Assembly (NCBI RefSeq): GCF_038024065.1
Contig: NZ_CP150667.1
Span: 2,363,501-2,427,500 of the forward strand
Length of the DNA: 64,000 nucleotides
DNA from: Polaribacter sejongensis
GTDB taxonomy: Bacteria > Bacteroidota > Bacteroidia > Flavobacteriales > Flavobacteriaceae
Direction of reading: 5' to 3'
A model generated the notes under the pieces. It was not told the origin of the DNA and searched no databases. It saw only the letters and a program-made list of their open reading frames with translations. Below, one piece after another: positions 1-64,000 of the stretch (its first letter is position 1; the number at the start of each line of letters is the position of its first letter). The translations under genes were made by a program, and so were the position numbers.

Positions 1-363
1 AAACGATTGCACGCCAATACTTAATCTATTGATAGGTGTTTTAGATAATTCTATTATTTTTTCTTCGGATAAATCATCCGGATTTGCCTCTAACGTTATT
101 TCTGGATTCTCAATTACTGTATGATTTTTATAAACAGCATCAATCAATACTTGAATTTCATCAACAGTTAAAACAGATGGTGTTCCACCTCCAAAATAAA
201 TAGATTCTATAGTCGTGTTTTGCAATTCGTCTTTTCTAATCTCTATCTCTTTTACAAGTGATAAAATCATATCTTCTTTTTTCTTCATCGAAGTAGAAAA
301 ATGAAAATCGCAGTAAAAACATGCTTGTTTACAAAATGGTATGTGAATGTATATTCCAGCCAA
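1..363 (-). CDS. hemW: Radical SAM heme chaperone HemW, N-terminal part (3' end outside window)
   Basis: Translation from a TTG at 361-363 gives MAGIYIHIPFCKQACFYCDF, the HemW/HemN-like start with the CxxxCxxC cluster motif (C11, C15, C18) that binds the 4Fe-4S cluster used by radical SAM enzymes. It continues with FGGGTPS and EANPDD, both family hallmarks. HemW transfers heme to respiratory enzymes. In this frame an upstream stop lies at 370-372, so no ATG start is available; TTG is the best choice (ATT at 364-366 is the only alternative). The gene lies downstream of ruvC, from which it is separated by a repeat-bounded insert. The C-terminal part is beyond position 1. Confidence 0.88.
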   Translation of the reverse strand, partial: MAGIYIHIPFCKQACFYCDFHFSTSMKKKEDMILSLVKEIEIRKDELQNTTIESIYFGGGTPSVLTVDEIQVLIDAVYKNHTVIENPEITLEANPDDLSEEKIIELSKTPINRLSIGVQSF

Positions 364-369
364 AATAAA

Positions 370-410
370 TTATCAATTATCGGTTATCAATTATCGGTTA
401 TCAATTATCG
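370..410. repeat. Tandem 14-bp repeat, about 2.9 copies
   Basis: TTATCAATTATCGG is present at 370-383 and 384-397 and as a 13-base copy at 398-410. It begins only six bases upstream of the hemW start codon. The last nine bases, CAATTATCG (402-410), reappear inverted as CGATAATTG at 779-787 on the other side of the four-helix-bundle gene. Confidence 0.85.
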
Positions 411-413
411 TAA

Positions 414-773
414 CTACTTGTTTATTCTAGTAGTTTTTAAAATAGAAAATAAAATTCTACCTATTTCATCTGCCTTTTCAAAAAGGTCTTTAAAACTCTC
501 TATATCTAAATCCCCACTATCTTTTAATAAATGTAACCAATATTTGGTTTCTAAGCATTCTTTATAAGCAATAGACATTTTAGCAGAAAAATCTGCTTTT
601 GAAATTGCTCCATTAGCTTCAATTATATTTGCACCTACAGAAGTTCCGCTTCTTAAAATTTGTTTTGACAAAACATACTCTTTATTCTCTTTTATTAATC
701 TTTTACTCAATTTAACAATTAATAAAGCCAAATCATAACTTTTGTTTTGTAATGGATTATTTTTTAACTTCAT
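414..773 (-). CDS. Four-helix-bundle protein (23S intervening-sequence protein / Avd-like family)
   Basis: A 119-residue protein with the hallmarks of the S23/TIGR02436 family: a basic N-terminus, LALLIVKLSKRLIKE in helix 1, the central RSGTSVGANIIEANGA turn (about residues 42-57), KMSIAYKECLETKYWL in helix 3 and a final amphipathic helix. Relatives are encoded inside intervening sequences of 23S rRNA genes, as free-standing genes, or as the accessory protein Avd of diversity-generating retroelements. Here it stands alone; no reverse transcriptase or variable repeat is nearby. Its molecular role is unknown. The gene lies between ruvC and hemW, and the flanking repeats suggest it arrived as a small insert. 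Confidence 0.85.
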   Translation of the reverse strand: MKLKNNPLQNKSYDLALLIVKLSKRLIKENKEYVLSKQILRSGTSVGANIIEANGAISKADFSAKMSIAYKECLETKYWLHLLKDSGDLDIESFKDLFEKADEIGRILFSILKTTRINK

Positions 774-815
774 AATATCGATAATTGGTTATTGGTAAAT
801 GACAATTGAAAAAAA

Positions 816-1367
816 TTATTTGATTTTTTTAGGATTTTGTTTCACAAAACTCGCCCAACCAGTATAATTCTTTCCGCCAACTACTTTTCCTGAATTGTAG
901 AAATGACAAACTGCAGCTGCTAAACCATCTGTTGCATCTAGGTTTTTAGGCAAAGTTTTTAAGTTTAAAAGTGATTTTAACATCAAAGCAACTTGTTCTT
1001 TACTAGCGCTTCCACTTCCGGTAACTGCCATTTTGATTTTCTTTGGCAAATATTCTGTAATCGGAATTTCGCGAGACAAACCTGCTGCCATTGCAACTCC
1101 TTGCGCTCTACCTAACTTTAACATTGATTGTACATTCTTACCAAAAAAAGGTGCTTCAATAGCAATTTCATCTGGGTGATACGTGTCGATCAGTTCAATT
1201 GTACGTTCAAAAATAAGTTTTAATTTCAGGTAATGGTCGTCGTATTTTTTGAGGATTAATTCATTCATTTGAATAAATTCCATCTTTTTACCAACAACTT
1301 TTATCACACCAAAACCCATAATTGTGGTTCCAGGGTCAATGCCTAAAATAATTTTTTCTATCGCCAA
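816..1367 (-). CDS. ruvC: Crossover junction endodeoxyribonuclease RuvC
   Basis: RuvC resolves Holliday junctions after RuvAB branch migration. The 183-residue product begins MAIEKIILGIDPGT and carries the four acidic residues of the RNase H-like active site: D11 in GIDPGT, E71 in AIEAPFF, and D144 and D147 in LDATDGLAAA. Length is slightly above the usual 160-180 because of a basic C-terminal tail. A matching -7 element (TAAGTTTG on the minus strand) lies at 1396-1403, giving a leader of about 28 nt. It is divergent from the membrane-protein gene that starts at 1432. Confidence 0.95.
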   Translation of the reverse strand: MAIEKIILGIDPGTTIMGFGVIKVVGKKMEFIQMNELILKKYDDHYLKLKLIFERTIELIDTYHPDEIAIEAPFFGKNVQSMLKLGRAQGVAMAAGLSREIPITEYLPKKIKMAVTGSGSASKEQVALMLKSLLNLKTLPKNLDATDGLAAAVCHFYNSGKVVGGKNYTGWASFVKQNPKKIK

Positions 1368-1395
1368 AGTGGTAGATTGTTTTTGTTTTTATCAC

Positions 1396-1403
1396 CAAAC
1401 TTA
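1396..1403 (-). promoter_or_regulatory. Bacteroidota -7 promoter element for ruvC
   Basis: TAAGTTTG on the minus strand fits TAnnTTTG, about 28 nt before the ruvC start. The divergent element for the next gene (TTACTTTG, 1418-1425) lies only 15 bp away. Confidence 0.55.
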
Positions 1404-1431
1404 CAGATGATTATTTGTTACTTTGCAAACC

Positions 1432-2391
1432 ATGTATAATTCGCTTTCATACAAATCTAAACAATTCTTTTGGTTGATAATAAAACTATCGATTGTAATT
1501 GGCTGCGGATATTTTATTTACACAAAACTAATTGATAACGAGCAGCTAAAATTTACTGTATTTTATAAAAAATTAATAAAAAATGATGTTTTTTCCATCA
1601 AAAACATATTTTTTCTATCTCTTTTTACTTTTTTAAATTGGTTTTTAGAAGTTTTAAAATGGAAATCTCTTGTCGGTTTTGTAAAACAAATCTCTTTTAT
1701 TGAGGCCACAAAGCAATCCTTAGCCTCATTAACAACTTCTTTAATTACACCCAACAGAATTGGAGAATACGGCGCAAAAGCACTGTATTTTGAAAAGAAA
1801 TATAGAAAACAAATTTTAGGTTTAAATTTAGTGGGAAACTTTTATCAAATGCTTATGACCTTACTTTTTGGAAGTTTTGGTTTCTGTTACTTTCTTCTTA
1901 ATCATAAAATTGATATTGATCTGTATCAAATTTTAAAAATTTTACTTTTAGTATTTATTCTAATTCTTGTCTTATTTTTTCTGATTAAAAAACTTAATTT
2001 TAAAGGTTTTACTTTTGAAAAAGTAAGGAATTTTATACAAAATATACCTTTAGCGCTAAATATAAAAGTTGCTGTTTTATCAATGTTTAGATTCTTGATT
2101 TTCTCGCATCAGTTTTACTTTTTATTGCTCATTTTTAACGTTGATATTTCTTATGTTGATGCAATTTCAGGAATCACCTCTATCTACTTAATTGCTTCTA
2201 CAATACCAATGTTATCATTATTTGATGTTGTTTTAAAAGGTTCTGTAGCTATCTGGATATTTTCGTTTTTCAATATAGAACCACTTATCATTTTATCTAC
2301 AACCACTTTAATGTGGATTTTAAATTTTGTACTACCTGCAATTATTGGTAGTTATTTTGTGTTAACTTTTAAGCCTAATTTTACAAAATGA
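1432..2391 (+). CDS. Lysylphosphatidylglycerol synthase transmembrane-like (UPF0104) protein
   Basis: A 319-residue hydrophobic protein with about eight predicted transmembrane segments in the pattern of the UPF0104/LPG_synthase_TM family (MprF flippase-like domain), including the loop TTSLITPNRIGEYGAKALYF that is typical of it. The family moves or modifies lipid-linked substrates; the substrate here is unknown. ATG at 1432 is preferred over an in-frame TTG at 1423, because the TTG overlaps the promoter-like TTACTTTG (1418-1425). The mRNA would then start almost at the ATG. The stop codon overlaps the following glycosyltransferase start by 4 bp (ATGA), so the two are translationally coupled. 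Confidence 0.8.
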   Translation: MYNSLSYKSKQFFWLIIKLSIVIGCGYFIYTKLIDNEQLKFTVFYKKLIKNDVFSIKNIFFLSLFTFLNWFLEVLKWKSLVGFVKQISFIEATKQSLASLTTSLITPNRIGEYGAKALYFEKKYRKQILGLNLVGNFYQMLMTLLFGSFGFCYFLLNHKIDIDLYQILKILLLVFILILVLFFLIKKLNFKGFTFEKVRNFIQNIPLALNIKVAVLSMFRFLIFSHQFYFLLLIFNVDISYVDAISGITSIYLIASTIPMLSLFDVVLKGSVAIWIFSFFNIEPLIILSTTTLMWILNFVLPAIIGSYFVLTFKPNFTK

Positions 2392-3515
2392 TTTGGTTAC
2401 TCATTTTTATATTTACTTTTTACGCAACTCTAATTGTTTGGCTAACAATTGGCTTTAAAAAAGTGAAAGAATTTAAAGGAGTAGCAAAACACCATAAAAC
2501 CTCATTTTCTGTAATTATTCCTTTTAGAAATGAAGCTAAAAAATTACCTATTTTATTGAAATCTATTGCTGAGTTAAATTACCCAAAAGAATTGGTAGAA
2601 TTTATTTTGGTTGATGATGCTTCTACGGATGGTTCTGTTGAGATTATTAACAAGTTTATACATAAACCTCAAAGGTTTTTAAAACCTTTGAGGTTTTGCG
2701 TCATAAAAAACATAAGAACCTCAAAATCACCAAAAAAAGACGCCATTACAACAGCTATTTCTGAGGCAAAAAACAATTGGATTGTTACTTCAGATGCAGA
2801 TTGTATTTTACCTGAAAATTGGTTAAAAAGCTTAGATAGTTTTATTCAGAATAATAATGCAAAAATGGTAGTTGCTCCTGTAAACTACAAAGCTAAAAAC
2901 AACTTTTTAGAACAGTTTCAATTATTAGATTTTATGAGCATGCAAGGAACTACTATTGGTGGTTTTGGAATGGATTTTCCTTTTTTGTGTAATGGTGCAA
3001 ACTTTGCTTATAAAAAAGATGCCTTTATAAAACTAAACGGTTTTGAAGGCAACAACAATATTGCTAGCGGAGATGATGTTTTTCTGTTTGAAAAATTTAT
3101 AATTGCTGATAAAAAAAGTGTTTTTTATTTAAAATCAGCAGCGGCTATTGTTACTACATTTCCTGTAAAAACATGGAGTGATTTAGTAAACCAAAGAACA
3201 CGTTGGGCTGCAAAAACCGGTAATTTTAGTTCTTTAAAAGTAAAGCTAATTGGTTTATTGGTTTTACTCACCAACTTTGTTGTTGTTTACTATTTATTGC
3301 TTGGAAGCTTAGAAATGCTTTTTATTCCTTTTGTGTTAAAAGTAATTATTGATTTGTTTTTATTCTTGCCTACAATTCAGTTTTTTAAACAGGAAAAACA
3401 CTTTTATAAATGGTATCTTTTTGCAAGCTTCTTGTATCCTTTTTTTAGCCTTCTCGTTATTTTTAAATCGCTCTTTTTTAAGTACAATTGGAAAGGAAGA
3501 CGTTTTAAAAAGTAA
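2388..3515 (+). CDS. Family 2 glycosyltransferase, membrane-anchored
   Basis: A 375-residue enzyme: one N-terminal TM segment (residues 3-22), then a GT-A fold with VIIPFRNE (43-49), the nucleotide-binding VDDAST (75-80), SDADC (135-139) with its DxD motif, and QRTRW in the C-terminal third, typical of processive or polyisoprenyl-linked GT2 enzymes. Two or three TM segments close the protein. Substrate is not evident. Residues 93-103 are encoded by a perfect palindromic repeat that has inserted in frame between the VDDAST and DAD motifs, in a surface loop region. It is coupled by overlap to the preceding UPF0104-type protein, suggesting joint work on a lipid-linked glycan. Confidence 0.87.
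   Translation: MIWLLIFIFTFYATLIVWLTIGFKKVKEFKGVAKHHKTSFSVIIPFRNEAKKLPILLKSIAELNYPKELVEFILVDDASTDGSVEIINKFIHKPQRFLKPLRFCVIKNIRTSKSPKKDAITTAISEAKNNWIVTSDADCILPENWLKSLDSFIQNNNAKMVVAPVNYKAKNNFLEQFQLLDFMSMQGTTIGGFGMDFPFLCNGANFAYKKDAFIKLNGFEGNNNIASGDDVFLFEKFIIADKKSVFYLKSAAAIVTTFPVKTWSDLVNQRTRWAAKTGNFSSLKVKLIGLLVLLTNFVVVYYLLLGSLEMLFIPFVLKVIIDLFLFLPTIQFFKQEKHFYKWYLFASFLYPFFSLLVIFKSLFFKYNWKGRRFKK
2664..2696. repeat. Perfect palindromic repeat within the glycosyltransferase coding sequence
   Basis: Two 16-bp arms, AAACCTCAAAGGTTTT (2664-2679) and its exact reverse complement (2681-2696), are separated by one T. It is translated as KPQRFLKPLRF. The form suggests a REP-like hairpin repeat tolerated in frame. 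Confidence 0.85.
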
Positions 3516-3545
3516 CTTCTACTTTAGGTAAATGAATATTTATTG

Positions 3546-3718
3546 CAAACAAGTTTAGCCCTGATTGAAGTAGCAACCTTTATATTCCCTGTTAAAAAAT
3601 CGTCATTGCGAGGAACGAAGCAATCTGTTAACCTTAAAGAGATTGCCACAGTTTACAAAAAAGTAAACTTAGCAAAGACAGCTATAAAAAGATATAATGT
3701 AAAGCAGGAAATAGCTTC
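3546..3718 (+). repeat. Dispersed flavobacterial hairpin repeat, copy A (with nested module)
   Basis: It starts CAAACAAGTTTAGCCCTGATTG and ends AAAGCAGGAAATAGCTTC, the same ends as copies at 22540-22700 and (inverted) 48818-48942. Its interior is replaced by a second repeat, 3601-3680, that begins CGTCATTGCGAGGAACGAAG and ends with a hairpin GTTTAC-aaaaaa-GTAAAC. A 64-codon open frame across the element (3543-3737) is judged spurious. Confidence 0.75.
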
Positions 3719-3728
3719 TAAAAAACTA

Positions 3729-3860
3729 TTAAAATAAAGCATTCATAATATCTTCGGCTTTAAACCAAAGGATTAAAACGAAAGCTAAAACAGCAATTAA
3801 AAAAAGGCCTTTTGTAGGTTTAGATTGCTTTTGTCTTCCAAATTTTCTTTTGAATTCCAT
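3729..3860 (-). CDS. Small single-pass membrane protein, 43 residues
   Basis: A short frame reads MEFKRKFGRQKQSKPTKG, then a hydrophobic helix (L19 to F33), then KAEDIMNALF and a stop. A strongly basic N-terminus before one TM helix predicts an N-in inner-membrane protein. It begins 11 bp after the mnmD stop on the same strand, so it should be co-transcribed with mnmD. No function is recognised. The sharp change from basic to hydrophobic and the tight operon spacing argue for a real gene; conservation in relatives would decide. Confidence 0.6.
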   Translation of the reverse strand: MEFKRKFGRQKQSKPTKGLFLIAVLAFVLILWFKAEDIMNALF

Positions 3861-3871
3861 CTGAATGTTTT

Positions 3872-4543
3872 TTACTCGTTCGTTTTTGTCGTTATTTTAG
3901 TTGCTCTTAACATTTCTCTTTTCCCCGGAGGTCCAGGCAAACGCTCTACTGTTAAACCAACTTCTTGCATCGCTCTTCTAACGCTTCCTTTTGCCGAATA
4001 AGTTACTAAAATTCCGTTTTCTTTTAATGCATCAAACATTTTACGGAAAATCTCTACCGTCCATAATTGCGGTTGTACACGAGCACCAAAGGCATCAAAA
4101 TAAATTAAATTAAACGTGTCTTTATCTTCGATATCTTCAAAAAATTGCTTCCTTTTTGTGAGTGAAAAAGTATCTGAAATTTGATGCTTTTCTTCCCAAG
4201 AAACAGCGTGCATTATATCGAATACAGCACTTTCTTTTTCTGCTTTTAAAACAGTAATAAAATTCATATTCTCTACTTCTTCTGCAGTAACAGGATATGC
4301 TTCTACACCAACATAGTTTATATTTCTTTTTGCTTCTAAATAGGTAATAAAACAGTTTAAACCTGTACCAAAACCAATTTCTAAGATAGATACTTCTTCT
4401 GCAGTAACTAATTTTAATCCGCTATTAATAAAAACATGGTAAGACTCGTTTATTGAACCGTTTTTAGAATGATATTGTTCATTTAAATCGGGTAAATTAA
4501 TGGTTGTAGAACCATCGGAAGTTATTAGAATTTCTCTTTTCAA
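3872..4543 (-). CDS. mnmD: tRNA 5-aminomethyl-2-thiouridine methyltransferase MnmD
   Basis: MnmD methylates nm5s2U34 to mnm5s2U34 in tRNA wobble positions using S-adenosylmethionine. The 223-residue protein has the SAM-binding motif LEIGFGTGLN (from residue 54) and the family block FDAFGARVQPQLWT, the counterpart of the MnmC N-terminal domain motif. It matches the free-standing MnmD form (no FAD-dependent oxidase domain of MnmC). It is followed closely by the 43-residue membrane protein. The intergenic distance to the preceding DUF4920 gene is 34 bp, so an operon with it is possible. Confidence 0.87.
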   Translation of the reverse strand: MKREILITSDGSTTINLPDLNEQYHSKNGSINESYHVFINSGLKLVTAEEVSILEIGFGTGLNCFITYLEAKRNINYVGVEAYPVTAEEVENMNFITVLKAEKESAVFDIMHAVSWEEKHQISDTFSLTKRKQFFEDIEDKDTFNLIYFDAFGARVQPQLWTVEIFRKMFDALKENGILVTYSAKGSVRRAMQEVGLTVERLPGPPGKREMLRATKITTKTNE

Positions 4544-4577
4544 AATATGTAGACTTATTACTTATTGAAACTAATTT

Positions 4578-5084
4578 TTACTTTCTCATTAAAACACCAT
4601 CTGCCTCAAAAGTAAATTCTTTTTTAGGCTCGGTAATTTTTGCTATTTCTTCTTTAGTTTTCCCTGCATCTTCCGCATAATGTTGCAATTCTTCTACAGA
4701 TGTTTCTTGTACAAATGCTTTACCATTTAAAACCACTTCTTTTCCTTGAGAATCTAAAGGCATAAAAAAACCATAATCTTTAAAACGAACCATCGTTTCA
4801 GTTTCTTCATTTAAAGGCAACTTCATCCAACATCCTTTTTTAGAACAAACTTCTTTAATACTAGATGCAAACTTTACATTAATTGTATCACCAGTTTTCA
4901 TGGTTTTAAATTTAGCTAATAACTCTTCTGAAGTAATTGCATTGTCTAACGCAATTTTTTCTCCGAAAGATTCATAAACCACTTCTTGTTTTGGTTCTGA
5001 TGTTTCATTGGCTGCTTTCTTGCCTTCTTTACATGCCGTAAAACCAAATAAAATAACCAAACAAAAGGATATTACATATTTCAT
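4578..5084 (-). CDS. DUF4920 domain lipoprotein
   Basis: A 168-residue protein starting at the ATG at 5082-5084, which places a lipobox (FTAC, C18) after a short hydrophobic signal: MKYVISFCLVILFGFTAC. An upstream in-frame start at 5141 is rejected because the -7 element TACTTTTG lies between (5111-5118). The body resembles DUF4920: MKTGDTINVKFASSIKEVC, SKKGCWMKL and MVRFKDYGFFMPLD. Two cysteines (in the KEVC and KGCW blocks) may bind metal or form a disulfide. It is predicted to be periplasmic and membrane-anchored; role unknown. Confidence 0.8.
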   Translation of the reverse strand: MKYVISFCLVILFGFTACKEGKKAANETSEPKQEVVYESFGEKIALDNAITSEELLAKFKTMKTGDTINVKFASSIKEVCSKKGCWMKLPLNEETETMVRFKDYGFFMPLDSQGKEVVLNGKAFVQETSVEELQHYAEDAGKTKEEIAKITEPKKEFTFEADGVLMRK

Positions 5085-5110
5085 ATTTTCTAAATTTAAT
5101 GAGTATCGAA

Positions 5111-5118
5111 CAAAAGTA
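5111..5118 (-). promoter_or_regulatory. -7 promoter element of the DUF4920 gene
   Basis: TACTTTTG on the minus strand, 26 nt before the chosen start codon; it fits TAnnTTTG exactly. Confidence 0.6.
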
Positions 5119-5174
5119 CATATTATAATGAGTAAAAGCAATGATTAGTTATATCGACCGATGAATATTTTATG

Positions 5175-5182
5175 TACATTTG
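5175..5182 (+). promoter_or_regulatory. -7 promoter element of ilvE
   Basis: TACATTTG fits TAnnTTTG. It lies 22 nt before the ATG at 5205 and rules out a start at 5172. Confidence 0.65.
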
Positions 5183-5204
5183 TCCAATAATTCAATCAAA
5201 AAGA

Positions 5205-6263
5205 ATGAAATCTGATATAGAAATTCAACGTATAGAAAAATCGAAGATCGATTCTGTAGATTTTAACAATCTACCATTTGGTAGTGTATATTCTGACCAC
5301 ATGTTAGAGTGTGATTTTATAGATGGCGAGTGGCAAACACCTGTTATTAAACCTTATGCACCTATCTCATTAGACCCAGCTGCAAAGATTTTCCACTACG
5401 GACAATCTATTTTTGAAGGTATGAAAGCCTACAAAGATGCAGATGATAATACCATGTTATTTAGACCTTTAGAAAACTGGAAACGTTTAAATAAATCTGC
5501 AGAACGTTTGGTTATTCCAGCTGTTCCTGAAGATGTATTTATGGAAGGTTTAAAGAAGTTATTAGAAGTTGATAATAAATGGATTCCTACAAACGAAGGA
5601 AGCTCTTTATATATTAGACCTTTTATGTTTGCTTCTGGAATAGGATTTCACGCTTCTCCGGCAAATGCTTATAAATTTATAATATGTACAGCTCCTTCTG
5701 GCTCGTATTTTTCTGGTAAAGTAAAAGTTTTAATTGAAGAAAAATATGCTCGTGCAGCAAATGGTGGTGTTGGTTTTGCGAAAGCTGGTGGTAATTATGC
5801 TGCTCAGTTTTACCCTACACAACTGGCTATCGAAAAAGGTTACAATCAAGTTATTTGGACGGATGATAATACGCACGAATATATTGAGGAAGCTGGTGCA
5901 ATGAATATTTTCATTAGAATTAATGACACCTTAATTACAAGTCCTACAAGTGATAGAATCTTAGACGGAATTACACGTAAAAGTGTTATTCAGATTGCAG
6001 AGGATATGAATATTGATGTAGAAGTTAGAAAAATTACAGTTTCTGAAGTAATTGCTGCTGCACAAAGCGGTAGTTTAAAAGAAATGTTTGGAGCAGGAAC
6101 TGCTGCAGTAATTTCTCCTATTGCAGGTTTTGGATACCAAGGTTCTGATTATGATTTACCTGAATTAGAAGCTCCTTTTGCAGGAATTCTAAAGAAAGCA
6201 ATTACTGATATACAAACAAACCAAGCCGAAGACCCTTACGGATGGAGAGTAATTATTAAGTAA
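5205..6263 (+). CDS. ilvE: Branched-chain amino acid aminotransferase
   Basis: A 352-residue fold-type IV PLP enzyme that performs the last step of leucine, isoleucine and valine synthesis. Family motifs are IFEGMKAYK (from residue 69), LYIRPFMFA, the PLP-lysine block FAKAGGNYAA with K193, and EEAGAMNIF. Length and ending fit the bacterial BCAT (IlvE type II, about 350 residues). The start is set by the TACATTTG promoter just upstream. A strong hairpin terminator follows at 6291-6321, so it is monocistronic. Confidence 0.93.
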   Translation: MKSDIEIQRIEKSKIDSVDFNNLPFGSVYSDHMLECDFIDGEWQTPVIKPYAPISLDPAAKIFHYGQSIFEGMKAYKDADDNTMLFRPLENWKRLNKSAERLVIPAVPEDVFMEGLKKLLEVDNKWIPTNEGSSLYIRPFMFASGIGFHASPANAYKFIICTAPSGSYFSGKVKVLIEEKYARAANGGVGFAKAGGNYAAQFYPTQLAIEKGYNQVIWTDDNTHEYIEEAGAMNIFIRINDTLITSPTSDRILDGITRKSVIQIAEDMNIDVEVRKITVSEVIAAAQSGSLKEMFGAGTAAVISPIAGFGYQGSDYDLPELEAPFAGILKKAITDIQTNQAEDPYGWRVIIK

Positions 6264-6290
6264 ACAATTTACAGTTAAAATATATTATTT

Positions 6291-6321
6291 AAAAGCATCA
6301 ATTAATTTTGATGCTTTTTTT
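6291..6321 (+). terminator. Intrinsic terminator after ilvE
   Basis: Perfect 11-bp stem AAAAGCATCAA (6291-6301) / TTGATGCTTTT (6308-6318) with a 6-nt loop, running into T residues. Confidence 0.85.
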
Positions 6322-6517
6322 GTGCTTTAAACACACAAATTCAGAATTATTAGAACACAATACATAGCAAAGGTGAAGCTAAAAAAACACACTTTGCTCT
6401 CACCAGCGAAGTTAGCTACTACAAGCTTGTTACCAATTACTTAGCTTTTATTTCATCAGAAAACAAAAAAACTATTTTATAAAAATTAAACATTATTAAA
6501 ATAAATCTAAAGTGCTA

Positions 6518-6604
6518 TTTGTCAATCAAATAAAATACAGTACATTTGCACTCCTTTTTTAAGGAAAATTCAATCATTAATAAACAAAAACTAATAGTGT
6601 AATT
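6518..6604 (+). promoter_or_regulatory. Promoter and 5' leader of rplM-rpsI
   Basis: TTTG at 6518-6521, a 19-nt spacer and TACATTTG at 6541-6548 form a textbook Bacteroidota promoter. The leader of about 50 nt contains the hairpin TCCTT-TTTT-AAGGA (6552-6565). Bacteroidota L13 operons are known to carry autoregulatory leaders, so this hairpin is a candidate L13-binding site. The stretch 6322-6517 upstream holds no gene that I can support. Confidence 0.6.
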
Positions 6605-7060
6605 ATGAACACATTAAGTTACAAAACAGTATCAGCAAACAAAGCTACCGTAAACAAGGAGTGGGTTTTAGTTGATGCAGACGGGCAAACGTTGGGTCGT
6701 CTAGCTTCTAAAGTAGCAAAGCTAATTAGAGGTAAAAACAAACCTAATTTTACTCCTCACGTAGATTGTGGAGATAACGTGGTTATCATCAACGCAGAAA
6801 AAATTGTTTTAACTGGTAACAAATGGAAAGAGAAATCTTACATCCGTCACACAGGTTATCCAGGAGGACAAAGATCGTTAACTGCAACAGAAATGTTTGA
6901 GAAAGATCCTACAAGATTAATCGAAAAAGCAGTAAAAGGAATGTTACCTAAAAATATTTTAGGAGCGGCACTTTACAGAAACTTGTATGTATATGCAGGT
7001 ACAGAGCACAAACATGCAGGTCAAGAACCTAAAGCTATTAACCTTAACGATCTTAAATAA
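6605..7060 (+). CDS. rplM: 50S ribosomal protein L13
   Basis: 151 residues with the L13 signatures WVLVDADGQTLGRLASKVAKLIRGK, DNVVIINAEK, and the KAVKGMLPKN block near residue 115. L13 is an early assembly protein of the large subunit. Its stop codon shares one base with the rpsI start (TAATG), a coupled pair found in most bacteria. It is transcribed from the strong promoter at 6518-6548. Confidence 0.98.
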   Translation: MNTLSYKTVSANKATVNKEWVLVDADGQTLGRLASKVAKLIRGKNKPNFTPHVDCGDNVVIINAEKIVLTGNKWKEKSYIRHTGYPGGQRSLTATEMFEKDPTRLIEKAVKGMLPKNILGAALYRNLYVYAGTEHKHAGQEPKAINLNDLK

Positions 7061-7446
7061 TGGATATAGTACATAAAATCGGTAGAAGAAAAACAGCTGT
7101 AGCTCGTATTTATCTTTCTGAAGGAACAGGAAACATTACAGTAAACAAAAAAGATTACAAAAACTACTTTACTACTGGAACTTTACAGTATAAAGTACAA
7201 CAACCTTTAATGTTAACAGAAAACTTAGAGTCTTATGATATCAAAGTTAATGTTTACGGTGGTGGTGTAACAGGACAAGCAGAAGCTATCCGTTTAGCTA
7301 TTACAAGAGCTTTAGTTTCTATTAACGAAGAGCACAGATTGGTATTAAAACCAGAAGGTTTATTAACTCGTGACCCAAGAATGGTTGAACGTAAGAAATT
7401 CGGTCAGAAGAAAGCACGTAAAAAATTCCAATTCTCGAAACGTTAA
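7060..7446 (+). CDS. rpsI: 30S ribosomal protein S9
   Basis: 128 residues with GRRKTAVARIYL at the start, GGGVTGQAEAIRLAITRAL in the middle and the conserved C-terminal tail ending FSKR. The final arginine contacts the P-site tRNA anticodon loop. It is translationally coupled to rplM by the TAATG overlap. A 145-nt structured gap separates it from rpsB. Confidence 0.98.
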   Translation: MDIVHKIGRRKTAVARIYLSEGTGNITVNKKDYKNYFTTGTLQYKVQQPLMLTENLESYDIKVNVYGGGVTGQAEAIRLAITRALVSINEEHRLVLKPEGLLTRDPRMVERKKFGQKKARKKFQFSKR

Positions 7447-7453
7447 TATTATT

Positions 7454-7557
7454 CAGAATTTATTCTGGACTATATTATATCGAGAACTGTTATTATATTT
7501 TAATATTAAACAGTTTAGCATCTAAATAGTTAGGACTCGAAAGACTACCTAACTATT
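7454..7557 (+). promoter_or_regulatory. Three-hairpin leader before rpsB
   Basis: Between rpsI and rpsB three consecutive hairpins can form: CAGAAT-tt-ATTCTG (7454-7467), AACTGTT ... AACAGTT (7485-7491 with 7509-7515), and a 10-bp perfect stem AATAGTTAGG ... CCTAACTATT (7525-7534 with 7548-7557) with a 13-nt loop, 34 nt before the start codon. No T-run follows, so it looks like a regulatory leader rather than a terminator. Confidence 0.5.
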
Positions 7558-7591
7558 GATTTCAAAACAGAAAGTAAACACATTTAAGAAA

Positions 7592-8386
7592 ATGGCAAAC
7601 GTAAACATTCAAGAGTTATTAGATAGTGGTGTACACTTTGGACACTTAACTAGAAAATGGAACCCAAACATGGCTCCATACATTTATACAGAACGTAATG
7701 GTGTACACATCATCGATTTGTATAAAACAGCAGCAAAAATAGAAGAAACTTCAGAAGCTTTAAAAAAGATCGCTAACTCTGGACGTAAAATTTTATTTGT
7801 AGCTACTAAAAAACAAGCAAAAGATATCGTTGCTGAAAAAGCAAAAGCAGTAAACATGCCTTTCATTACAGAAAGATGGCCAGGTGGTATGTTAACTAAC
7901 TTTATTACTATTAGAAAAGCTGTTAAGAAAATGGCTCATATTGATAGAATGAAGCAAGATGGTTCTTTTGATGCATTATCTAAAAGAGAAAAATTACAAA
8001 TCAACCGTCAGAGAGAAAAATTAGAAAAGAATTTAGGTTCTATTTCTGATATGACTCGTTTACCTGGTGCATTATTTGTAGTAGATATTAAAAAAGAGCA
8101 CATTGCAGTAGCAGAAGCTCAAAAATTAAGCATTCCTATTTTTGCAATGGTTGATACGAACTCTGATCCTAGATTAGTAGATTTTATCATTCCAGCAAAT
8201 GATGATGCTTCTAAGTCTATAGACAAAGTATTATCTTATGTTACTGATGCAATTGCAGAAGGTTTATCAGATAGAAAAGCAGACAAAGAAAAAGTAAAAG
8301 AAACTAAAGAAGTTGCAGCTCCAAAAGCTGAAGCAGCAGCTCCTAAGGCAGAAGTTACTGAAGCACCTGCTGAAGAAAAAAAATAA
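7592..8386 (+). CDS. rpsB: 30S ribosomal protein S2
   Basis: 264 residues from ATG 7592 (MANVNIQELLDSGVHFGHLT), the usual S2 start; an upstream in-frame ATG at 7556 would overlap the leader stem and is rejected. Motifs include RKWNPNMAPYIY, KKQAKDIV, RWPGGMLTNF and DTNSDP. The C-terminal tail is a low-complexity Lys/Glu/Ala/Pro extension (about residues 226-264), common in Flavobacteriia. It is followed after 24 bp by tsf, as in most bacteria. Confidence 0.97.
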   Translation: MANVNIQELLDSGVHFGHLTRKWNPNMAPYIYTERNGVHIIDLYKTAAKIEETSEALKKIANSGRKILFVATKKQAKDIVAEKAKAVNMPFITERWPGGMLTNFITIRKAVKKMAHIDRMKQDGSFDALSKREKLQINRQREKLEKNLGSISDMTRLPGALFVVDIKKEHIAVAEAQKLSIPIFAMVDTNSDPRLVDFIIPANDDASKSIDKVLSYVTDAIAEGLSDRKADKEKVKETKEVAAPKAEAAAPKAEVTEAPAEEKK

Positions 8387-8410
8387 TTCTAACTAAAAAA
8401 CATACATAAC

Positions 8411-9382
8411 ATGGAAACAGTAAAGATTAGTGCTGCTGATGTTAAAAAATTAAGAGAAGCAACTGGAGCTGGAATGATGGACTGTAAAAAGGCATTAGTT
8501 GAGGCAGTTGGTGATTTTGATAAAGCAATTGACATTTTACGTAAAAAAGGTCAGAAAATTGCTGCAAAAAGAGCTGATAGAGAATCTACAGAAGGAGTTG
8601 CAGTAACAAAAATAAATGCTGATAACACTGCTGGTGTTGCTATCGTTTTAGCTTGTGAGACTGATTTTGTTGGTAAAAACGATGCTTTCGTTGAATTAGG
8701 AAGTCAATTTGCAGAGATTGCTTTAAATCATGCTGATAAGGAATCTTTCTTAGCGGCTGATTTTGGAGGTATGACTGTTGCTGATAAATTAATTGAGCAA
8801 ACTGGTGTTATTGGAGAAAAGTTAGAGATAACTGCTTTTGAGAAAATCGAAGCTGCTTATGTTGGTGCTTATACTCACATTGGTAAAATTGCTGCTTTAG
8901 TAGGTTTAACTGCTGCTGTAGATAACGCTGAAACTTTATCTAAAGACGTAGCTATGCAAGTAGCATCTATGGGTGCATCTTCTTTATCTTACAAAGATTT
9001 TGATCCTGCATTTGTTGCTGCTGAAACTGAAGCAAGAATTGCTGTAATTGAAAAAGATAATATTGAATTAGGAAGATTAGGAAAAACGTTGAAAAACGTA
9101 CCTCAATTTATCTCTATGTCTCAATTATCTGAAGAAGTTTTAGCAAAAGCTGAAGAAGCTGCAAAAGCTGAATTAGCTGCAGAAGGAAAACCAGAAAAAA
9201 TCTGGGATAGAATTTTACCAGGAAAAATGGAAAGATTTATTGCAGATAACACAACTTTAGATTTAGAGCAATGTCTTTTAGACCAAGCTTTTATTAAAGA
9301 TGAAAAGAAAAATGTTGCACAATATGTAAGTACATATGGTGATGTTTCTGTAAGTGGTTTCAAAAGAGTTACTTTAGGATAA
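8411..9382 (+). CDS. tsf: Elongation factor Ts
   Basis: EF-Ts is the guanine nucleotide exchange factor for EF-Tu. The 323-residue protein shows the N-terminal UBA-like domain with VKKLREATGAGMMDCKKAL, the ETDFVGKND block (TDFV contacts EF-Tu), and VGAYTHIGKI followed by VAMQVASM. The length exceeds E. coli EF-Ts (283) and is usual for Bacteroidota. It shares the rpsB operon and ends in a strong terminator at 9426-9467. Confidence 0.97.
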   Translation: METVKISAADVKKLREATGAGMMDCKKALVEAVGDFDKAIDILRKKGQKIAAKRADRESTEGVAVTKINADNTAGVAIVLACETDFVGKNDAFVELGSQFAEIALNHADKESFLAADFGGMTVADKLIEQTGVIGEKLEITAFEKIEAAYVGAYTHIGKIAALVGLTAAVDNAETLSKDVAMQVASMGASSLSYKDFDPAFVAAETEARIAVIEKDNIELGRLGKTLKNVPQFISMSQLSEEVLAKAEEAAKAELAAEGKPEKIWDRILPGKMERFIADNTTLDLEQCLLDQAFIKDEKKNVAQYVSTYGDVSVSGFKRVTLG

Positions 9383-9425
9383 ACATTTATCTTCTATTTT
9401 TGTAAATACAAGAATTTAAATATTT

Positions 9426-9467
9426 AAAACCTCGCATTCTATAATTTTAGAATTGCGAGGTTTTTTT
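9426..9467 (+). terminator. Intrinsic terminator after tsf
   Basis: AACCTCGC-ATTCTA pairs with TAGAATTGCGAGGTT (one bulged base), followed by seven T residues. Confidence 0.85.
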
Positions 9468-9501
9468 GTATCCCAAAAAAAGGAAACTCAAAAAAAAAGC
9501 T

Positions 9502-9509
9502 TAATTTTG
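9502..9509 (+). promoter_or_regulatory. -7 promoter element of pyrH
   Basis: TAATTTTG fits TAnnTTTG and lies 20 nt before the pyrH start, just after the tsf terminator. Confidence 0.6.
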
Positions 9510-9529
9510 CACAACTTTCAAAATAAACT

Positions 9530-10240
9530 ATGCAATACAAGAGAATTCTTTTAAAATTAAGTGGAGAAGCTTTAATGGGCGAAAGACAATACGGAATTGA
9601 TCCTAAACGTTTAGCTGAATACGCAAAAGAAATTAAAGAAGTAGTACAAAAAGGAATAGAAGTTGCCATTGTTATTGGTGGTGGAAATATCTTTAGAGGT
9701 GTTGCTGGTGCTGCAAATGGTATGGATCGTGTACAAGGAGACCATATGGGAATGTTAGCAACCTGTATTAACGGCCTTGCATTGCAAAGTGCACTAGAAG
9801 ATGAAGATGTGCATACGCGTTTGCAAACAGCTTTAGAAATTAAAGAAGTTGCAGAACCATATATTAAAAGAAAAGCAATCCGTCATTTAGAAAAAGGAAG
9901 AGTTGTTATATTTGGTGCAGGTACGGGAAATCCATATTTTACAACAGATACAGCTGCAGTTCTTAGAGCAATTGAAATAGATGCAGATGCTATTTTAAAA
10001 GGAACTCGTGTAGATGGAATCTATGATGTAGATCCAGAAAAAAATAAAGATGCTGTAAAATTTGAAAGCATCACTTTTAAAGACGTAATTAAAAAAGGTC
10101 TTAAAGTGATGGATATGACTGCATTTACATTAAGTGAAGAAAACAAATTGCCAATTATTGTTTTTGACATGAATACAAATGGAAACTTAATGAAATTAGT
10201 TTCTGGTGAAAAAATTGGTACTATTGTTAATACTCAATAA
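9530..10240 (+). CDS. pyrH: Uridylate kinase (UMP kinase)
   Basis: A 236-residue amino acid kinase-family enzyme that phosphorylates UMP to UDP. Motifs: [15 protein letters not shown] at the start, [11 protein letters not shown] for phosphate binding, [26 protein letters not shown] for the uridine site, and [12 protein letters not shown] for ATP. It has its own promoter, and frr follows 28 bp later, the classic tsf-pyrH-frr order. Confidence 0.97.
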
Positions 10241-10268
10241 TTAGGTTTTATAAAAATATTTACTGACC

Positions 10269-10823
10269 ATGAACGAAGAAATTGAATTTATTCTTGATTC
10301 CGCTAAAGAAGCGATGAATAATGCTATTGAGCATTTAATTAAAGAACTAAGAACTATTAGAGCTGGTAAAGCAACACCTGCAATGTTAGCAAATGTAATG
10401 GTAGATTATTATGGATCTCTAACTCCGTTAGGCCAAATTGCAAATGTTACAACTCCAGATCCAAGAACAATAGCTGTACAACCTTGGGAGAAAAACATGT
10501 TACAACCTATAGAAAAAGCTATAATGGTTGCCAACTTAGGTTTTAACCCAATGAATAATGGTGATATTATTATGATTAACGTTCCGCCATTAACAGAAGA
10601 AAGAAGAATCGGTTTAGCAAAACAAGCCAAAGCAGAAGCAGAACACGCAAAAGTAGGTATTAGAAATGCTCGTAAAGATGCTAATAATGATATCAAAAAA
10701 ACAGATGTTTCTGACGATCTTAAAAAAGTTTCAGAAGATGATGTTCAAAAATTAACAGATACTTTTGTAAAAAAGATAGAGGAAACACTCGCTGTTAAAG
10801 AAGTAGAAATCATGAAGGTTTAA
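10269..10823 (+). CDS. frr: Ribosome recycling factor
   Basis: 184 residues with ELRTIRAGKATPAML, PLGQIANVTTPDPRTIAVQPW and the coiled-coil tail. RRF splits post-termination ribosomes together with EF-G. It is co-transcribed with pyrH. A hairpin terminator (10841-10874) closes the operon. Confidence 0.97.
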   Translation: MNEEIEFILDSAKEAMNNAIEHLIKELRTIRAGKATPAMLANVMVDYYGSLTPLGQIANVTTPDPRTIAVQPWEKNMLQPIEKAIMVANLGFNPMNNGDIIMINVPPLTEERRIGLAKQAKAEAEHAKVGIRNARKDANNDIKKTDVSDDLKKVSEDDVQKLTDTFVKKIEETLAVKEVEIMKV

Positions 10824-10840
10824 AAAAACCGACACAATAA

Positions 10841-10874
10841 AAAAAGAGGGTGTTTCTTAACACTCTCTTTTTAT
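10841..10874 (+). terminator. Intrinsic terminator after frr
   Basis: 13-bp stem AAAAAGAGGGTGT / ACACTCTCTTTTT with one G-T pair and a 6-nt loop, ending in a T tract. Confidence 0.85.
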
Positions 10875-10918
10875 TTACAATAATATACAATTAATTACAA
10901 TTTCTAAAATTTAACTTA

Positions 10919-13297
10919 ATGAATTTCTGGACAAAAGTTGCTGGCCTTATCTTAAGAAACCGTTATTTGGTTTTATTAGTTATTGCCATCATTACAGGTT
11001 TATTAGCTTCACAAATGAAGTATATGAAATTCTCATATACAGAAGCAAATTTATTACCTGAAGATCACATAGCAAATCTAGAATACAACCAATTTTTAGA
11101 AATTTTTGGAGAAGAAGGCAATCTGGTTATTTTAGGAATTAAAGATTCTACAGTATTTACACCAAAAAAGTTTAATGCTTGGAATAATTTAGTTCGAAAA
11201 TTTGATAGTTTAGAAGAAATAGATTTTACAATTTCTATAGCAGATGTTCAAAAATTAAAGGCAGACAGAAAACAACGAAAATTTGTATTAGAACCTTTGT
11301 ATGAGAAGGAACCTACAACAACACAAGAGGTTTTAGACATAAAAAATCAACTTTTTGAAAAACTACCTTTCTACGATAATTTACTCTTTAATAAAGAAAC
11401 AGGTACGTTACAAACGGCCATTTATATTAAAAAAGAAATCATAAATACACCACAACGTAGAGATTTCATTTTTAACACTTTAATTCCGACCATAAAGAAA
11501 TTTGAAAAAGATAATAATGTAGACATTCGAGTATCTGGAATGCCTTACATTAGAACACTAAATGCACAAAACATACAAGATGAAATATTACTTTTTGTAG
11601 CAGGTGCATTAGGAATTACCGCAGTTATTTTCTTCTTTTTCTTCAGATCTTTTAGAGCAACCTTTATTACACTATTGGTAGTAATGACAGGTGTTATTTG
11701 GGCTTTTGGTTTTATAGGATGGTTCGGTTATGAGATAACAGTTTTATCGGCATTAATACCTCCTTTAATTATTGTTATTGGTGTACCCAATGCTGTTTTT
11801 CTGATTAATAAATATCAGCAAGAAATAAAGAAACATGGTCAGCAAGCAAAAGCCTTACAACGTGTAATTTCTAAGGTAGGTAATGCTACATTAATGACGA
11901 ACATTACAACTGCATCTGGTTTCGCAACATTTGTTTTTGTAAAAAGTAGTTTGCTTAGAGAATTTGGTATTCTTGCTTCCGTAAACATCATTAGTATTTT
12001 TATACTAGCCTTATTAATTATACCTATTTTATATAGTTTTATGCCACTTCCAAAAAAGAAGCATTTAAACCACTTAGAGACAAAGTGGATTGAAAATGTT
12101 GTGAATTGGATGGAAAAAATGGTACGAAACAGGAGAATAACAATCTATTTTACCACAGTTATTGTTATTGTTGCAGCAATTATAGGGGTTTACAAAATAA
12201 AAGTTTCGGGTAGTTTAATAGAAGACATGCCTAAAAGTTTAGAATTTTATCAAGATATAAAATTCTTTGAAAGTGAGTTTGGCGGTATTATGCCCTTAGA
12301 GATTTTAGTAGATACTAAAAAAGAAAAAGGAGTTATGAGTTTATCGACTTTAAAAAAGATGGAAAAAATAAATGAAGCCATAGAAGCTTTTCCGGAACTA
12401 TCTAAACCCATCTCTATCACCAATGTAGTAAAATACTCTAAACAGGCTTACTATAAAGGGAATCCTAAATATTATCAATTACCAACAAGTCAGGAACAAA
12501 GTTACATTTTTGCATATACCAAAAACTCAAATAGTGATGCAAGTATGCTTAAAAACTTTGTAGATTCTACAGGACGTTATGCAAGGATAACTACTTTTAT
12601 GAAAGACATTGGTACTGAAAAGATGAATGTAATTCAAGAACGTTTAAGAGAGGTAATTGCTAAAGAATTTCCGTCAGATAAATATACCGTTTCAGTTACA
12701 GGAAAAGCATTAGTTTTTATAAAAGGAACCAATTATTTAATAAAGAATTTAGTTATTTCTTTATCATTGGCTATTTTCTTAATCGCCATTTTTATGGCTT
12801 GGATGTTTAGATCTCCACCAATGATTTTTATTTCATTGCTGCCTAACATATTGCCATTACTAATTACAGCTGGTTTAATGGGCTACTTTGGTATTCCTAT
12901 AAAACCATCAACAATACTTGTATTTAGTATTGCGTTCGGTATTTCTGTAGATGATACGATTCACTTTTTAGCAAAATACAGACAAGAATTAATGGCTAAT
13001 AATTGGCGTGTAAAACCATCGGTTTATGGAGCACTTAGAGAAACAGGAGTAAGTATGTTCTATACTTCTATTGTACTCTTTTTTGGCTTTTTAACCTTTA
13101 CACTTTCTAGTTTTGGAGGTACCATTGCATTAGGTGGCTTAGTCTCTGTAACCTTATTATTGGCAATGGTTTCTAACTTACTATTATTACCTTCATTATT
13201 ATTAACTTTTGAAAAGAAAATAGCAAACAAAAAAGTATTTAAGGAACCTTCTATAAGAATTATTCCACCAGAGGAAGAAGACAAATTAGAAGAATAA
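10919..13297 (+). CDS. RND/MMPL family exporter
   Basis: A 792-residue protein with the two-fold repeat of the RND superfamily (MMPL/hydrophobe-exporter branch): TM1 at residues 16-33, a large periplasmic loop (about 40-220), five TM segments (220-385), a second TM/loop repeat (from about 405), and five more TM segments (620-775). The conserved IAFGISVDDTIHFLAKYRQ block lies in the second half and the matching PPLIIVIGVPNAVFLINKY in the first. Such proteins export lipids, hopanoids or other hydrophobic compounds using proton flux; the substrate cannot be read here. Monocistronic, ended by a perfect hairpin at 13326-13362. Confidence 0.85.
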   Translation: MNFWTKVAGLILRNRYLVLLVIAIITGLLASQMKYMKFSYTEANLLPEDHIANLEYNQFLEIFGEEGNLVILGIKDSTVFTPKKFNAWNNLVRKFDSLEEIDFTISIADVQKLKADRKQRKFVLEPLYEKEPTTTQEVLDIKNQLFEKLPFYDNLLFNKETGTLQTAIYIKKEIINTPQRRDFIFNTLIPTIKKFEKDNNVDIRVSGMPYIRTLNAQNIQDEILLFVAGALGITAVIFFFFFRSFRATFITLLVVMTGVIWAFGFIGWFGYEITVLSALIPPLIIVIGVPNAVFLINKYQQEIKKHGQQAKALQRVISKVGNATLMTNITTASGFATFVFVKSSLLREFGILASVNIISIFILALLIIPILYSFMPLPKKKHLNHLETKWIENVVNWMEKMVRNRRITIYFTTVIVIVAAIIGVYKIKVSGSLIEDMPKSLEFYQDIKFFESEFGGIMPLEILVDTKKEKGVMSLSTLKKMEKINEAIEAFPELSKPISITNVVKYSKQAYYKGNPKYYQLPTSQEQSYIFAYTKNSNSDASMLKNFVDSTGRYARITTFMKDIGTEKMNVIQERLREVIAKEFPSDKYTVSVTGKALVFIKGTNYLIKNLVISLSLAIFLIAIFMAWMFRSPPMIFISLLPNILPLLITAGLMGYFGIPIKPSTILVFSIAFGISVDDTIHFLAKYRQELMANNWRVKPSVYGALRETGVSMFYTSIVLFFGFLTFTLSSFGGTIALGGLVSVTLLLAMVSNLLLLPSLLLTFEKKIANKKVFKEPSIRIIPPEEEDKLEE

Positions 13298-13325
13298 AGA
13301 TTTAGTTGATATATAAATATTTACT

Positions 13326-13362
13326 AAAAAATCGGATGTTATTATTTAACATCCGATTTTTT
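13326..13362 (+). terminator. Intrinsic terminator after the RND exporter
   Basis: Perfect 15-bp stem AAAAAATCGGATGTT / AACATCCGATTTTTT with a 7-nt loop. Confidence 0.88.
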
Positions 13363-13671
13363 AATAGAAGAATGAATAATGTTTTAACGATATAAATTAA
13401 CAGTATTTTAAGCAAACAGCACCTAAAACTACTGTAAATATCATTGCTCATCTTCTCACAAAAAAGTATCTTTACTCCTTAATAAAAAACATTTTTTGTA
13501 TTTTATACTTAACTTTTTTTGATAAAAAATATCTCTTTTTTCTTAAAGATATATGACAATCAAAAAATTAGATTTCTATATAATTCTTCCTAAAAAAGGA
13601 GTTTTATAGAAAAAAACATCAGAATAATACAACCTATTAATAACATATATTTATATCAATATTATAAGAAT
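13363..13671 (+). other. Intergenic region before asnS
   Basis: About 310 bp of very AT-rich sequence with several A and T runs. It presumably holds the asnS promoter, but no TAnnTTTG element stands out close to the start. The only open frame, 18 codons from ATG 13553, is not convincing. Confidence 0.5.
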
Positions 13672-15105
13672 ATGATAAACAGCAACGTAGCCGAACTTTT
13701 AAAATCGGAAGGATTATTACTACAAGAAGTAACCCTAAAAGGATGGGTTAGAACATTTAGAAGCAATCGCTTTATTGCTTTAAATGATGGTACTACTATT
13801 AACAACATACAATGTGTTATCGATTTTGAAAACACAGATGAAACCACATTAAAAAGAATTACAACTGGTGCCGCTCTTTGTATAAAAGGGACTTTGGCTG
13901 CAAGCCAAGGAAAAGGTCAATCTGTAGAAATTCAAGTTTCAGAAATTGAAATTTTAGGAGATTCTAATCCAGATGAGTATCCTATTCAACCTAAAAAACA
14001 CAGTTTCGAGTTTTTAAGAGAAAATGCACATTTACGTGTAAGAACAAATACTTTTAGCGCTGTAATGCGTGTACGTTCTAAATTATCTTTTGCGGTACAT
14101 CAGTATTTTCAAGAAAGAGATTTTAATTATGTGAACACACCAATAGTTACAAGTTCTGATGCAGAGGGTGCTGGAGAAATATTTAAAGTTACAACCTTTA
14201 AAGACAACGAAGCTCCTTTAAACGAAGATGGTAAAATTGACCATTCTAAAGATTTCTTTGGTAAAGAAACTAATTTAACTGTTTCTGGCCAATTAGAAGC
14301 TGAAACTTTTGCAATGGCATTAGGAAAAGCGTATACTTTTGGACCAACCTTTAGAGCAGAAAATTCTAATACTACCCGTCATTTAGCTGAGTTTTGGATG
14401 ATAGAACCAGAGGTTGCCTTTATGGATTTAGATGGTAATATGGATTTAGCAGAAGACTTTATTAAGTATGTGATAAATTATGTTTTAGATAAATGTGCAG
14501 ATGATTTAGCTTTTCTAGACCAACGTTTAACACAAGAAGAAAAAAGCAAACCACAGGCACAAAGAAGTGAAATGAGTTTGTTAGACAAACTAAAGTTTGT
14601 TGTAGATAACAACTTTAAGAGAGTTTCTTATACAGAAGCAATTGATATTTTACGTAACTCTAAACCAAATAAAAAGAAAAAATTTCAATTCCCTATTAAT
14701 GAATGGGGAGCAGATTTACAATCTGAACACGAACGTTTTTTAGTTGAAAAACACTTTAAATGTCCGGTTATTTTATTTGATTATCCAGCAGACATCAAAG
14801 CATTTTACATGCGTTTAAATGATGATGGAAAGACAGTTAGAGCTATGGATGTTCTATTCCCAGGAATTGGAGAAATAGTTGGAGGATCACAAAGAGAAGA
14901 ACGTTATGATGTTTTAGCTGATAAAATGAAGACACTGGGTATTGAAGAAGAACTTTGGTGGTATTTAGATTTAAGAAAATTTGGTACAGCAGTTCATTCT
15001 GGTTTTGGATTAGGTTTTGAAAGACTTGTACAATTTACCACAGGAATGAGTAATATTAGAGACGTAATTCCGTTCCCAAGAACGCCACAAAATGCAGATT
15101 TTTAA
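13672..15105 (+). CDS. asnS: Asparagine--tRNA ligase
   Basis: A 477-residue class IIb synthetase. The N-terminal OB fold (about residues 15-105, [15 protein letters not shown]) binds the anticodon. The catalytic domain has motif 2 [21 protein letters not shown] and motif 3 [12 protein letters not shown]. The residues around the motifs ([10 protein letters not shown]) fit AsnRS rather than AspRS. Terminated by a hairpin at 15131-15164. Confidence 0.96.
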
Positions 15106-15130
15106 TAAAAAAATAAAAATTAAAGCACTA

Positions 15131-15164
15131 AAAACGTCATTCCTATCAGAATGACGTTTTTTAT
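15131..15164 (+). terminator. Intrinsic terminator after asnS
   Basis: Perfect 12-bp stem AAAACGTCATTC / GAATGACGTTTT with a 6-nt loop and a T-rich tail. Confidence 0.85.
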
Positions 15165-15178
15165 TTTAACCTATTTCA

Positions 15179-15186
15179 TATATTTG
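15179..15186 (+). promoter_or_regulatory. -7 promoter element of rpoN, five bases before the ATG
   Basis: TATATTTG fits TAnnTTTG and ends five bases before the rpoN start codon, so the transcript should begin at or next to the ATG. Confidence 0.6.
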
Positions 15187-15191
15187 TCTAT

Positions 15192-16649
15192 ATGCTAAAA
15201 CAAAGTTTACAATACAAGCTATTACAGAAATTATCTCCTCAACAGATACAGTTGATGAAGTTAATTCAATTGCCTACGCAAGCTTTTGAGGAACGTCTAA
15301 AACAAGAAATTGAAGAAAATCCTGCATTAGATACTGGTAAAGATGAAGCGGATTCTATAGATGATGATTTGTCGAATGAATATGATGATGCTGGAACCGA
15401 AAAAATAGAAGCAGAAGACATCAATATAGATGATTATCTTAGTGATGACGAAATACCAAATTACAAAACACAAGCTAATAATTACTCTGCTGATGATGAA
15501 GAGAAGAACGTACCTTATGCTAGTGGTACTAGTTTTCATCAATCTTTAAAAAATCAATTAAGTACCTATACTTTTACTGATGAAGAACTTTCTATAGCTG
15601 AGTTTTTAGTGGGTAGTATAGATGATAGTGGTTATATCAGAAGAGAAATTATAGATATAGTAGACGATTTAGCTTTTACAGAAAATGTTTTTACCACAGA
15701 AGAAAAAGTTATCTCTATTCTAAAAAAAGTGGTGCATACTTTAGATCCTATTGGTGTTGGAGCCAGAGATTTAAAGGAGTGTTTAATTATTCAACTAAAG
15801 AGAAAAGAAAGCAACAAAATTAGAAGTTTAGCAATTGATATTCTAGAAACTGCTTTTGATCATTTTGTAAAAAAACACTATAAAAAATTACAAGAAAAGT
15901 TTACTATTTCTGAAGAGGAATTAAAAGAAGTAAATAAAGAAATTTCTAAACTAAACCCTAAACCTGGGAGTTCTTATGCTGGTAATAATAAAATAGCAGA
16001 ACAGATTGTTCCTGACTTTTCTATTAAGTTGGTTGATGGGGAATTAGATTTAGTTTTGAATTCTAGAAATGCTCCTGAATTGCATATTTCTAGAGAATAT
16101 AACAATATGCTTAAAGGCTACCAAGAAGCTACCGTAAAAAGTAAGTCTCAAAAAGATGCTGTATTTTTTATCAAACAAAAATTAGATTCGGCAAAATGGT
16201 TTATTGATGCTATTAAACAGCGTCAGCAAACACTTTTAGTGACTATGAATACAATTATGCACTATCAGTATGATTATTTCTTAACAGGTGATGAGCGCAA
16301 GCTAAAACCAATGATTTTGAAAGATATTGCAGATAAAATTAACATGGATGTTTCTACTGTTTCTAGGGTTGCAAATAGTAAATATGTTTCTACTCCTTAT
16401 GGTACAAAATTAATTAAAGAATTCTTTTCTGAATCTATGAAAAATGATCAAGGAGAAGATGTATCTACCAAAGAAATAAAGAAAATATTAGAGACCGTAA
16501 TTTTAGAAGAGGATAAAAAGAAACCTCTAACGGATGAAAAACTAGCAGCAATTCTAAAGGAAAAAGGGTATCCTATTGCTAGAAGAACAGTGGCAAAATA
16601 CAGGGAACAGTTAGACTTACCTGTAGCTCGTTTACGTAAAGAAATTTAA
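15192..16649 (+). CDS. rpoN: RNA polymerase sigma-54 factor
   Basis: 485 residues in the sigma-54 order: N-terminal glutamine-rich activator-interacting region I (MLKQSLQYKLLQKLSPQQIQ), an acidic region II (about 50-110, rich in Asp/Glu), the core-binding domain, a helix-turn-helix (DKINMDVSTVSRVANSKYV), and the RpoN box ARRTVAKYRE (463-472) that reads the -24 element. Sigma-54 needs an AAA+ activator; none is in this window. The start is unambiguous from region I and lies directly at the inferred transcription start. The stop overlaps the next gene (TAATG). Confidence 0.95.
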   Translation: MLKQSLQYKLLQKLSPQQIQLMKLIQLPTQAFEERLKQEIEENPALDTGKDEADSIDDDLSNEYDDAGTEKIEAEDINIDDYLSDDEIPNYKTQANNYSADDEEKNVPYASGTSFHQSLKNQLSTYTFTDEELSIAEFLVGSIDDSGYIRREIIDIVDDLAFTENVFTTEEKVISILKKVVHTLDPIGVGARDLKECLIIQLKRKESNKIRSLAIDILETAFDHFVKKHYKKLQEKFTISEEELKEVNKEISKLNPKPGSSYAGNNKIAEQIVPDFSIKLVDGELDLVLNSRNAPELHISREYNNMLKGYQEATVKSKSQKDAVFFIKQKLDSAKWFIDAIKQRQQTLLVTMNTIMHYQYDYFLTGDERKLKPMILKDIADKINMDVSTVSRVANSKYVSTPYGTKLIKEFFSESMKNDQGEDVSTKEIKKILETVILEEDKKKPLTDEKLAAILKEKGYPIARRTVAKYREQLDLPVARLRKEI

Positions 16650-17248
16650 TGAAGTTTTATAAATTTATATCTGTAATGCTGCATCCGATTGTAATACCTA
16701 CAATTGGAATCACCTTATATTTTATATTGATTCAAAATAGTTTTAGCAAGAATCAAAAGTTTGCTGTTTTAGGTCTAATTTTTGTTACTACATACATTGT
16801 ACCTTTACTCATACTCATACTTTTTAGGCGATTTAAGCTTATAAAATCTTTTAAAGCTGAAAGTATTAAGGAAAGAAAAGTTCCTGTTGCTATGATGATA
16901 GTATTGTTTTATTTACTAGGTAATACTCTATATGGAATAGCTAACTTAAGAGATTTAGGAATGCTTTTTTACGCCACCTCATTAGGATTGGTATTTATAT
17001 ACATATTGTTTGCTTTTAAAATAAAAACAAGCATCCATTTAATATCTATAGGGATTACAATTGGCTTCTTTTATGTATTGAGTTTTATGTATCAGCAAAA
17101 CGTAACAGCAGTACTTATCTGTGGTTTGCTTCTCTCTGGAATTTTAGCAAGCGCAAGGTTGCACTTAAAAGCACACACACATAAAGAAGTGTATTTAGGT
17201 TTTATACTAGGGTTTCTATCTCCAAGTATTGTTTTCTACTTTCTATAA
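16649..17248 (+). CDS. Uncharacterised integral membrane protein
   Basis: 199 residues with about six TM segments and short loops. The last third (SGILASARLHLKAHTHKEVYLGFILGFL) resembles the C-terminal helices of PAP2-type membrane phosphatases, including the SARLHLKAHT block, but the full acid phosphatase signature (KxxxxxxRP and PSGH) is not present, so enzymatic activity is not claimed. It is coupled to rpoN through a one-base stop/start overlap. Its 3' end overlaps the convergent beta-barrel gene by 6 bp. Confidence 0.65.
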   Translation: MKFYKFISVMLHPIVIPTIGITLYFILIQNSFSKNQKFAVLGLIFVTTYIVPLLILILFRRFKLIKSFKAESIKERKVPVAMMIVLFYLLGNTLYGIANLRDLGMLFYATSLGLVFIYILFAFKIKTSIHLISIGITIGFFYVLSFMYQQNVTAVLICGLLLSGILASARLHLKAHTHKEVYLGFILGFLSPSIVFYFL

Positions 17249-17258
17249 AAGATAGAAA
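17240..17258. terminator. Bidirectional hairpin over two overlapping convergent stop codons
   Basis: TTTCTAT-aaaag-ATAGAAA spans both the TAA of the membrane-protein gene (17246-17248) and the TAG of the convergent gene (17243-17245). A-rich and T-rich flanks allow weak termination in both directions. Confidence 0.45.
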
Positions 17259-17920
17259 ATAAGTCCGAATTTTAAGATTTTAGTATTTATAACTTCTCCG
17301 TTTATAGTACTATTTTCAAAAACAGGTGTTAATCCGTAATAAAGGTTGATATTAAACTCGTCATACCCCGTAGACAAAGTTAAGCCATACTGCAATTTAT
17401 TGTAATTAGAAACATCCTGATACTTAAAGGTATTCCCATTTTCATCATCAAACTGAAATTTATTAGAGAAATTGTAAGAGAATTTAATACCACCATATAT
17501 CCTCCAAAAACTATATTTATTTGCTGTGGAAGTTCTCCATCTAAGTTCTAATGGAAATTCTAAGTTATGAGATTTAAATAGATTAGCGCTAATAGTTTCA
17601 TCATTACTAAAATCTGTTGTATTGTTTATTTCTTCTACTTTAAGCTCATGATTAAAAAAATCAAAACCATATCCTACACCAGCTGCTATAGAGACATTAC
17701 CTTGTTTGTTTAAAATCACATCTTTTAAAAAGCCAACTGAAAGTCCATATGAAAAATTACTTTTAAATATTTCTTGGGGTTGATCTACAAACTGAGCATA
17801 AGAAACTGCCACATAAATTTGATCTTCTGCATACCTATCGCCTAGGTTTAAGGAATCTTTCTGTGCAAAAGACCCAATTACACTAAACAAAATTATAAAG
17901 AGAGTTAAGGCTATTTTCAT
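17243..17920 (-). CDS. Outer membrane beta-barrel (porin-like) protein
   Basis: 225 residues with a clean signal peptide (MKIALTLFIILFSVIGSFAQ, cleavage after AQ) followed by alternating aromatic/polar strands and a C-terminal Leu-Leu hydrophobic strand, as in the small flavobacterial PorT/OmpW-like barrels. No ligand or enzymatic motif is seen. It is downstream of the ExbB/ExbD cluster on the same strand, but a strong terminator (17984-18019) lies between, so it is probably expressed separately. Confidence 0.7.
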   Translation of the reverse strand: MKIALTLFIILFSVIGSFAQKDSLNLGDRYAEDQIYVAVSYAQFVDQPQEIFKSNFSYGLSVGFLKDVILNKQGNVSIAAGVGYGFDFFNHELKVEEINNTTDFSNDETISANLFKSHNLEFPLELRWRTSTANKYSFWRIYGGIKFSYNFSNKFQFDDENGNTFKYQDVSNYNKLQYGLTLSTGYDEFNINLYYGLTPVFENSTINGEVINTKILKFGLIFYLL

Positions 17921-17983
17921 ATATAAATCAAACGTTTTATAAAGTAAGAATATTTTATTAGAATTTTAATTTCTAAAAAAAAC

Positions 17984-18019
17984 ATAAAAAAAAGGATAAT
18001 TCAATGAATTATCCTTTTT
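17984..18019 (-). terminator. Intrinsic terminator of the ExbB/ExbD operon
   Basis: Perfect 14-bp stem AAAAAGGATAATTC / GAATTATCCTTTTT with a 3-nt loop; read on the minus strand it ends in eight T residues. Confidence 0.88.
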
Positions 18020-18041
18020 CTTAAAAATTATATTATATAGA

Positions 18042-18503
18042 TTACTCAGTCTTTTTAGAAGCAGAATAACTAATTTTAAGAGCATTTACATCTCTTAATT
18101 TTAATCTAATATCAATAATTGTACCAACACTAGATTCTGTATCTGCCTTAATAGAAGTTGTCATAAATGGAACTTCTGCCTCAGAAACTTTAGATCTTGC
18201 ATTTATTATAAATGCAGGGACTTCATCCGCAGTAGCAATTTTATCATTCAATTGAATTCTATTATAACTTGTACCGTACTTAGCATCTTTAGCTTTACCT
18301 ACATAAATAGTAGTCACCAAACTTTTATGCTCTAATTTCTTTACTTCTGTTGCCGAAGGTAGCCTTGGAGCATCAATTTGTAAAGAAGTTTCTCTCATGG
18401 TTGTAGTAACCATAAAAAAGAATAACAACATAAATACAATATCTGGTAAAGCTGCAGTATTTACTGCAGGCATTCCTTTCTTCTTTTTTCTAAATTTAGA
18501 CAT
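18042..18503 (-). CDS. ExbD/TolR biopolymer transport protein (short copy)
   Basis: 153 residues: a basic cytoplasmic tail, one TM helix containing the essential aspartate (TAALPDIVFMLLFFFMV), and a periplasmic domain. In the Ton/Tol systems ExbD couples proton flow through ExbB to movement of TonB. Last gene of the four-gene set exbB / 4-TM protein / exbD / exbD. Confidence 0.9.
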   Translation of the reverse strand: MSKFRKKKKGMPAVNTAALPDIVFMLLFFFMVTTTMRETSLQIDAPRLPSATEVKKLEHKSLVTTIYVGKAKDAKYGTSYNRIQLNDKIATADEVPAFIINARSKVSEAEVPFMTTSIKADTESSVGTIIDIRLKLRDVNALKISYSASKKTE

Positions 18504-18521
18504 ACTGTTAAATTTTAAAAA

Positions 18522-19142
18522 TTAATTTGTAGGTTCTTGATCTGAAATAATTTGAGGATAAGCTGTTTTGATAAACTCAACTTTATTTTTCAAATTCTCA
18601 TTAGCTCTATTATCCTTATAACTTTCTTCAAGTTCTTCAAATGGAATCTTGTATTTTTCAACACTTAGTCTATTTCTTAAAAAACTATAAGCTTTTAACA
18701 ATTCATCTTGAACAGTTAAATAAGTTCCATACTCTGTTAACCTATCACTTTGTACCGATATAATAGCTTTATTAGGGTGATCTGAAGAATCATCACTTCT
18801 ATCACCTTTACAATAACTACATGGTCCGGTAGCAACGCCATTTTCAACTTTACCTTCTCCTCCACCATTATCTACAAATGAGATAGCGGCTTCTTTTAGG
18901 TCTTTAATATCCATTCTTTCGCCTTCAACTAAAAGCTCATTATTTCTATTAATACTTACCTCAAAAATGTTTTTTTCCTTAATAACAGGTGGCACATAAT
19001 CTGCTGGTGGTTTTTCAGATAGTTTTTTAGAAACTCCTGAATCCACATTCATTGTTGTTGTTACTAAGAAAAAGATTAACAGCAAGAAGGCAATATCTGC
19101 CATAGAACCTGCATTAATTTCTGGATTCTCTCTTCTTGCCAT
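18522..19142 (-). CDS. ExbD/TolR biopolymer transport protein (long copy with CxxC insert)
   Basis: 206 residues, longer than a usual ExbD (about 130-150). The N-terminus has the TM helix with the proton-carrying aspartate (GSMADIAFLLLIFFLV). The periplasmic domain carries an insert with CSYCKG (about residues 102-107) and a Ser/Asp-rich stretch, followed by the usual ISVQSDRLTEYG strand and an extended C-terminal helix. The cysteine pair lies on the periplasmic side, where it may form a disulfide. It is separated from the short copy by 18 bp. Two unlike ExbD subunits may form a mixed dimer inside one ExbB pentamer; that is inference. Confidence 0.87.
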   Translation of the reverse strand: MARRENPEINAGSMADIAFLLLIFFLVTTTMNVDSGVSKKLSEKPPADYVPPVIKEKNIFEVSINRNNELLVEGERMDIKDLKEAAISFVDNGGGEGKVENGVATGPCSYCKGDRSDDSSDHPNKAIISVQSDRLTEYGTYLTVQDELLKAYSFLRNRLSVEKYKIPFEELEESYKDNRANENLKNKVEFIKTAYPQIISDQEPTN

Positions 19143-19146
19143 ATTA

Positions 19147-19602
19147 TTATGATTTTATTAATCCTTTTACTAAATCGTATACAAAGAACAAACTAGCTAC
19201 TAGGCCTAGACAAACGCTATACCATATACCCGTTCCTACCCATTGGTTACTAGAAGCTCCTGCTTCACCACCTACAAGTACTTTTCCTTGTGTATCAAGT
19301 ACAGCATTACTATCTGCTAAAAAGTAAGCAAAAACTAATACTACACCTAAAGCAGCAACTCCCATTAAAGTCTTTTTCAAATTTTCTGGATTTGTAAAAA
19401 GGCTAAATAAAGAAAGCAACACTGTTGCACCTACTGCAAAATAAAGTAATATAGTAGAAAATGTAACTATACTACCAACAGAACCACTTAAGGCTGCTGT
19501 ATCTCCCTCATCTGTCATAAAGATATTGATAAAGAGAAAGGCTCCAATTACAGCTATTACAGCTATAAATATGTTTAAAATTTTTGATAAATTATTTTTC
19601 AT
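19147..19602 (-). CDS. Uncharacterised 4-TM membrane protein of the ExbB/ExbD cluster
   Basis: 151 residues with four predicted TM segments (about 10-28, 45-65, 78-96, 125-145). No family motif is recognised. It sits 8 bp after exbB and 4 bp before the long exbD, so it is translated in register with the energiser and probably belongs to that complex. Confidence 0.75.
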   Translation of the reverse strand: MKNNLSKILNIFIAVIAVIGAFLFINIFMTDEGDTAALSGSVGSIVTFSTILLYFAVGATVLLSLFSLFTNPENLKKTLMGVAALGVVLVFAYFLADSNAVLDTQGKVLVGGEAGASSNQWVGTGIWYSVCLGLVASLFFVYDLVKGLIKS

Positions 19603-19610
19603 AATATATC

Positions 19611-20333
19611 TTATTTTTTATATTTCACTAATAAATCTATTAATTGAATAGATGCATCTTCCATGTTATTTACAATACTATCGATTTTAGATACGATGTA
19701 ATTATAAAAAATCTGTAAAATAATTGCTACTATTAAACCAAATACAGTTGTTAATAATGCTACTTTAATACCAACAGCTACAACTCCAGGAGAAATATCA
19801 TTTGCTACTGCAATCATATCAAAAGCCTGAATCATACCAATTACCGTACCCATAAACCCAAGCATCGGTGCTAAAGCAATAAATAAAGATAACCAAGAAA
19901 TATTTTTCTCTAAAAGTCCCATTTGAACTCCTCCATAAGAAACTACAGCTTTTTCTGCAGCATCTACACCTTCATCTACTCTATCTAAACCTTGGTAAAA
20001 GATAGATGCAACTGGTCCTTTAGAGTTTCTACAAACTTCTTTAGCAGCTTCTATACCACCAGAACTTAAAGCATCATCTACACTTGCTACTAATTTCTTA
20101 GTATTCGTTGTTGCCATGTTTAAATAAATAATTCTTTCAATTGCAATTGCTAAACCTAAAATTAAGGCTACTAATACAATTCCCATAAATTCTGGGCCAC
20201 CCTCAATAAAACGTTGTTTTAATTCTTGGTGGAAAGTTTTTGACTCTTCAGCTGCTTCTTGTGCGAAAGTTGATTGAATAGCTCCAAAAAACATAAATCC
20301 TGTTACGGATAGGACATTTACTACTTTTTTCAT
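19611..20333 (-). CDS. exbB: ExbB/TolQ/MotA proton channel protein
   Basis: 240 residues: an N-terminal hydrophobic segment resembling a signal (FFGAIQSTFAQ), then three TM helices with the family block LAPMLGFMGTVIGMIQAFDMIA and the third helix GIKVALLTTVFGLIVAIILQIFYNY. ExbB forms the pentameric channel that surrounds ExbD and powers TonB-type transport. It is the first gene of a four-gene operon. A TonB gene is not nearby, so the partner is encoded elsewhere. Confidence 0.9.
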   Translation of the reverse strand: MKKVVNVLSVTGFMFFGAIQSTFAQEAAEESKTFHQELKQRFIEGGPEFMGIVLVALILGLAIAIERIIYLNMATTNTKKLVASVDDALSSGGIEAAKEVCRNSKGPVASIFYQGLDRVDEGVDAAEKAVVSYGGVQMGLLEKNISWLSLFIALAPMLGFMGTVIGMIQAFDMIAVANDISPGVVAVGIKVALLTTVFGLIVAIILQIFYNYIVSKIDSIVNNMEDASIQLIDLLVKYKK

Positions 20334-20542
20334 CTTTGTTATAATTAATTTTTAATAGTTAACGGGTTAAAGATATTAATTTTCATCCCAAAAAAATAAT
20401 ATGAAAGACAATTTAACTAAAATAATTAAAAAATCATCCCTCTATTACTTTTGAGAGTGCCAAGTAACAAAAAAATATTGAGCATTTAAAAAAAAAATCA
20501 ATGTATTTGATGTTAAAAACTTCAATTAACTCAATAATATGT

Positions 20543-21586
20543 TTAAAAATGATAATTATCAGTTAATTCGCCTCTTAAAGATTTCTCAAAGAAATATTTA
20601 AACTCATCATCTGATAGGTTTTTATCTAATAAGTACATTAACTTAGCTATCGCAGACTCCGTAGTAATATCTCTACCATTAATCACTCCTATTTCTAAAA
20701 GCAGTAAACTTGTATCATAATGCCCCATCATTACCCTACCACTTTTGCATTGGGTTACGTTTATAATTTTAATTCCTTTGTCAATTGCCGTTTTTAACAA
20801 ACAAATAAAGCTTTCGGAATTGGGTGCATTACCAGATCCATACGTTTCTAACACAACTCCTTTTAAATTAGGAATATTTAAAATACTTTCTACTACCAGA
20901 TTTGATATCCCTGGAAACAACTTTAAAATAACCACTTCATCAACCAAATGCTTTCTTACAATTAATGCTTCCTCTTGTTCTTCTTGATGAATTAAATGCT
21001 CATTAAATTTAAGGTGCACTCCACTTTCTGCTAATGGCGGAAAATTCATAGATGTAAACGCCTCAAATAACTCTGAACTTATTTTAGTGGTTCTATTTGC
21101 TCTATATAACTTGTATTCAAAATACAAACAAACTTCAGATACAATTGGCTTTCCATTTTTATATGCACACGCTACCTCTATAGAAGTGATTAAATTTTCT
21201 TTAGCATCTGTCCTTAAATCTCCAATTGGCAGTTGAGATCCTGTAAAAATGATTGGTTTTTGTAAATTTTCTAACATAAAACTAATCGCAGAAGAAGTGT
21301 ACGCCATGGTATCGGAACCTGTTAACACAACAAAACCATCAAATTTTTTATAATTTTCTTCAATAATTTCAACAATACTTATATAGTATTTAGTATTCAT
21401 GTTTGATGAATCTATTGCATCTTCAAAAGAAATACTTTCTATATTACAATTTAACTGTTGCAATTCTGGAATTTTTTCTACAATCTGACTAAAATCAAAT
21501 GCTTTTAAGGCATTTGTCTTATAGTCTTTCATCATACCAATCGTTCCGCCAGTATATATAAGTAATATGTTAGGTTTTCTTGTCAT
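20543..21586 (-). CDS. ansA: L-asparaginase, type I
   Basis: 347 residues from ATG 21584-21586 (MTRKPNILLIYTGGTIGM); an upstream in-frame TTG at 21607 would add seven charged residues and is not used in relatives that I recall. The two catalytic threonine motifs are visible: TGGTIGM (T12) and the TGSDTMAYT block about residue 90. The cytoplasmic type I enzyme hydrolyses asparagine to aspartate and ammonia. It lies 209 bp upstream of exbB in the same direction, but the A/T-rich gap suggests separate transcription. Confidence 0.92.
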   Translation of the reverse strand: MTRKPNILLIYTGGTIGMMKDYKTNALKAFDFSQIVEKIPELQQLNCNIESISFEDAIDSSNMNTKYYISIVEIIEENYKKFDGFVVLTGSDTMAYTSSAISFMLENLQKPIIFTGSQLPIGDLRTDAKENLITSIEVACAYKNGKPIVSEVCLYFEYKLYRANRTTKISSELFEAFTSMNFPPLAESGVHLKFNEHLIHQEEQEEALIVRKHLVDEVVILKLFPGISNLVVESILNIPNLKGVVLETYGSGNAPNSESFICLLKTAIDKGIKIINVTQCKSGRVMMGHYDTSLLLLEIGVINGRDITTESAIAKLMYLLDKNLSDDEFKYFFEKSLRGELTDNYHF

Positions 21587-21681
21587 TTTGTCATTTTTAT
21601 CTTCCAAACAATAAATTGGAATACTTTATGTTGTAAATTTATCAAACAAAAATGAAATACAATTTTTAAACAATATAAATT

Positions 21682-22380
21682 ATGATAGGATTCTATATTT
21701 TAATTGGAGTAATTGCTTTGGCTAGTTGGTTAGTGAGTAATACGCTGAAGAATAAATTTAAAAAATACTCTAAAATTCAGCTTAGAAACGGGATGAGTGG
21801 TGCAGAAATTGCAGAAAAAATGTTAGCTGATAACGGTATTTTTGATGTAAAAGTAATTTCTACTCCTGGTAGATTAACAGACCATTACAACCCTGCAGAT
21901 AAAACAGTAAATTTAAGTGAGTCTGTTTACAACCAAAGAAATGCTGCTGCTGCTGCAGTTGCTGCGCATGAATGCGGTCACGCAGTGCAACATGCACAAG
22001 CATATAGTTATTTAACAATGCGATCTAAATTAGTACCCGTTGTAAGTGTAACTTCTAAATTTTCTCAATGGTTAGTAATTGGTGGGTTAATTATGGGAGC
22101 AGCTTCAGGAGCTACAGGAATTGGTTTTTACATTGCCGTTGCAGGTTTAATTTTTATGGGCTTTGCAACAGTTTTTAGTTTTGTTACCTTACCTGTAGAA
22201 TATGATGCTAGTAATAGAGCATTAGCTTGGTTAAAAAACAAAAACATGGTTTCTCAAGAAGAATTAGCGGGAGCAACGGATGCTTTAACATGGGCTGCAA
22301 GAACGTATTTAGTTGCTGCCTTGGGTTCATTAGCAACCTTATTATATTGGGGAATGCAAATTTTAGGAGGAAGAGATTAG
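21682..22380 (+). CDS. Zinc-dependent membrane metallopeptidase (YugP family)
   Basis: 232 residues: N-terminal TM helix, then NLSESVYNQRNAAAAAVAAHECGHAVQHA with the zinc-binding HECGH (H96, E97, H100), two or three more TM segments, and VEYDASNRAL, whose Glu is the likely third zinc ligand. This matches the neutral zinc metallopeptidase family (B. subtilis YugP). Substrate unknown. Divergent from ansA, and followed by two successive hairpin terminators. Confidence 0.9.
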   Translation: MIGFYILIGVIALASWLVSNTLKNKFKKYSKIQLRNGMSGAEIAEKMLADNGIFDVKVISTPGRLTDHYNPADKTVNLSESVYNQRNAAAAAVAAHECGHAVQHAQAYSYLTMRSKLVPVVSVTSKFSQWLVIGGLIMGAASGATGIGFYIAVAGLIFMGFATVFSFVTLPVEYDASNRALAWLKNKNMVSQEELAGATDALTWAARTYLVAALGSLATLLYWGMQILGGRD

Positions 22381-22398
22381 CATCGCAGATGCTTTTTT
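22379..22398 (+). terminator. Short terminator overlapping the metallopeptidase stop codon
   Basis: AGCATC-gca-GATGCT followed by T5; its first bases are the last two of the TAG stop. Confidence 0.6.
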
Positions 22399-22428
22399 GT
22401 ATTTACTTTTTAAGTGATAAATTAATTT

Positions 22429-22466
22429 AAAACACTTTTGATTCATTTCGAAAGTGTTTTTTTTGA
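22429..22466 (+). terminator. Second terminator after the metallopeptidase
   Basis: AAAACACTTT (22429-22438) / AAAGTGTTTT (22451-22460) followed by further T residues. Confidence 0.65.
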
Positions 22467-22539
22467 TTTATATTGATTGGAAACTTGATATAAAAGTAGT
22501 TTTATGAATACTGCTTTCGCAGGATAAAAGTTAAGCTGA

Positions 22540-22750
22540 CAAACAAGTTTATCCCAGATTGAACCTTTCGACAGGCTCAAGACAGGCTTTTTATTTGAGC
22601 TCTTTTTTACTGTCAGTTCCAGTGAATTTGTGAAGAATGAACAAATTTGTATCGAGAACATAAGTAAAAAAAGCGAGTAGTGAAAGCAGGAAATAGCTTC
22701 AAAAAATTAACAGATTGACAGTTTACAAAAAAGTAAACTTCGCAATGACG
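22540..22750 (+). repeat. Dispersed flavobacterial hairpin repeat, copy B, with adjoining module
   Basis: It begins CAAACAAGTTTATCCCAGATT and ends GAAAGCAGGAAATAGCTTC (22682-22700), as copies A and C do. Its interior carries CTGTCAGTTCCAGTGAATTTG (about 22613) and AAATTTGTATCGAGAACA, which pair as long arms. A second module (22711-22750) follows: CAGATTG, hairpin GTTTAC-aaaaaa-GTAAAC, and CGCAATGACG, matching the module nested inside copy A. No gene is seen in 22399-22836. Confidence 0.75.
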
Positions 22751-22836
22751 TGCATAAAAAAAACCTTCTTGATTTCTCAAAAAGGTTTCTACATTATTTA
22801 TTTAGTCTTAATTCTAAAAATCTTGATTCTTTTTAT

Positions 22837-24633
22837 CTAATCATTCAACTTCAATACCGCCATAAATGCTTCTTGCGGAATTTCTACATTACCAACCTGA
22901 CGCATTCTTTTCTTCCCTTTTTTCTGCTTTTCTAATAACTTACGTTTTCTAGAAATATCTCCACCATAACATTTTGCGGTAACATCTTTACGCAATGCTT
23001 TGGTAGTTTCACGGGCTATAATTTTTGCTCCAATTGCAGCCTGAATAGGAATATCGAACTGCTGACGAGGAATTAATTCCTTTAACTTTTCTACAATTTT
23101 CTTACCAATTGTATACGCATTGTCTGCATGTAAAAGTGCAGAAAGCGCATCTACAGGTTGTGCGTTTAAAAGAATATCTACTCTTACTAGTTTCGATTCT
23201 CTCATACCAATTGGCGAATAATCGAAAGAAGCATACCCTTTAGAAACAGTTTTTAAACGATCATAAAAATCGAAAACAATTTCTGCCAAAGGCATATCGA
23301 ACGTTAACTCTACTCTTTCTGTAGTTAAGTAAGTTTGATTCGTAATTTCTCCACGTTTTTCGATACACAAACTCATTACTTGTCCAACAAAATCTGACTT
23401 GGTAATAATACTTGCCTTGATAAAAGGCTCTTCTACTCTATCTAATCTCGATGGATCTGGTAAATCTGTAGGGTTGTTTAAAAGTAATATTTCGTTGGGA
23501 TTTTTCTTAGTATACGCGTGGTAAGAAACGTTGGGAACCGTTGTAATAACAGTCATATTAAACTCACGCTCTAAACGTTCTTGAATAATTTCCATGTGTA
23601 ACATTCCTAAAAACCCACAACGGAAACCAAAACCTAAAGCGGCAGAACTTTCTGGTTGAAACACCAAAGAAGCATCATTTAATTGCAATTTTTCCATAGA
23701 ATAACGCAACTCTTCGTAATCTTCTGTATCCACAGGATAAATACCAGCAAAAACCATTGGTTTTACATCTTCGAAACCATCAATTATTTCTGTAGTTGGG
23801 TTAAGAGCATCTGTAATAGTATCTCCAACTTTTACTTCTTTTGCCGTTTTAATACCTGTAATTAAATACCCAACATCTCCTGTTTTTACAGATTTTTTTA
23901 CAACTTGAGTCAGTTTTAAAGTACCAACTTCATCGGCAAAATAATTTTTACCAGTTGCCATAAACTTAATCTCTTGTCCTTTTTTTATTTCTCCGTTTAA
24001 AACACGGAAATACGTTTCAATTCCACGATAAGAATTGTAAACAGAATCGAAAATTAAGGCTTGTAACGGCGCATCTGGATCTCCTTTTGGAGCAGGAACT
24101 CTATCTATAATTGCAGCTAAAATATTATCAACTCCAAAACCTGTTTTTCCACTTGCGTGAATTACATCTTCTGGGTCGCAACCTAATAAATCTACAATAT
24201 CGTCTGTTACTTCTTCTGGATTTGCAGAAGGTAAATCTACTTTATTTAAAATAGGAATAATCTCTAAATCGTTCTCTAAAGCTAGATATAGATTAGAAAT
24301 TGTTTGTGCTTGTATGCTTTGTGCAGCATCTACAATTAGCAATGCGCCTTCACAAGCAGCAATAGAACGAGAAACTTCGTATGAGAAATCTACGTGACCA
24401 GGAGTGTCAATTAAATTAAGGATATAGTGTTCTCCTTTGTGCTCAAAATCCATTTGGATAGCATGCGATTTTATGGTAATACCACGTTCTCGCTCTAAAT
24501 CCATATTATCTAGTAACTGATCTTTCTTTTCACGATCTGTTACAGCACCTGTGTACTCTAATAACCTATCTGCTAACGTACTTTTACCATGATCTATATG
24601 TGCGATAATGCAAAAGTTTCTAATGTTTTTCAT
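22837..24633 (-). CDS. lepA: Elongation factor 4 (LepA) GTPase
   Basis: 598 residues from ATG 24631-24633 ([20 protein letters not shown]), the usual LepA length; a TTG at 24657 would add eight residues next to the promoter and is rejected. The G1 motif is AHIDHGKST (11-19), with DTPGHVDF and NKVDLP following. The C-terminal LepA-specific domain ends with [25 protein letters not shown]4 binds ribosomes and remodels stalled or maturing particles at the cost of GTP. A -7 element is at 24662-24669. Confidence 0.97.
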
Positions 24634-24661
24634 ACTTCGTTTTCTAACTGCGTTCAACTGA

Positions 24662-24669
24662 CAAAGATA
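24662..24669 (-). promoter_or_regulatory. -7 promoter element of lepA
   Basis: TATCTTTG on the minus strand, 28 nt before the start. Farther upstream two direct copies of TAATTTTTGCAGT (24708-24720 and 24728-24740, 20 bp apart) could be protein-binding sites. Confidence 0.6.
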
Positions 24670-24800
24670 GGTAAATAAGTTTGTGAATTAAATAACTAAA
24701 AGTATCTTAATTTTTGCAGTTGATAGCTAATTTTTGCAGTCTACAAGGAAAGCATTTTTAAAACCTTGTTAAGTGTGTTCTTTTGTTCTGTAAATAACAA

Positions 24801-24832
24801 ATTAGAAAGAGATTTACAAATCTCTTTCTAAT
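24801..24832 (-). terminator. Perfect hairpin folded around the EF-hand gene stop codon
   Basis: 15-bp arms ATTAGAAAGAGATTT / AAATCTCTTTCTAAT with only two unpaired bases. One arm is the last codons of the EF-hand gene and the other its 3' UTR. The T tract after it is broken (TTTGTTATTT), so termination is likely but not certain. Confidence 0.6.
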
Positions 24833-25089
24833 TCTGCAATTGCAATCTTAAATTCGTCCAAATTGATGCATTCATCTCCAGATTTATCATAGCCTTTTAT
24901 CAATTCACCAGCTACAATTCCTCTAAAAAAACCGCTGATATCAGCATCTTTTAATAGGTCTTTTACTTCATCTTTATTTAATTTCCCGTCTTTGTCTTTA
25001 TCAAAAAAAAGAAAAGCTTCTGCCGGACTTTGAAATTTGCTAGTGATTAAAAAACTGATTTTTTTTAAAATATCTTCTTTTGCTCCCAT
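24814..25089 (-). CDS. Small EF-hand calcium-binding protein
   Basis: 91 residues from ATG 25089 (MGAKEDILKKISF); an in-frame ATG at 25125 would give 103 residues and cannot be excluded. Two 12-residue EF-hand loops are visible: DKDKDGKLNKDE and DKSGDECINLDE, each with Asp at positions 1, 3 or 5 and Glu at 12. No signal peptide, so cytoplasmic. Role unknown; a calcium sensor or buffer is likely. Its last codons form one arm of a perfect hairpin. Confidence 0.8.
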   Translation of the reverse strand: MGAKEDILKKISFLITSKFQSPAEAFLFFDKDKDGKLNKDEVKDLLKDADISGFFRGIVAGELIKGYDKSGDECINLDEFKIAIAELERDL

Positions 25090-25236
25090 AATATAATTTG
25101 ATTCTTTTATACTGTAAGATATCATTTTATTTTAAAAAAACAATGCTTTTCATATTTCTAAAGGGCGAATTTAAAAGCTATCAGTGCTTCAAAAACCGAA
25201 GAAAATAATTTTCAGCTAAAAAAGGCTAAAAATCAC

Positions 25237-25244
25237 TAAATTTG
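25237..25244 (+). promoter_or_regulatory. -7 promoter element of dusB
   Basis: TAAATTTG, 17 nt before the TTG start at 25262. Confidence 0.55.
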
Positions 25245-25261
25245 CAAAAAATTAAATCATT

Positions 25262-26260
25262 TTGATTAAAATCGGCAACATAGAATTACCAGACTTTCCT
25301 CTTTTATTAGCACCAATGGAAGATGTTTCTGACCCTCCTTTTAGAGCCTTGTGCAAAGAACAAGGCGCAGACGTGGTATATACAGAGTTTATTTCTTCTG
25401 AAGGCTTGATTCGTGATGCAGCAAAAAGCATTATGAAGCTAGACATCTATGAAAAAGAGCGTCCAGTAGGAATTCAGATTTTTGGAGCTAACTTAGAATC
25501 GATGTTAAAAACGGTGGAGATTGTAGAAAAATCGAATCCAGATATTATAGATATCAACTTTGGATGCCCTGTTAAGAAAGTCGTTTCTAAAGGTGCAGGA
25601 GCAGGAATTTTAAAAGACATAGATTTAATGGTTTCATTAACTGAAGCGATGGTAAAACACACAAATTTGCCCATTACAGTTAAAACGCGTTTAGGTTGGG
25701 ATCATGATTCTATTAGAATTGTAGAAGTTGCCGAACGTTTGCAAGATGTAGGATGTAAAGCAATTTCTATTCATGGTAGAACGCGTGCCCAAATGTATAA
25801 AGGTGAGGCAGATTGGAAACCAATTGCCGATGTAAAAAACAATCAAAGAATGCATATTCCTGTTTTTGGAAATGGGGATGTAACTTCACCTGAAAAAGCA
25901 ATGGAAATGCGTGATTCTTATGGTTTAGATGGTTGTATGATTGGTAGAGCTGCTATTGGTTATCCTTGGTTTTTTAATGAAATAAAACACTTCTTTAAAA
26001 CTGGTGAACATTTAGCAAAACCAACAATTGCACAACGTGTAGAAATAGCAAGAAGACATTTACAAATGGCCATTGATTGGAAAGGACCTGTATTAGGTGT
26101 TTTTGAAACGAGAAGACATTATACCAATTATTTTAAAGGGATTCCGCATTTTAAAGAATACAGAATGAAAATGGTAACTTCTGATGATGCAAAGGATGTT
26201 TTTGCTACGTTTGATGAAGTGGAAGCTAAATTTGGGAATACGATTATTCCTCAGTTTTAA
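25262..26260 (+). CDS. dusB: tRNA-dihydrouridine synthase DusB
   Basis: 332 residues of the FMN-dependent Dus family that reduces uridines in the tRNA D-loop. Motifs: PLLLAPMEDVSDPPFR, DINFGCPVKKVV with the catalytic C102, and SIHGRTRAQMYKG. It starts at TTG 25262; the frame is closed by a stop at 25253-25255 and holds no ATG before it. Its 3' end lies 26 bp from the convergent permease gene. Confidence 0.94.
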   Translation: MIKIGNIELPDFPLLLAPMEDVSDPPFRALCKEQGADVVYTEFISSEGLIRDAAKSIMKLDIYEKERPVGIQIFGANLESMLKTVEIVEKSNPDIIDINFGCPVKKVVSKGAGAGILKDIDLMVSLTEAMVKHTNLPITVKTRLGWDHDSIRIVEVAERLQDVGCKAISIHGRTRAQMYKGEADWKPIADVKNNQRMHIPVFGNGDVTSPEKAMEMRDSYGLDGCMIGRAAIGYPWFFNEIKHFFKTGEHLAKPTIAQRVEIARRHLQMAIDWKGPVLGVFETRRHYTNYFKGIPHFKEYRMKMVTSDDAKDVFATFDEVEAKFGNTIIPQF

Positions 26261-26286
26261 ATTGATTTAGCTACAAAAAACTACCC

Positions 26287-27489
26287 CTATCTTTCTATAA
26301 ACTCTTTAGAAATTCTACTACTAGCAATTTTAGAGGCAATAAAACCTAAAATTGTAATGGTAGCTATTACAATAAGCAGGTTCGAAAATCTAAATTCAAC
26401 CGGATAAGCAAAGTTTTGGGTAATCATAAATATGCCAAATTCCTTCTGAATAAAAACAATTAGAATTCCTAGCGACAAACCGATAATCATTCCTAAAAAA
26501 GTTAACAAGAAACCTTGTAAAATAAAAACTTTTTTAATTTCTTTAATAGAAGCACCTAAACTAAAAAGGGTTTTTAAATTCGATTTTTTATCGATAATCA
26601 TCATTATTATCGCACCAATAACATTAAATAATGCTATAATTACAATTAATGTAAAAATAAGGTACGACACAAAATTCTCGGTATTAATTACCTTATAGAA
26701 AACCTCATTTAACTGTTGTTTAGTCTGTACTTTAAATTGATCTCCTAATTGCTGTTGTAGTTGCTCAGAAAACAAATCGGCGTCTAAATTATCTTTTAAT
26801 TTAATTTCTACACCTGTTATTTGGTTCTCATCAAAATTCAATAAGTTTTTTGCTTCATTTATAGAAACAAAAACAAATTTACTTTCAAATTCTTCCGTAC
26901 CAGAATACAAACCAACAATTTGCACATCTTTTTTATAAAAAGCATTATTTGGGTTTATAAAACCTACTCCAGGTTTAGGAACCATAATTGTTAAAGGAGC
27001 TCCGTAATTTAAAACTCCTAATGATAACTTTCTTGAAATTCCATTACCAACAACCGCTGTATTTGGCTGATCTAAATCTAACCAATTCCCTAAACTGATT
27101 ACAGAATCTATGTCTGTAATAGAAGTATAACTGTCTTCAACGCCTTTTATATAAGCTATTTCATTCTTATCATTGTATTCTAAAAAAACGCGTTCTTCTA
27201 TAATTTTAGAAGTTGCTTTTATTGAAGTATTATCTATTAAGGCTTGATGAACATCATCCGTATAGAGAAAAGTTTTCCCTTTACTAGAAGTAATTTTAAT
27301 ATCAGGATCAGACACATCTAACAAACTATAACTAAATGTACGCAAACCAGAAAAGCCAGAAAGAATAATAAACAAGGCCAATGAACCTACAATTACCCCA
27401 AAAGAAGCAATAATTGTAATAATATTGATGGCATTATTACCTGTTTTAGTAAATAAATATCTTTTGGCTATGTATAAGGGAAAGTTCAA
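26287..27489 (-). CDS. FtsX/LolC-type ABC transporter permease
   Basis: 400 residues: N-terminal cytoplasmic helix and TM1 (about 20-45), a large periplasmic domain (50-265), and three C-terminal TM helices (270-295, 320-345, 370-390). The start (FPLYIAKRYLFTKTGNNAINIIT) and the FSLGASIKEIKKVF coupling helix are typical of LolC/LolE permeases, which extract lipoproteins from the inner membrane. The ATPase partner LolD is not adjacent. Placed 14 bp after rbfA, so co-transcribed. Confidence 0.87.
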   Translation of the reverse strand: MNFPLYIAKRYLFTKTGNNAINIITIIASFGVIVGSLALFIILSGFSGLRTFSYSLLDVSDPDIKITSSKGKTFLYTDDVHQALIDNTSIKATSKIIEERVFLEYNDKNEIAYIKGVEDSYTSITDIDSVISLGNWLDLDQPNTAVVGNGISRKLSLGVLNYGAPLTIMVPKPGVGFINPNNAFYKKDVQIVGLYSGTEEFESKFVFVSINEAKNLLNFDENQITGVEIKLKDNLDADLFSEQLQQQLGDQFKVQTKQQLNEVFYKVINTENFVSYLIFTLIVIIALFNVIGAIIMMIIDKKSNLKTLFSLGASIKEIKKVFILQGFLLTFLGMIIGLSLGILIVFIQKEFGIFMITQNFAYPVEFRFSNLLIVIATITILGFIASKIASSRISKEFIER

Positions 27490-27503
27490 ATGCGAGAATA
27501 AAT

Positions 27504-27899
27504 TTAACTTCTTTTACGTCTTGGTAAAACGCTAGGATCTTTAATAGGATTGTCATCTTCACCTTTTAAAGATTTATCAATTTCCTCAATATAATCTAAC
27601 GTATCATCTCCAAAAAATAATAATTCTGGCATTCTACGTAATTGATGTTTTGTTCTTTTTGCCATTTCATGGCGAATTAAAACCGTATTAGATTGTACAC
27701 CTTTAATAATTTCTTCTCTATTGCTAGAAGGAAATACACTTAAATAAACTTTAGCAACTCCTAAATCTGAAGTTACATGAACCTTAGAAACAGAAATAAT
27801 TATTCCTTTCATTCCATCTTGCGCTGCTTTCTGTAAAACATCTACCAAATCCTTTTGCAATACTCCTGCAATTTTACGTTGTCTGTTCGTTTCTTCCAT
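27504..27899 (-). CDS. rbfA: Ribosome-binding factor A
   Basis: 131 residues with the RbfA KH-like domain (RQRKIAGVLQKDLVDVL, SDLGVAKVYLSVFP, KRTKHQLRRMPELLFFGDDTLDY). RbfA binds the 16S rRNA helix 1 region during 30S maturation. The promoter-like TAAATTTG (27904-27911 on this strand) ends four bases before the ATG, suggesting a leaderless transcript. Operon with the permease. Confidence 0.95.
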   Translation of the reverse strand: MEETNRQRKIAGVLQKDLVDVLQKAAQDGMKGIIISVSKVHVTSDLGVAKVYLSVFPSSNREEIIKGVQSNTVLIRHEMAKRTKHQLRRMPELLFFGDDTLDYIEEIDKSLKGEDDNPIKDPSVLPRRKRS

Positions 27900-27903
27900 G
27901 CTG

Positions 27904-27911
27904 CAAATTTA
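27904..27911 (-). promoter_or_regulatory. -7 promoter element of rbfA, four bases before the ATG
   Basis: TAAATTTG on the minus strand, directly followed by CAGC and ATG. It sits in the 20-bp gap after the response-regulator stop. Confidence 0.6.
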
Positions 27912-27919
27912 CACTTTTT

Positions 27920-28564
27920 TTATGGAGTGTAAATTTTATTTTTGATTGCATACATAACCAAACCAACTCTATTCTTTACATGTAATTTAGTAAACAGAAC
28001 ATCTCTATATCCATCAATTGTTTTTGGACTTAAACACATAATTTCTGCAATTTCCTTATAGGTTAATTCAGAACAAGCGTGTTTCATAAAAGTAATTTCT
28101 CTTTCTTTAAATTTTATTTCTGTCTCTCCATTTCCAGAAAGAGATTTCATTAATAAATTGGTTACATTTTTGGTATGATAAAATCCGTTTTCGGCTATTT
28201 CCACCAAAGCTTTTTCTAAAACTACTTTTTCGGTATCTTTTAATAAGTAACCAATAGCACCAACTTTTAACATTTTTAAAATAGTAGCGTCTTCATCTTC
28301 CACAGAAAGCGCCATTACATGTACTTCATGATGGTTTTTAGAAATCCATTCAGTTGTTTCAATTCCATTCATTATAGGCATATTAATATCCATTAAAACC
28401 ACATCTGGAATAAATTCTGGTGAAGAAGAGAATTTATCAACTAATTCCTGTCCATTTTTACACGTATATAAAACTTTAAATTTATTAAAAGTATTTACCA
28501 TAGCAGCAATTGCTTGTGAAAGCAGTGTGTGGTCATCTACAATAACAACAGAATATTTCATCAT
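27920..28564 (-). CDS. LuxR-family (NarL-type) response regulator
   Basis: 214 residues: receiver domain with the phosphate-accepting D59 in VVLMDINMP and the acidic pair D10, D11; C-terminal LuxR helix-turn-helix with LTYKEIAEIMCLSPKTIDGYRDVLFTKL. It overlaps the histidine kinase by 4 bp, so the two form a cognate pair. Target genes are not known. Confidence 0.93.
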   Translation of the reverse strand: MMKYSVVIVDDHTLLSQAIAAMVNTFNKFKVLYTCKNGQELVDKFSSSPEFIPDVVLMDINMPIMNGIETTEWISKNHHEVHVMALSVEDEDATILKMLKVGAIGYLLKDTEKVVLEKALVEIAENGFYHTKNVTNLLMKSLSGNGETEIKFKEREITFMKHACSELTYKEIAEIMCLSPKTIDGYRDVLFTKLHVKNRVGLVMYAIKNKIYTP

Positions 28565-29313
28565 AATTTATATACTATATTTAGGGAAGTACCTTTATTT
28601 ACTTCGGAAGTAAAAACTGCAGTTGCACCGATTAATTTTGCTCTATTTTTAATATTCTCTAACCCTATTCCATTAGACTTACCTTCTAAAGAGGAAAAAC
28701 CAACTCCATCATCTTTCGCTGTAATTTCTAAATAATGTTCACTAAAATTTAACTCTACAGTTAGATTAGATGCTTTGGAATGTTTAATGGTGTTGGAAAA
28801 AAATTCTTGTAAAATTCTAAAAATAATAATACAAGATTTTTCATTATTTAATTCTCCCTCTCCTTTAATAATTAAGGCAGAATTGATAAAATTTAATCTA
28901 TTAAATCTATCTATCTCTAGCTGTATCGCTTCTCTTAATTTGATGTTTTTTATAGCTTCAGGATTAATTAATTTAGACAAAGCTCTAACTTCGGTTAAGC
29001 CTTTGGTTATTGTTTCTGAAACTTCGTGAATGTTATCTTGAGAAGCATTTTGTAGTTGAATTTTAGCTAAAGTTAATAACTGTCCAATATTATCGTGTAA
29101 CTCCCAACTAATATTTCTTAAGGTCTCTTCCCTAATTTCTATTTGTGTTTCTGCTATTTCTCTTTCAAATCTTTTTTTACTCTCTTTTTGCTGTTCTAAC
29201 AACGAGTTCTTTCTTTTCTGAAAAACAGTAAACAATAATATTATAAAAACAACAAACGTAGCTATAATGATAGTGGTTACAATTAATATTATTTGACTCG
29301 CTTCTGACTCCAT
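28561..29313 (-). CDS. Sensor histidine kinase, NarX-type (HisKA_3)
   Basis: 250 residues from ATG 29313: one N-terminal TM helix (about 9-31), a coiled linker, the phosphoacceptor helix with H73 in SWELHDNIGQLL, and a HATPase domain with the N box NTIKHSKASN, DDGVGF and GIGLENIKNR. It has no extracellular sensor domain, so sensing probably comes from the co-encoded 7-TM protein or lipoprotein. The start lies inside the 3' end of the 7-TM gene (25-bp overlap). An in-frame ATG at 29334 is a possible alternative. Confidence 0.92.
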   Translation of the reverse strand: MESEASQIILIVTTIIIATFVVFIILLFTVFQKRKNSLLEQQKESKKRFEREIAETQIEIREETLRNISWELHDNIGQLLTLAKIQLQNASQDNIHEVSETITKGLTEVRALSKLINPEAIKNIKLREAIQLEIDRFNRLNFINSALIIKGEGELNNEKSCIIIFRILQEFFSNTIKHSKASNLTVELNFSEHYLEITAKDDGVGFSSLEGKSNGIGLENIKNRAKLIGATAVFTSEVNKGTSLNIVYKL

Positions 29314-29939
29314 AGTGCCCCCAATATAAAACAACTATACATAAATATCAATAAAACAAACTGAATATTATATAAATATTCTATCACCTCAATTGGTGTT
29401 CCTTTCATGTTATTTATAATAGAAGTTATTGGTATAGTGCCTAAATAATAGAATAACAAACCAAAAGCAATCCAAAAAGTAAGCGATTTCTTATAATTAA
29501 GAATTTCATTAGAAGATAAAAAATCCCTATAAAATAAGAATAAAACAATAGCTATTAATAAGCTTCCAGAAATAGAAGCAATGCTATTGTAGGTTTCAAA
29601 ATAAATTCCTTGATACAAATAATAAAACGTAGTTAGCAAATAAATAACATTAAAGAGCATACTAACTCTTAAAACTGTTTTTTGTGTTTTTCCTGAAGTT
29701 AATATTTGTTTTGTAAATAAAAATAATAAATTGAATTCAACAAAAGTAAGGGTATTATATACCCATAAATTATATAGCGCTAAATTATATTTCACATAGC
29801 TAGCAATCATTTCAAAAGTAAACATAGCTATTAAGTACCCCAAAAAGTATTTTAAATCAACATCAAAAGATTTTTTAAAATAGAAAATAGCATAGACTAC
29901 TATGGCTATAAAATATAATATGTAAATTATTTTATCCAA
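29289..29939 (-). CDS. Seven-TM membrane protein of the signalling operon
   Basis: 216 residues with seven hydrophobic segments of about 18-20 residues and short loops (about 4-20, 32-50, 58-76, 88-107, 119-137, 149-165, 184-206). No catalytic motif is recognised. It overlaps the histidine kinase start and follows the lipoprotein after 4 bp, so a sensor role for the input-less kinase is plausible, but unproven. Confidence 0.75.
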   Translation of the reverse strand: MDKIIYILYFIAIVVYAIFYFKKSFDVDLKYFLGYLIAMFTFEMIASYVKYNLALYNLWVYNTLTFVEFNLLFLFTKQILTSGKTQKTVLRVSMLFNVIYLLTTFYYLYQGIYFETYNSIASISGSLLIAIVLFLFYRDFLSSNEILNYKKSLTFWIAFGLLFYYLGTIPITSIINNMKGTPIEVIEYLYNIQFVLLIFMYSCFILGALWSQKRVK

Positions 29940-29943
29940 AAGA

Positions 29944-30552
29944 TTACATTGGTGGTGTTGGTTTCAATTTATTTGCTCCAGAACTTTTAAGGTCTTCATT
30001 AGCTCCTATAAAAGGTAAAAAAGAAGCTCTAGCAACATTCTTTGTTTCTTTACTACTAAATTGATCTAAGAATTTTGTAAAAGGTATTGCCTCTCCTTTA
30101 TTAGAATACAAAGGTTCATAAGCAACATTTTTCTTTTCTTTTGTATCTGCTGTAGGCATAAAAATTAAAGTTTGTCTACCTCTTAAAAGCTCTTCTGGAT
30201 AATCTTTAGGGTATGCTGCTGAAAAAATTCTAATACCTGTAAGCTCAATATCTTTTTCCTTTGATAACCTTTCTACATACGCAATATATTGCTTTAATTG
30301 ATTAATATCGTAAAAATGAGAAATACTCTCAATTTCATTAGCATCACCTGTAAATTCTTTCCTAAATTCATCTAAAACAGGTTTCTGTCCTACATCATAT
30401 TGATGAAACATACTAGCCATTTCTTTATAAGTGATCGTATTAGAAGGTCTAGAACTATCAACTTCAGTAACTTGAGATATTGCTTCAGACTTACAACTAA
30501 TGATAAATAATGCTAAAAAAAATATTTGATAAAATTTAAAAACTGTTTTCAT
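29944..30552 (-). CDS. Uncharacterised lipoprotein of the signalling operon
   Basis: 202 residues with a lipoprotein signal (LALFIISC, C20), then a soluble domain with TITYKEMASMFHQYD, a RIFSAAYPKDYPEELLRGRQTLIFMPT strand and a PLYSNKGEAIPF stretch. No known fold is assigned. It is the first gene of an operon with the 7-TM protein, kinase and regulator; it would face the periplasm and could be the ligand-binding input. Confidence 0.75.
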   Translation of the reverse strand: MKTVFKFYQIFFLALFIISCKSEAISQVTEVDSSRPSNTITYKEMASMFHQYDVGQKPVLDEFRKEFTGDANEIESISHFYDINQLKQYIAYVERLSKEKDIELTGIRIFSAAYPKDYPEELLRGRQTLIFMPTADTKEKKNVAYEPLYSNKGEAIPFTKFLDQFSSKETKNVARASFLPFIGANEDLKSSGANKLKPTPPM

Positions 30553-30835
30553 AACATAGTAGTTGGATTAATACGCATGAAAATACAAATTAAATTATAA
30601 TATAAAAAAGATAAAAACCAAAAACAACATTACTCACTATATATCAAATGTTTAATTAAAATATTACTTATATTAACCTTATCTAAAAGGGTGTTTTTCC
30701 TGTATAAATTCAATGATTTACACTAACCGTTTATTCTTAATTATTTACCAATTTTGAAGTATGAAATAAAAAGAAAAGTAAAGGGGGAAATTGCAAAAAA
30801 TACACTTGATATTTTATAGAGAGTGTTTAAATTAA
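30553..30835 (-). other. Intergenic region upstream of the lipoprotein gene
   Basis: About 280 bp of AT-rich sequence between the lipoprotein start and the atpC terminator. It should contain the signalling-operon promoter. No clear TAnnTTTG element, repeat or open frame stands out. Confidence 0.5.
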
Positions 30836-30867
30836 AAAAGTCTCAAAACTGTTGTTTTGAGACTTTT
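30836..30867 (-). terminator. Intrinsic terminator of atpD-atpC
   Basis: Perfect 14-bp stem AAAAGTCTCAAAAC / GTTTTGAGACTTTT with a 4-nt loop. On the minus strand the hairpin is followed by TTTTAAT. Confidence 0.85.
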
Positions 30868-30891
30868 AATTTTTATAATTATTTTAGAAAT

Positions 30892-31185
30892 TTAATCTGC
30901 TAAAATAATTGCTTTATTATCTTTTAATTCTAAAGTTCCAGATTTAATAGCAATTGTTAGAATATTATCATCATCTATATGAATTTCATAATGCCCTTTA
31001 AATTGATCAAATTCTAAATGTTCTTTACTATGAACATGAATTTTAACTATTCCTTCCTTTAAGTTAGCAACAATTGGTGCGTGATTATTTAACATTTGAA
31101 ACTCACCATTTTCTCCAGGAACTGACAATGAGTCAATCCTTGCTGAAAATAATATAGCTTCTGGTGTTACAATTTCTAAAAACAT
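30892..31185 (-). CDS. atpC: ATP synthase F1 epsilon subunit
   Basis: 97 residues, beta-sandwich only: FLEIVTPEAILFSARIDSLSVPGENGEFQMLNNHAPIVANL is the family N-terminus. The C-terminal helical pair of E. coli epsilon is absent, as usual in Bacteroidota. The subunit joins the central stalk. It follows atpD after 78 bp; the other F1Fo genes are not nearby, a split arrangement known in this phylum. Confidence 0.93.
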   Translation of the reverse strand: MFLEIVTPEAILFSARIDSLSVPGENGEFQMLNNHAPIVANLKEGIVKIHVHSKEHLEFDQFKGHYEIHIDDDNILTIAIKSGTLELKDNKAIILAD

Positions 31186-31210
31186 ATCTCTTATAGTTTA
31201 CAGTCTTCAA

Positions 31211-31250
31211 TTTGCAGTTTACATTCTTTTTTAAGATTGAAAACTGCAAA
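31211..31250. repeat. Inverted repeat between atpD and atpC
   Basis: TTTGCAGTTT (31211-31220) and AAACTGCAAA (31241-31250) can form a 10-bp hairpin in the atpD-atpC mRNA. It has no T tract. Confidence 0.55.
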
Positions 31251-31263
31251 CCGCTGACTAATT

Positions 31264-32802
<1,539 letters not shown>

Positions 32803-32832
32803 TCAGAGATTTCAGCCTCTTTTTTCAGATTG

Positions 32833-32840
32833 CAAAGGTA
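32833..32840 (-). promoter_or_regulatory. -7 promoter element of atpD
   Basis: TACCTTTG on the minus strand, 60 nt upstream of the atpD start. Confidence 0.55.
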
Positions 32841-32910
32841 ATTTTTTTGTCCTTAATTAAAAAAGATTTTCCTCTTTTTTAATTGAAAAAGAAACAAATA
32901 ACAGAAACAA

Positions 32911-32943
32911 AAAAAACTCTGCTCAAAATGAGCAGAGTTTTTA
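32911..32943 (-). terminator. Intrinsic terminator of the OmpA-family gene
   Basis: 13-bp stem AAAAACTCTGCTC / GAGCAGAGTTTTT with a 5-nt loop; on the minus strand a T run follows. Confidence 0.85.
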
Positions 32944-32963
32944 TATTAAAATGTAGTTGAAAA

Positions 32964-34322
32964 TTATTTATCAGATAACTTAATAACTACTCTTCTGTTT
33001 TTACTTCTTCCTGAACTAGTATTGTTAGATGCAATAGGATTTTTCTCTCCTTGACCAACAGTTTCTAATCTATTAGCGTCAAAACCTTTTTCAACTAAAT
33101 AAGCTTTAGCAGATTCTGCTCTTCTTTCAGTTAAATATACGTTGTAAGCACTAGCTCCTCTACTATCTGCATAACCTTCTATTACATAGATTACATTATC
33201 TACAGAACTAATTAAATCATAAACTTTATCTAATTTCCCTGCAGAAGCTCTATTAATTTTAGCGCTATCTGTACTAAATAAGATTTCTTTTGAATATCCT
33301 GCTAAAGCTGCAATTTGTTCTGCTGTCATAGCGTCTTCTGGACAACCATTATTAGAAGCAACACCTGCAAACTCAGGACATTTATCATCTTTATCTAATA
33401 CTCCGTCTCCGTCAGTATCTGGCCAAGGACATCCTGCATTATCAGATGGTCCTGCAACAGAAGGACATTTATCATCTTTATCAGCTACACCGTCTCCATC
33501 AGCATCAGGACAACCTTTGTTAGCTTTAGTTCCTTTAGCATTAGGACACATATCATCTTTATCAGCTACACCGTCTCCGTCAGAATCAGGACAACCATTC
33601 ATAGCTGCTAAACCTGCAACATTAGGACAAGCATCATCAGAATCTTTTACTCCATCGCCATCAGCATCAGGACAACCGTTAAATTCTTTTAAACCTGCTT
33701 CTTCTGGACAAGCATCATCTTTATCATATACTCCGTCTCCGTCTGTATCTGTTCCTCCAAATTTAATTACTAAACCTAAAGAAGTTTGGTAGTGTGCTCT
33801 TACGTTATCAGAAAAACCTTTTTTAGTTCCTGTTTGAAAGTTTAATCCTAAGTTGTCATTAAACCAAGTATTAAAACCAACACCACCATTTAACATTGCT
33901 TCACCACTAGAATCTACAGAAGTATAACCTCCACCTAAATATACATAAGGATCAAACCAACCTGTTTGTCCAACTAAGTTATTTAAGTCATACTTTACAA
34001 CTGCATCTACAGCCCAGTAAAGAAAATCTGAATCATCTTTAATTGTAACTGTTTCAATTTTATTTAAAGACCCCGCTAATTGTAAAGAGAAACCTTTGTC
34101 TAAATACTTTTCTCCAGATATTCTAGAAATAGAAGGTAAAATATTCCAATCTCCGTTACCTAATAAATCTTTTATTTGGTCACTAAAGTCATCACCATTG
34201 TAAAAGTCTACTACGTTTACACCAAAACCTACAGCCCAAGGGTTGTTTTCATCTTGTGCGCTTACGTTACCAACTGTTACCAACGTAAACAAAGCTATCA
34301 CAGCTATTCTTAATCGTTTCAT
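32964..34322 (-). CDS. OmpA-family protein with thrombospondin type-3 repeats
   Basis: 452 residues: signal peptide ([23 protein letters not shown]), an N-terminal eight-stranded beta-barrel (about 24-190), five Asp-rich type-3 thrombospondin repeats of the form DxDGDGVxDxDDxCP (about 194-330) that bind calcium, and a C-terminal OmpA domain (about 345-452) with the peptidoglycan-binding block [25 protein letters not shown]. It links the outer membrane to the cell wall. The ATG two codons earlier (34328) is equally possible. A promoter lies at 34362-34369. Confidence 0.93.
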
Positions 34323-34361
34323 TATCAAATTTTTAAATTAAAAGTTCGTTATTATTATACG

Positions 34362-34369
34362 CAAAAGTA
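34362..34369 (-). promoter_or_regulatory. -7 promoter element of the OmpA-family gene
   Basis: TACTTTTG on the minus strand, 39 nt before the start codon. Confidence 0.6.
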
Positions 34370-34638
34370 AATCCTTAAATCGTATATACAAAGACAAATC
34401 TACAAAATATTATTAAAACAATACGTTTTATTAATTCTAATTCCCCTTGAATCCACTACCTAATTTTTACAAAGACCTCAATAAAGCTCTTTAAACCACT
34501 CATTAACATGAATTAAAGGATAATCAATTCTTTTTTCTGACTTTTTCTTTCAGCTCTAAAGAGAAAAGAATTAAGCAGTTAAATTACTGTTTTATTTATA
34601 AATTTATCTTAATTTTAAAGTTGATGCTTTTCTACAAA
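34370..34638 (-). other. Intergenic region between the helicase-nuclease and OmpA genes
   Basis: About 270 bp, AT-rich, holding the upstream part of the OmpA promoter and the 3' untranslated region of the helicase gene. It has no clear T-run terminator for the helicase. A 23-codon stretch ending at about 34477 reads like protein but has no start codon and is not called. Confidence 0.4.
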
Positions 34639-37600
34639 TCACACCGCAACAACATCTATTTGATCATTAATATAAATCAGTAATTTTTCCTCTACTGTAA
34701 AATTCATTGATTTTAAAGTTCTTTCATATCTTAATAACTGCTGATGATGCTCTGAAGAAGGGTTTCCTGTCTTATAATCAATGATAACTACTTTTTTATC
34801 CGCTATAAAAATCAACCTATCTAAAATAATAATCTGATTATCTACATCAACAATTTCTCTTTCATTAAAAACTTTAACTTTATCTGAAAAATAAAACTCT
34901 AATTCAGGGTGATTTACAATACTAAGAATACTTTTTGTTATAAAAATTTGCTGTTCTTTATTTATAACTCCCTGTTGGTAATACATAGAAATAACTTTCT
35001 CAACATCATTTAAAGTTATAATTTTAGATAAAATTTCGTGAAATAAATTTCCAAAATCAATAGCTTTTCCTTGTTCTGTATTCCATAATTTAGAAGAATT
35101 TGCTAACAAAACAATATTATGTTCTTGCCAAGGAGTTGAAATAAATTTCTCATGGATTTCTGCAACAGAACTTTCTTCTTTCTTTTCACTAACCCTTTGC
35201 ACATCTCCAAAAATATATTCAGAAAGATCATCACTCCAGAGATTTTGTTGTTTTAAATAATTGATAAAAACACCCGAATAAAAATTAGTATTTTCTTCTC
35301 CTTTAGATGATATTTTTTTATCAGTAATAACATGTAATTGCTCTACAGCCCTTGTTAAAGTAACATACAGTAGGTTAAAATTATCTAATTCTAATTCTTC
35401 GCGTTGCTTGTTATAAATATCTAAACCTCTTTCACTAACAATACTTAAACTTTTACTATAATCTACCAACAACTCATCGAAACCTTCATATGATTCTGGT
35501 AATTGATCTAACCAAGATTTTGGTTTTATCTGTCTATAAATATCTACGTCACAAGGAAAAATAACCACCGGAAATTCTAACCCCTTCGATTTATGAATTG
35601 TCATAATCTGAACAGCTCCTGCACTTTCTGGAGCAACAATACTTAGTCGTTCTTTTTTAAGTTCCCAAAATTCTAAAAACTCACCAACATCGGTTCCGTT
35701 TCTTTGCTGTTCTAAAACAACATCTAAGAAAAATTGAATATACGCATCAGAAGAATTTATCAAATTAAAACCTCTAATAATTTCTTCTATTTTCTCGTAA
35801 AATGGTAATTGATGAAATGCTGAAGCATTAAACGCTACACCAAGGTTTTTTAAAGACTCTAAAATAGTTTCATTATCAGCCTTTGCAAATTCATTAAAAA
35901 AGACATGCTTTGGTTTTTCTATTTGTAAATGTTGATGTAAAAAATACAGCATTTCAAAACGCGTCTCCTCATCACTCGGGTTTTGTAAAACCTTTAAAAC
36001 ATCAACAATAAAAGTAACTTTTGCACTATTTTTTAACAACAAGGTTTCCGAAGAAACAATATCAATTCCTTTTTCTGATAAATAATTTGCCACTGCGACT
36101 CCGTCTTTTCTAGTACGAGTCAACACGCAAATTTCACTTAAAGAAAAACTCTCCTTTAATTGAAGGATTTTCTCTAAAACCTTCTGCGGATATTTTACTT
36201 TTTCGAGCTCTTTATCTTCATTTTTTTCAAGGAAGGTTAAAGAAACTAAACCACCTTTTTTAGCATTTTCTATTTGCTTATTCCCTTCTATAAAGATTTT
36301 TTTATACGATTCATTCTGAATAAAATTCGCCGTATGCTGAAAAAACGAATTATTAAAATTGATAACCTCTGAATAACTTCTAAAATTGGTTTCTAAATTT
36401 TTAATCTCTTTAGAAACATGAAAAGGATTCACTCTATCTGAACCTAACTCTATAAATTGCTCTGCTTTCCCTCCACGCCATCTATAAATCGCTTGTTTTC
36501 CATCGCCAACTAACAGTAAATTACTATTTTCTTGCGCCAACGTATTGTCTATTAATGGCACTAAATTTTGCCACTGCAACACAGAAGTGTCTTGCATCTC
36601 ATCAATAAAATAATGCTGAAAACGCTGCCCAATTCGCTCGTAAATAAATGGAGCTGGTTGGTCTTTTATATTATCAGAAATCAATTGATTAAATTCTGCA
36701 TTTAATCGAATATTATTGTCTTCTTTTATATTTTCTAATTCTGAATTGATATTATTTAAAACCGCTAAAGGAATAATGCTTTTCAACGCCAATTTATTCA
36801 TAGAGAATTGCTGATAAATAACCTCAGCTTCCTTAAATAACCGAACAATATCTGGTACAATTTGATCTATAGAACTTGCAACAAATTCAGTGGTAGACTT
36901 TGAATAATATTGATTATTCTCTATCGCTTTTTTTATGGTTTCGCTTCGTTTGATAAAATCTATATCTACAGACTTAATACTTAGATCTGCAAAGAATTTA
37001 GGAATGGTACCGCGCATAAAACTCTTATGCTCTAAACCGTTATTTTCTATCAATTGAAGGCATTCTTCACCAACTTTTTTAATGGAATCTTTTAATTCTT
37101 TTTGTTGATTATACAACTTCGACTTTAAGTTTGTAAAATCCTCTAATTTTTTATCTGCAAGACTTCTAAAATGCTGCACATCATCTTCATTTAACAAGAT
37201 TCGTGCAAACTCACTTAAATCCCTAGAAATATCCCAAGATTTATCATCATCTGTTTTATCTAAAGAATAATCTATTAAAAGGTTTGTCAGTTTTTTATCT
37301 GTTCCAATTTTAGAAATTAAAACATCTACAGCTTCATTTAATAAAGAAACGGCATCCATTTCTACTTCAAAATTAAGCGACAAGCCTAAATCGAACGCAA
37401 AGTTTTTAATTATTTTATGTGTAAAACTATCTATTGTAGTAATTGAAAAAGCAGAATAATTTTTTAAAATTGCATCTAAAATCTTCTGACTTCTTTCTTG
37501 AATGATTGCTTTATCAATAGTGATTTCATCAACAATAATATTGAGTAAATCATTCTCCTTACCATCTGCAAAATCTTCTAAGCTAGACAGCACACGTTCT

Positions 37601-37767
37601 TTCATTTCACCAGCAGCTTTATTGGTAAACGTGATGGCTAAAATTTTCTGAAACGAAAAAATATCATCAGAAGTTAATAAAACTTTAATGTATTCTTTTA
37701 CGAGCGTAAAGGTTTTTCCACTTCCCGCAGAAGCGTTATAAACCTGAAAGGATGATGTATTTTGCAC
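34639..37767 (-). CDS. AddA-like UvrD-family helicase/nuclease
   Basis: 1042 residues: superfamily 1 helicase with Walker A NASAGSGKTFTLV at residues 11-23, Walker B FIDEMQDTSVLQW, motif III GDGKQAIYRWRGGKAEQF, and motifs V-VI in VQIMTIHKSKGLEFPVVIFP and LLYVTLTRA. A C-terminal PD-(D/E)xK nuclease follows: FGNLFHEILSKI, LDRLIFIADKKVVIIDYKTGN with D and K ligands. This is the layout of AddA/RecB enzymes that process double-strand breaks. No AddB-type partner is in the window. Confidence 0.9.
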   Translation of the reverse strand: MQNTSSFQVYNASAGSGKTFTLVKEYIKVLLTSDDIFSFQKILAITFTNKAAGEMKERVLSSLEDFADGKENDLLNIIVDEITIDKAIIQERSQKILDAILKNYSAFSITTIDSFTHKIIKNFAFDLGLSLNFEVEMDAVSLLNEAVDVLISKIGTDKKLTNLLIDYSLDKTDDDKSWDISRDLSEFARILLNEDDVQHFRSLADKKLEDFTNLKSKLYNQQKELKDSIKKVGEECLQLIENNGLEHKSFMRGTIPKFFADLSIKSVDIDFIKRSETIKKAIENNQYYSKSTTEFVASSIDQIVPDIVRLFKEAEVIYQQFSMNKLALKSIIPLAVLNNINSELENIKEDNNIRLNAEFNQLISDNIKDQPAPFIYERIGQRFQHYFIDEMQDTSVLQWQNLVPLIDNTLAQENSNLLLVGDGKQAIYRWRGGKAEQFIELGSDRVNPFHVSKEIKNLETNFRSYSEVINFNNSFFQHTANFIQNESYKKIFIEGNKQIENAKKGGLVSLTFLEKNEDKELEKVKYPQKVLEKILQLKESFSLSEICVLTRTRKDGVAVANYLSEKGIDIVSSETLLLKNSAKVTFIVDVLKVLQNPSDEETRFEMLYFLHQHLQIEKPKHVFFNEFAKADNETILESLKNLGVAFNASAFHQLPFYEKIEEIIRGFNLINSSDAYIQFFLDVVLEQQRNGTDVGEFLEFWELKKERLSIVAPESAGAVQIMTIHKSKGLEFPVVIFPCDVDIYRQIKPKSWLDQLPESYEGFDELLVDYSKSLSIVSERGLDIYNKQREELELDNFNLLYVTLTRAVEQLHVITDKKISSKGEENTNFYSGVFINYLKQQNLWSDDLSEYIFGDVQRVSEKKEESSVAEIHEKFISTPWQEHNIVLLANSSKLWNTEQGKAIDFGNLFHEILSKIITLNDVEKVISMYYQQGVINKEQQIFITKSILSIVNHPELEFYFSDKVKVFNEREIVDVDNQIIILDRLIFIADKKVVIIDYKTGNPSSEHHQQLLRYERTLKSMNFTVEEKLLIYINDQIDVVAV

Positions 37768-37838
37768 AATTTATTTTACTGCAAAATACAAATTAAGCAA
37801 TTAATTTCAGGTAAATATCAGAATTTATTTTAGGGTGA

Positions 37839-39266
37839 TTAACTTAAAATTCTCCAAATTTGCGCAACCAAAAACGTAATTATAAAACCTGCTATAACAG
37901 GTAAAATTGTTGCTACCACAGTCCATTTTGTACTTTTTGTTTCTTTATAAATGGTGTAAATAGTTGTACTACAAGGATTGTGTAACAAACTAAACAACAT
38001 TACATTCACCGCTGTTAAAAGCGTCCATCCACCACCTCTTAAAATATCACCTGTTGCTGTAACTGAGTCCAACTCAAACATTACACCCGCTCCAGCTCCA
38101 CCAACAGCTCCCGTTACCATTACCGTTAACATTAATATAGACGGAATTACAATTTCATTCGCAGGGATAGCAACTACATAAGCCAATAGAATAACACCAT
38201 TTAATCCTAATAAAAATCCAAAACCATCTAAAAAATCGATTAAATGCAACGCAATGCTTTCATCACCAATAAAGATATTAGAAATTAACCATATTACTGC
38301 TCCAGCCGGTGCTGCAAATACAATGGCTCTCCATAAGACAATTAATGTTCTATCTATTAAAGAAGTGTAAATGGTTTTCCAAAATAAAGGTGTTCTATAA
38401 GGAGGCAACTCTAAATTAAACGTTGAAACCTCTCCTTTTAAAACTGTTTTAGACAATGCCCAAGAAAAGAAAAACATAAAAAAGATTCCTAAAACAGCTA
38501 TTCCTACAACAGCAACCAAAGAAATTAAACTTGAATATGATGACGGTACAACGGCACCAATAAAAATCGTTGCTAATAGAATCTGCGTTGGCCAACGACC
38601 ATTACACAAAGAAAAATTATTAGTAATAATTGCAATTAATCGCTCTCTCGGACTATCAATAATTCTAGTTGCTACAACTCCGGCTGCATTACAACCAAAA
38701 CCCATGGTCATCGTTAAAGCTTGCTTACCATGTGCTCCAGATTTTTTAAAAAGCGAATCCATATTAAAAGCAACTCTTGGTAAATACCCAAAATCTTCTA
38801 ACAAGGTAAATAATGGAAAAAAGATAGCCATTGGGGGCAACATCACAGCAATTACCCATGCAACTGCTAAATACACACCGTCAATTAAAAAACCAGACAA
38901 CCACCAAGGAAAACTTAAAAATGCAGCTCCTTCCTTTAATAATGGATGAATTGTATCTAACAACAAACTAGCCAGCATAGAAGACGGATAATTTGCTCCA
39001 ATAATCGTTAACCAAAGTACTAAACCTAATAACAATAGCATGATTGGAAAACCCCAAATTTTACTAGTTACAATTCTATCTATTTTAGCATTTAAATAAA
39101 AAGCTCCTTTTTTATTATCCTTTACAACTGTTTTTTCAACAATCTTAGAAGCATCAGCATAAATTGCTTCCGTTAAATTATCGTGAAAATCATCGCCAAT
39201 TTGCCAACGCAATTCGTTAGATAATTCTATAATTTTATCAATGTTTTTTGTTCCCATTCTCTTCAA
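37839..39266 (-). CDS. feoB: FeoB membrane permease part (split from its GTPase)
   Basis: 475 residues covering the linker and transmembrane half of FeoB, the Fe(II) permease: about 10 TM segments with two Gate-type nucleoside-recognition regions. The first has [16 protein letters not shown] and [11 protein letters not shown], the CNGR variant seen in Bacteroidota and Clostridia in place of the E. coli PFMSC block. The frame is the same as that of the GTPase gene ahead, separated only by one TAA (39267-39269). Translation could restart at TTG 39266 or ATG 39257, the latter giving [11 protein letters not shown]. Together the two halves total about 729 residues, a normal FeoB length. Confidence 0.85.
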
Positions 39267-40031
39267 TTAAATAAAATCACCTGTTTTTAAGGCATCTAAA
39301 ATATGCGTATCTCCTTCTAAAACTCTAAAAGCTAACCACCTGCTGTTTGAAACTGTTGGATATTCTTCTTTAATGGCTGCACTCAATTTCTGCACAGCAT
39401 CTTCTACATGTTTTGGAATGCTTTTTATTTTATAAGGTTTACAAACTATTTTTCCGTTTGCCAAATCGCTAATTGCAGCAATTAATTCTGGAATCCCCTC
39501 TTTAGATCTTGCACTTGTTGGTACCACAGGAATCCCTAACTCTCTAGATAAACTTCTGTAATCTATGTTTATATTATTTTTTTCCGCCTCATCCATTAAG
39601 TTTAGACAAAGAACGGCGTTCGATGAAATTTCTAAAATTTGAAGTACCAAATTTAAATTACGTTCTAACCTACTCGCATCAACAACTATAACTGTTAATG
39701 TCGGCTTACCAAAAAGGATAAAATTTCTAGCAACTTCTTCATCTTCCGATCGAGACATTAAAGAATAGGTACCTGGTAAATCTATTAATTTAAATTTTTG
39801 TTGCTGATATTCAAACGCGCCTTCTGCTCTAGTTACTGTTTTTCCTGGCCAATTCCCAGTATGCTGCCTTAAACCTGTTAACGCATTAAAAACAGTACTT
39901 TTTCCTGTATTAGGATTTCCTGCTAATGCAATTACAAAGTCGACATTTTCAGTATCTACACCTAATTTTTTAACTCCGTCTAAAGTATGATGCGCACATG
40001 TGTCACAAGCTGATTTTGTTGCTGTTTTCAT
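39267..40031 (-). CDS. feoB: FeoB small GTPase domain (split FeoB)
   Basis: 254 residues: a Cys/His start (CDTCAHH), then the FeoB G domain with G1 AGNPNTGKST (P-loop 38-46), G2 around T64, G3 IDLPGTYSL, G4 NLMDEAEK, and a helical GDI domain to the end. The G domain controls opening of the FeoB permease. It stops at TAA 39267-39269 exactly at the point where FeoB usually continues into the membrane part, which follows in the same frame. Confidence 0.88.
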   Translation of the reverse strand: MKTATKSACDTCAHHTLDGVKKLGVDTENVDFVIALAGNPNTGKSTVFNALTGLRQHTGNWPGKTVTRAEGAFEYQQQKFKLIDLPGTYSLMSRSEDEEVARNFILFGKPTLTVIVVDASRLERNLNLVLQILEISSNAVLCLNLMDEAEKNNINIDYRSLSRELGIPVVPTSARSKEGIPELIAAISDLANGKIVCKPYKIKSIPKHVEDAVQKLSAAIKEEYPTVSNSRWLAFRVLEGDTHILDALKTGDFI

Positions 40032-40035
40032 TTTT

Positions 40036-41046
40036 TTATGCTTTGGTAATTAAAATTTTAACAGCCTGGTCTTTTCTTAAAGCAATGGCTGTTCCTTTAA
40101 TTAAAAATGCTTTTGGATCTCCTAACGGATTTAACAAATCGATACTAACCGTTGCTCCTTTTACAAAACCTAAATCCAATAATCTACGTCTATTTTCTCC
40201 CCTACATTCTTTAGAGACACCTATAATTGTTGCTTTTTGTTTATTTTCTAGATTAGATAAACGCAACGTATCTGTTTCTACAACATCTGCTTTGTCTAAA
40301 GAAATTACGGTAATATTTTTAGCTACTATAGGCGGCAAAACAAATTGCTCTCCTTCAGATTCAAAAACAATGCGATTTTCACTTATCTCTTTCATATATA
40401 CCTGAGAATGTAAATGAATATGTTTCGCTAAAATCTGCTTATAAATACTTGTAGGCTCATCTTCTATATGAATAATTTTTCCAAAATTTAGAATCGGTAA
40501 ATCGGCAAGTAGCATTCCTTTTTTCTCAGGAATTTGACCAGCTTTAGTTGGAATTGGATCTCCATGAGGATCGTATCTCGGATTCCCTAAAAGCGTAGAT
40601 AAATCTTCTACTTCTTCACCAGATAACTCGTGTTCTTTTTTCTCTGCTCTACTATGCCATTCAGTTTTATGAAAACCCGTTTTTTCTGATAAATATTTTT
40701 CCCATAAACGGTGTGCTCTTACAATTCTTAATGCATATTCATCTCCTTCTTTGGTCAATGAAAAAAGCTCATGCTCTTTTTTTACCAATCCAGTTTCTAA
40801 CATAGTATCAATACTTTCTAACAACAAGCTATGACTAAAATCTAATTCATCAAAAATGGTACTTATAGATGTTTTAGGATCATGATACAATAACTTTAAA
40901 ACATCTTCAATAGCTGTTTTTTCTGTTTCTTTACGAGCCTTGAGATATTTAAAGAAAAGTCCTTTTTTAGGATTAAATATAAAATACAAGATTAAAATAA
41001 CGCCAAAAAACACTAAGAGCGCTACTATTGGGTTGTAGGTATTCAT
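40036..41046 (-). CDS. Membrane-anchored DtxR-like regulator fused to FeoA
   Basis: 336 residues in this order: TM helix (6-24); DtxR-type winged helix (44-105); DtxR dimerisation/metal domain (110-168) with AHRLWEKYL, an E-x2-E-H cluster (residues 135-139) and DPHGDPIP (159-166); a middle SH3-like part (178-255); and a C-terminal FeoA domain (262-336, VSKECRGENRRRLLDLGFVKGATV). FeoA normally helps FeoB; DtxR binds metal and DNA. The TM anchor on a DNA-binding-like protein is unusual. It overlaps the upstream DtxR gene by 4 bp and is followed 4 bp later by FeoB, so it may act as a FeoB regulator rather than a repressor. Confidence 0.85.
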   Translation of the reverse strand: MNTYNPIVALLVFFGVILILYFIFNPKKGLFFKYLKARKETEKTAIEDVLKLLYHDPKTSISTIFDELDFSHSLLLESIDTMLETGLVKKEHELFSLTKEGDEYALRIVRAHRLWEKYLSEKTGFHKTEWHSRAEKKEHELSGEEVEDLSTLLGNPRYDPHGDPIPTKAGQIPEKKGMLLADLPILNFGKIIHIEDEPTSIYKQILAKHIHLHSQVYMKEISENRIVFESEGEQFVLPPIVAKNITVISLDKADVVETDTLRLSNLENKQKATIIGVSKECRGENRRRLLDLGFVKGATVSIDLLNPLGDPKAFLIKGTAIALRKDQAVKILITKA

Positions 41047-41699
41047 ATTTTTTTTATATATAAATTGTTAGCTATTTTATTTGAAATTGATAATTTCTTA
41101 TCATCAACCTTAATAGAAACGGAATCATCAAAGTCTTCTTTTTCTAAAACCGTAATCTGTTGCCCTAAAGTAATTCCTTTTTTGTCTAAGAACTTTAAAA
41201 ATTCTGAAGAAGAATCATCAACACCAATACAAATTCCACTTTCATTTTTTAATAAAGTTGATAATAAACTTTTATCTATCGTTTTTAAATTCCCTTCTTT
41301 ATCTGGAATAGGGTCTCCATGAGGATCATGCGATGGAAAACCTAAAAAAGCATCTAATTGCTCTACTAATTTTGAAGACTTAATATGCTCTAATTGCTCT
41401 GCAACATCATGTACTTCATCCCAAGAAAAATTTAACTTATCTACCAAAAAAACTTCCCAAAGCCTGTGCTTACGTACAATACTTGCAGCAGTCTTCTTTC
41501 CTAAACTAGTTAATTTAACTCCTTTATATTTCTTATACACAACTACTTCCTTTTCAGACAATTTTTTTATCATATCTGTAACAGAAGAAGCTTTTGTTTC
41601 TAATTTTTTAGCAATAGCATTTGTACTGATTCCTTTAACAGCATCTAACTCTAAATGATAAATTGCTTTTAAATAATTTTCTTCAGAAAGTGTAAACAT
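41043..41699 (-). CDS. DtxR/MntR-family metal-dependent repressor
   Basis: 218 residues: winged helix (about 5-70, with AIAKKLETKASSVTDMIKKLSEKEVV), metal/dimer domain (75-135) with H78, E101, E104, H105 and DPHGDPIPD, and a C-terminal FeoA/SH3-like domain (145-218). At the position of DtxR C102 there is a Glu (E101), and at the DtxR M10/MntR D8 position an Asn, so the site is a mix and the metal (Fe or Mn) cannot be stated. It leads the Feo operon; a perfect palindrome at 41749-41768 just upstream is its likely operator. Confidence 0.9.
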   Translation of the reverse strand: MFTLSEENYLKAIYHLELDAVKGISTNAIAKKLETKASSVTDMIKKLSEKEVVVYKKYKGVKLTSLGKKTAASIVRKHRLWEVFLVDKLNFSWDEVHDVAEQLEHIKSSKLVEQLDAFLGFPSHDPHGDPIPDKEGNLKTIDKSLLSTLLKNESGICIGVDDSSSEFLKFLDKKGITLGQQITVLEKEDFDDSVSIKVDDKKLSISNKIANNLYIKKI

Positions 41700-41716
41700 C
41701 TATAAATTTTATATTA

Positions 41717-41724
41717 CAAAGATA
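41717..41724 (-). promoter_or_regulatory. -7 element of the DtxR-Feo operon promoter
   Basis: TATCTTTG on the minus strand, 17 nt before the DtxR start. The palindrome at 41749-41768 is in the position of its -33 region. Confidence 0.65.
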
Positions 41725-41748
41725 TACTTTTTAAATTTAATAAATATA

Positions 41749-41768
41749 TTTTTAGACAAGTCTAAAAA
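41749..41768. promoter_or_regulatory. Palindromic operator shared by the divergent metal-uptake operons
   Basis: TTTTTAGACAAGTCTAAAAA is a perfect 20-bp inverted repeat (9-bp arms plus a central AA/TT pair). Its size and TTTAGAC/GTCTAAA arms resemble binding sites of DtxR, MntR and TroR-type repressors. It lies 24 bp from the leftward -7 element and 6 bp from the rightward one, over both -33 regions. Confidence 0.75.
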
Positions 41769-41774
41769 ATAAAT

Positions 41775-41782
41775 TACATTTG
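41775..41782 (+). promoter_or_regulatory. -7 element of the TonB-receptor operon promoter
   Basis: TACATTTG fits TAnnTTTG, 17 nt before the receptor ATG. Confidence 0.7.
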
Positions 41783-41799
41783 TCAAAAATATTTATCAA

Positions 41800-44043
41800 A
41801 TGAAACTAAAAAGACTTATACTATTTACAGCTCTTATCAGCTTAAACACAATTTTTTCCCAAAATAATTCTGTTTCTGGTAAAATAACGAATAGCTCAAA
41901 TGCATTAGCTTACGTGAATGTTTATTTAAAAAACTCTAAAATTGGAACAGCTTCTAACGAAAACGGTTATTATAAACTAAAAGATATTCCTAAAGGAAAT
42001 TACACACTTGTTGCCAGTAGTGTTGGTTATCAATCTAAATTCATAAAAATTTCTGTTGATGAAAATCAAAAAATTACTCAAAATTTATCACTGTCAGAAG
42101 ATGATTCTTTAGATGAAATAGTTATATCTGGAACCATGAAACCAGTTAAGAAATTAGACAGTCCTGTACCTGTAGAAGTATACTCTCCTACCTTTTTTAT
42201 GAAAAACCCATCACCTTCTATTTTTGAATCTATGGAGAATATAAATGGTGTTAGACCACAAGTAAACTGTAGCGTTTGTAATACTGGTGATATTCATATA
42301 AACGGACTAGAGGGAGCTTACACATTTGTTATGATTGACGGAATGCCAATTGTAAGCGGACTTTCTACGGTTTATGGATTAACAGGAATTCCGCAAGCAT
42401 TAATAGAACGTGTAGAAATTGTAAAAGGACCTGCTTCCACTCTGTATGGCTCTGAGGCCGTTGGAGGTATCATTAATATAATTACAAAAAAACCAGCTTC
42501 TTCACCTTTGTTTACAATAGATTCTTACGCGAGTTCTTGGGGAGAAGTAAATACTGATATTGGTTTAAAATACAAGCTAGGAAAAACGAATGCTTTATTA
42601 GGTATCAATTATTTTAATTACCAAAACCCAATTGATAACAATAATGATGGTTTTACAGATTTAACCTTACAAAACAGAATTTCTATTTTTAATAAATTTG
42701 ATTTCGAAAGGAAAAACAATCGTGTTTTTACGGTAGCTGGGCGTTATGTTTACGAGGATAGATGGGGTGGAGAAATGGATTGGACACCTGAATTTAGAGG
42801 GGGAACAGATATTTATGGAGAAAGTATTTACACGAGTAGATGGGAAACTTTTGGAACCTACCAATTACCTACAGATGAAAAATTAAATTTTCAATTTAGT
42901 GCGAATGGACATGATCAAAATTCTTACTACGGAGATACTTTTTACAAAGCTGATCAATTTATTGCCTTCGGACAATTAACATACGACACTACTTTTGGAA
43001 AAAATCATGATGTATTAATGGGAGTTGCTTATCGTTACACAAATTACGACGACAATACCACTGCAACTGGTAGCGAAACAGAAAACGATCCATCAATCAC
43101 GCATTTACCAGGTATTTTTATTCAAGATGAAATTACATTAGCACCAAAAAGTAAACTGCTGTTAGGTGCAAGATATGATCATAATAATGTACATGGAAGT
43201 GTTTTTTCTCCAAGAGTAAATTATAAATGGAATTCTGATAATAACGAAGATGTTTTAAGAGTTAGTATTGGTAATGGTTTTAGAGTTGCTAATGTTTTTA
43301 CAGAAGACCATGCTGCCCTTACAGGAAACAGAGACGTATTTTTTGAAGACGAGTTGCTTCCAGAAACTTCTTGGAATGCTAACATTAACTATGTTAAGAA
43401 AATAGTCACAAACAACAATACTATTATTAATTTAGATGGAAGTGTTTTTTACACGCATTTCAACAATAAAATAGTTGCAGATTATGAAACCGATACTTCA
43501 AAAATAATCTATGGCAACTTAGATGATGGTTATGCAGTATCAAAAGGTATATCTTTAAATACAGATATAAATTTTAGAAATGGTCTTTCAATTATAGCTG
43601 GTGCAACCTTAATGGATGTATCTACCACAGAAGAAGGAGTTACCGAAAGACAGCTATTAACAGAAAGCTTTAGTGGTACTTGGAGTATTTCTTACAAAAT
43701 AAAATCTATCGATTTATTACTTGACTACACTGGTAACATTTACGGACCTATGGATCTACCTTTACTAGGAGAAAATGATCCAAGATCTCCAACATCTCCT
43801 TGGTATAGTATACAAAACATACAAGCTACTAAAAAAATCAGCAACACTTTTGAGGTTTTTGGTGGAGTAAAAAATTTATTAAACTTCACACCTGCTGCTA
43901 ACAGTATCTTAAATAGCGATAATCCTTTTGACGTTGGAGTAGACACAGAAACAAATCCAGAATTAGCGTTCGATCCAGCTTATGTATATGCTGGTAACCA
44001 AGGTATACGTATGTTTGTAGGACTTAGATATAAAATACAATAA
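41800..44043 (+). CDS. TonB-dependent outer membrane receptor (metal-regulated)
   Basis: 747 residues: signal peptide (ends SLNTIFSQ), a carboxypeptidase-regulatory-like domain (about 22-105), the plug (about 110-235) with ERVEIVKGPASTLYGSEAVGGIINIIT, and a 22-strand barrel ending in GLRYKIQ. The plug contains VNCSVCNTGDIHINGLEG, a Cys-x2-Cys that could bind a metal or thiol ligand. Its control from the shared DtxR operator suggests iron or manganese complexes as cargo; the ligand itself cannot be read. Start overlap with the next gene (TAATG) couples them. Confidence 0.9.
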   Translation: MKLKRLILFTALISLNTIFSQNNSVSGKITNSSNALAYVNVYLKNSKIGTASNENGYYKLKDIPKGNYTLVASSVGYQSKFIKISVDENQKITQNLSLSEDDSLDEIVISGTMKPVKKLDSPVPVEVYSPTFFMKNPSPSIFESMENINGVRPQVNCSVCNTGDIHINGLEGAYTFVMIDGMPIVSGLSTVYGLTGIPQALIERVEIVKGPASTLYGSEAVGGIINIITKKPASSPLFTIDSYASSWGEVNTDIGLKYKLGKTNALLGINYFNYQNPIDNNNDGFTDLTLQNRISIFNKFDFERKNNRVFTVAGRYVYEDRWGGEMDWTPEFRGGTDIYGESIYTSRWETFGTYQLPTDEKLNFQFSANGHDQNSYYGDTFYKADQFIAFGQLTYDTTFGKNHDVLMGVAYRYTNYDDNTTATGSETENDPSITHLPGIFIQDEITLAPKSKLLLGARYDHNNVHGSVFSPRVNYKWNSDNNEDVLRVSIGNGFRVANVFTEDHAALTGNRDVFFEDELLPETSWNANINYVKKIVTNNNTIINLDGSVFYTHFNNKIVADYETDTSKIIYGNLDDGYAVSKGISLNTDINFRNGLSIIAGATLMDVSTTEEGVTERQLLTESFSGTWSISYKIKSIDLLLDYTGNIYGPMDLPLLGENDPRSPTSPWYSIQNIQATKKISNTFEVFGGVKNLLNFTPAANSILNSDNPFDVGVDTETNPELAFDPAYVYAGNQGIRMFVGLRYKIQ

Positions 44044-44507
44044 TGAAAAATACGCTTCTTTTCTTTTTTATACTTTCCACCTGTTTTTTATACGGGCAGA
44101 AAACCAACAATTTAATAAATTATTCTTTTGAAGAAGCTTTTAAGTTACAAGAAAAAGAAAAGAAGCCAATTATAGTATTTTTTCACACAAACTGGTGTAA
44201 GTATTGTTTTGCTATGAAAAAGAATACTTTTATCGATAAAAAAGTTATAGATCTATTAAACAAACATTATTACTTTATTTCTTTTGATGCAGAAAGTAAA
44301 GAATCCGTAAATATAAAAGGTAAAATATTTAAAAATAAATCAGGAACTCACGAAATAGTAGAAGTACTCGCTTCTAAAAACAATACCATTAGCTATCCTT
44401 CTACGATTATTTTAAGTGCAAATAATACGATTGATGAGCAAATAGACTCTTTTCTATCAGCAGAAGAAATCAGTAAAATATTAACAAGCTACATAGCGGT
44501 CAAATAA
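44043..44507 (+). CDS. Exported thioredoxin-like protein
   Basis: 154 residues: signal peptide (MKNTLLFFFILSTCFLYGQ), then a thioredoxin fold with the active site WCKYC (C52, C55) after VFFHTN, and the cis-proline in YPST (about 117). It resembles the DUF255/DsbD-C group of periplasmic thiol reductases. It is coupled to the TonB receptor, whose plug has two cysteines, so it may keep that pair or a metal ligand reduced; this is inference. Confidence 0.88.
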   Translation: MKNTLLFFFILSTCFLYGQKTNNLINYSFEEAFKLQEKEKKPIIVFFHTNWCKYCFAMKKNTFIDKKVIDLLNKHYYFISFDAESKESVNIKGKIFKNKSGTHEIVEVLASKNNTISYPSTIILSANNTIDEQIDSFLSAEEISKILTSYIAVK

Positions 44508-44546
44508 AAATCATAATGGCAAATTGCCATAAAATAAAAGAAGAAA

Positions 44547-45107
44547 TTAATGTTTAGATTCCCAAATACGTTTTCTTCCAGAAGTAGAACGACCATTCCC
44601 TCCACTTAGTGAAAAACGGTATGTAATACCTACAGAAGCGTAAGTATGAGAACGTTGACTTTGGAATCTTTCTTCATTATACTTGTGCATTAATACTCCT
44701 TGTAATCCTAAGCGATTAGAAATCCAAAGTGTACCACCAATACCAAAATTTAAAGTTGGTAATACATGTTTAGATTCTATAAGACTTCCACCAATTAGTA
44801 CATAAGGATTAATGGTATTTTGTGAAGTACCAAAATCATATCTAACTTCACCATCATAAGTGGTGTATTTTTGATTATCATTAAAATCAGTAGAAATACT
44901 ACCTGCTAAAGTTATATTTTTTAACACATAGGTCGCTACAGATATTCTAGGGAATTGAGAAATAAGCCTACCTCCCATATCTGGTCCATCTTCTACAGAA
45001 TAAAGTACAAAACCAGAGCCAAGTGTTACAGCCCATTTATTAACTTCATTCTGACTGAAACTATTTAGTGTGAATAAAAAAACAAGAATAAGAACTATAT
45101 GTTTCAT
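44547..45107 (-). CDS. Small outer membrane beta-barrel protein
   Basis: 186 residues: signal peptide MKHIVLILVFLFTLNSFSQ, then amphipathic strands (VTLGSGFVLYSV, ISVATYVLKNITLAGSIS, YVLIGGSLIE, LGLQGVLMHKY, YASVGITYRFSLSG). After the barrel a short basic tail (GRSTSGRKRIWESKH) follows, unusual for a C-terminal barrel strand. Function unknown. Convergent with the thioredoxin gene; 39 bp lie between them. Confidence 0.7.
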   Translation of the reverse strand: MKHIVLILVFLFTLNSFSQNEVNKWAVTLGSGFVLYSVEDGPDMGGRLISQFPRISVATYVLKNITLAGSISTDFNDNQKYTTYDGEVRYDFGTSQNTINPYVLIGGSLIESKHVLPTLNFGIGGTLWISNRLGLQGVLMHKYNEERFQSQRSHTYASVGITYRFSLSGGNGRSTSGRKRIWESKH

Positions 45108-45166
45108 TTAAATTTTCTTTTTTAGGGATAAGAAAAGCAATTTGCAATTTCTAATATTTCTTTTGG

Positions 45167-45174
45167 CAAATATA
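45167..45174 (-). promoter_or_regulatory. -7 promoter element of the small beta-barrel gene
   Basis: TATATTTG on the minus strand, 59 nt before the start. Confidence 0.5.
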
Positions 45175-45447
45175 TTGATTTAACAAAGAAAATAAAGTAC
45201 TGTATATTTTATTTGCGTTAAAGTTTAATTTATTCGAAAATGATAAAAATAACACCTAATAAATTATAAATTGATAATTTACAAACCAATACCTTACATT
45301 ATAATCTACTGATTTAAGGTACAACAAAGATAATTAAATCCCCTTTACAGAATATAAAACGTAAATTTCACTAAACTATTTTAAGAAAAGATTATATCTT
45401 ATTTAAAATAGTTTTTAAACATTTTATATTTAACAAATTCAAATTAA
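45175..45447 (+). other. Intergenic region between the small barrel and mfd
   Basis: About 270 bp, very AT-rich, holding the upstream parts of two divergent promoters. No open frame or repeat is evident. Confidence 0.5.
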
Positions 45448-45455
45448 TATCTTTG
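45448..45455 (+). promoter_or_regulatory. -7 promoter element of mfd
   Basis: TATCTTTG fits TAnnTTTG. It overlaps the first possible TTG of the mfd frame (45453), ruling that codon out. Confidence 0.6.
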
Positions 45456-45470
45456 CTAAAACATTTCGGG

Positions 45471-48400
45471 TTGAGCAAGCAGCACATTGTAAATCAATAT
45501 CAAAACTCTGCGAATGTATCGCAGATAATTAACCAACTTCAACAAGACAAAAACCATTTTCAAATATCGAATTTGGTCGGCTCTTCGTTGTCTTTTGTTA
45601 TTTCAGAAACCTTTAAAAAAGCAGACAAACCTTATCTATTAATCTTTAATGATAAAGAAGAAGCTGCTTATTACCTTAACGATTTAGAACAATTATTAGG
45701 AGAAAAAAATGTCCTTTTTTATCCTGGTTCTTACAGAAGACCTTATCAAATAGAAGAGACTGATAATGCAAATGTATTACTACGTTCAGAAGTTTTAAAC
45801 CGAATTAATTCTCGTAAAAAACCTGCTGTAATTGTAACCTATCCAACGGCATTGTTCGAAAAAGTGGTTACCAAAAAGGAGCTAGAAAAAAACACATTAA
45901 AAGTAGCAGTTGGAGAAAGTCTATCTTTAGATTTTGTAAACGAAGTTTTATTCGAATACAAATTTAAACGTGTAGATTTTGTTACAGAACCAGGTGATTT
46001 TTCTGTTCGTGGAGGAATTATAGATGTTTTTTCTTTTTCTAATGATGAACCATACAGAGTTGAATTTTTTGGTGATGAGATAGACAGTATTCGTTCTTTT
46101 GATGTAGAGACACAATTATCTAATGAGAAACTGAAAAAGGTTTCTATTATGCCAAATGTAGAAAACAAAACATTACAAGAAAACAGAGAAAGCTTTCTTA
46201 AATACATTTCGCCTAAAACTGTCATTTTTGCAAAAAACATCGATTTAATTACCGGAAACCTAGATAAATTTTATCAAAAGGCTGAAGAAGCTTTCCAAGA
46301 TTTATCCAAAGAAATAAAACACGCAAAACCAAGTGAGTTATTTTGTGATGGAAGTTTTATCAAAAATCAAATACAAGATTTTTCACTGATAGAAATTTCT
46401 ACTAAAACACAAACGAAAGGTCTTTCTGAAATTAAATTTAATACCATTGCACAACCTTCTTTTAATAAGCAATTCGATTTATTAATAGAGAATTTAGAAG
46501 AATATCATAAAGCAGAATTTACAAATTACATTTTTTGTGCAAACGATCAACAAGCAAAACGTTTTCATGATATTTTTGATGATGCAGCACAAGAAGTACA
46601 TTATGAAACGGTAGTTTTTCCATTATATCAAGGTTTTGTCGATGTTGAAAACAGGTTAGTTTGTTACACAGATCATCAAATTTTTGAGCGTTATCATAAA
46701 TTCCGATTAAAAAACGGGTACGCTAAAAAGCAGGCAATTACGCTTCAGGATTTAAACAAATTAGAAATTGGAGATTATGTAACACATATGGATCACGGAA
46801 TTGGAAAATTTGGTGGTTTACAAAAAATTGATGTTCAAGGTAAAAAGCAAGAAGCCATAAAATTAGTCTACGGAGAAAGAGATATTTTATATGTAAGTAT
46901 TCACTCGCTTCACAAAATTTCTAAGTTCAACGGTAAAGACGGTAAAGCACCTAAAATATATAAATTAGGTTCTGGAGCTTGGAAAAAAATCAAACAGAAA
47001 ACAAAAGCAAGAGTTAAACATATTGCGTTTAATTTAATTCAATTATACGCGAAAAGAAAACTACAAAAAGGATTTGCTTTTGGTCCAGACACACACATTC
47101 AGCATGAGCTAGAAGGTAGTTTTATGTATGAAGACACGCCAGATCAATTTACATCTACGCAAGATGTAAAAACCGATATGGAAAAAGAACAACCAATGGA
47201 CCGTTTGGTATGTGGAGATGTTGGATTTGGTAAAACAGAAGTTGCCGTAAGAGCCGCTTTTAAAGCTGTAGATAATGGCAAGCAAGTCGCAATTTTAGTT
47301 CCTACAACCATTCTTGCATTTCAACATTATAAAACATTTACAGAACGTTTAAAAGATTTTCCTGTCCGTATTGATTATTTAAACCGATTTAGAACTGCCA
47401 AACAAAAAACAGAAGCCATAAATGGTGTAAATGATGGTTCTATAGATATTATTATCGGAACGCATCAATTGACAAATAAGCGTTTACAATTTAAAGATTT
47501 AGGTCTTTTAATTATTGATGAAGAACAAAAATTTGGAGTTTCCGTAAAAGATAAATTAAAAACTTTAAAGGAAAATGTAGATACATTAACCTTAACAGCA
47601 ACGCCAATTCCTAGAACTCTACAGTTTAGTTTAATGGCTGCAAGAGATTTATCAGTAATAAAAACGCCTCCTCCAAACAGACATCCAATAGAAAGTAATG
47701 TCATTCGTTTTTCTGAAGAAATCATTCGTGATGCTATTTCTTACGAAGTTTCTCGTGGAGGACAAGTTTTCTTTATTCATAACAGAATAGAAAACATAAA
47801 AGAAGTTGCTGGCTTAATACAAAGATTGGTTCCTACCGCAAAAGTAGGTATTGGTCACGGGCAAATGGAAGGAAAAAAACTAGAAGGTTTAATGCTCGGT
47901 TTTATGGCAGGAGATTTCGATGTATTGGTTTCTACAACCATCATAGAAAGCGGATTAGACGTACCAAATGCCAATACTATTTTTATTAATAATGCAAACA
48001 ATTTTGGATTATCAGATTTACACCAAATGCGTGGTAGAGTTGGTCGTTCAAATAAAAAAGCATTCTGTTATTTCATAACTCCGCCGTACCATATGATGAC
48101 GGATGATGCCAGAAAACGTATTGAGGCTTTGGTTTTATTTTCCGATCTAGGAAGCGGAATTAATATTGCCATGAAAGATTTAGAAATTCGTGGAGCTGGA
48201 GATTTATTAGGTGGTGAACAAAGTGGATTTATAAACGATATTGGTTTTGATACCTATCAGAAAATACTACAAGAAGCTATTGAAGAGTTAAAGGAGAATG
48301 AGTTTAAGGAACTCTATCCTACAGATAATTCTAAGCCTAAAGAGTTTGTAAAAGAAGTACAAATAGATACCGATTTCGAGATTCTTTTTCCGGATGATTA

Positions 48401-48806
48401 TATCAATTCTATTACAGAAAGATTGGCTTTGTATAACAAATTAGGTGAGCTAAAAACCGAGGATGAATTACAAACTTTTGAAACTGAAATTATTGATAGA
48501 TTCGGGGAATTCCCTACGCAAGTAGAAGATTTATTAGATTCTGTTCGTATAAAATGGTTGGCAAAAGAGCTTGGTTTAGAAAAGGTTATTCTAAAGCAAA
48601 AAAGAATGATGGGGTATTTTGTTGCCAATCAACAAAGTGAATTTTACCACACAGATGCCTTTACGCGGATGTTAAAATATGTGCAGCTAAACCCTAAAAG
48701 TTGTGTTATGAAAGAGAAAGAATCTAAAAACGGATTGCGATTATTAATCACTTTTATAAGAATTGATTCCGTAAAAACGGCTTTGAGTATTTTACAAAAA
48801 GTGTAG
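45471..48806 (+). CDS. mfd: Transcription-repair coupling factor
   Basis: Mfd releases RNA polymerase stalled at DNA damage and recruits UvrA. The product has the UvrB-like N-terminus, the RNA polymerase interacting domain (LNKLEIGDYVTHMDHGIGKFGGL), the RecG-like motor with Walker A CGDVGFGKTE (G582-T589 from the TTG at 45471) and DEEQKFG, and the C-terminal TRCF domain. It is 1111 residues from TTG 45471; an earlier TTG (45453) lies within the promoter. No ATG fits. The frame is intact to 48806. Confidence 0.95.
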   Translation: MSKQHIVNQYQNSANVSQIINQLQQDKNHFQISNLVGSSLSFVISETFKKADKPYLLIFNDKEEAAYYLNDLEQLLGEKNVLFYPGSYRRPYQIEETDNANVLLRSEVLNRINSRKKPAVIVTYPTALFEKVVTKKELEKNTLKVAVGESLSLDFVNEVLFEYKFKRVDFVTEPGDFSVRGGIIDVFSFSNDEPYRVEFFGDEIDSIRSFDVETQLSNEKLKKVSIMPNVENKTLQENRESFLKYISPKTVIFAKNIDLITGNLDKFYQKAEEAFQDLSKEIKHAKPSELFCDGSFIKNQIQDFSLIEISTKTQTKGLSEIKFNTIAQPSFNKQFDLLIENLEEYHKAEFTNYIFCANDQQAKRFHDIFDDAAQEVHYETVVFPLYQGFVDVENRLVCYTDHQIFERYHKFRLKNGYAKKQAITLQDLNKLEIGDYVTHMDHGIGKFGGLQKIDVQGKKQEAIKLVYGERDILYVSIHSLHKISKFNGKDGKAPKIYKLGSGAWKKIKQKTKARVKHIAFNLIQLYAKRKLQKGFAFGPDTHIQHELEGSFMYEDTPDQFTSTQDVKTDMEKEQPMDRLVCGDVGFGKTEVAVRAAFKAVDNGKQVAILVPTTILAFQHYKTFTERLKDFPVRIDYLNRFRTAKQKTEAINGVNDGSIDIIIGTHQLTNKRLQFKDLGLLIIDEEQKFGVSVKDKLKTLKENVDTLTLTATPIPRTLQFSLMAARDLSVIKTPPPNRHPIESNVIRFSEEIIRDAISYEVSRGGQVFFIHNRIENIKEVAGLIQRLVPTAKVGIGHGQMEGKKLEGLMLGFMAGDFDVLVSTTIIESGLDVPNANTIFINNANNFGLSDLHQMRGRVGRSNKKAFCYFITPPYHMMTDDARKRIEALVLFSDLGSGINIAMKDLEIRGAGDLLGGEQSGFINDIGFDTYQKILQEAIEELKENEFKELYPTDNSKPKEFVKEVQIDTDFEILFPDDYINSITERLALYNKLGELKTEDELQTFETEIIDRFGEFPTQVEDLLDSVRIKWLAKELGLEKVILKQKRMMGYFVANQQSEFYHTDAFTRMLKYVQLNPKSCVMKEKESKNGLRLLITFIRIDSVKTALSILQKV

Positions 48807-48817
48807 ATTTATTATTA

Positions 48818-48942
48818 GAAGCTGTTTCCCGCTTTCCGCTATATCTTTTTTCTTCTGTTCTCGATACAAATTTGCAAAAAAGCAAATTCACTCGAACTGA
48901 CAGAAAAAAGGATGCCGTTTCAATCGGGGCTAGACTTGTTTG
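48818..48942 (-). repeat. Dispersed flavobacterial hairpin repeat, copy C (inverted)
   Basis: Read on the minus strand it starts CAAACAAGTCTAGCCCCGATT and ends AGCGGGAAACAGCTTC, as do copies A and B. It is one long hairpin: GGATGCC...TTTTTTCTGTC pairs with the AGAAAAAAGATATAGC side, and CTGTCAGTTCGAGTGAATTTGC pairs with GCAAATTTGTATCGAGAACAG. It follows mfd directly and may also act as its terminator. Confidence 0.8.
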
Positions 48943-48964
48943 CTAGCTTTAGTTGATAATGTTT

Positions 48965-48992
48965 GTCATTTCTACCTTTTGGGGAGAAATCT
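48965..48992 (+). repeat. GTCATTTC...GAGAAATCT intergenic repeat
   Basis: GTCATTTCT (48965-48973) and GAGAAATCT (48984-48992), followed by CATCA. The same two words, inverted, occur at 52025-52064. Together with copy C it fills the gap between mfd and the MutS-like gene; no gene lies in 48807-49082. Confidence 0.5.
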
Positions 48993-49082
48993 CATCACGT
49001 TACTCAGGTTTGTGTTATAACTGTTATGTGACTTCTCTTTGCAATCGAAGTGACAACTCTACACTTTTTTAAAGCATTCACA

Positions 49083-50852
49083 CTAAACAATTTCCATTTT
49101 CTGTAATAAAAAAGAAGCGTTCATATTTTTACAAATTCCGTTTTTTAGAGTGTAATCGAAACTTAGTTCGTTGTTGCTAATTTCTGCATCAAAATAGTAA
49201 TTTTTAATGTCTGTAAACTCATTTTCTAATTCACACAAACTCACATCGTGGGTTGCAATAATTCCGGTTGACTTAGATTTTGTCAATTTTTCTACAAACT
49301 TTTTAGAGCCAATTGCTTTGTCTTTACTATTGGTTCCTTTTAAAATTTCATCTAAAACAATGAAATAATCTGTAGTTTTAATTTCATCAACAATAAACTT
49401 TAAACGCTTTAATTCAGAATAAAAATACGATTCATCTTCTGTTAAAGAATCTGTAGTTCTCATGCTTGTAATCAACTTTATGGGTGCATATTTAAAGTTT
49501 TCTGCACACACAGGTAAACCACAATTCGCCATAACAATAGACAAAGAAATAGTTCTTAAAAAAGTACTTTTACCCGCCATATTTGCTCCGGTAACAATAA
49601 AAAACTCTTCTTTATGAATGGTAAAATTATTATCAATTCTTTTAGTCGCATCTAATAACGGATGTCCTAAATTGGTAGCTTTTACAACTTCTTTGTCTGA
49701 AGTTATTTCTGGAAAAACAAACTTTGTGTGGTTAAAATGAAAATTTGCCAATGAATTCTGAGCATCGAAAAAAGCAACTACAGAAAACCATTTATCTACG
49801 GTGTGTTTGTATTTAGAAATCCACTTTTCTACATTGGTCGCTGTTCTAATCTCCGTTAAAAAAAGTCCGTTACCAACTACTGAAATCACCACATTATTTC
49901 GCTGATCAAAAGCATCTAAAACTCTAGAAAACTCTTTAAAAATGGCAGAGGCTTTTTTAGTTTCAGAATTGATAATTTGTTGTTTTTCTACTAAAACTTT
50001 TGATGTAAAATTTTCATTCTCAATTTCATTTAACAATACATGATATTGCTTAAAAGTTTCTCTTACTTTATCTGTATCTGCATATAAATTGCTCGTTTTT
50101 TTAACAAAAGCTCCTGTAATAAAAAGACCAATAAAAAACCAAATTACTAAAATTGAGAACGGAACAATACCAAACGACACCAAACCAATTATGGTTAATG
50201 AAGCAATAGAGAACACTATCTGAACTATCCCTAAAACTTTTGGCAACACTATTTTGTAATTCTGAATCCAACTAACAATAAAGCCAGAGGTGTCTTTTGT
50301 AGTAATTAAACTTGCCAAAGCACCAAAATGTTGTCTCCATTTTACTTTTGTAGCTAATTCTTTTATAGTGTTTTGTTTCTCTACAATTCCGTCTGTTTTG
50401 TTTTCTGTAAAAGTATTAGCTAGTAACTTTTTTCCTTCAGCAGTAACGCTTCTATTTAAGTATTGAAAAAAGGAACCAACACCAAACAAATCGATATCAT
50501 TACTATAATAATGCATCGGATTTACAAATTCCTTACCAGATTCTAATTGATGAAATTTTCTATTTAAAACATCAATTTCTGTTGTATTAATGCTGATTTT
50601 AGCCTTAATAATTGCTCTTTTTTTCTGTAAATTGATATGTTTTACCACTAAAAAGGCAAACAATAGAATACCTAAGAAGGCAATGATAAAAACATCAGGA
50701 TATTTACCAAAAGTTAGATAAATTAGAAAGCCAGTTGCTAAAAAGACGCCAAATCTAAAAATACTAAGGTTTATAGATTTCTTTTTTAATTGTGCTGATT
50801 CTTTTTCTAATGCTGACTTTTCTTCACTATAAAAATGGGAGGGAGTATTCAT
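49083..50852 (-). CDS. MutS-like ATPase with TM segments
   Basis: 589 residues from ATG 50852; an earlier in-frame ATG at 50888 would overlap the ThiF gene. The N-terminal half has hydrophobic segments (about 33-70 and 210-250) instead of a mismatch-recognition domain. The C-terminal half is a MutS ATPase: Walker A TGANMAGKSTFL near residue 421, SYFYSELKRL, Walker B YFIVLDEILKGTNSKD, and ATHD. The family is known in Bacteroidota as MutS-related; mismatch recognition is not expected without domain I. The gene follows the ThiF-rhodanese gene after 7 bp. Confidence 0.85.
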   Translation of the reverse strand: MNTPSHFYSEEKSALEKESAQLKKKSINLSIFRFGVFLATGFLIYLTFGKYPDVFIIAFLGILLFAFLVVKHINLQKKRAIIKAKISINTTEIDVLNRKFHQLESGKEFVNPMHYYSNDIDLFGVGSFFQYLNRSVTAEGKKLLANTFTENKTDGIVEKQNTIKELATKVKWRQHFGALASLITTKDTSGFIVSWIQNYKIVLPKVLGIVQIVFSIASLTIIGLVSFGIVPFSILVIWFFIGLFITGAFVKKTSNLYADTDKVRETFKQYHVLLNEIENENFTSKVLVEKQQIINSETKKASAIFKEFSRVLDAFDQRNNVVISVVGNGLFLTEIRTATNVEKWISKYKHTVDKWFSVVAFFDAQNSLANFHFNHTKFVFPEITSDKEVVKATNLGHPLLDATKRIDNNFTIHKEEFFIVTGANMAGKSTFLRTISLSIVMANCGLPVCAENFKYAPIKLITSMRTTDSLTEDESYFYSELKRLKFIVDEIKTTDYFIVLDEILKGTNSKDKAIGSKKFVEKLTKSKSTGIIATHDVSLCELENEFTDIKNYYFDAEISNNELSFDYTLKNGICKNMNASFLLQKMEIV

Positions 50853-50859
50853 TCTAATA

Positions 50860-51954
50860 TTATTTATTATAATTAGAAATTCCACCAAACAAACTTAAAA
50901 CCTTAAGTGTTGGGTATTTCTTTTTTAACATTTTGGTTGCTTTGTAACTATTAAAACCTCTTTGACAAACCATTACATAGGTTTTATTAAAATCTACCTG
51001 AATAGTATCTACATCAAACTCTTGAATAGGAATTGTTTGCCCCACCTTAAAAGGCAATTTCAAATTGGGTAAAACAGCTATTAACTCTAAACTTCTCGAC
51101 TGCTCTCCAACCGACAATTGTTCTTTTAACTTTTCTGATGATATTTGCCAATCCTTATTTTGAAGCTCACAAACTGCATCAAAATACGTTTGTACTTCAA
51201 ATAATTTAGCAATCTTATCTTTTAAAACGGTTGGTTTTAACTTCATTTTCAATTGTGTATTTTGAAGTGAATTGTAAATCAACAATTCGTTTGCTAAGGG
51301 TTTTCCTACCCCTGTTATCAACTTTAAAACTTCATTTACTTGTTGCGTTGCGATCATACCAACAATAGAGTTCATTGTGCCTGCCTCTGAACAATTGGGA
51401 ACATCGGTAGCCATTTCCGGAAAAGCGTCTCTTAAATTAGCAGAATAACTTCCGTTTTCTTGCAAAACATTAAAACTTGCTACATAACCGTCAAACTTAT
51501 ACAAAGAGCCATAAACCAAAGGTTTCTTTTTAAGAACGCAAGCATCGTTTAATAAGTATTTTGTTGGTAAAGAATCTGTACCATCTACAACAATATCAAA
51601 TTGATTAATCAACTCAAAAACATTCTCTTTTGTAATTGGTTTGTTAGTGAAACCTACTTCTGTAAAAAGAGCTCTCTTTTTTATAAATTCTGATAAAACT
51701 GCTGCTTTGGGTTTATCTACATCATCTAAACAATAAAAGACTTGCCTATGTAAATTGGAAATATCTACAGTATCAAAATCTACTAAATGAATTTTACCGA
51801 TACCACTAGCGGCTAAATACACCGCAATCGGACTTCCTAATCCGCCACAACCAATTACTAAAACACTTGATTTTTGTAATTTTCCTTGTCCGACTTCACC
51901 AATTTCAGACAAAGTAATTTGTCTTTTAAAAAGTTGATTTTTTGTTACTTTCAT
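50860..51954 (-). CDS. ThiF/MoeB-type adenylyltransferase with rhodanese domain
   Basis: 364 residues: E1-like adenylating domain (about 10-245) with the nucleotide motif VIGCGGLGSPIAVYLAASG, VDFDTVDISNLHRQ and NDACV; then a C-terminal rhodanese domain (about 265-360) with the catalytic C330 in VMVCQRGFNS. The class activates the C-terminus of a small sulfur-carrier protein (MoaD, ThiS) and thiolates it. The two CxxC pairs that hold zinc in MoeB are missing; only one cysteine (VPNCSEAG) remains in that region. A sulfur-carrier gene is not nearby. Confidence 0.88.
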   Translation of the reverse strand: MKVTKNQLFKRQITLSEIGEVGQGKLQKSSVLVIGCGGLGSPIAVYLAASGIGKIHLVDFDTVDISNLHRQVFYCLDDVDKPKAAVLSEFIKKRALFTEVGFTNKPITKENVFELINQFDIVVDGTDSLPTKYLLNDACVLKKKPLVYGSLYKFDGYVASFNVLQENGSYSANLRDAFPEMATDVPNCSEAGTMNSIVGMIATQQVNEVLKLITGVGKPLANELLIYNSLQNTQLKMKLKPTVLKDKIAKLFEVQTYFDAVCELQNKDWQISSEKLKEQLSVGEQSRSLELIAVLPNLKLPFKVGQTIPIQEFDVDTIQVDFNKTYVMVCQRGFNSYKATKMLKKKYPTLKVLSLFGGISNYNK

Positions 51955-51976
51955 TAAGAGGACAAGATAGTTAAAT

Positions 51977-52014
51977 AAAAAAAGCCATTACAAATAATTT
52001 TGTAATGACTTTTT
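51977..52014 (-). terminator. Intrinsic terminator of leuS
   Basis: 16-bp stem AAAAAGCCATTACAAA / TTTGTAATGACTTTTT with one C/A mismatch; a T run follows on the minus strand. It lies 119 nt past the leuS stop. Confidence 0.7.
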
Positions 52015-52024
52015 AATTTTTATT

Positions 52025-52064
52025 AGATTTCTCAATCGCCTAAAAAAGCTCATTTCGAAATGAC
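52025..52064 (-). repeat. GTCATTTC...GAGAAATCT intergenic repeat, second copy
   Basis: On the minus strand GTCATTTC (52057-52064), GAAATGAGC and GAGAAATCT (52025-52033). It lies in the leuS 3' region and matches the words at 48965-48992. Confidence 0.5.
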
Positions 52065-52132
52065 AACTTGTATTTTAATCTTAGTTTTCAAAACAAACTA
52101 CAAACAAGCTAATACCTAAAATAGCTGCGCCT

Positions 52133-55100
52133 TTAGATAACTATGTTTATAATTTTACCAGGAACGATAATTACTTTTTTAGGAGCTTTACCTTCTAATT
52201 GAGCAATTGTTTTCTCGTTTTCCATTACTATTTTTTCTATTTCTTCTTTAGATAAATCTAAAGGAAGCTCTAACGTAAAACGCATTTTTCCATTAAAAGA
52301 AATAGGGTAATTCTTAGCACTTTCCACTAAATGACTTGCTTCAAAAACAGGGAAATCTGCTGTAGAAATAGATTCAGTATTACCTAATAAACTCCATAAT
52401 TCTTCTGCAATGTGCGGTGCATAAGGAGAAACCAAAATTGCTAAAGGTTCTAATATTGCACGTTTATTACATTTTAAAGCAGTTAATTCGTTTACGGCAA
52501 TCATAAAGGTAGAAACCGAAGTGTTAAAAGAGAAATTCTCTATATCGTCTTCTACTTTTTTAATGGTTTTATGTAATGTTTTAAGTTCATCTTTAGTTGC
52601 TGCTGCATCAGATACTTCAAATACTTCTTCGTTAAAGTATAGTTTCCATAATTTCTTTAAAAAAGAAGAAACTCCAGAAATACCAGAAGTTTTCCAAGGT
52701 TTTGCTTGCTCTAAAGGGCCTAAAAACATTTCGAATAAACGTAATGAATCTGCTCCGTATTCTTCACAAATAGCATCAGGGTTTACCACATTGTATTTAG
52801 ACTTAGACATTTTTTCTACTTCACGTCCTACCTTATAAGCTCCGTCTTCTAGAACAAATTCAGCATTTTTATAATCAGAATTTAAAGCATGATTTTTAAA
52901 ACCGTCTACATCTAACTCATCAGAAGCATTTACTAAAGAAACATCTGCATGTAAAGCCGTTTTAGTAATCATTACTAAATCAGCAAAATTAGGATCTAAG
53001 AATTTATTATCTAACAAGTAATTTTTAACAACCGTTTCAAATTCATCATCAGAATTAAAGGCATTTTTAGACACAAATACAGTTGGTATTTTCTCTAAAA
53101 CATCATCCATAGATTTTTCATCAGAACAACCACAACCATTCTTTACAAAAGCTGTTGCTTTGTAAACAAAAGCAGAAGTTCCTAAAATCATTCCTTGATT
53201 AATCAACTTTTTAGCAAACTCATCTACAGGTACAATTCCTTTATCGAACAAGAATTTTTGCCAAAAACGAGCATATAACAAATGCCCTGTTGCATGTTCA
53301 GATCCTCCAATATATAAATCTACTTCTTTCCAATAGTCTAAGTTTTCCTTGCTTGCAAACTCGTTAGAATTTGTAGCATCCATGTATCTGTTAAAATACC
53401 AAGAACTACCTGCCCACCCAGGCATTGTATTTAGTTCTAAAGGATAAACAGTTTTGTTTTTTAACTTATCGTTAGAAACCACTTTCTTTCCACGAGAATC
53501 CCAAGCCCATTCTGTTGCGTTTCCTAAAGGTGGTTTTCCATCTTCGGTTGGCAAGTATTTTTCTACTTCTGGCAAAACGATTGGCAAGTGTTCTGCGTCA
53601 ATCATTTGTGGCATTCCGTCTTTGTAATATACAGGGAAAGGTTCTCCCCAATAACGTTGTCTGCTAAAAACAGCATCACGTAAACGGTAGTTTATTTTTC
53701 CGTAACCAAAGCCACGTTTTTCCATTTCGAAAATGGCTAATTTTAATGCTTTCTTATATTTTAATCCTGATAAAAAGTCTGAATTTGCAATTTTTGTTCC
53801 ATCTTTTCCTGTGTGTGCTTCTTCAGAAATATCTACACCTTCAAAAATATTAGGAATCGGAATTCCAAAATGTTTCGCAAAATCATAATCACGTTGATCA
53901 CCACAAGGAACCGCCATAACTGCTCCGGTTCCGTAATTTGCTAAAACGTAATCTCCAATCCATATTTGAACTTTCTCACCTGAAAAAGGGTGAATTGCAT
54001 ACGCTCCTGTAAAAGCACCCGAAATGGTTTTTACATCTGCCATTCTATCACGTTCAGAACGTTTTGCTGTAGCAGCAATATATGCTTCAACTTCTGCTTT
54101 CTGAGCATCTGTAGTAATTTTAGAAACTAACTCGTGTTCTGGAGCTAATGTCATAAAGCTTACTCCGTAAATAGTATCTGGTCTTGTAGTAAAAACATCA
54201 ATCTTATAAGATTTCTCGTCTTTTACAACTACTTCTGTTTCTACTGATTTTTCAATCTTTTTTGGAAATTGAATTGCTGTATTAATTGCCGCAACAACTT
54301 TTAATACATTTTCAACGACTTCTTCGTTTTTAAAACGAACAACATTAAAACTTTCATTGTTAAAAAATTCTGTTCTTGCTGCTTCATCTTCTTTACCAGA
54401 AAATTCAACAATTAAGTTCTTTGCTAAACATACATAATCCACCAAAAAGGTACCTATTGTATATTTTTTTCTGAATTTTGAAGCTCCTTTTTTACTCTTT
54501 AATTCGTCCCAAAGAACTGTTTCTGCTTTAGATAAATTCTGACGTAATTCTTTTAATGCTTCTAATTCCTTATAAGTTAATTTTACTTCCGAAGAAGTAT
54601 TCTTAGCACCGTTATCAACATTAAAAGTAACCATTGCTCCTTGCGAACGTCCAATCCAATTGGTTTGAGAGTCTTTTAAAGGTTGTGGCCAATCTATTTT
54701 TTCTAATCCGTCTAAAAGACGTTGTGCATAAGCAGAAATTCTCATAGACCATTGTGTCATCTTTTTACGAACAACAGGATGGCTTCCTCTTTCTGATACT
54801 CCGTTTACAATTTCGTCATTTGCTAAAACCGTTCCTAAAGCAGGACACCAGTTTACTTCTGTATCCGACAAAAATGTTAAACGATATTGTAATAAAATTT
54901 CTTCTTGCTCTACTTTTGTAAATGCTTTCCATTCATCCGAAGAAAAAGTTTTAATTTCTTCATCACAAACGGCATTTACAGTTACATTTCCATCTTTTTT
55001 AAAGATTTTTTCTAACTCAGAAATATCTTCTGCTTTGTCAGAATCTTTATTATACCAAGAATTGAACAATTGAATAAAGATCCACTGTGTCCATTTATAA

Positions 55101-55492
55101 TATTCCGGACTAGAAGTTCTTACTTCTCTGCTCCAATCAAAAGAAAAACCTATAGTATCTAATTGTCTTCTATATGTTTCTACGTTATCTTCTGTAGTTT
55201 TTGCAGGATGCTGACCTGTTTGAATTGCGTATTGTTCTGCTGGTAAACCAAAAGAATCATATCCTTGCGGATGCAATACATTAAAACCTTTATGACGCTT
55301 GTAACGTGCATAAATATCACTGGCAATATATCCCAAAGGATGCCCAACATGTAAACCTGCTCCGGATGGATAAGGAAACATGTCTAAAACATAATATTTA
55401 GGTTTTTCCGATTCATTACTGGCTTTAAAAGTTTGGTTCTCTGCCCAAAATTTTTGCCATTTCTTTTCTATATCTAAGTGATTATATTGCAT
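52133..55492 (-). CDS. leuS: Leucine--tRNA ligase with an inserted DUF559 domain
   Basis: 1119 residues, against about 930-960 in related bacteria. Class I core: HVGH (48-51), the KMSKS loop (894-898), the editing domain CP1 with TTRPDT (435-440) and the C-terminal anticodon domain. The extra length is mainly a DUF559 (Vsr/PD-(D/E)xK-like) domain, residues about 303-410, inserted at the entry of CP1 between NWIGRSQGAMVTF and IDVFTTRPDT. All synthetase motifs remain intact, so the enzyme should be functional. Another insert (770-885, with CGCS) before KMSKS is the leucyl-specific insertion. Confidence 0.95.
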   Translation of the reverse strand: MQYNHLDIEKKWQKFWAENQTFKASNESEKPKYYVLDMFPYPSGAGLHVGHPLGYIASDIYARYKRHKGFNVLHPQGYDSFGLPAEQYAIQTGQHPAKTTEDNVETYRRQLDTIGFSFDWSREVRTSSPEYYKWTQWIFIQLFNSWYNKDSDKAEDISELEKIFKKDGNVTVNAVCDEEIKTFSSDEWKAFTKVEQEEILLQYRLTFLSDTEVNWCPALGTVLANDEIVNGVSERGSHPVVRKKMTQWSMRISAYAQRLLDGLEKIDWPQPLKDSQTNWIGRSQGAMVTFNVDNGAKNTSSEVKLTYKELEALKELRQNLSKAETVLWDELKSKKGASKFRKKYTIGTFLVDYVCLAKNLIVEFSGKEDEAARTEFFNNESFNVVRFKNEEVVENVLKVVAAINTAIQFPKKIEKSVETEVVVKDEKSYKIDVFTTRPDTIYGVSFMTLAPEHELVSKITTDAQKAEVEAYIAATAKRSERDRMADVKTISGAFTGAYAIHPFSGEKVQIWIGDYVLANYGTGAVMAVPCGDQRDYDFAKHFGIPIPNIFEGVDISEEAHTGKDGTKIANSDFLSGLKYKKALKLAIFEMEKRGFGYGKINYRLRDAVFSRQRYWGEPFPVYYKDGMPQMIDAEHLPIVLPEVEKYLPTEDGKPPLGNATEWAWDSRGKKVVSNDKLKNKTVYPLELNTMPGWAGSSWYFNRYMDATNSNEFASKENLDYWKEVDLYIGGSEHATGHLLYARFWQKFLFDKGIVPVDEFAKKLINQGMILGTSAFVYKATAFVKNGCGCSDEKSMDDVLEKIPTVFVSKNAFNSDDEFETVVKNYLLDNKFLDPNFADLVMITKTALHADVSLVNASDELDVDGFKNHALNSDYKNAEFVLEDGAYKVGREVEKMSKSKYNVVNPDAICEEYGADSLRLFEMFLGPLEQAKPWKTSGISGVSSFLKKLWKLYFNEEVFEVSDAAATKDELKTLHKTIKKVEDDIENFSFNTSVSTFMIAVNELTALKCNKRAILEPLAILVSPYAPHIAEELWSLLGNTESISTADFPVFEASHLVESAKNYPISFNGKMRFTLELPLDLSKEEIEKIVMENEKTIAQLEGKAPKKVIIVPGKIINIVI
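54257..54586 (-). other. DUF559 endonuclease-like domain inside leuS
   Basis: Residues about 303-412 of LeuRS read LRQNLSKAETVLWDELKSKK, KFRKKYTIGTFLVDYVC, LIVEFSGK and FNVVRFKNEEV. These match DUF559 (LR..LT.AE..LW..L, KFRRQ..IG...VDF.C, VVE.DG.QH, GF.VLRF.N.EV). D352 and E363 are kept, but the D of the E-x-D pair is Ser and the QH dyad is lost, so nuclease activity is doubtful. No intein splicing motifs are seen. Confidence 0.85.
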
Positions 55493-55514
55493 TTGATTCT
55501 TTTATTAAAGTGCA

Positions 55515-55522
55515 CAAATTTA
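55515..55522 (-). promoter_or_regulatory. -7 promoter element of leuS
   Basis: TAAATTTG on the minus strand, 22 nt before the leuS ATG. Confidence 0.55.
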
Positions 55523-55571
55523 CGTTTATTCTTTGTAAGCAAGAAATTCATTTCTTTAAATTAAATGACAT

Positions 55572-55603
55572 AAAAAAACCGTCTAAATTTCTTTAGACGG
55601 TTT
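55572..55603 (-). terminator. Intrinsic terminator of the DUF2911 gene
   Basis: Perfect 12-bp stem AAACCGTCTAAA / TTTAGACGGTTT with a 4-nt loop; seven Ts follow on the minus strand. Confidence 0.85.
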
Positions 55604-55623
55604 CAATTATTTCTTAAAGAAAA

Positions 55624-56157
55624 TTATTTAACAGAAACAGAAACTATGGTATTAGCCCATCCCATTTTTAAAGTCATATCGTCTGCAAACATCATAGAAA
55701 ACGCTTCTATATTTTTGTCTGATGTAGAAACCGTACCTGGTACTCTAACAACATCTTGGTCTTCTTTATAAAAATAAGATCCCCAAACATTTTTTGCTGT
55801 ACTTAAAATTACAACCCAATCTCCTTCTGTTTTAGGAATTGTAAATAACGTATAAGTTCCTGCTTTTACATCCTTACCACCAAAAACAACATCTTTGTAG
55901 AAAGTGATTTCTGCAGCTTCATTTGCACCTGTTCTCCAAACTTCATCAACAGGAGCTAATTTACTTAATTCTCTTCCATTTAACTGTGGTCTTCCGTAAG
56001 TTACTTTTACAACTTTGTCTGAAATTTTGTAACTACTTGGGTATGCAGCACCATCCATTGGGCTTTTATCTAAACCTTTAAAGTCTTGTGCATTTGTTCC
56101 TGTTGAACTAATTAATGTAATAGCAAAAATTGCAATTGATAAAATAGATTTTTTCAT
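55624..56157 (-). CDS. DUF2911 domain protein, exported
   Basis: 177 residues: signal peptide MKKSILSIAIFAITLISSTGTNAQ, then the DUF2911 core with YGRPQLNGRELSKLAPVDEVWRTGANEAAEITFYKDV, VKAGTYTLFTIPKTEGDWVVIL and a C-terminal strand. The family is common in Bacteroidota, and its role is unknown. Monocistronic, with a terminator at 55572-55603. Confidence 0.87.
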   Translation of the reverse strand: MKKSILSIAIFAITLISSTGTNAQDFKGLDKSPMDGAAYPSSYKISDKVVKVTYGRPQLNGRELSKLAPVDEVWRTGANEAAEITFYKDVVFGGKDVKAGTYTLFTIPKTEGDWVVILSTAKNVWGSYFYKEDQDVVRVPGTVSTSDKNIEAFSMMFADDMTLKMGWANTIVSVSVK

Positions 56158-56293
56158 GGTTTGTTATATTTATTTATAATATTAGTATTCAAGTCTTCTT
56201 AAAAGTGAAAACCTTACAAAGGTTTATGATTATTTATGCTAAAATAAGTATAATACCAAATAAACATCAAAACGACTGATTAAATTTATTGGC

Positions 56294-56336
56294 ATAAAAA
56301 AAGATCGAGATTTCAGCATGCTGAAATCTCGATCTT
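56294..56336 (-). terminator. Perfect palindromic terminator of rimP-nusA-infB
   Basis: A 36-bp perfect palindrome (56301-56336, arms AAGATCGAGATTTCAGCA) followed on the minus strand by T7. It is an unusually long and exact stem. Confidence 0.88.
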
Positions 56337-56356
56337 ATATCTAAGTTTTGAAATTA

Positions 56357-59245
56357 TTATTTCAATTTCTTCTTAACTGCTACTTCTTTGTAAGCTTCAA
56401 TTACATCTCCTTCTATAATATCATTATAGTTTTTAATTTGAATACCACAATCGAATCCTTTTGTAACTTCTCTAACATCATCTTTAAAACGTTTTAACGC
56501 TGTTAAAGTTCCGTCGTGCACTACAATTCCGTCTCTAATAATTCTAATTTGAGAATCTCTTTGGATTTTACCAGACATTACCATACAACCTGCAATGTTA
56601 CCAACTTTAGATATTTTATAGATTTCTCTAATTTCTACATTACCCGTAACTTCTTCTTTCATTTCTGGAGATAACATTCCTTCCATGGCGTCTTTTAAGT
56701 CATTGATAGCTGCATAAATAATAGAGTATGTTCTAATATCTACTTCTTCTCTATCGGCTACTGCTCTTGCATTTCCTTGCGGACGTACATTAAACCCAAC
56801 AATAATTGCATCTGAAGCTGTTGCTAATAACACATCACTTTCTGTAATGGCTCCAACACCTTTATGTAAAATATTTACTTGAATTTCTTCTGTTGATAGT
56901 TTCTGGAAAGAATCTGTTAAAGCTTCTACAGAACCATCTACATCTCCTTTTAAGATAATGTTTAATTCTTTAAAGTCTCCTAACGCAATTCTACGTCCAA
57001 TTTCATCTAACGTTAATGTTTTCTGAGTTCTTACAGATTGCTCACGTTGTAATTGAGAACGTTTAGAGGCAATTTGTTTTGCTTCTCTTTCATCATCAAA
57101 AACTACAAACTTGTCTCCAGCTTGTGGCGCTCCGTCTAAACCTAAAATAGATACTGGTGTTGATGGACCTGCAACTTTTAAATTAGTTCCTTTATCATCA
57201 AACATTGCTCTTACTTTACCACTGTGTTTACCTGCTAACAAGTAATCTCCAATTTTTAAAGTTCCAGCTTGTACTAATACAGTAGAAACATATCCTCTAC
57301 CTTTATCTAATAATGCTTCCACTACTGCACCAACTGCATTTTTATTAGGATTTGCTTTCAATTCTAAAATTTCAGCTTCTAATAAAACTTTCTCTAATAA
57401 TTCTGGAACACCTGTTCCATGTTTTGCTGAGATATCTTGAGACTGTATGTTACCACCCCATTCTTCTATCAACAAATTCATTTGAGATAATTGCGTTTTT
57501 ACATTATCTGGATTTGCATTTGGTTTATCAATCTTATTGATTGCAAATATAATTGGCACTCCCGCTGCTTGCGCATGAGAAATTGCTTCTTTAGTTTGCG
57601 GCATCACATCATCATCTGCTGCAACTACAATAATAACTAAATCCGTTACTTGAGCCCCACGTGCACGCATTGCTGTAAACGCCTCGTGACCTGGTGTATC
57701 TAAAAATGCTATTTTTTGATCTCCAACTTTTACAGAGTACGCACCAATATGCTGTGTAATCCCTCCGCTTTCGCCTTCAATAACATTTGCTTTTCTAATA
57801 TAATCTAGTAAAGATGTTTTACCATGATCTACGTGACCCATTACCGTAATAATTGGTGCACGATTTTCTAAATCTTCTGGTTTATCAACTACTTCTTCTA
57901 TAGACTCTTCTACTTCTGCACCAACAAATTCTACTTTGTGGTTAAATTCTTCAGCAACAATAACTAATGTTTCTGCGTCTAAACGCTGATTCATTGTTAC
58001 CATCATACCTAAAGACATACAAGCAGAAATAATGTTTGTAACAGGTACTTCCATCATCGTTGCAACTTCACTTACAGTAACAAACTCTGTTACTTTTAAG
58101 ATTTTGTTGTCTAATGCTTGAGCTTCTAACTCAGCATCAGAATGCTCTCTATGGGCATCCCTTTTATTTCTACGGTATTTTGCTCCTTTTCCTCTAGAAG
58201 ATTTTCCTTGCAGTTTCTCAAGTGTTTCTCTTACTTGTTTTTGAATTTCTGCTTCAGTTGGTTCTTCTTTTTTAACTGCTGCTGGTCTAGCGGCACCTCT
58301 ACCACCTCTATTAAATGGAGGTCTACTTCCACCTGCTCTATTTCCTTGACCTGGTCTACTTGGTCTTGCCGTAGCAGAACCTGGCGCACCAGCTTTAGTT
58401 ACAATACGCTTACGTTTCTTTTTGTCTGCGTTTGCATCTTTTTTAGGTTCAGGTTTCTTTTTCTTAGGTCTTTCAAATTGTTTTAAATCAATTTTCTTCC
58501 CTGTAAAATTAGGACCATCTAGCTTTTTATATTGCGTTTTGATAGCTTCTGCATTTTCTGCAGTAACCTCTTCTGCTTTTTCTTCTGATTTTGAAGCGTC
58601 TTTTTTCCCTTTTGGTTTATCACCAACTTTAGAAACTTCTTTTTCTATTTCAGAAACAGCTTTTTTAACCTCTGGTATAACAACCTTTGATTTTTCTTCA
58701 ACTGGTTTTTCAACAACCGGAGTTTCTGCTACCTTAGAAGCTTCTGCTTTAGTCTCTACAACTGGTGCTTCTGCTACTACTTTAGGTTCTTCAACTTTAG
58801 GCTCTTCTGTTTTAGCTTTAGGTTCAGCAACAACCTCTACAGGTTCTTCTTTTACCTTTTCAACTTTTTCAGCAGGTTTTTTACCAATATTATCAATATC
58901 GATTTTACCAACAGTCTTAAACTCTAATTTATCTGCTTTGGCTCTTAAAACCTCTTCCTTCTTAACCTCTTCCGCTCTTTTCTTCTCTAATTTAGCTTCA
59001 TGCTCTAAACGAATAGCTTCTTTCTCTTTTCGTTTTTCTTCACCAACTTCTTTAGATGCTGCTTTCTTATTAGCATCTTTTTCAAAGCCATCAAGTAAAA
59101 CTTGATAGACGTCACCCGTAATTTTAGTGGTTGGCCTCGATTCTATTTCGTGACCCTTTCCCGCTAAATATTCGACTGCTCTATCAAGAGAAATGTTTAA
59201 TTCTCTTAAAACTTTATTAAGCCTCATTGTTTTGCCTACAGACAT
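56357..59245 (-). CDS. infB: Translation initiation factor IF-2
   Basis: 962 residues: N-terminal IF2N motif ([27 protein letters not shown]), a long charged Lys/Glu/Pro linker (about 60-330) with a Gly/Arg-rich stretch (285-322), a second IF2N domain (380-440), then the G domain with GHVDHGKT (470-477), DTPGHEAF and NKIDKP, and domains II-IV. IF-2 delivers fMet-tRNA to the 30S subunit. The linker length is normal for the phylum. Last gene of rimP-nusA-infB. Confidence 0.97.
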
Positions 59246-59305
59246 ATATTCTTTTTAACTTTATACTTGTAAAAATATGCTTTTTACGTTACTTCTTTAC
59301 TATAC

Positions 59306-60562
59306 TTAGTCCTCAAATTCTTCTTTCAAGATTTTTTGAACATCCGTAATTGTTTCTTCTTCTAAATCGGTTCTTTTTACCAACTCTGCAACACTAGTTT
59401 CTAATACGCTTCTAGCAGTATCTAAACCAATCTTTTTGAATTCGGCAATAACCCAATCTTCAATTTCGTCTCCAAATTCTGTTAACTCTACGTCTTCTTC
59501 TTCTAGACCTTCTCTCTTAACGTCTATTTCGTAACCTGTTAACTCACTTGCCAAACGAATATTTACACCACCTCTACCAATTGCTTTAGAAACTTCTTCT
59601 GGTTTTAATAAAACGCTTACACGTCCTTTTTTACCATTTCTTTCTTCTTCAAACATTTCTATTTCCATTGAAGTCACTTTTGCAGGACTTAATGCTCTTG
59701 AAATAAATAACTGCTCGTTTTTGGTATAGTTAATAACATCTATATTCTCATTACCTAATTCACGTACAATACCATGAATTCTTGAACCTTTAACACCAAC
59801 ACAAGCTCCAACAGGATCTATTCTATCATCATAAGAATCTACCGCTACTTTTGCTTTTTCTCCTGGTATTCTTGCAACTCCCTCAACAGTAATTAAACCA
59901 TCAAAAACTTCTGGAATTTCTTGCTCAAATAATTTATTTAAGAAAACAGGCGATGTTCTAGATAAGATAATCGCTGGTTTGTTTCCTCTTAATTCTACCG
60001 TTTTAATAATTCCTTTTACAGAATCTCCTTTTCTAAAAAAGTCTGAACGAATTTGTTCACTTTTTGGTAATACAATTTCGTTTCCTTCATCATCAAGCAA
60101 AATAATTGCATTGTGACGAATGTGATGTACTTCGGCAGTATACAACTCGCCTTCTAAATCCTTAAATTGTTTAAAGATATTTGTACTATCGTGTTCATAA
60201 ATTTTAGAAATTAAGTTCTGACGTAATGCTAAGATAGCTCTTCTACCTAAATCTATCAACTTAACTTCTTCAGATACATCTTCACCAATTTCAAAATCTG
60301 GCTCAATTAATCTTGCTTCCGCTAATTCAATTTCTTCATTATCATCTTCAGAAAAACCATCTGCAACAACAACTCTATTTCTCCAAATTTCTAAATCTCC
60401 TTTATCTGGGTTAATAATTATATCAAAATTATCATCCGAACCAAACTTACGTTTTAGGGCAGCTCTAAAAACTTCTTCTAAAATAGACATTAATGTTACT
60501 CTGTCTATACTCTTGTTATCTTTAAATTCTGAAAACGAATCAATTAATGCTATATTCTCCAT
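59306..60562 (-). CDS. nusA: Transcription termination/antitermination factor NusA
   Basis: 418 residues: N-terminal polymerase-binding domain with LMSILEEVFRAALKRKF, S1 domain (about 135-200), KH1/KH2 (about 230-345, with VGACVGVKGSRIHGIVRELGNENIDV and KPEEVSKAIGRGGVNIRLASELTG), and an acidic tail. It lacks the repeated C-terminal acidic domains of E. coli NusA. NusA modulates pausing and termination. It follows rimP by 12 bp. Confidence 0.96.
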   Translation of the reverse strand: MENIALIDSFSEFKDNKSIDRVTLMSILEEVFRAALKRKFGSDDNFDIIINPDKGDLEIWRNRVVVADGFSEDDNEEIELAEARLIEPDFEIGEDVSEEVKLIDLGRRAILALRQNLISKIYEHDSTNIFKQFKDLEGELYTAEVHHIRHNAIILLDDEGNEIVLPKSEQIRSDFFRKGDSVKGIIKTVELRGNKPAIILSRTSPVFLNKLFEQEIPEVFDGLITVEGVARIPGEKAKVAVDSYDDRIDPVGACVGVKGSRIHGIVRELGNENIDVINYTKNEQLFISRALSPAKVTSMEIEMFEEERNGKKGRVSVLLKPEEVSKAIGRGGVNIRLASELTGYEIDVKREGLEEEDVELTEFGDEIEDWVIAEFKKIGLDTARSVLETSVAELVKRTDLEEETITDVQKILKEEFED

Positions 60563-60574
60563 TACATTTTTTGC

Positions 60575-61036
60575 TTAAAATACAATCTTCACTTTTGCTT
60601 CTATAATATCCTTATAGGCTAAAGTTGCTGTTTTTGTTACAGTAACCTTCCCTTTACCTATTGGCTTTGGCTCTCTTGCTTTCCAATTTAAAACAATTTT
60701 ATCCTCATCCGCTTCTACCAAAGTCCCTTCAAATTCTTCTTCAGAAGTTTTTACTTTAAGTATTCTATTGATGTTTTTAATATATTGTCTCTTCACTTTT
60801 AGTGGATGCGATATGTCTGGTGTAGAAACCTCTAGAGAAAAATCTTCTTCTTCTCTGTCAAAATTACCATCTACACTTTTACTAATTCTAATGCATTCAC
60901 TTAAAGGAACACCATTATCACCATCTACTGTAACCTGAATTTTGTTGTTTTCTGAGATAGACAAATCTATCAAATATAACGACTCATTCTCGGCCAGTGC
61001 TTCCTCTACTAAATTTCTTACTTTGGTTTGGTCCAT
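60575..61036 (-). CDS. rimP: Ribosome maturation factor RimP
   Basis: 153 residues with the RimP pattern: an N-terminal alpha/beta domain (VRNLVEEALAENESLYLIDLSI, then GDNGVPLSECIRISKSVDGNF) and LEVSTPDISHPLKVKRQYIKNINR, followed by an Sm-like C-terminal barrel. RimP assists 30S assembly and heads the conserved rimP-nusA-infB operon. Its leader contains a terminator-like hairpin and a six-codon open frame. Confidence 0.94.
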   Translation of the reverse strand: MDQTKVRNLVEEALAENESLYLIDLSISENNKIQVTVDGDNGVPLSECIRISKSVDGNFDREEEDFSLEVSTPDISHPLKVKRQYIKNINRILKVKTSEEEFEGTLVEADEDKIVLNWKAREPKPIGKGKVTVTKTATLAYKDIIEAKVKIVF

Positions 61037-61039
61037 TTT

Positions 61040-61095
61040 AAATCCTAAAATAAAATATAAAAAGAGGGGACTCTTTAGTCCCCTTCCTTCTCCAT
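61040..61095 (-). promoter_or_regulatory. Candidate attenuator with a six-codon leader ORF before rimP
   Basis: On the minus strand ATG at 61093-61095 opens M-E-K-E-G-D and stops with TAA at 61075-61077. That TAA forms most of the loop of the hairpin GGGGACT-AAAG-AGTCCCC (61066-61083). A T-rich tract (CTCTTTTTATATTTTATTTT) follows. The hairpin thus looks like an intrinsic terminator placed between the promoter and rimP, with the ORF overlying its 5' arm. Confidence 0.5.
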
Positions 61096-61113
61096 TTATT
61101 GTAAATTTCGGTG

Positions 61114-61121
61114 CAAATATA
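61114..61121 (-). promoter_or_regulatory. -7 promoter element of rimP-nusA-infB
   Basis: TATATTTG on the minus strand, 77 nt before the rimP start. Confidence 0.6.
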
Positions 61122-61211
61122 CTAAATGTTTGGGATTTACCAAACTAAGTTTAAGTCAATTATTTTTTGTAACTTTATATACAATCACTTTAACCTCTAA
61201 TTTGTTGTACT

Positions 61212-62039
61212 ATGAAAAAAATTTTAGTCCCAATAGATTTCTCTAAAACTTCTGAATACGCATGTAAAATGGCCGAAAAAATAGCAGCAAAAACAAAGGC
61301 CACCGTTTATCTTATTCATTTAATAGAACTTCCTAAGGGTATTACAGACATGGGATCTGGAAGTAAATTTAGTATTCCTGAAAGCATGTTGTATTTAAGA
61401 AAAGTTAGAGAAAAGGTACTAGAATTTAAAGAGAACTTTTTTAGCAAAGACACCCATGTTAAATATTTTATAAAACTAAACAATCCTTTTGAGGGCATAC
61501 AAAAATATGCCTATAAAATTGATACAGATTTAATAATAATGGGTTCTAAAGGTCATTCTGAACTAGAAGAAATGCTTATTGGCTCTAATACAGAAAAAGT
61601 AGTACGAAATTCTAAAAGACCAGTTATTGTTGTAAAAAAAGACAGTAAAAAGTTCAAATTAAAAAATTTAGTTTTCGCATCTAACTTCAAAGAAGAGAAT
61701 AAAGAAGTGTTTGGTAAGTTTGTCGATTTTTCAAAAATTTTTAATAGCAATATTCATTTACTAAAAATAAATACTCCCGCAAACTTTCAATCAACTTCGG
61801 AAGCAAAACAAAAAATAAAAGATTTTATTTCTGATTACAATTTACCAAAACATAAAATAAACGTGTACAGTGATGTTTCAGTAGAAAAAGGCATTTTAAA
61901 CTTTTCTAAAGACGTTAATGCGGACTTAATTGCTTTAAGTACTCATGGTAGAAGTGGGTTAGCTCATTTATTTACAGGTAGTGTTATTAAAAACCTGACT
62001 AAAAACGCTTTAAAACCTATGCTAACAATTAAGGTTTAA
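61212..62039 (+). CDS. Universal stress protein, two-domain
   Basis: 275 residues with two Usp folds: residues 1-142 (KILVPIDFSKTSEYACKMAEKI, then IIMGSKGHSELEEMLIGSNTEKVVRNSKRPVIVVK) and 150-275 (FASNFKEE, then LIALSTHGRSGLAHLFTGSVIKNLTKNALKPMLTI). Both carry a G-x2-G-x9-G(S/T)-like loop, so ATP binding is possible. Monocistronic, ended by a strong hairpin. Confidence 0.9.
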   Translation: MKKILVPIDFSKTSEYACKMAEKIAAKTKATVYLIHLIELPKGITDMGSGSKFSIPESMLYLRKVREKVLEFKENFFSKDTHVKYFIKLNNPFEGIQKYAYKIDTDLIIMGSKGHSELEEMLIGSNTEKVVRNSKRPVIVVKKDSKKFKLKNLVFASNFKEENKEVFGKFVDFSKIFNSNIHLLKINTPANFQSTSEAKQKIKDFISDYNLPKHKINVYSDVSVEKGILNFSKDVNADLIALSTHGRSGLAHLFTGSVIKNLTKNALKPMLTIKV

Positions 62040-62061
62040 TTTTTAGATAGGTTTCAAAAAT

Positions 62062-62091
62062 AAAAAACCTCCAAAATTGGAGGTTTTTTAA
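62062..62091 (+). terminator. Intrinsic terminator after the universal stress gene
   Basis: Perfect 11-bp stem AAAAAACCTCC / GGAGGTTTTTT with a 6-nt loop. The A tract on its left also lets it serve the convergent gapN gene. Confidence 0.87.
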
Positions 62092-62113
62092 ATATATAAT
62101 TTCAATCTTTTTT

Positions 62114-63706
62114 TTACAAAAGATAATCTGTACTTATAAAATTAGATGCCTTTTTATCTAACAACTCTTCTAAAATAGCATTGTTGTAAGGTGTATCTTT
62201 AGAGGCTACAAACGTTCTAATAGAAAAAGAACGCAAAGCATCATGTACACTTAAAGTTGACACTGCAGAGTCTTTTCTTCCCGTAAACGGATATGCATCT
62301 GGACCTCTTTGGGCCGCACTATTTAAGTTCACTCTACACACTAAATTAACCAAAGTATCAATTAACGGTGCCAAAGTTTTTACTTCACTACCAAAAACAC
62401 TTACTTGTTGTCCGTAGTTAGATTCTGCCATATCATCTAAAGGCTCTTGAATATTTTTAAAAGAAACAATAGGCGTTACTGGTCCAAATTGCTCTTCTTT
62501 AAAAACTCTCATATCTTTAGATACTGGATATAAAACAGCTGGAAAAATATAGTTTTCAGAAGTTTTACCTCCTTTTTTATTAATCACTTTTGCTCCTTTA
62601 GAAGTCGCATCGTCAATTAATTCTTGAATATATGCTGGTTTTTCTGGTTCTGGTAGAGGCGTTAACTTTACACCGTCTTCCCATGGATTTCCAAATTTTA
62701 ATGCATCAACTCTTTTTGCAAATCGTTTGTTAAATTTATCTACAATATGTTCATGTACATATAAAATTTTCAAAGCAGTACAACGTTGTCCGTTAAAAGA
62801 AGTTGCTCCAGAAAGACATTCATCTATTGCCAAATCTAAATCTGCGTCCGGCAATACAATTCCAGGATTTTTAGCTTCTAAACCTAATACCAAACGTAAT
62901 CTGTTTTTAAAAGGGTGATTTGCTTGAATTGCATTTGCAGACTTACTGTTACCAATTAAGGCCAACACATCTACTTTACCTGTTTTCATAATAGGCGTAG
63001 CTAAAACTCTACCTCTACCATAAATGATATTTACCACACCTTCTGGAAAACTATTTTGAAAAGCTTCTAACAACGGAGATAATAATAAAACCCCATGTTT
63101 TGCAGGTTTAAAAACAGCTGTATTTCCCATAATTAATGCAGGAATCAACAAGGCGAACGTTTCGTTTAAAGGATAATTATAAGGTCCTAAACATAAAACG
63201 ACACCTAAAGGACCACGTCTAATATGCGCGTGTACTCCACTACTTTTTTCAAACTTAGCAGAATCTCTATCCATTTGCTTATAGTCTTCAATAGTATCGT
63301 AGATATATTCGATGGTTCTATCAAATTCTTTTTCAGAATCTGGTAATGCCTTTCCTATTTCCCACATTAGCAGTTTTACAACTTCATCTCGTTTGGTTTT
63401 CATTTGCTCTGCAAACTCCTCCATACATTCAATTCTGTCTGCAACTCGCATTGTAGGCCACAAACCCTGCCCTTTATCATAAGCTCTATAAGCAGAATTT
63501 AATGCTTCTAGACCTTCTTCTCCTGTTAAATTAGGAACAGTACCCAATAATGTTGGTTTGTATTCTTTTGTTGATGAAATTGTAGAATATACTTCTGTAG
63601 TTTCACCTTTCCACTCCTTTAACTCACCACTAACTAAATATGTTTTTTGGTGCAATAGTGATGTTATCTTATATGCTTCTGGAATCTCTGTAAATTGTTT
63701 CTTCAT
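62114..63706 (-). CDS. NADP-dependent non-phosphorylating glyceraldehyde-3-phosphate dehydrogenase (GapN type)
   Basis: 530 residues of the aldehyde dehydrogenase superfamily: [12 protein letters not shown] with N177, [10 protein letters not shown] with E277, and the catalytic C309 in [11 protein letters not shown]. The ending [40 protein letters not shown] matches the GapN group of plants and Bacteroidota. GapN oxidises glyceraldehyde 3-phosphate directly to 3-phosphoglycerate and produces NADPH. The exact substrate is inferred from family likeness. Confidence 0.87.
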
Positions 63707-63875
63707 AAATTAATTTTATAAATTGTATAAAAAAAATAATAATTAAAAATAAATAGTTTAATTATTTATAGTCCAAAATTAACTAAAAATAACTGTATAA
63801 CACCTCATTTACACTTTTAAACACGAAATGGTTTTCGAGGTTCTATTTTTATTATAATTTAAATATGCAATGTAA

Positions 63876-64000
63876 TTATACCAAAAATTGAAATAAATCT
63901 GGCTTGTCATTTAGGTAGTCGCCAAAGAAATTGTTTTCTTTCATTCTTTCAATTAAAGGAGCTAAATCTTGAGAAGATTTTAACTCTAAACCAACCACAG
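63876..64000 (-). CDS. ilvA: C-terminal end of probable threonine ammonia-lyase (5' part outside window)
   Basis: The last 41 codons read VVGLELKSSQDLAPLIERMKENNFFGDYLNDKPDLFQFLV and stop at 63876-63878. The ELK...LIERMKENNF...YLNDxPxLFQFL pattern matches the ACT-like C-terminus of IlvA, which makes 2-oxobutanoate for isoleucine synthesis. Only the tail is visible, so the identification rests on this motif. The 170 bp to gapN hold nothing notable. Confidence 0.65.
   Translation of the reverse strand, partial: VVGLELKSSQDLAPLIERMKENNFFGDYLNDKPDLFQFLV

Follow-up and report, generated by a model that had tools for sequence, protein, structure and literature searches.

This work reveals that the leucyl-tRNA synthetase (LeuRS) encoded in a 64,000-nucleotide stretch of the Polaribacter sejongensis genome (hereafter, the window) contains an additional domain, inserted in frame at the entry of its editing domain (CP1). 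The block is probably a catalytically degenerate, Vsr-like DUF559 domain that arrived in frame in leuS at a permissive loop preceding CP1. It would belong to a set of inserts that occupy fixed sites, are translated with their host and seem to remain unspliced, the intact members of which carry a nuclease active site and, for many of them, palindromic inverted ends. In a wider perspective, unspliced in-frame domains of nuclease fold would reside in essential genes across a whole phylum, the window copy being a retired member.

The window ORF scores 882 bits against the bacterial LeuRS profile (TIGR00396 leuS_bact, cut-off 548), and a Pfam scan detects DUF559 (PF04480) inside it with an E-value of 2.8e-19 and 69.4 bits (curated cut-off 20.6). 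The WIGRS and TTRPDT motifs are separated by 162 residues, compared with mostly 30 (range 30-59) in insert-free members of the genus, which gives ~132 extra residues in the window LeuRS. Searched alone against solved structures, the block matches the endonuclease-like protein 3hrl (E 2.2e-11), which is also the best fold match of its predicted structure (pLDDT 81-94 across most of the DUF559 core), and the core displays the Vsr / PD-(D/E)XK nuclease fold. The AlphaFold model of the whole LeuRS, built from 24 alignment rows, is of poor quality (pLDDT 60.8, pTM 0.30). These data bear out the first-pass annotation, which had recognized a DUF559 block at the editing-domain entry and made this claim hinge on a profile match; the edges that it gave (54218-54607) are right within a few codons (54206-54613). 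An assembly chimera, named there as a possible refutation, is ruled out, since the genome consists of one 4.5 Mb contig, the block query matches 545 database proteins and the block is found in tens of related genomes. DUF559 and synthetase domains are present together in all 120 among the matches listed, and the organism-named ones among those listed are mainly from Polaribacter. An intein was also rejected, since the Pfam scan of the block returned no splicing domain, only DUF559 and one sub-threshold match. Elsewhere in LeuRS, the region between GMILGTSAF and KMSKS varies from 68 to 148 amino acids across the 12 rows listed, and is ~41-70% identical between species with flanks ~90% identical (L033-L142).

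Table. Features of the leuS locus in the window (positions refer to the whole stretch)
Feature	Position	Strand	Basis or remark
leuS, leucyl-tRNA synthetase ORF hosting the insert	52133..55492	-	Uninterrupted single ORF, 1119 aa
Extra block relative to insert-free species	54206..54613	-	Residues ~294-429; WIGRS-TTRPDT spacing
DUF559 (PF04480) core	54272..54559	-	Residues 312-407; Pfam match and block model, best fold match 3hrl
FRKKY replacing FR(R/Q)QH (Gln-His pair gone)	54461..54475	-	Comparison with intact copies
E-F-S replacing E-x-D (Glu retained, second acidic residue gone)	54398..54406	-	Comparison with intact copies
Second variable region of the window LeuRS, between GMILGTSAF and KMSKS	52814..53167	-	Non-DUF559 in the window

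Where the window has FRKKY, intact copies read FRRQH or FRQQH. The loss of the Gln-His pair and the replacement of the E-x-D aspartate by serine, both reported by the first-pass annotation, are real and common to a whole degenerate class. Among 72 degenerate copies, glutamine is replaced by lysine in 70, histidine by tyrosine in all 72 and the second aspartate by serine in 67, while the first aspartate is retained in 72 and the glutamate in 71; the Gln-His pair, the second aspartate and the late histidine are gone in nearly all of them. By comparison, Gln, His, Glu and the second Asp are invariant in the intact LeuRS copies (n = 70), with the first Asp in 69/70, and the RecG copies (n = 102) retain Gln in 101, His in 97, Glu in 99 and both Asp in 102. 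From the DUF559 active-site set (Gln-His pair, Asp, Glu-x-Asp and late His), the window class thus keeps only Asp and Glu. Judged by its sequence, it is a degenerate DUF559 member by descent and should not be a working nuclease, and cleavage of an empty allele by the window copy itself is unlikely.

Using every second degenerate row (30/59), we obtained dN/dS values of 0.173 for the core and 0.399 for the linkers of the degenerate copies, and 0.090 for the LeuRS host of the degenerate rows; intact copies gave 0.138 and 0.463 for core and linkers, respectively. Since a core value of 0.173 denotes purifying selection, the degenerate domain has been retained as a protein, for which the need to stay folded could be the whole reason. 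The view of a captured and tamed endonuclease stands to this extent: a former endonuclease lies in frame in an essential gene, has lost key residues and has long been retained under purifying selection. What it does today can only be guessed, with nucleic-acid binding as one candidate. Recruitment for the benefit of the host, with an inactive nuclease fold turned into a tRNA- or DNA-contacting module in LeuRS and providing DNA contacts in RecG, is unlikely. Closely related LeuRS are empty at this site (29/100 rows), and the mean net charge changes only from -1.4 in intact to +0.5 in degenerate copies, with a Lys plus Arg count that falls from 17.9 to 15.8. A gain of positive charge in the degenerate class was rejected on these values, the net rise being small and Lys and Arg fewer.

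A LeuRS match was found in 164 of the 166 genomes of the genus searched. We collected 110 loci (30 + 80), of which 100 were used in trees after removal of ten by a motif filter (nine with a degenerate insert and one, L121, empty). Comparing the relatives' leuS for presence, absence and edges, as the first-pass annotation had proposed, gives 59 degenerate, 29 empty and 12 intact sites among the 100 rows, and at least 13 changes of state are needed on the host-protein tree. Sister pairs on this tree differ in state, with L076 intact and L132 empty (support 100, starred) or L073 intact and L064 degenerate (95, starred). For L076 and L132, of which only one has the block, identity is 91-100% along most of the gene. 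It decreases to 78-81% where the gene starts and to 83-89% by the 5′ edge of the site, decreases also within the second variable region, and is as low as 52% close to the 3′ end of the gene. In a check for flank co-conversion, the identity of this pair drops by the 5′ side of the site, in a way compatible with either direction. L064 and L073 share 73-100% identity when the block and the second variable region are set aside, versus 46-72% across most of the block. Filled and empty alleles at one site in close relatives, as looked for in homing elements, are thus found for LeuRS and also for RecG. The degenerate class requires 9 changes on the tree versus a shuffled mean of 31.9, so the degenerate LeuRS insert is stable. 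Taken together, the sequences show in-frame insertion, recurrence at the same site, presence and absence in close relatives and two divergent forms at one site.

Named leuS records (n = 80) include intact inserts in, for example, Cellulophaga baltica, Gillisia mitskevichiae and Aequorivita todarodis, degenerate inserts in Polaribacter irgensii and P. glomeratus, and empty sites in P. porphyrae and Tenacibaculum discolor. With scores of 122-154, L213, L225 and L226 were counted with the intact copies, and the class label of L191 is unreliable since its gap was unparsed. Short in-frame palindromes (~30-70 bp) without DUF559 were observed in the CP1 loop of L121, L129 and L138, and short palindromes also lie beside a degenerate copy, at the tail of the insert in L093, L104 and L105 and at its start in L111. 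Peptides encoded by the CP1-loop palindromes read, for instance, SSAVEKS or IASETKQS.

Going beyond the first-pass annotation, DUF559 emerges as a recurrent in-frame set that occupies fixed sites of several genes, and most copies examined have a complete predicted active site. The window genome has just one other match, an in-frame copy within RecG whose active site is complete. In our scans, the domain was detected in 188 of 397 genomes from this family, often within long open frames, and in 222 of 395 genomes across the phylum. Frame reading gives LeuRS (CP1 entry), RecG, MetH (two sites) and IleRS as in-frame hosts, together with frames that resemble HemD and HisD, in which the domain comes first and last, respectively, and the phylum scan adds HsdR and HsdS; the names IleRS, HemD, HisD, HsdR and HsdS were assigned from characteristic motifs instead of a profile. 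In HemD and HisD, the domain is located at an end of the stop-to-stop frame and may represent a fusion or a neighbour instead of an insertion. Two DUF559 domains are carried by eight database LeuRS (P0131, P0138, P0144, P0146, P0148, P0154, P0187 and P0236); the second one precedes TMPGWAGSS in six of them, while P0187 is cut short at this point and in P0154 the second domain directly precedes KMSKS, which together with the CP1 entry makes three LeuRS sites. In L265, L272 and L277, DUF559 was seen in frames read by eye as the type I restriction subunits HsdS and HsdR. One weak PF04480 match (E 1e-3 to 1e-6) was also observed in many genomes of the family and phylum scans.

The RecG insert is spanned in one frame in 39 of 162 genomes and, among the matches listed, most of the other RecG matches are interrupted at residues 412-419. 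Several species have LWxKN-SLPPHILVM as their empty-site sequence. An empty RecG (L289) and a filled one (L291) are about equally close to the window RecG, with a host synonymous divergence (pS) of 0.33 and 0.30, respectively. When the RecG state is mapped onto the LeuRS tree (27 rows filled and 66 empty, read by hand among the matches listed, 7/100 rows being without a state), it requires 20 changes. This number differs little from the mean of the shuffles (23.6), with 19-27 of 500 shuffles reaching as few changes, and the RecG insert thus turns over, by gain or loss. No target-site duplication was apparent by eye between filled and empty recG sequences. A search for recG-type end repeats in ten genomes gave matches at recG only, in three genomes, by a procedure whose reversed control matched once (G000) and which missed the known recG ends of G472; its outcome therefore carries little weight.

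Many intact copies end in inverted repeats of ~25-35 bp, each of which is itself a hairpin whose stem sequence varies from copy to copy. When at most one of 100 shuffles was allowed to be as good, inverted repeats passed in IleRS (2/2), MetH site 2 (2/2), MetH site 1 (4/8), the intact LeuRS of the genus (6/12), the LeuRS of the family (6/24, a group including the window copy L002) and RecG (1/12), and none of the 68 degenerate copies exceeded the shuffles. The hairpin test (at most one of 20 shuffles as good, rows undeduplicated) was passed by 51/69 of the 5′ ends and 38/69 of the 3′ ends of intact LeuRS copies, and by 7 and 6 of 12 in RecG, 2 and 3 of 12 in MetH site 1, none of 2 at both ends in MetH site 2, 0 and 2 of 2 in IleRS and 2 and 3 of 3 in HsdR; degenerate copies passed in 7/91 on each side. 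Ends of the type found in palindromic mobile elements (RPE- or REPIN-like) are therefore a property of many intact copies and not of the window class, which has lost its ends and catalytic residues and has a core under purifying selection. In G131 and G416, lone hairpins resembling insert ends were also noticed 5′ of start codons; the five that were read (L310, L311, L315, L316 and L318) precede unrelated genes, the start codons being judged by eye.

Transposition of palindrome-ended elements, in which REP-like ends would be moved in trans by a RAYT-type transposase with DUF559 as cargo, could account for such isolated hairpins. It is nevertheless very unlikely, given that insertions are confined to fixed sites and that Y1_Tnp is unmatched in G131, G490 and G398, all of which bear hairpins; we rejected it on the latter ground.

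In a tree of the DUF559 domain (124 rows, RecG and degenerate copies being down-sampled), the degenerate class forms one clade (100/100, starred) on a long stem, and the intact LeuRS inserts of the genus are placed apart from it with a support of 94/90, below the starred level. As read from this tree, two divergent DUF559 forms hold one LeuRS site within the genus. Separate arrivals of the intact and degenerate forms at this site are likely, and given this support and the long stem, they may also have a common origin. HemD, HisD and free-standing copies form one clade each, and the MetH sites are intermixed, with both copies of one MetH (L005) as sisters with weak SH-aLRT support; DUF559 lineages mostly track their host gene.

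The same tendency is seen in synonymous divergence. Pairs of intact LeuRS have a mean pS of 0.50 for the insert and 0.53 for the host, and among 66 LeuRS pairs the insert is more than 0.08 below the host in 17 (10 with L112) and above it in 9. For RecG (66 pairs), the values are 0.59 and 0.57, with the insert more than 0.08 below the host in 5. Strikingly young inserts are found in L074/L112 (0.04 versus 0.29 for the host) and L303/L304 (0.04 versus 0.16). As to inserts that are younger than their host or run against the host tree, state changes are many, yet insert and host divergence mostly agree. A divergence mostly at about the pace of the host counts against frequent jumping, and an old insertion followed by repeated precise loss or recombinational exchange fits much of the pattern. 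The agreement between insert and host in most pairs would also suit a passive insert, i.e., an ancient, neutral DUF559 that is kept since its precise deletion is hard and that spread by ordinary leuS or recG recombination without any mobile nuclease; the stability of the degenerate class and the sharp variability of the genus LeuRS at its second variable region go in the same direction. Such a passive history is however somewhat unlikely, since a neutral passenger would lose the active-site residues that are near-invariant in intact copies of several hosts. In addition, several genes and sites have been hit repeatedly and many copies have inverted palindromic ends.

We tentatively propose, as a possibility that falls a little short of even, that these inserts are homing elements that dispense with splicing. 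The host enzyme itself (LeuRS, RecG, MetH, IleRS and others) would cut empty alleles via its permanent in-frame nuclease, and the LeuRS copy of the genus would have dropped out of this cycle, ceased to cut and settled as a resident domain in contact with RNA or DNA. Homing is an inferred mode of spread: intact copies would cleave empty alleles and be copied in during repair, and host loops would tolerate the inserts because they are surface loops. Homing would add a gain side and the kept active sites to the picture of loss and exchange. The window class may have outlived the loss of cutting as a compact folded domain that either resists clean removal or has gained a function, contact with RNA or DNA being the most plausible one. 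Inteins and introns spare essential genes by splicing out, whereas the DUF559 family seems to manage without splicing; fused nuclease domains would then persist at fixed sites across a phylum within working essential enzymes. The coexistence of intact, degenerate and empty alleles in one genus would offer a readable path from selfish insert to resident domain, and protein evolution by invasion would become directly testable.

Finally, these inserts can be compared with known systems. Inteins with homing endonucleases sit close to conserved motifs of essential genes, always at the same sites, are patchily distributed and contain their nuclease (PMC11855218). DUF559 inserts resemble them in location, patchy distribution and a nuclease fold inside, but the Pfam scan gave no splicing domain for the DUF559 block, which is expected to remain in the protein. 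Insertions of two kinds, both unspliced, are described from a phage DNA methylase: the ShiLan domain and what seems to be a LAGLIDADG homing endonuclease on its own (PMC11855218). They share with DUF559 a conserved host gene, a nuclease inside and undetected splicing. As presented there, ShiLan also resembles DUF559 by its disjunct distribution and a host frame without stop, but its HNH nuclease is encoded out of frame, whereas the lone LAGLIDADG differs by an apparently vertical inheritance (PMC11855218). Both are phage elements in that account (PMC11855218), while DUF559 is Vsr-like, in frame, found in several essential genes of cells and often flanked by palindromic ends. I-Bth0305I (EDxHD homing endonucleases) is described as a group I intron-type homing enzyme with a tethered DNA-binding region (PMC3943268), in contrast to the fused DUF559 insert, the window copy of which has lost active-site residues. 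VsrA of Caulobacter is a Vsr-like DUF559 endonuclease, but it is encoded by a separate gene functionally tied to cytosine methylation and is not an insertion (PMC12907096). No case of DUF559 fused in frame into a cellular gene came up in the open-licence PMC papers searched, which falls short of proving that none has been described. The Rickettsia palindromic elements are similarly palindromic and in frame within unrelated protein genes, but with ~150 bp they encode a short peptide, for which the accessible text describes no nuclease domain (PMC10969869). In kind, inteins, Rickettsia palindromic elements and the unspliced insertions of the phage methylase are thus the closest precedents for the DUF559 inserts.
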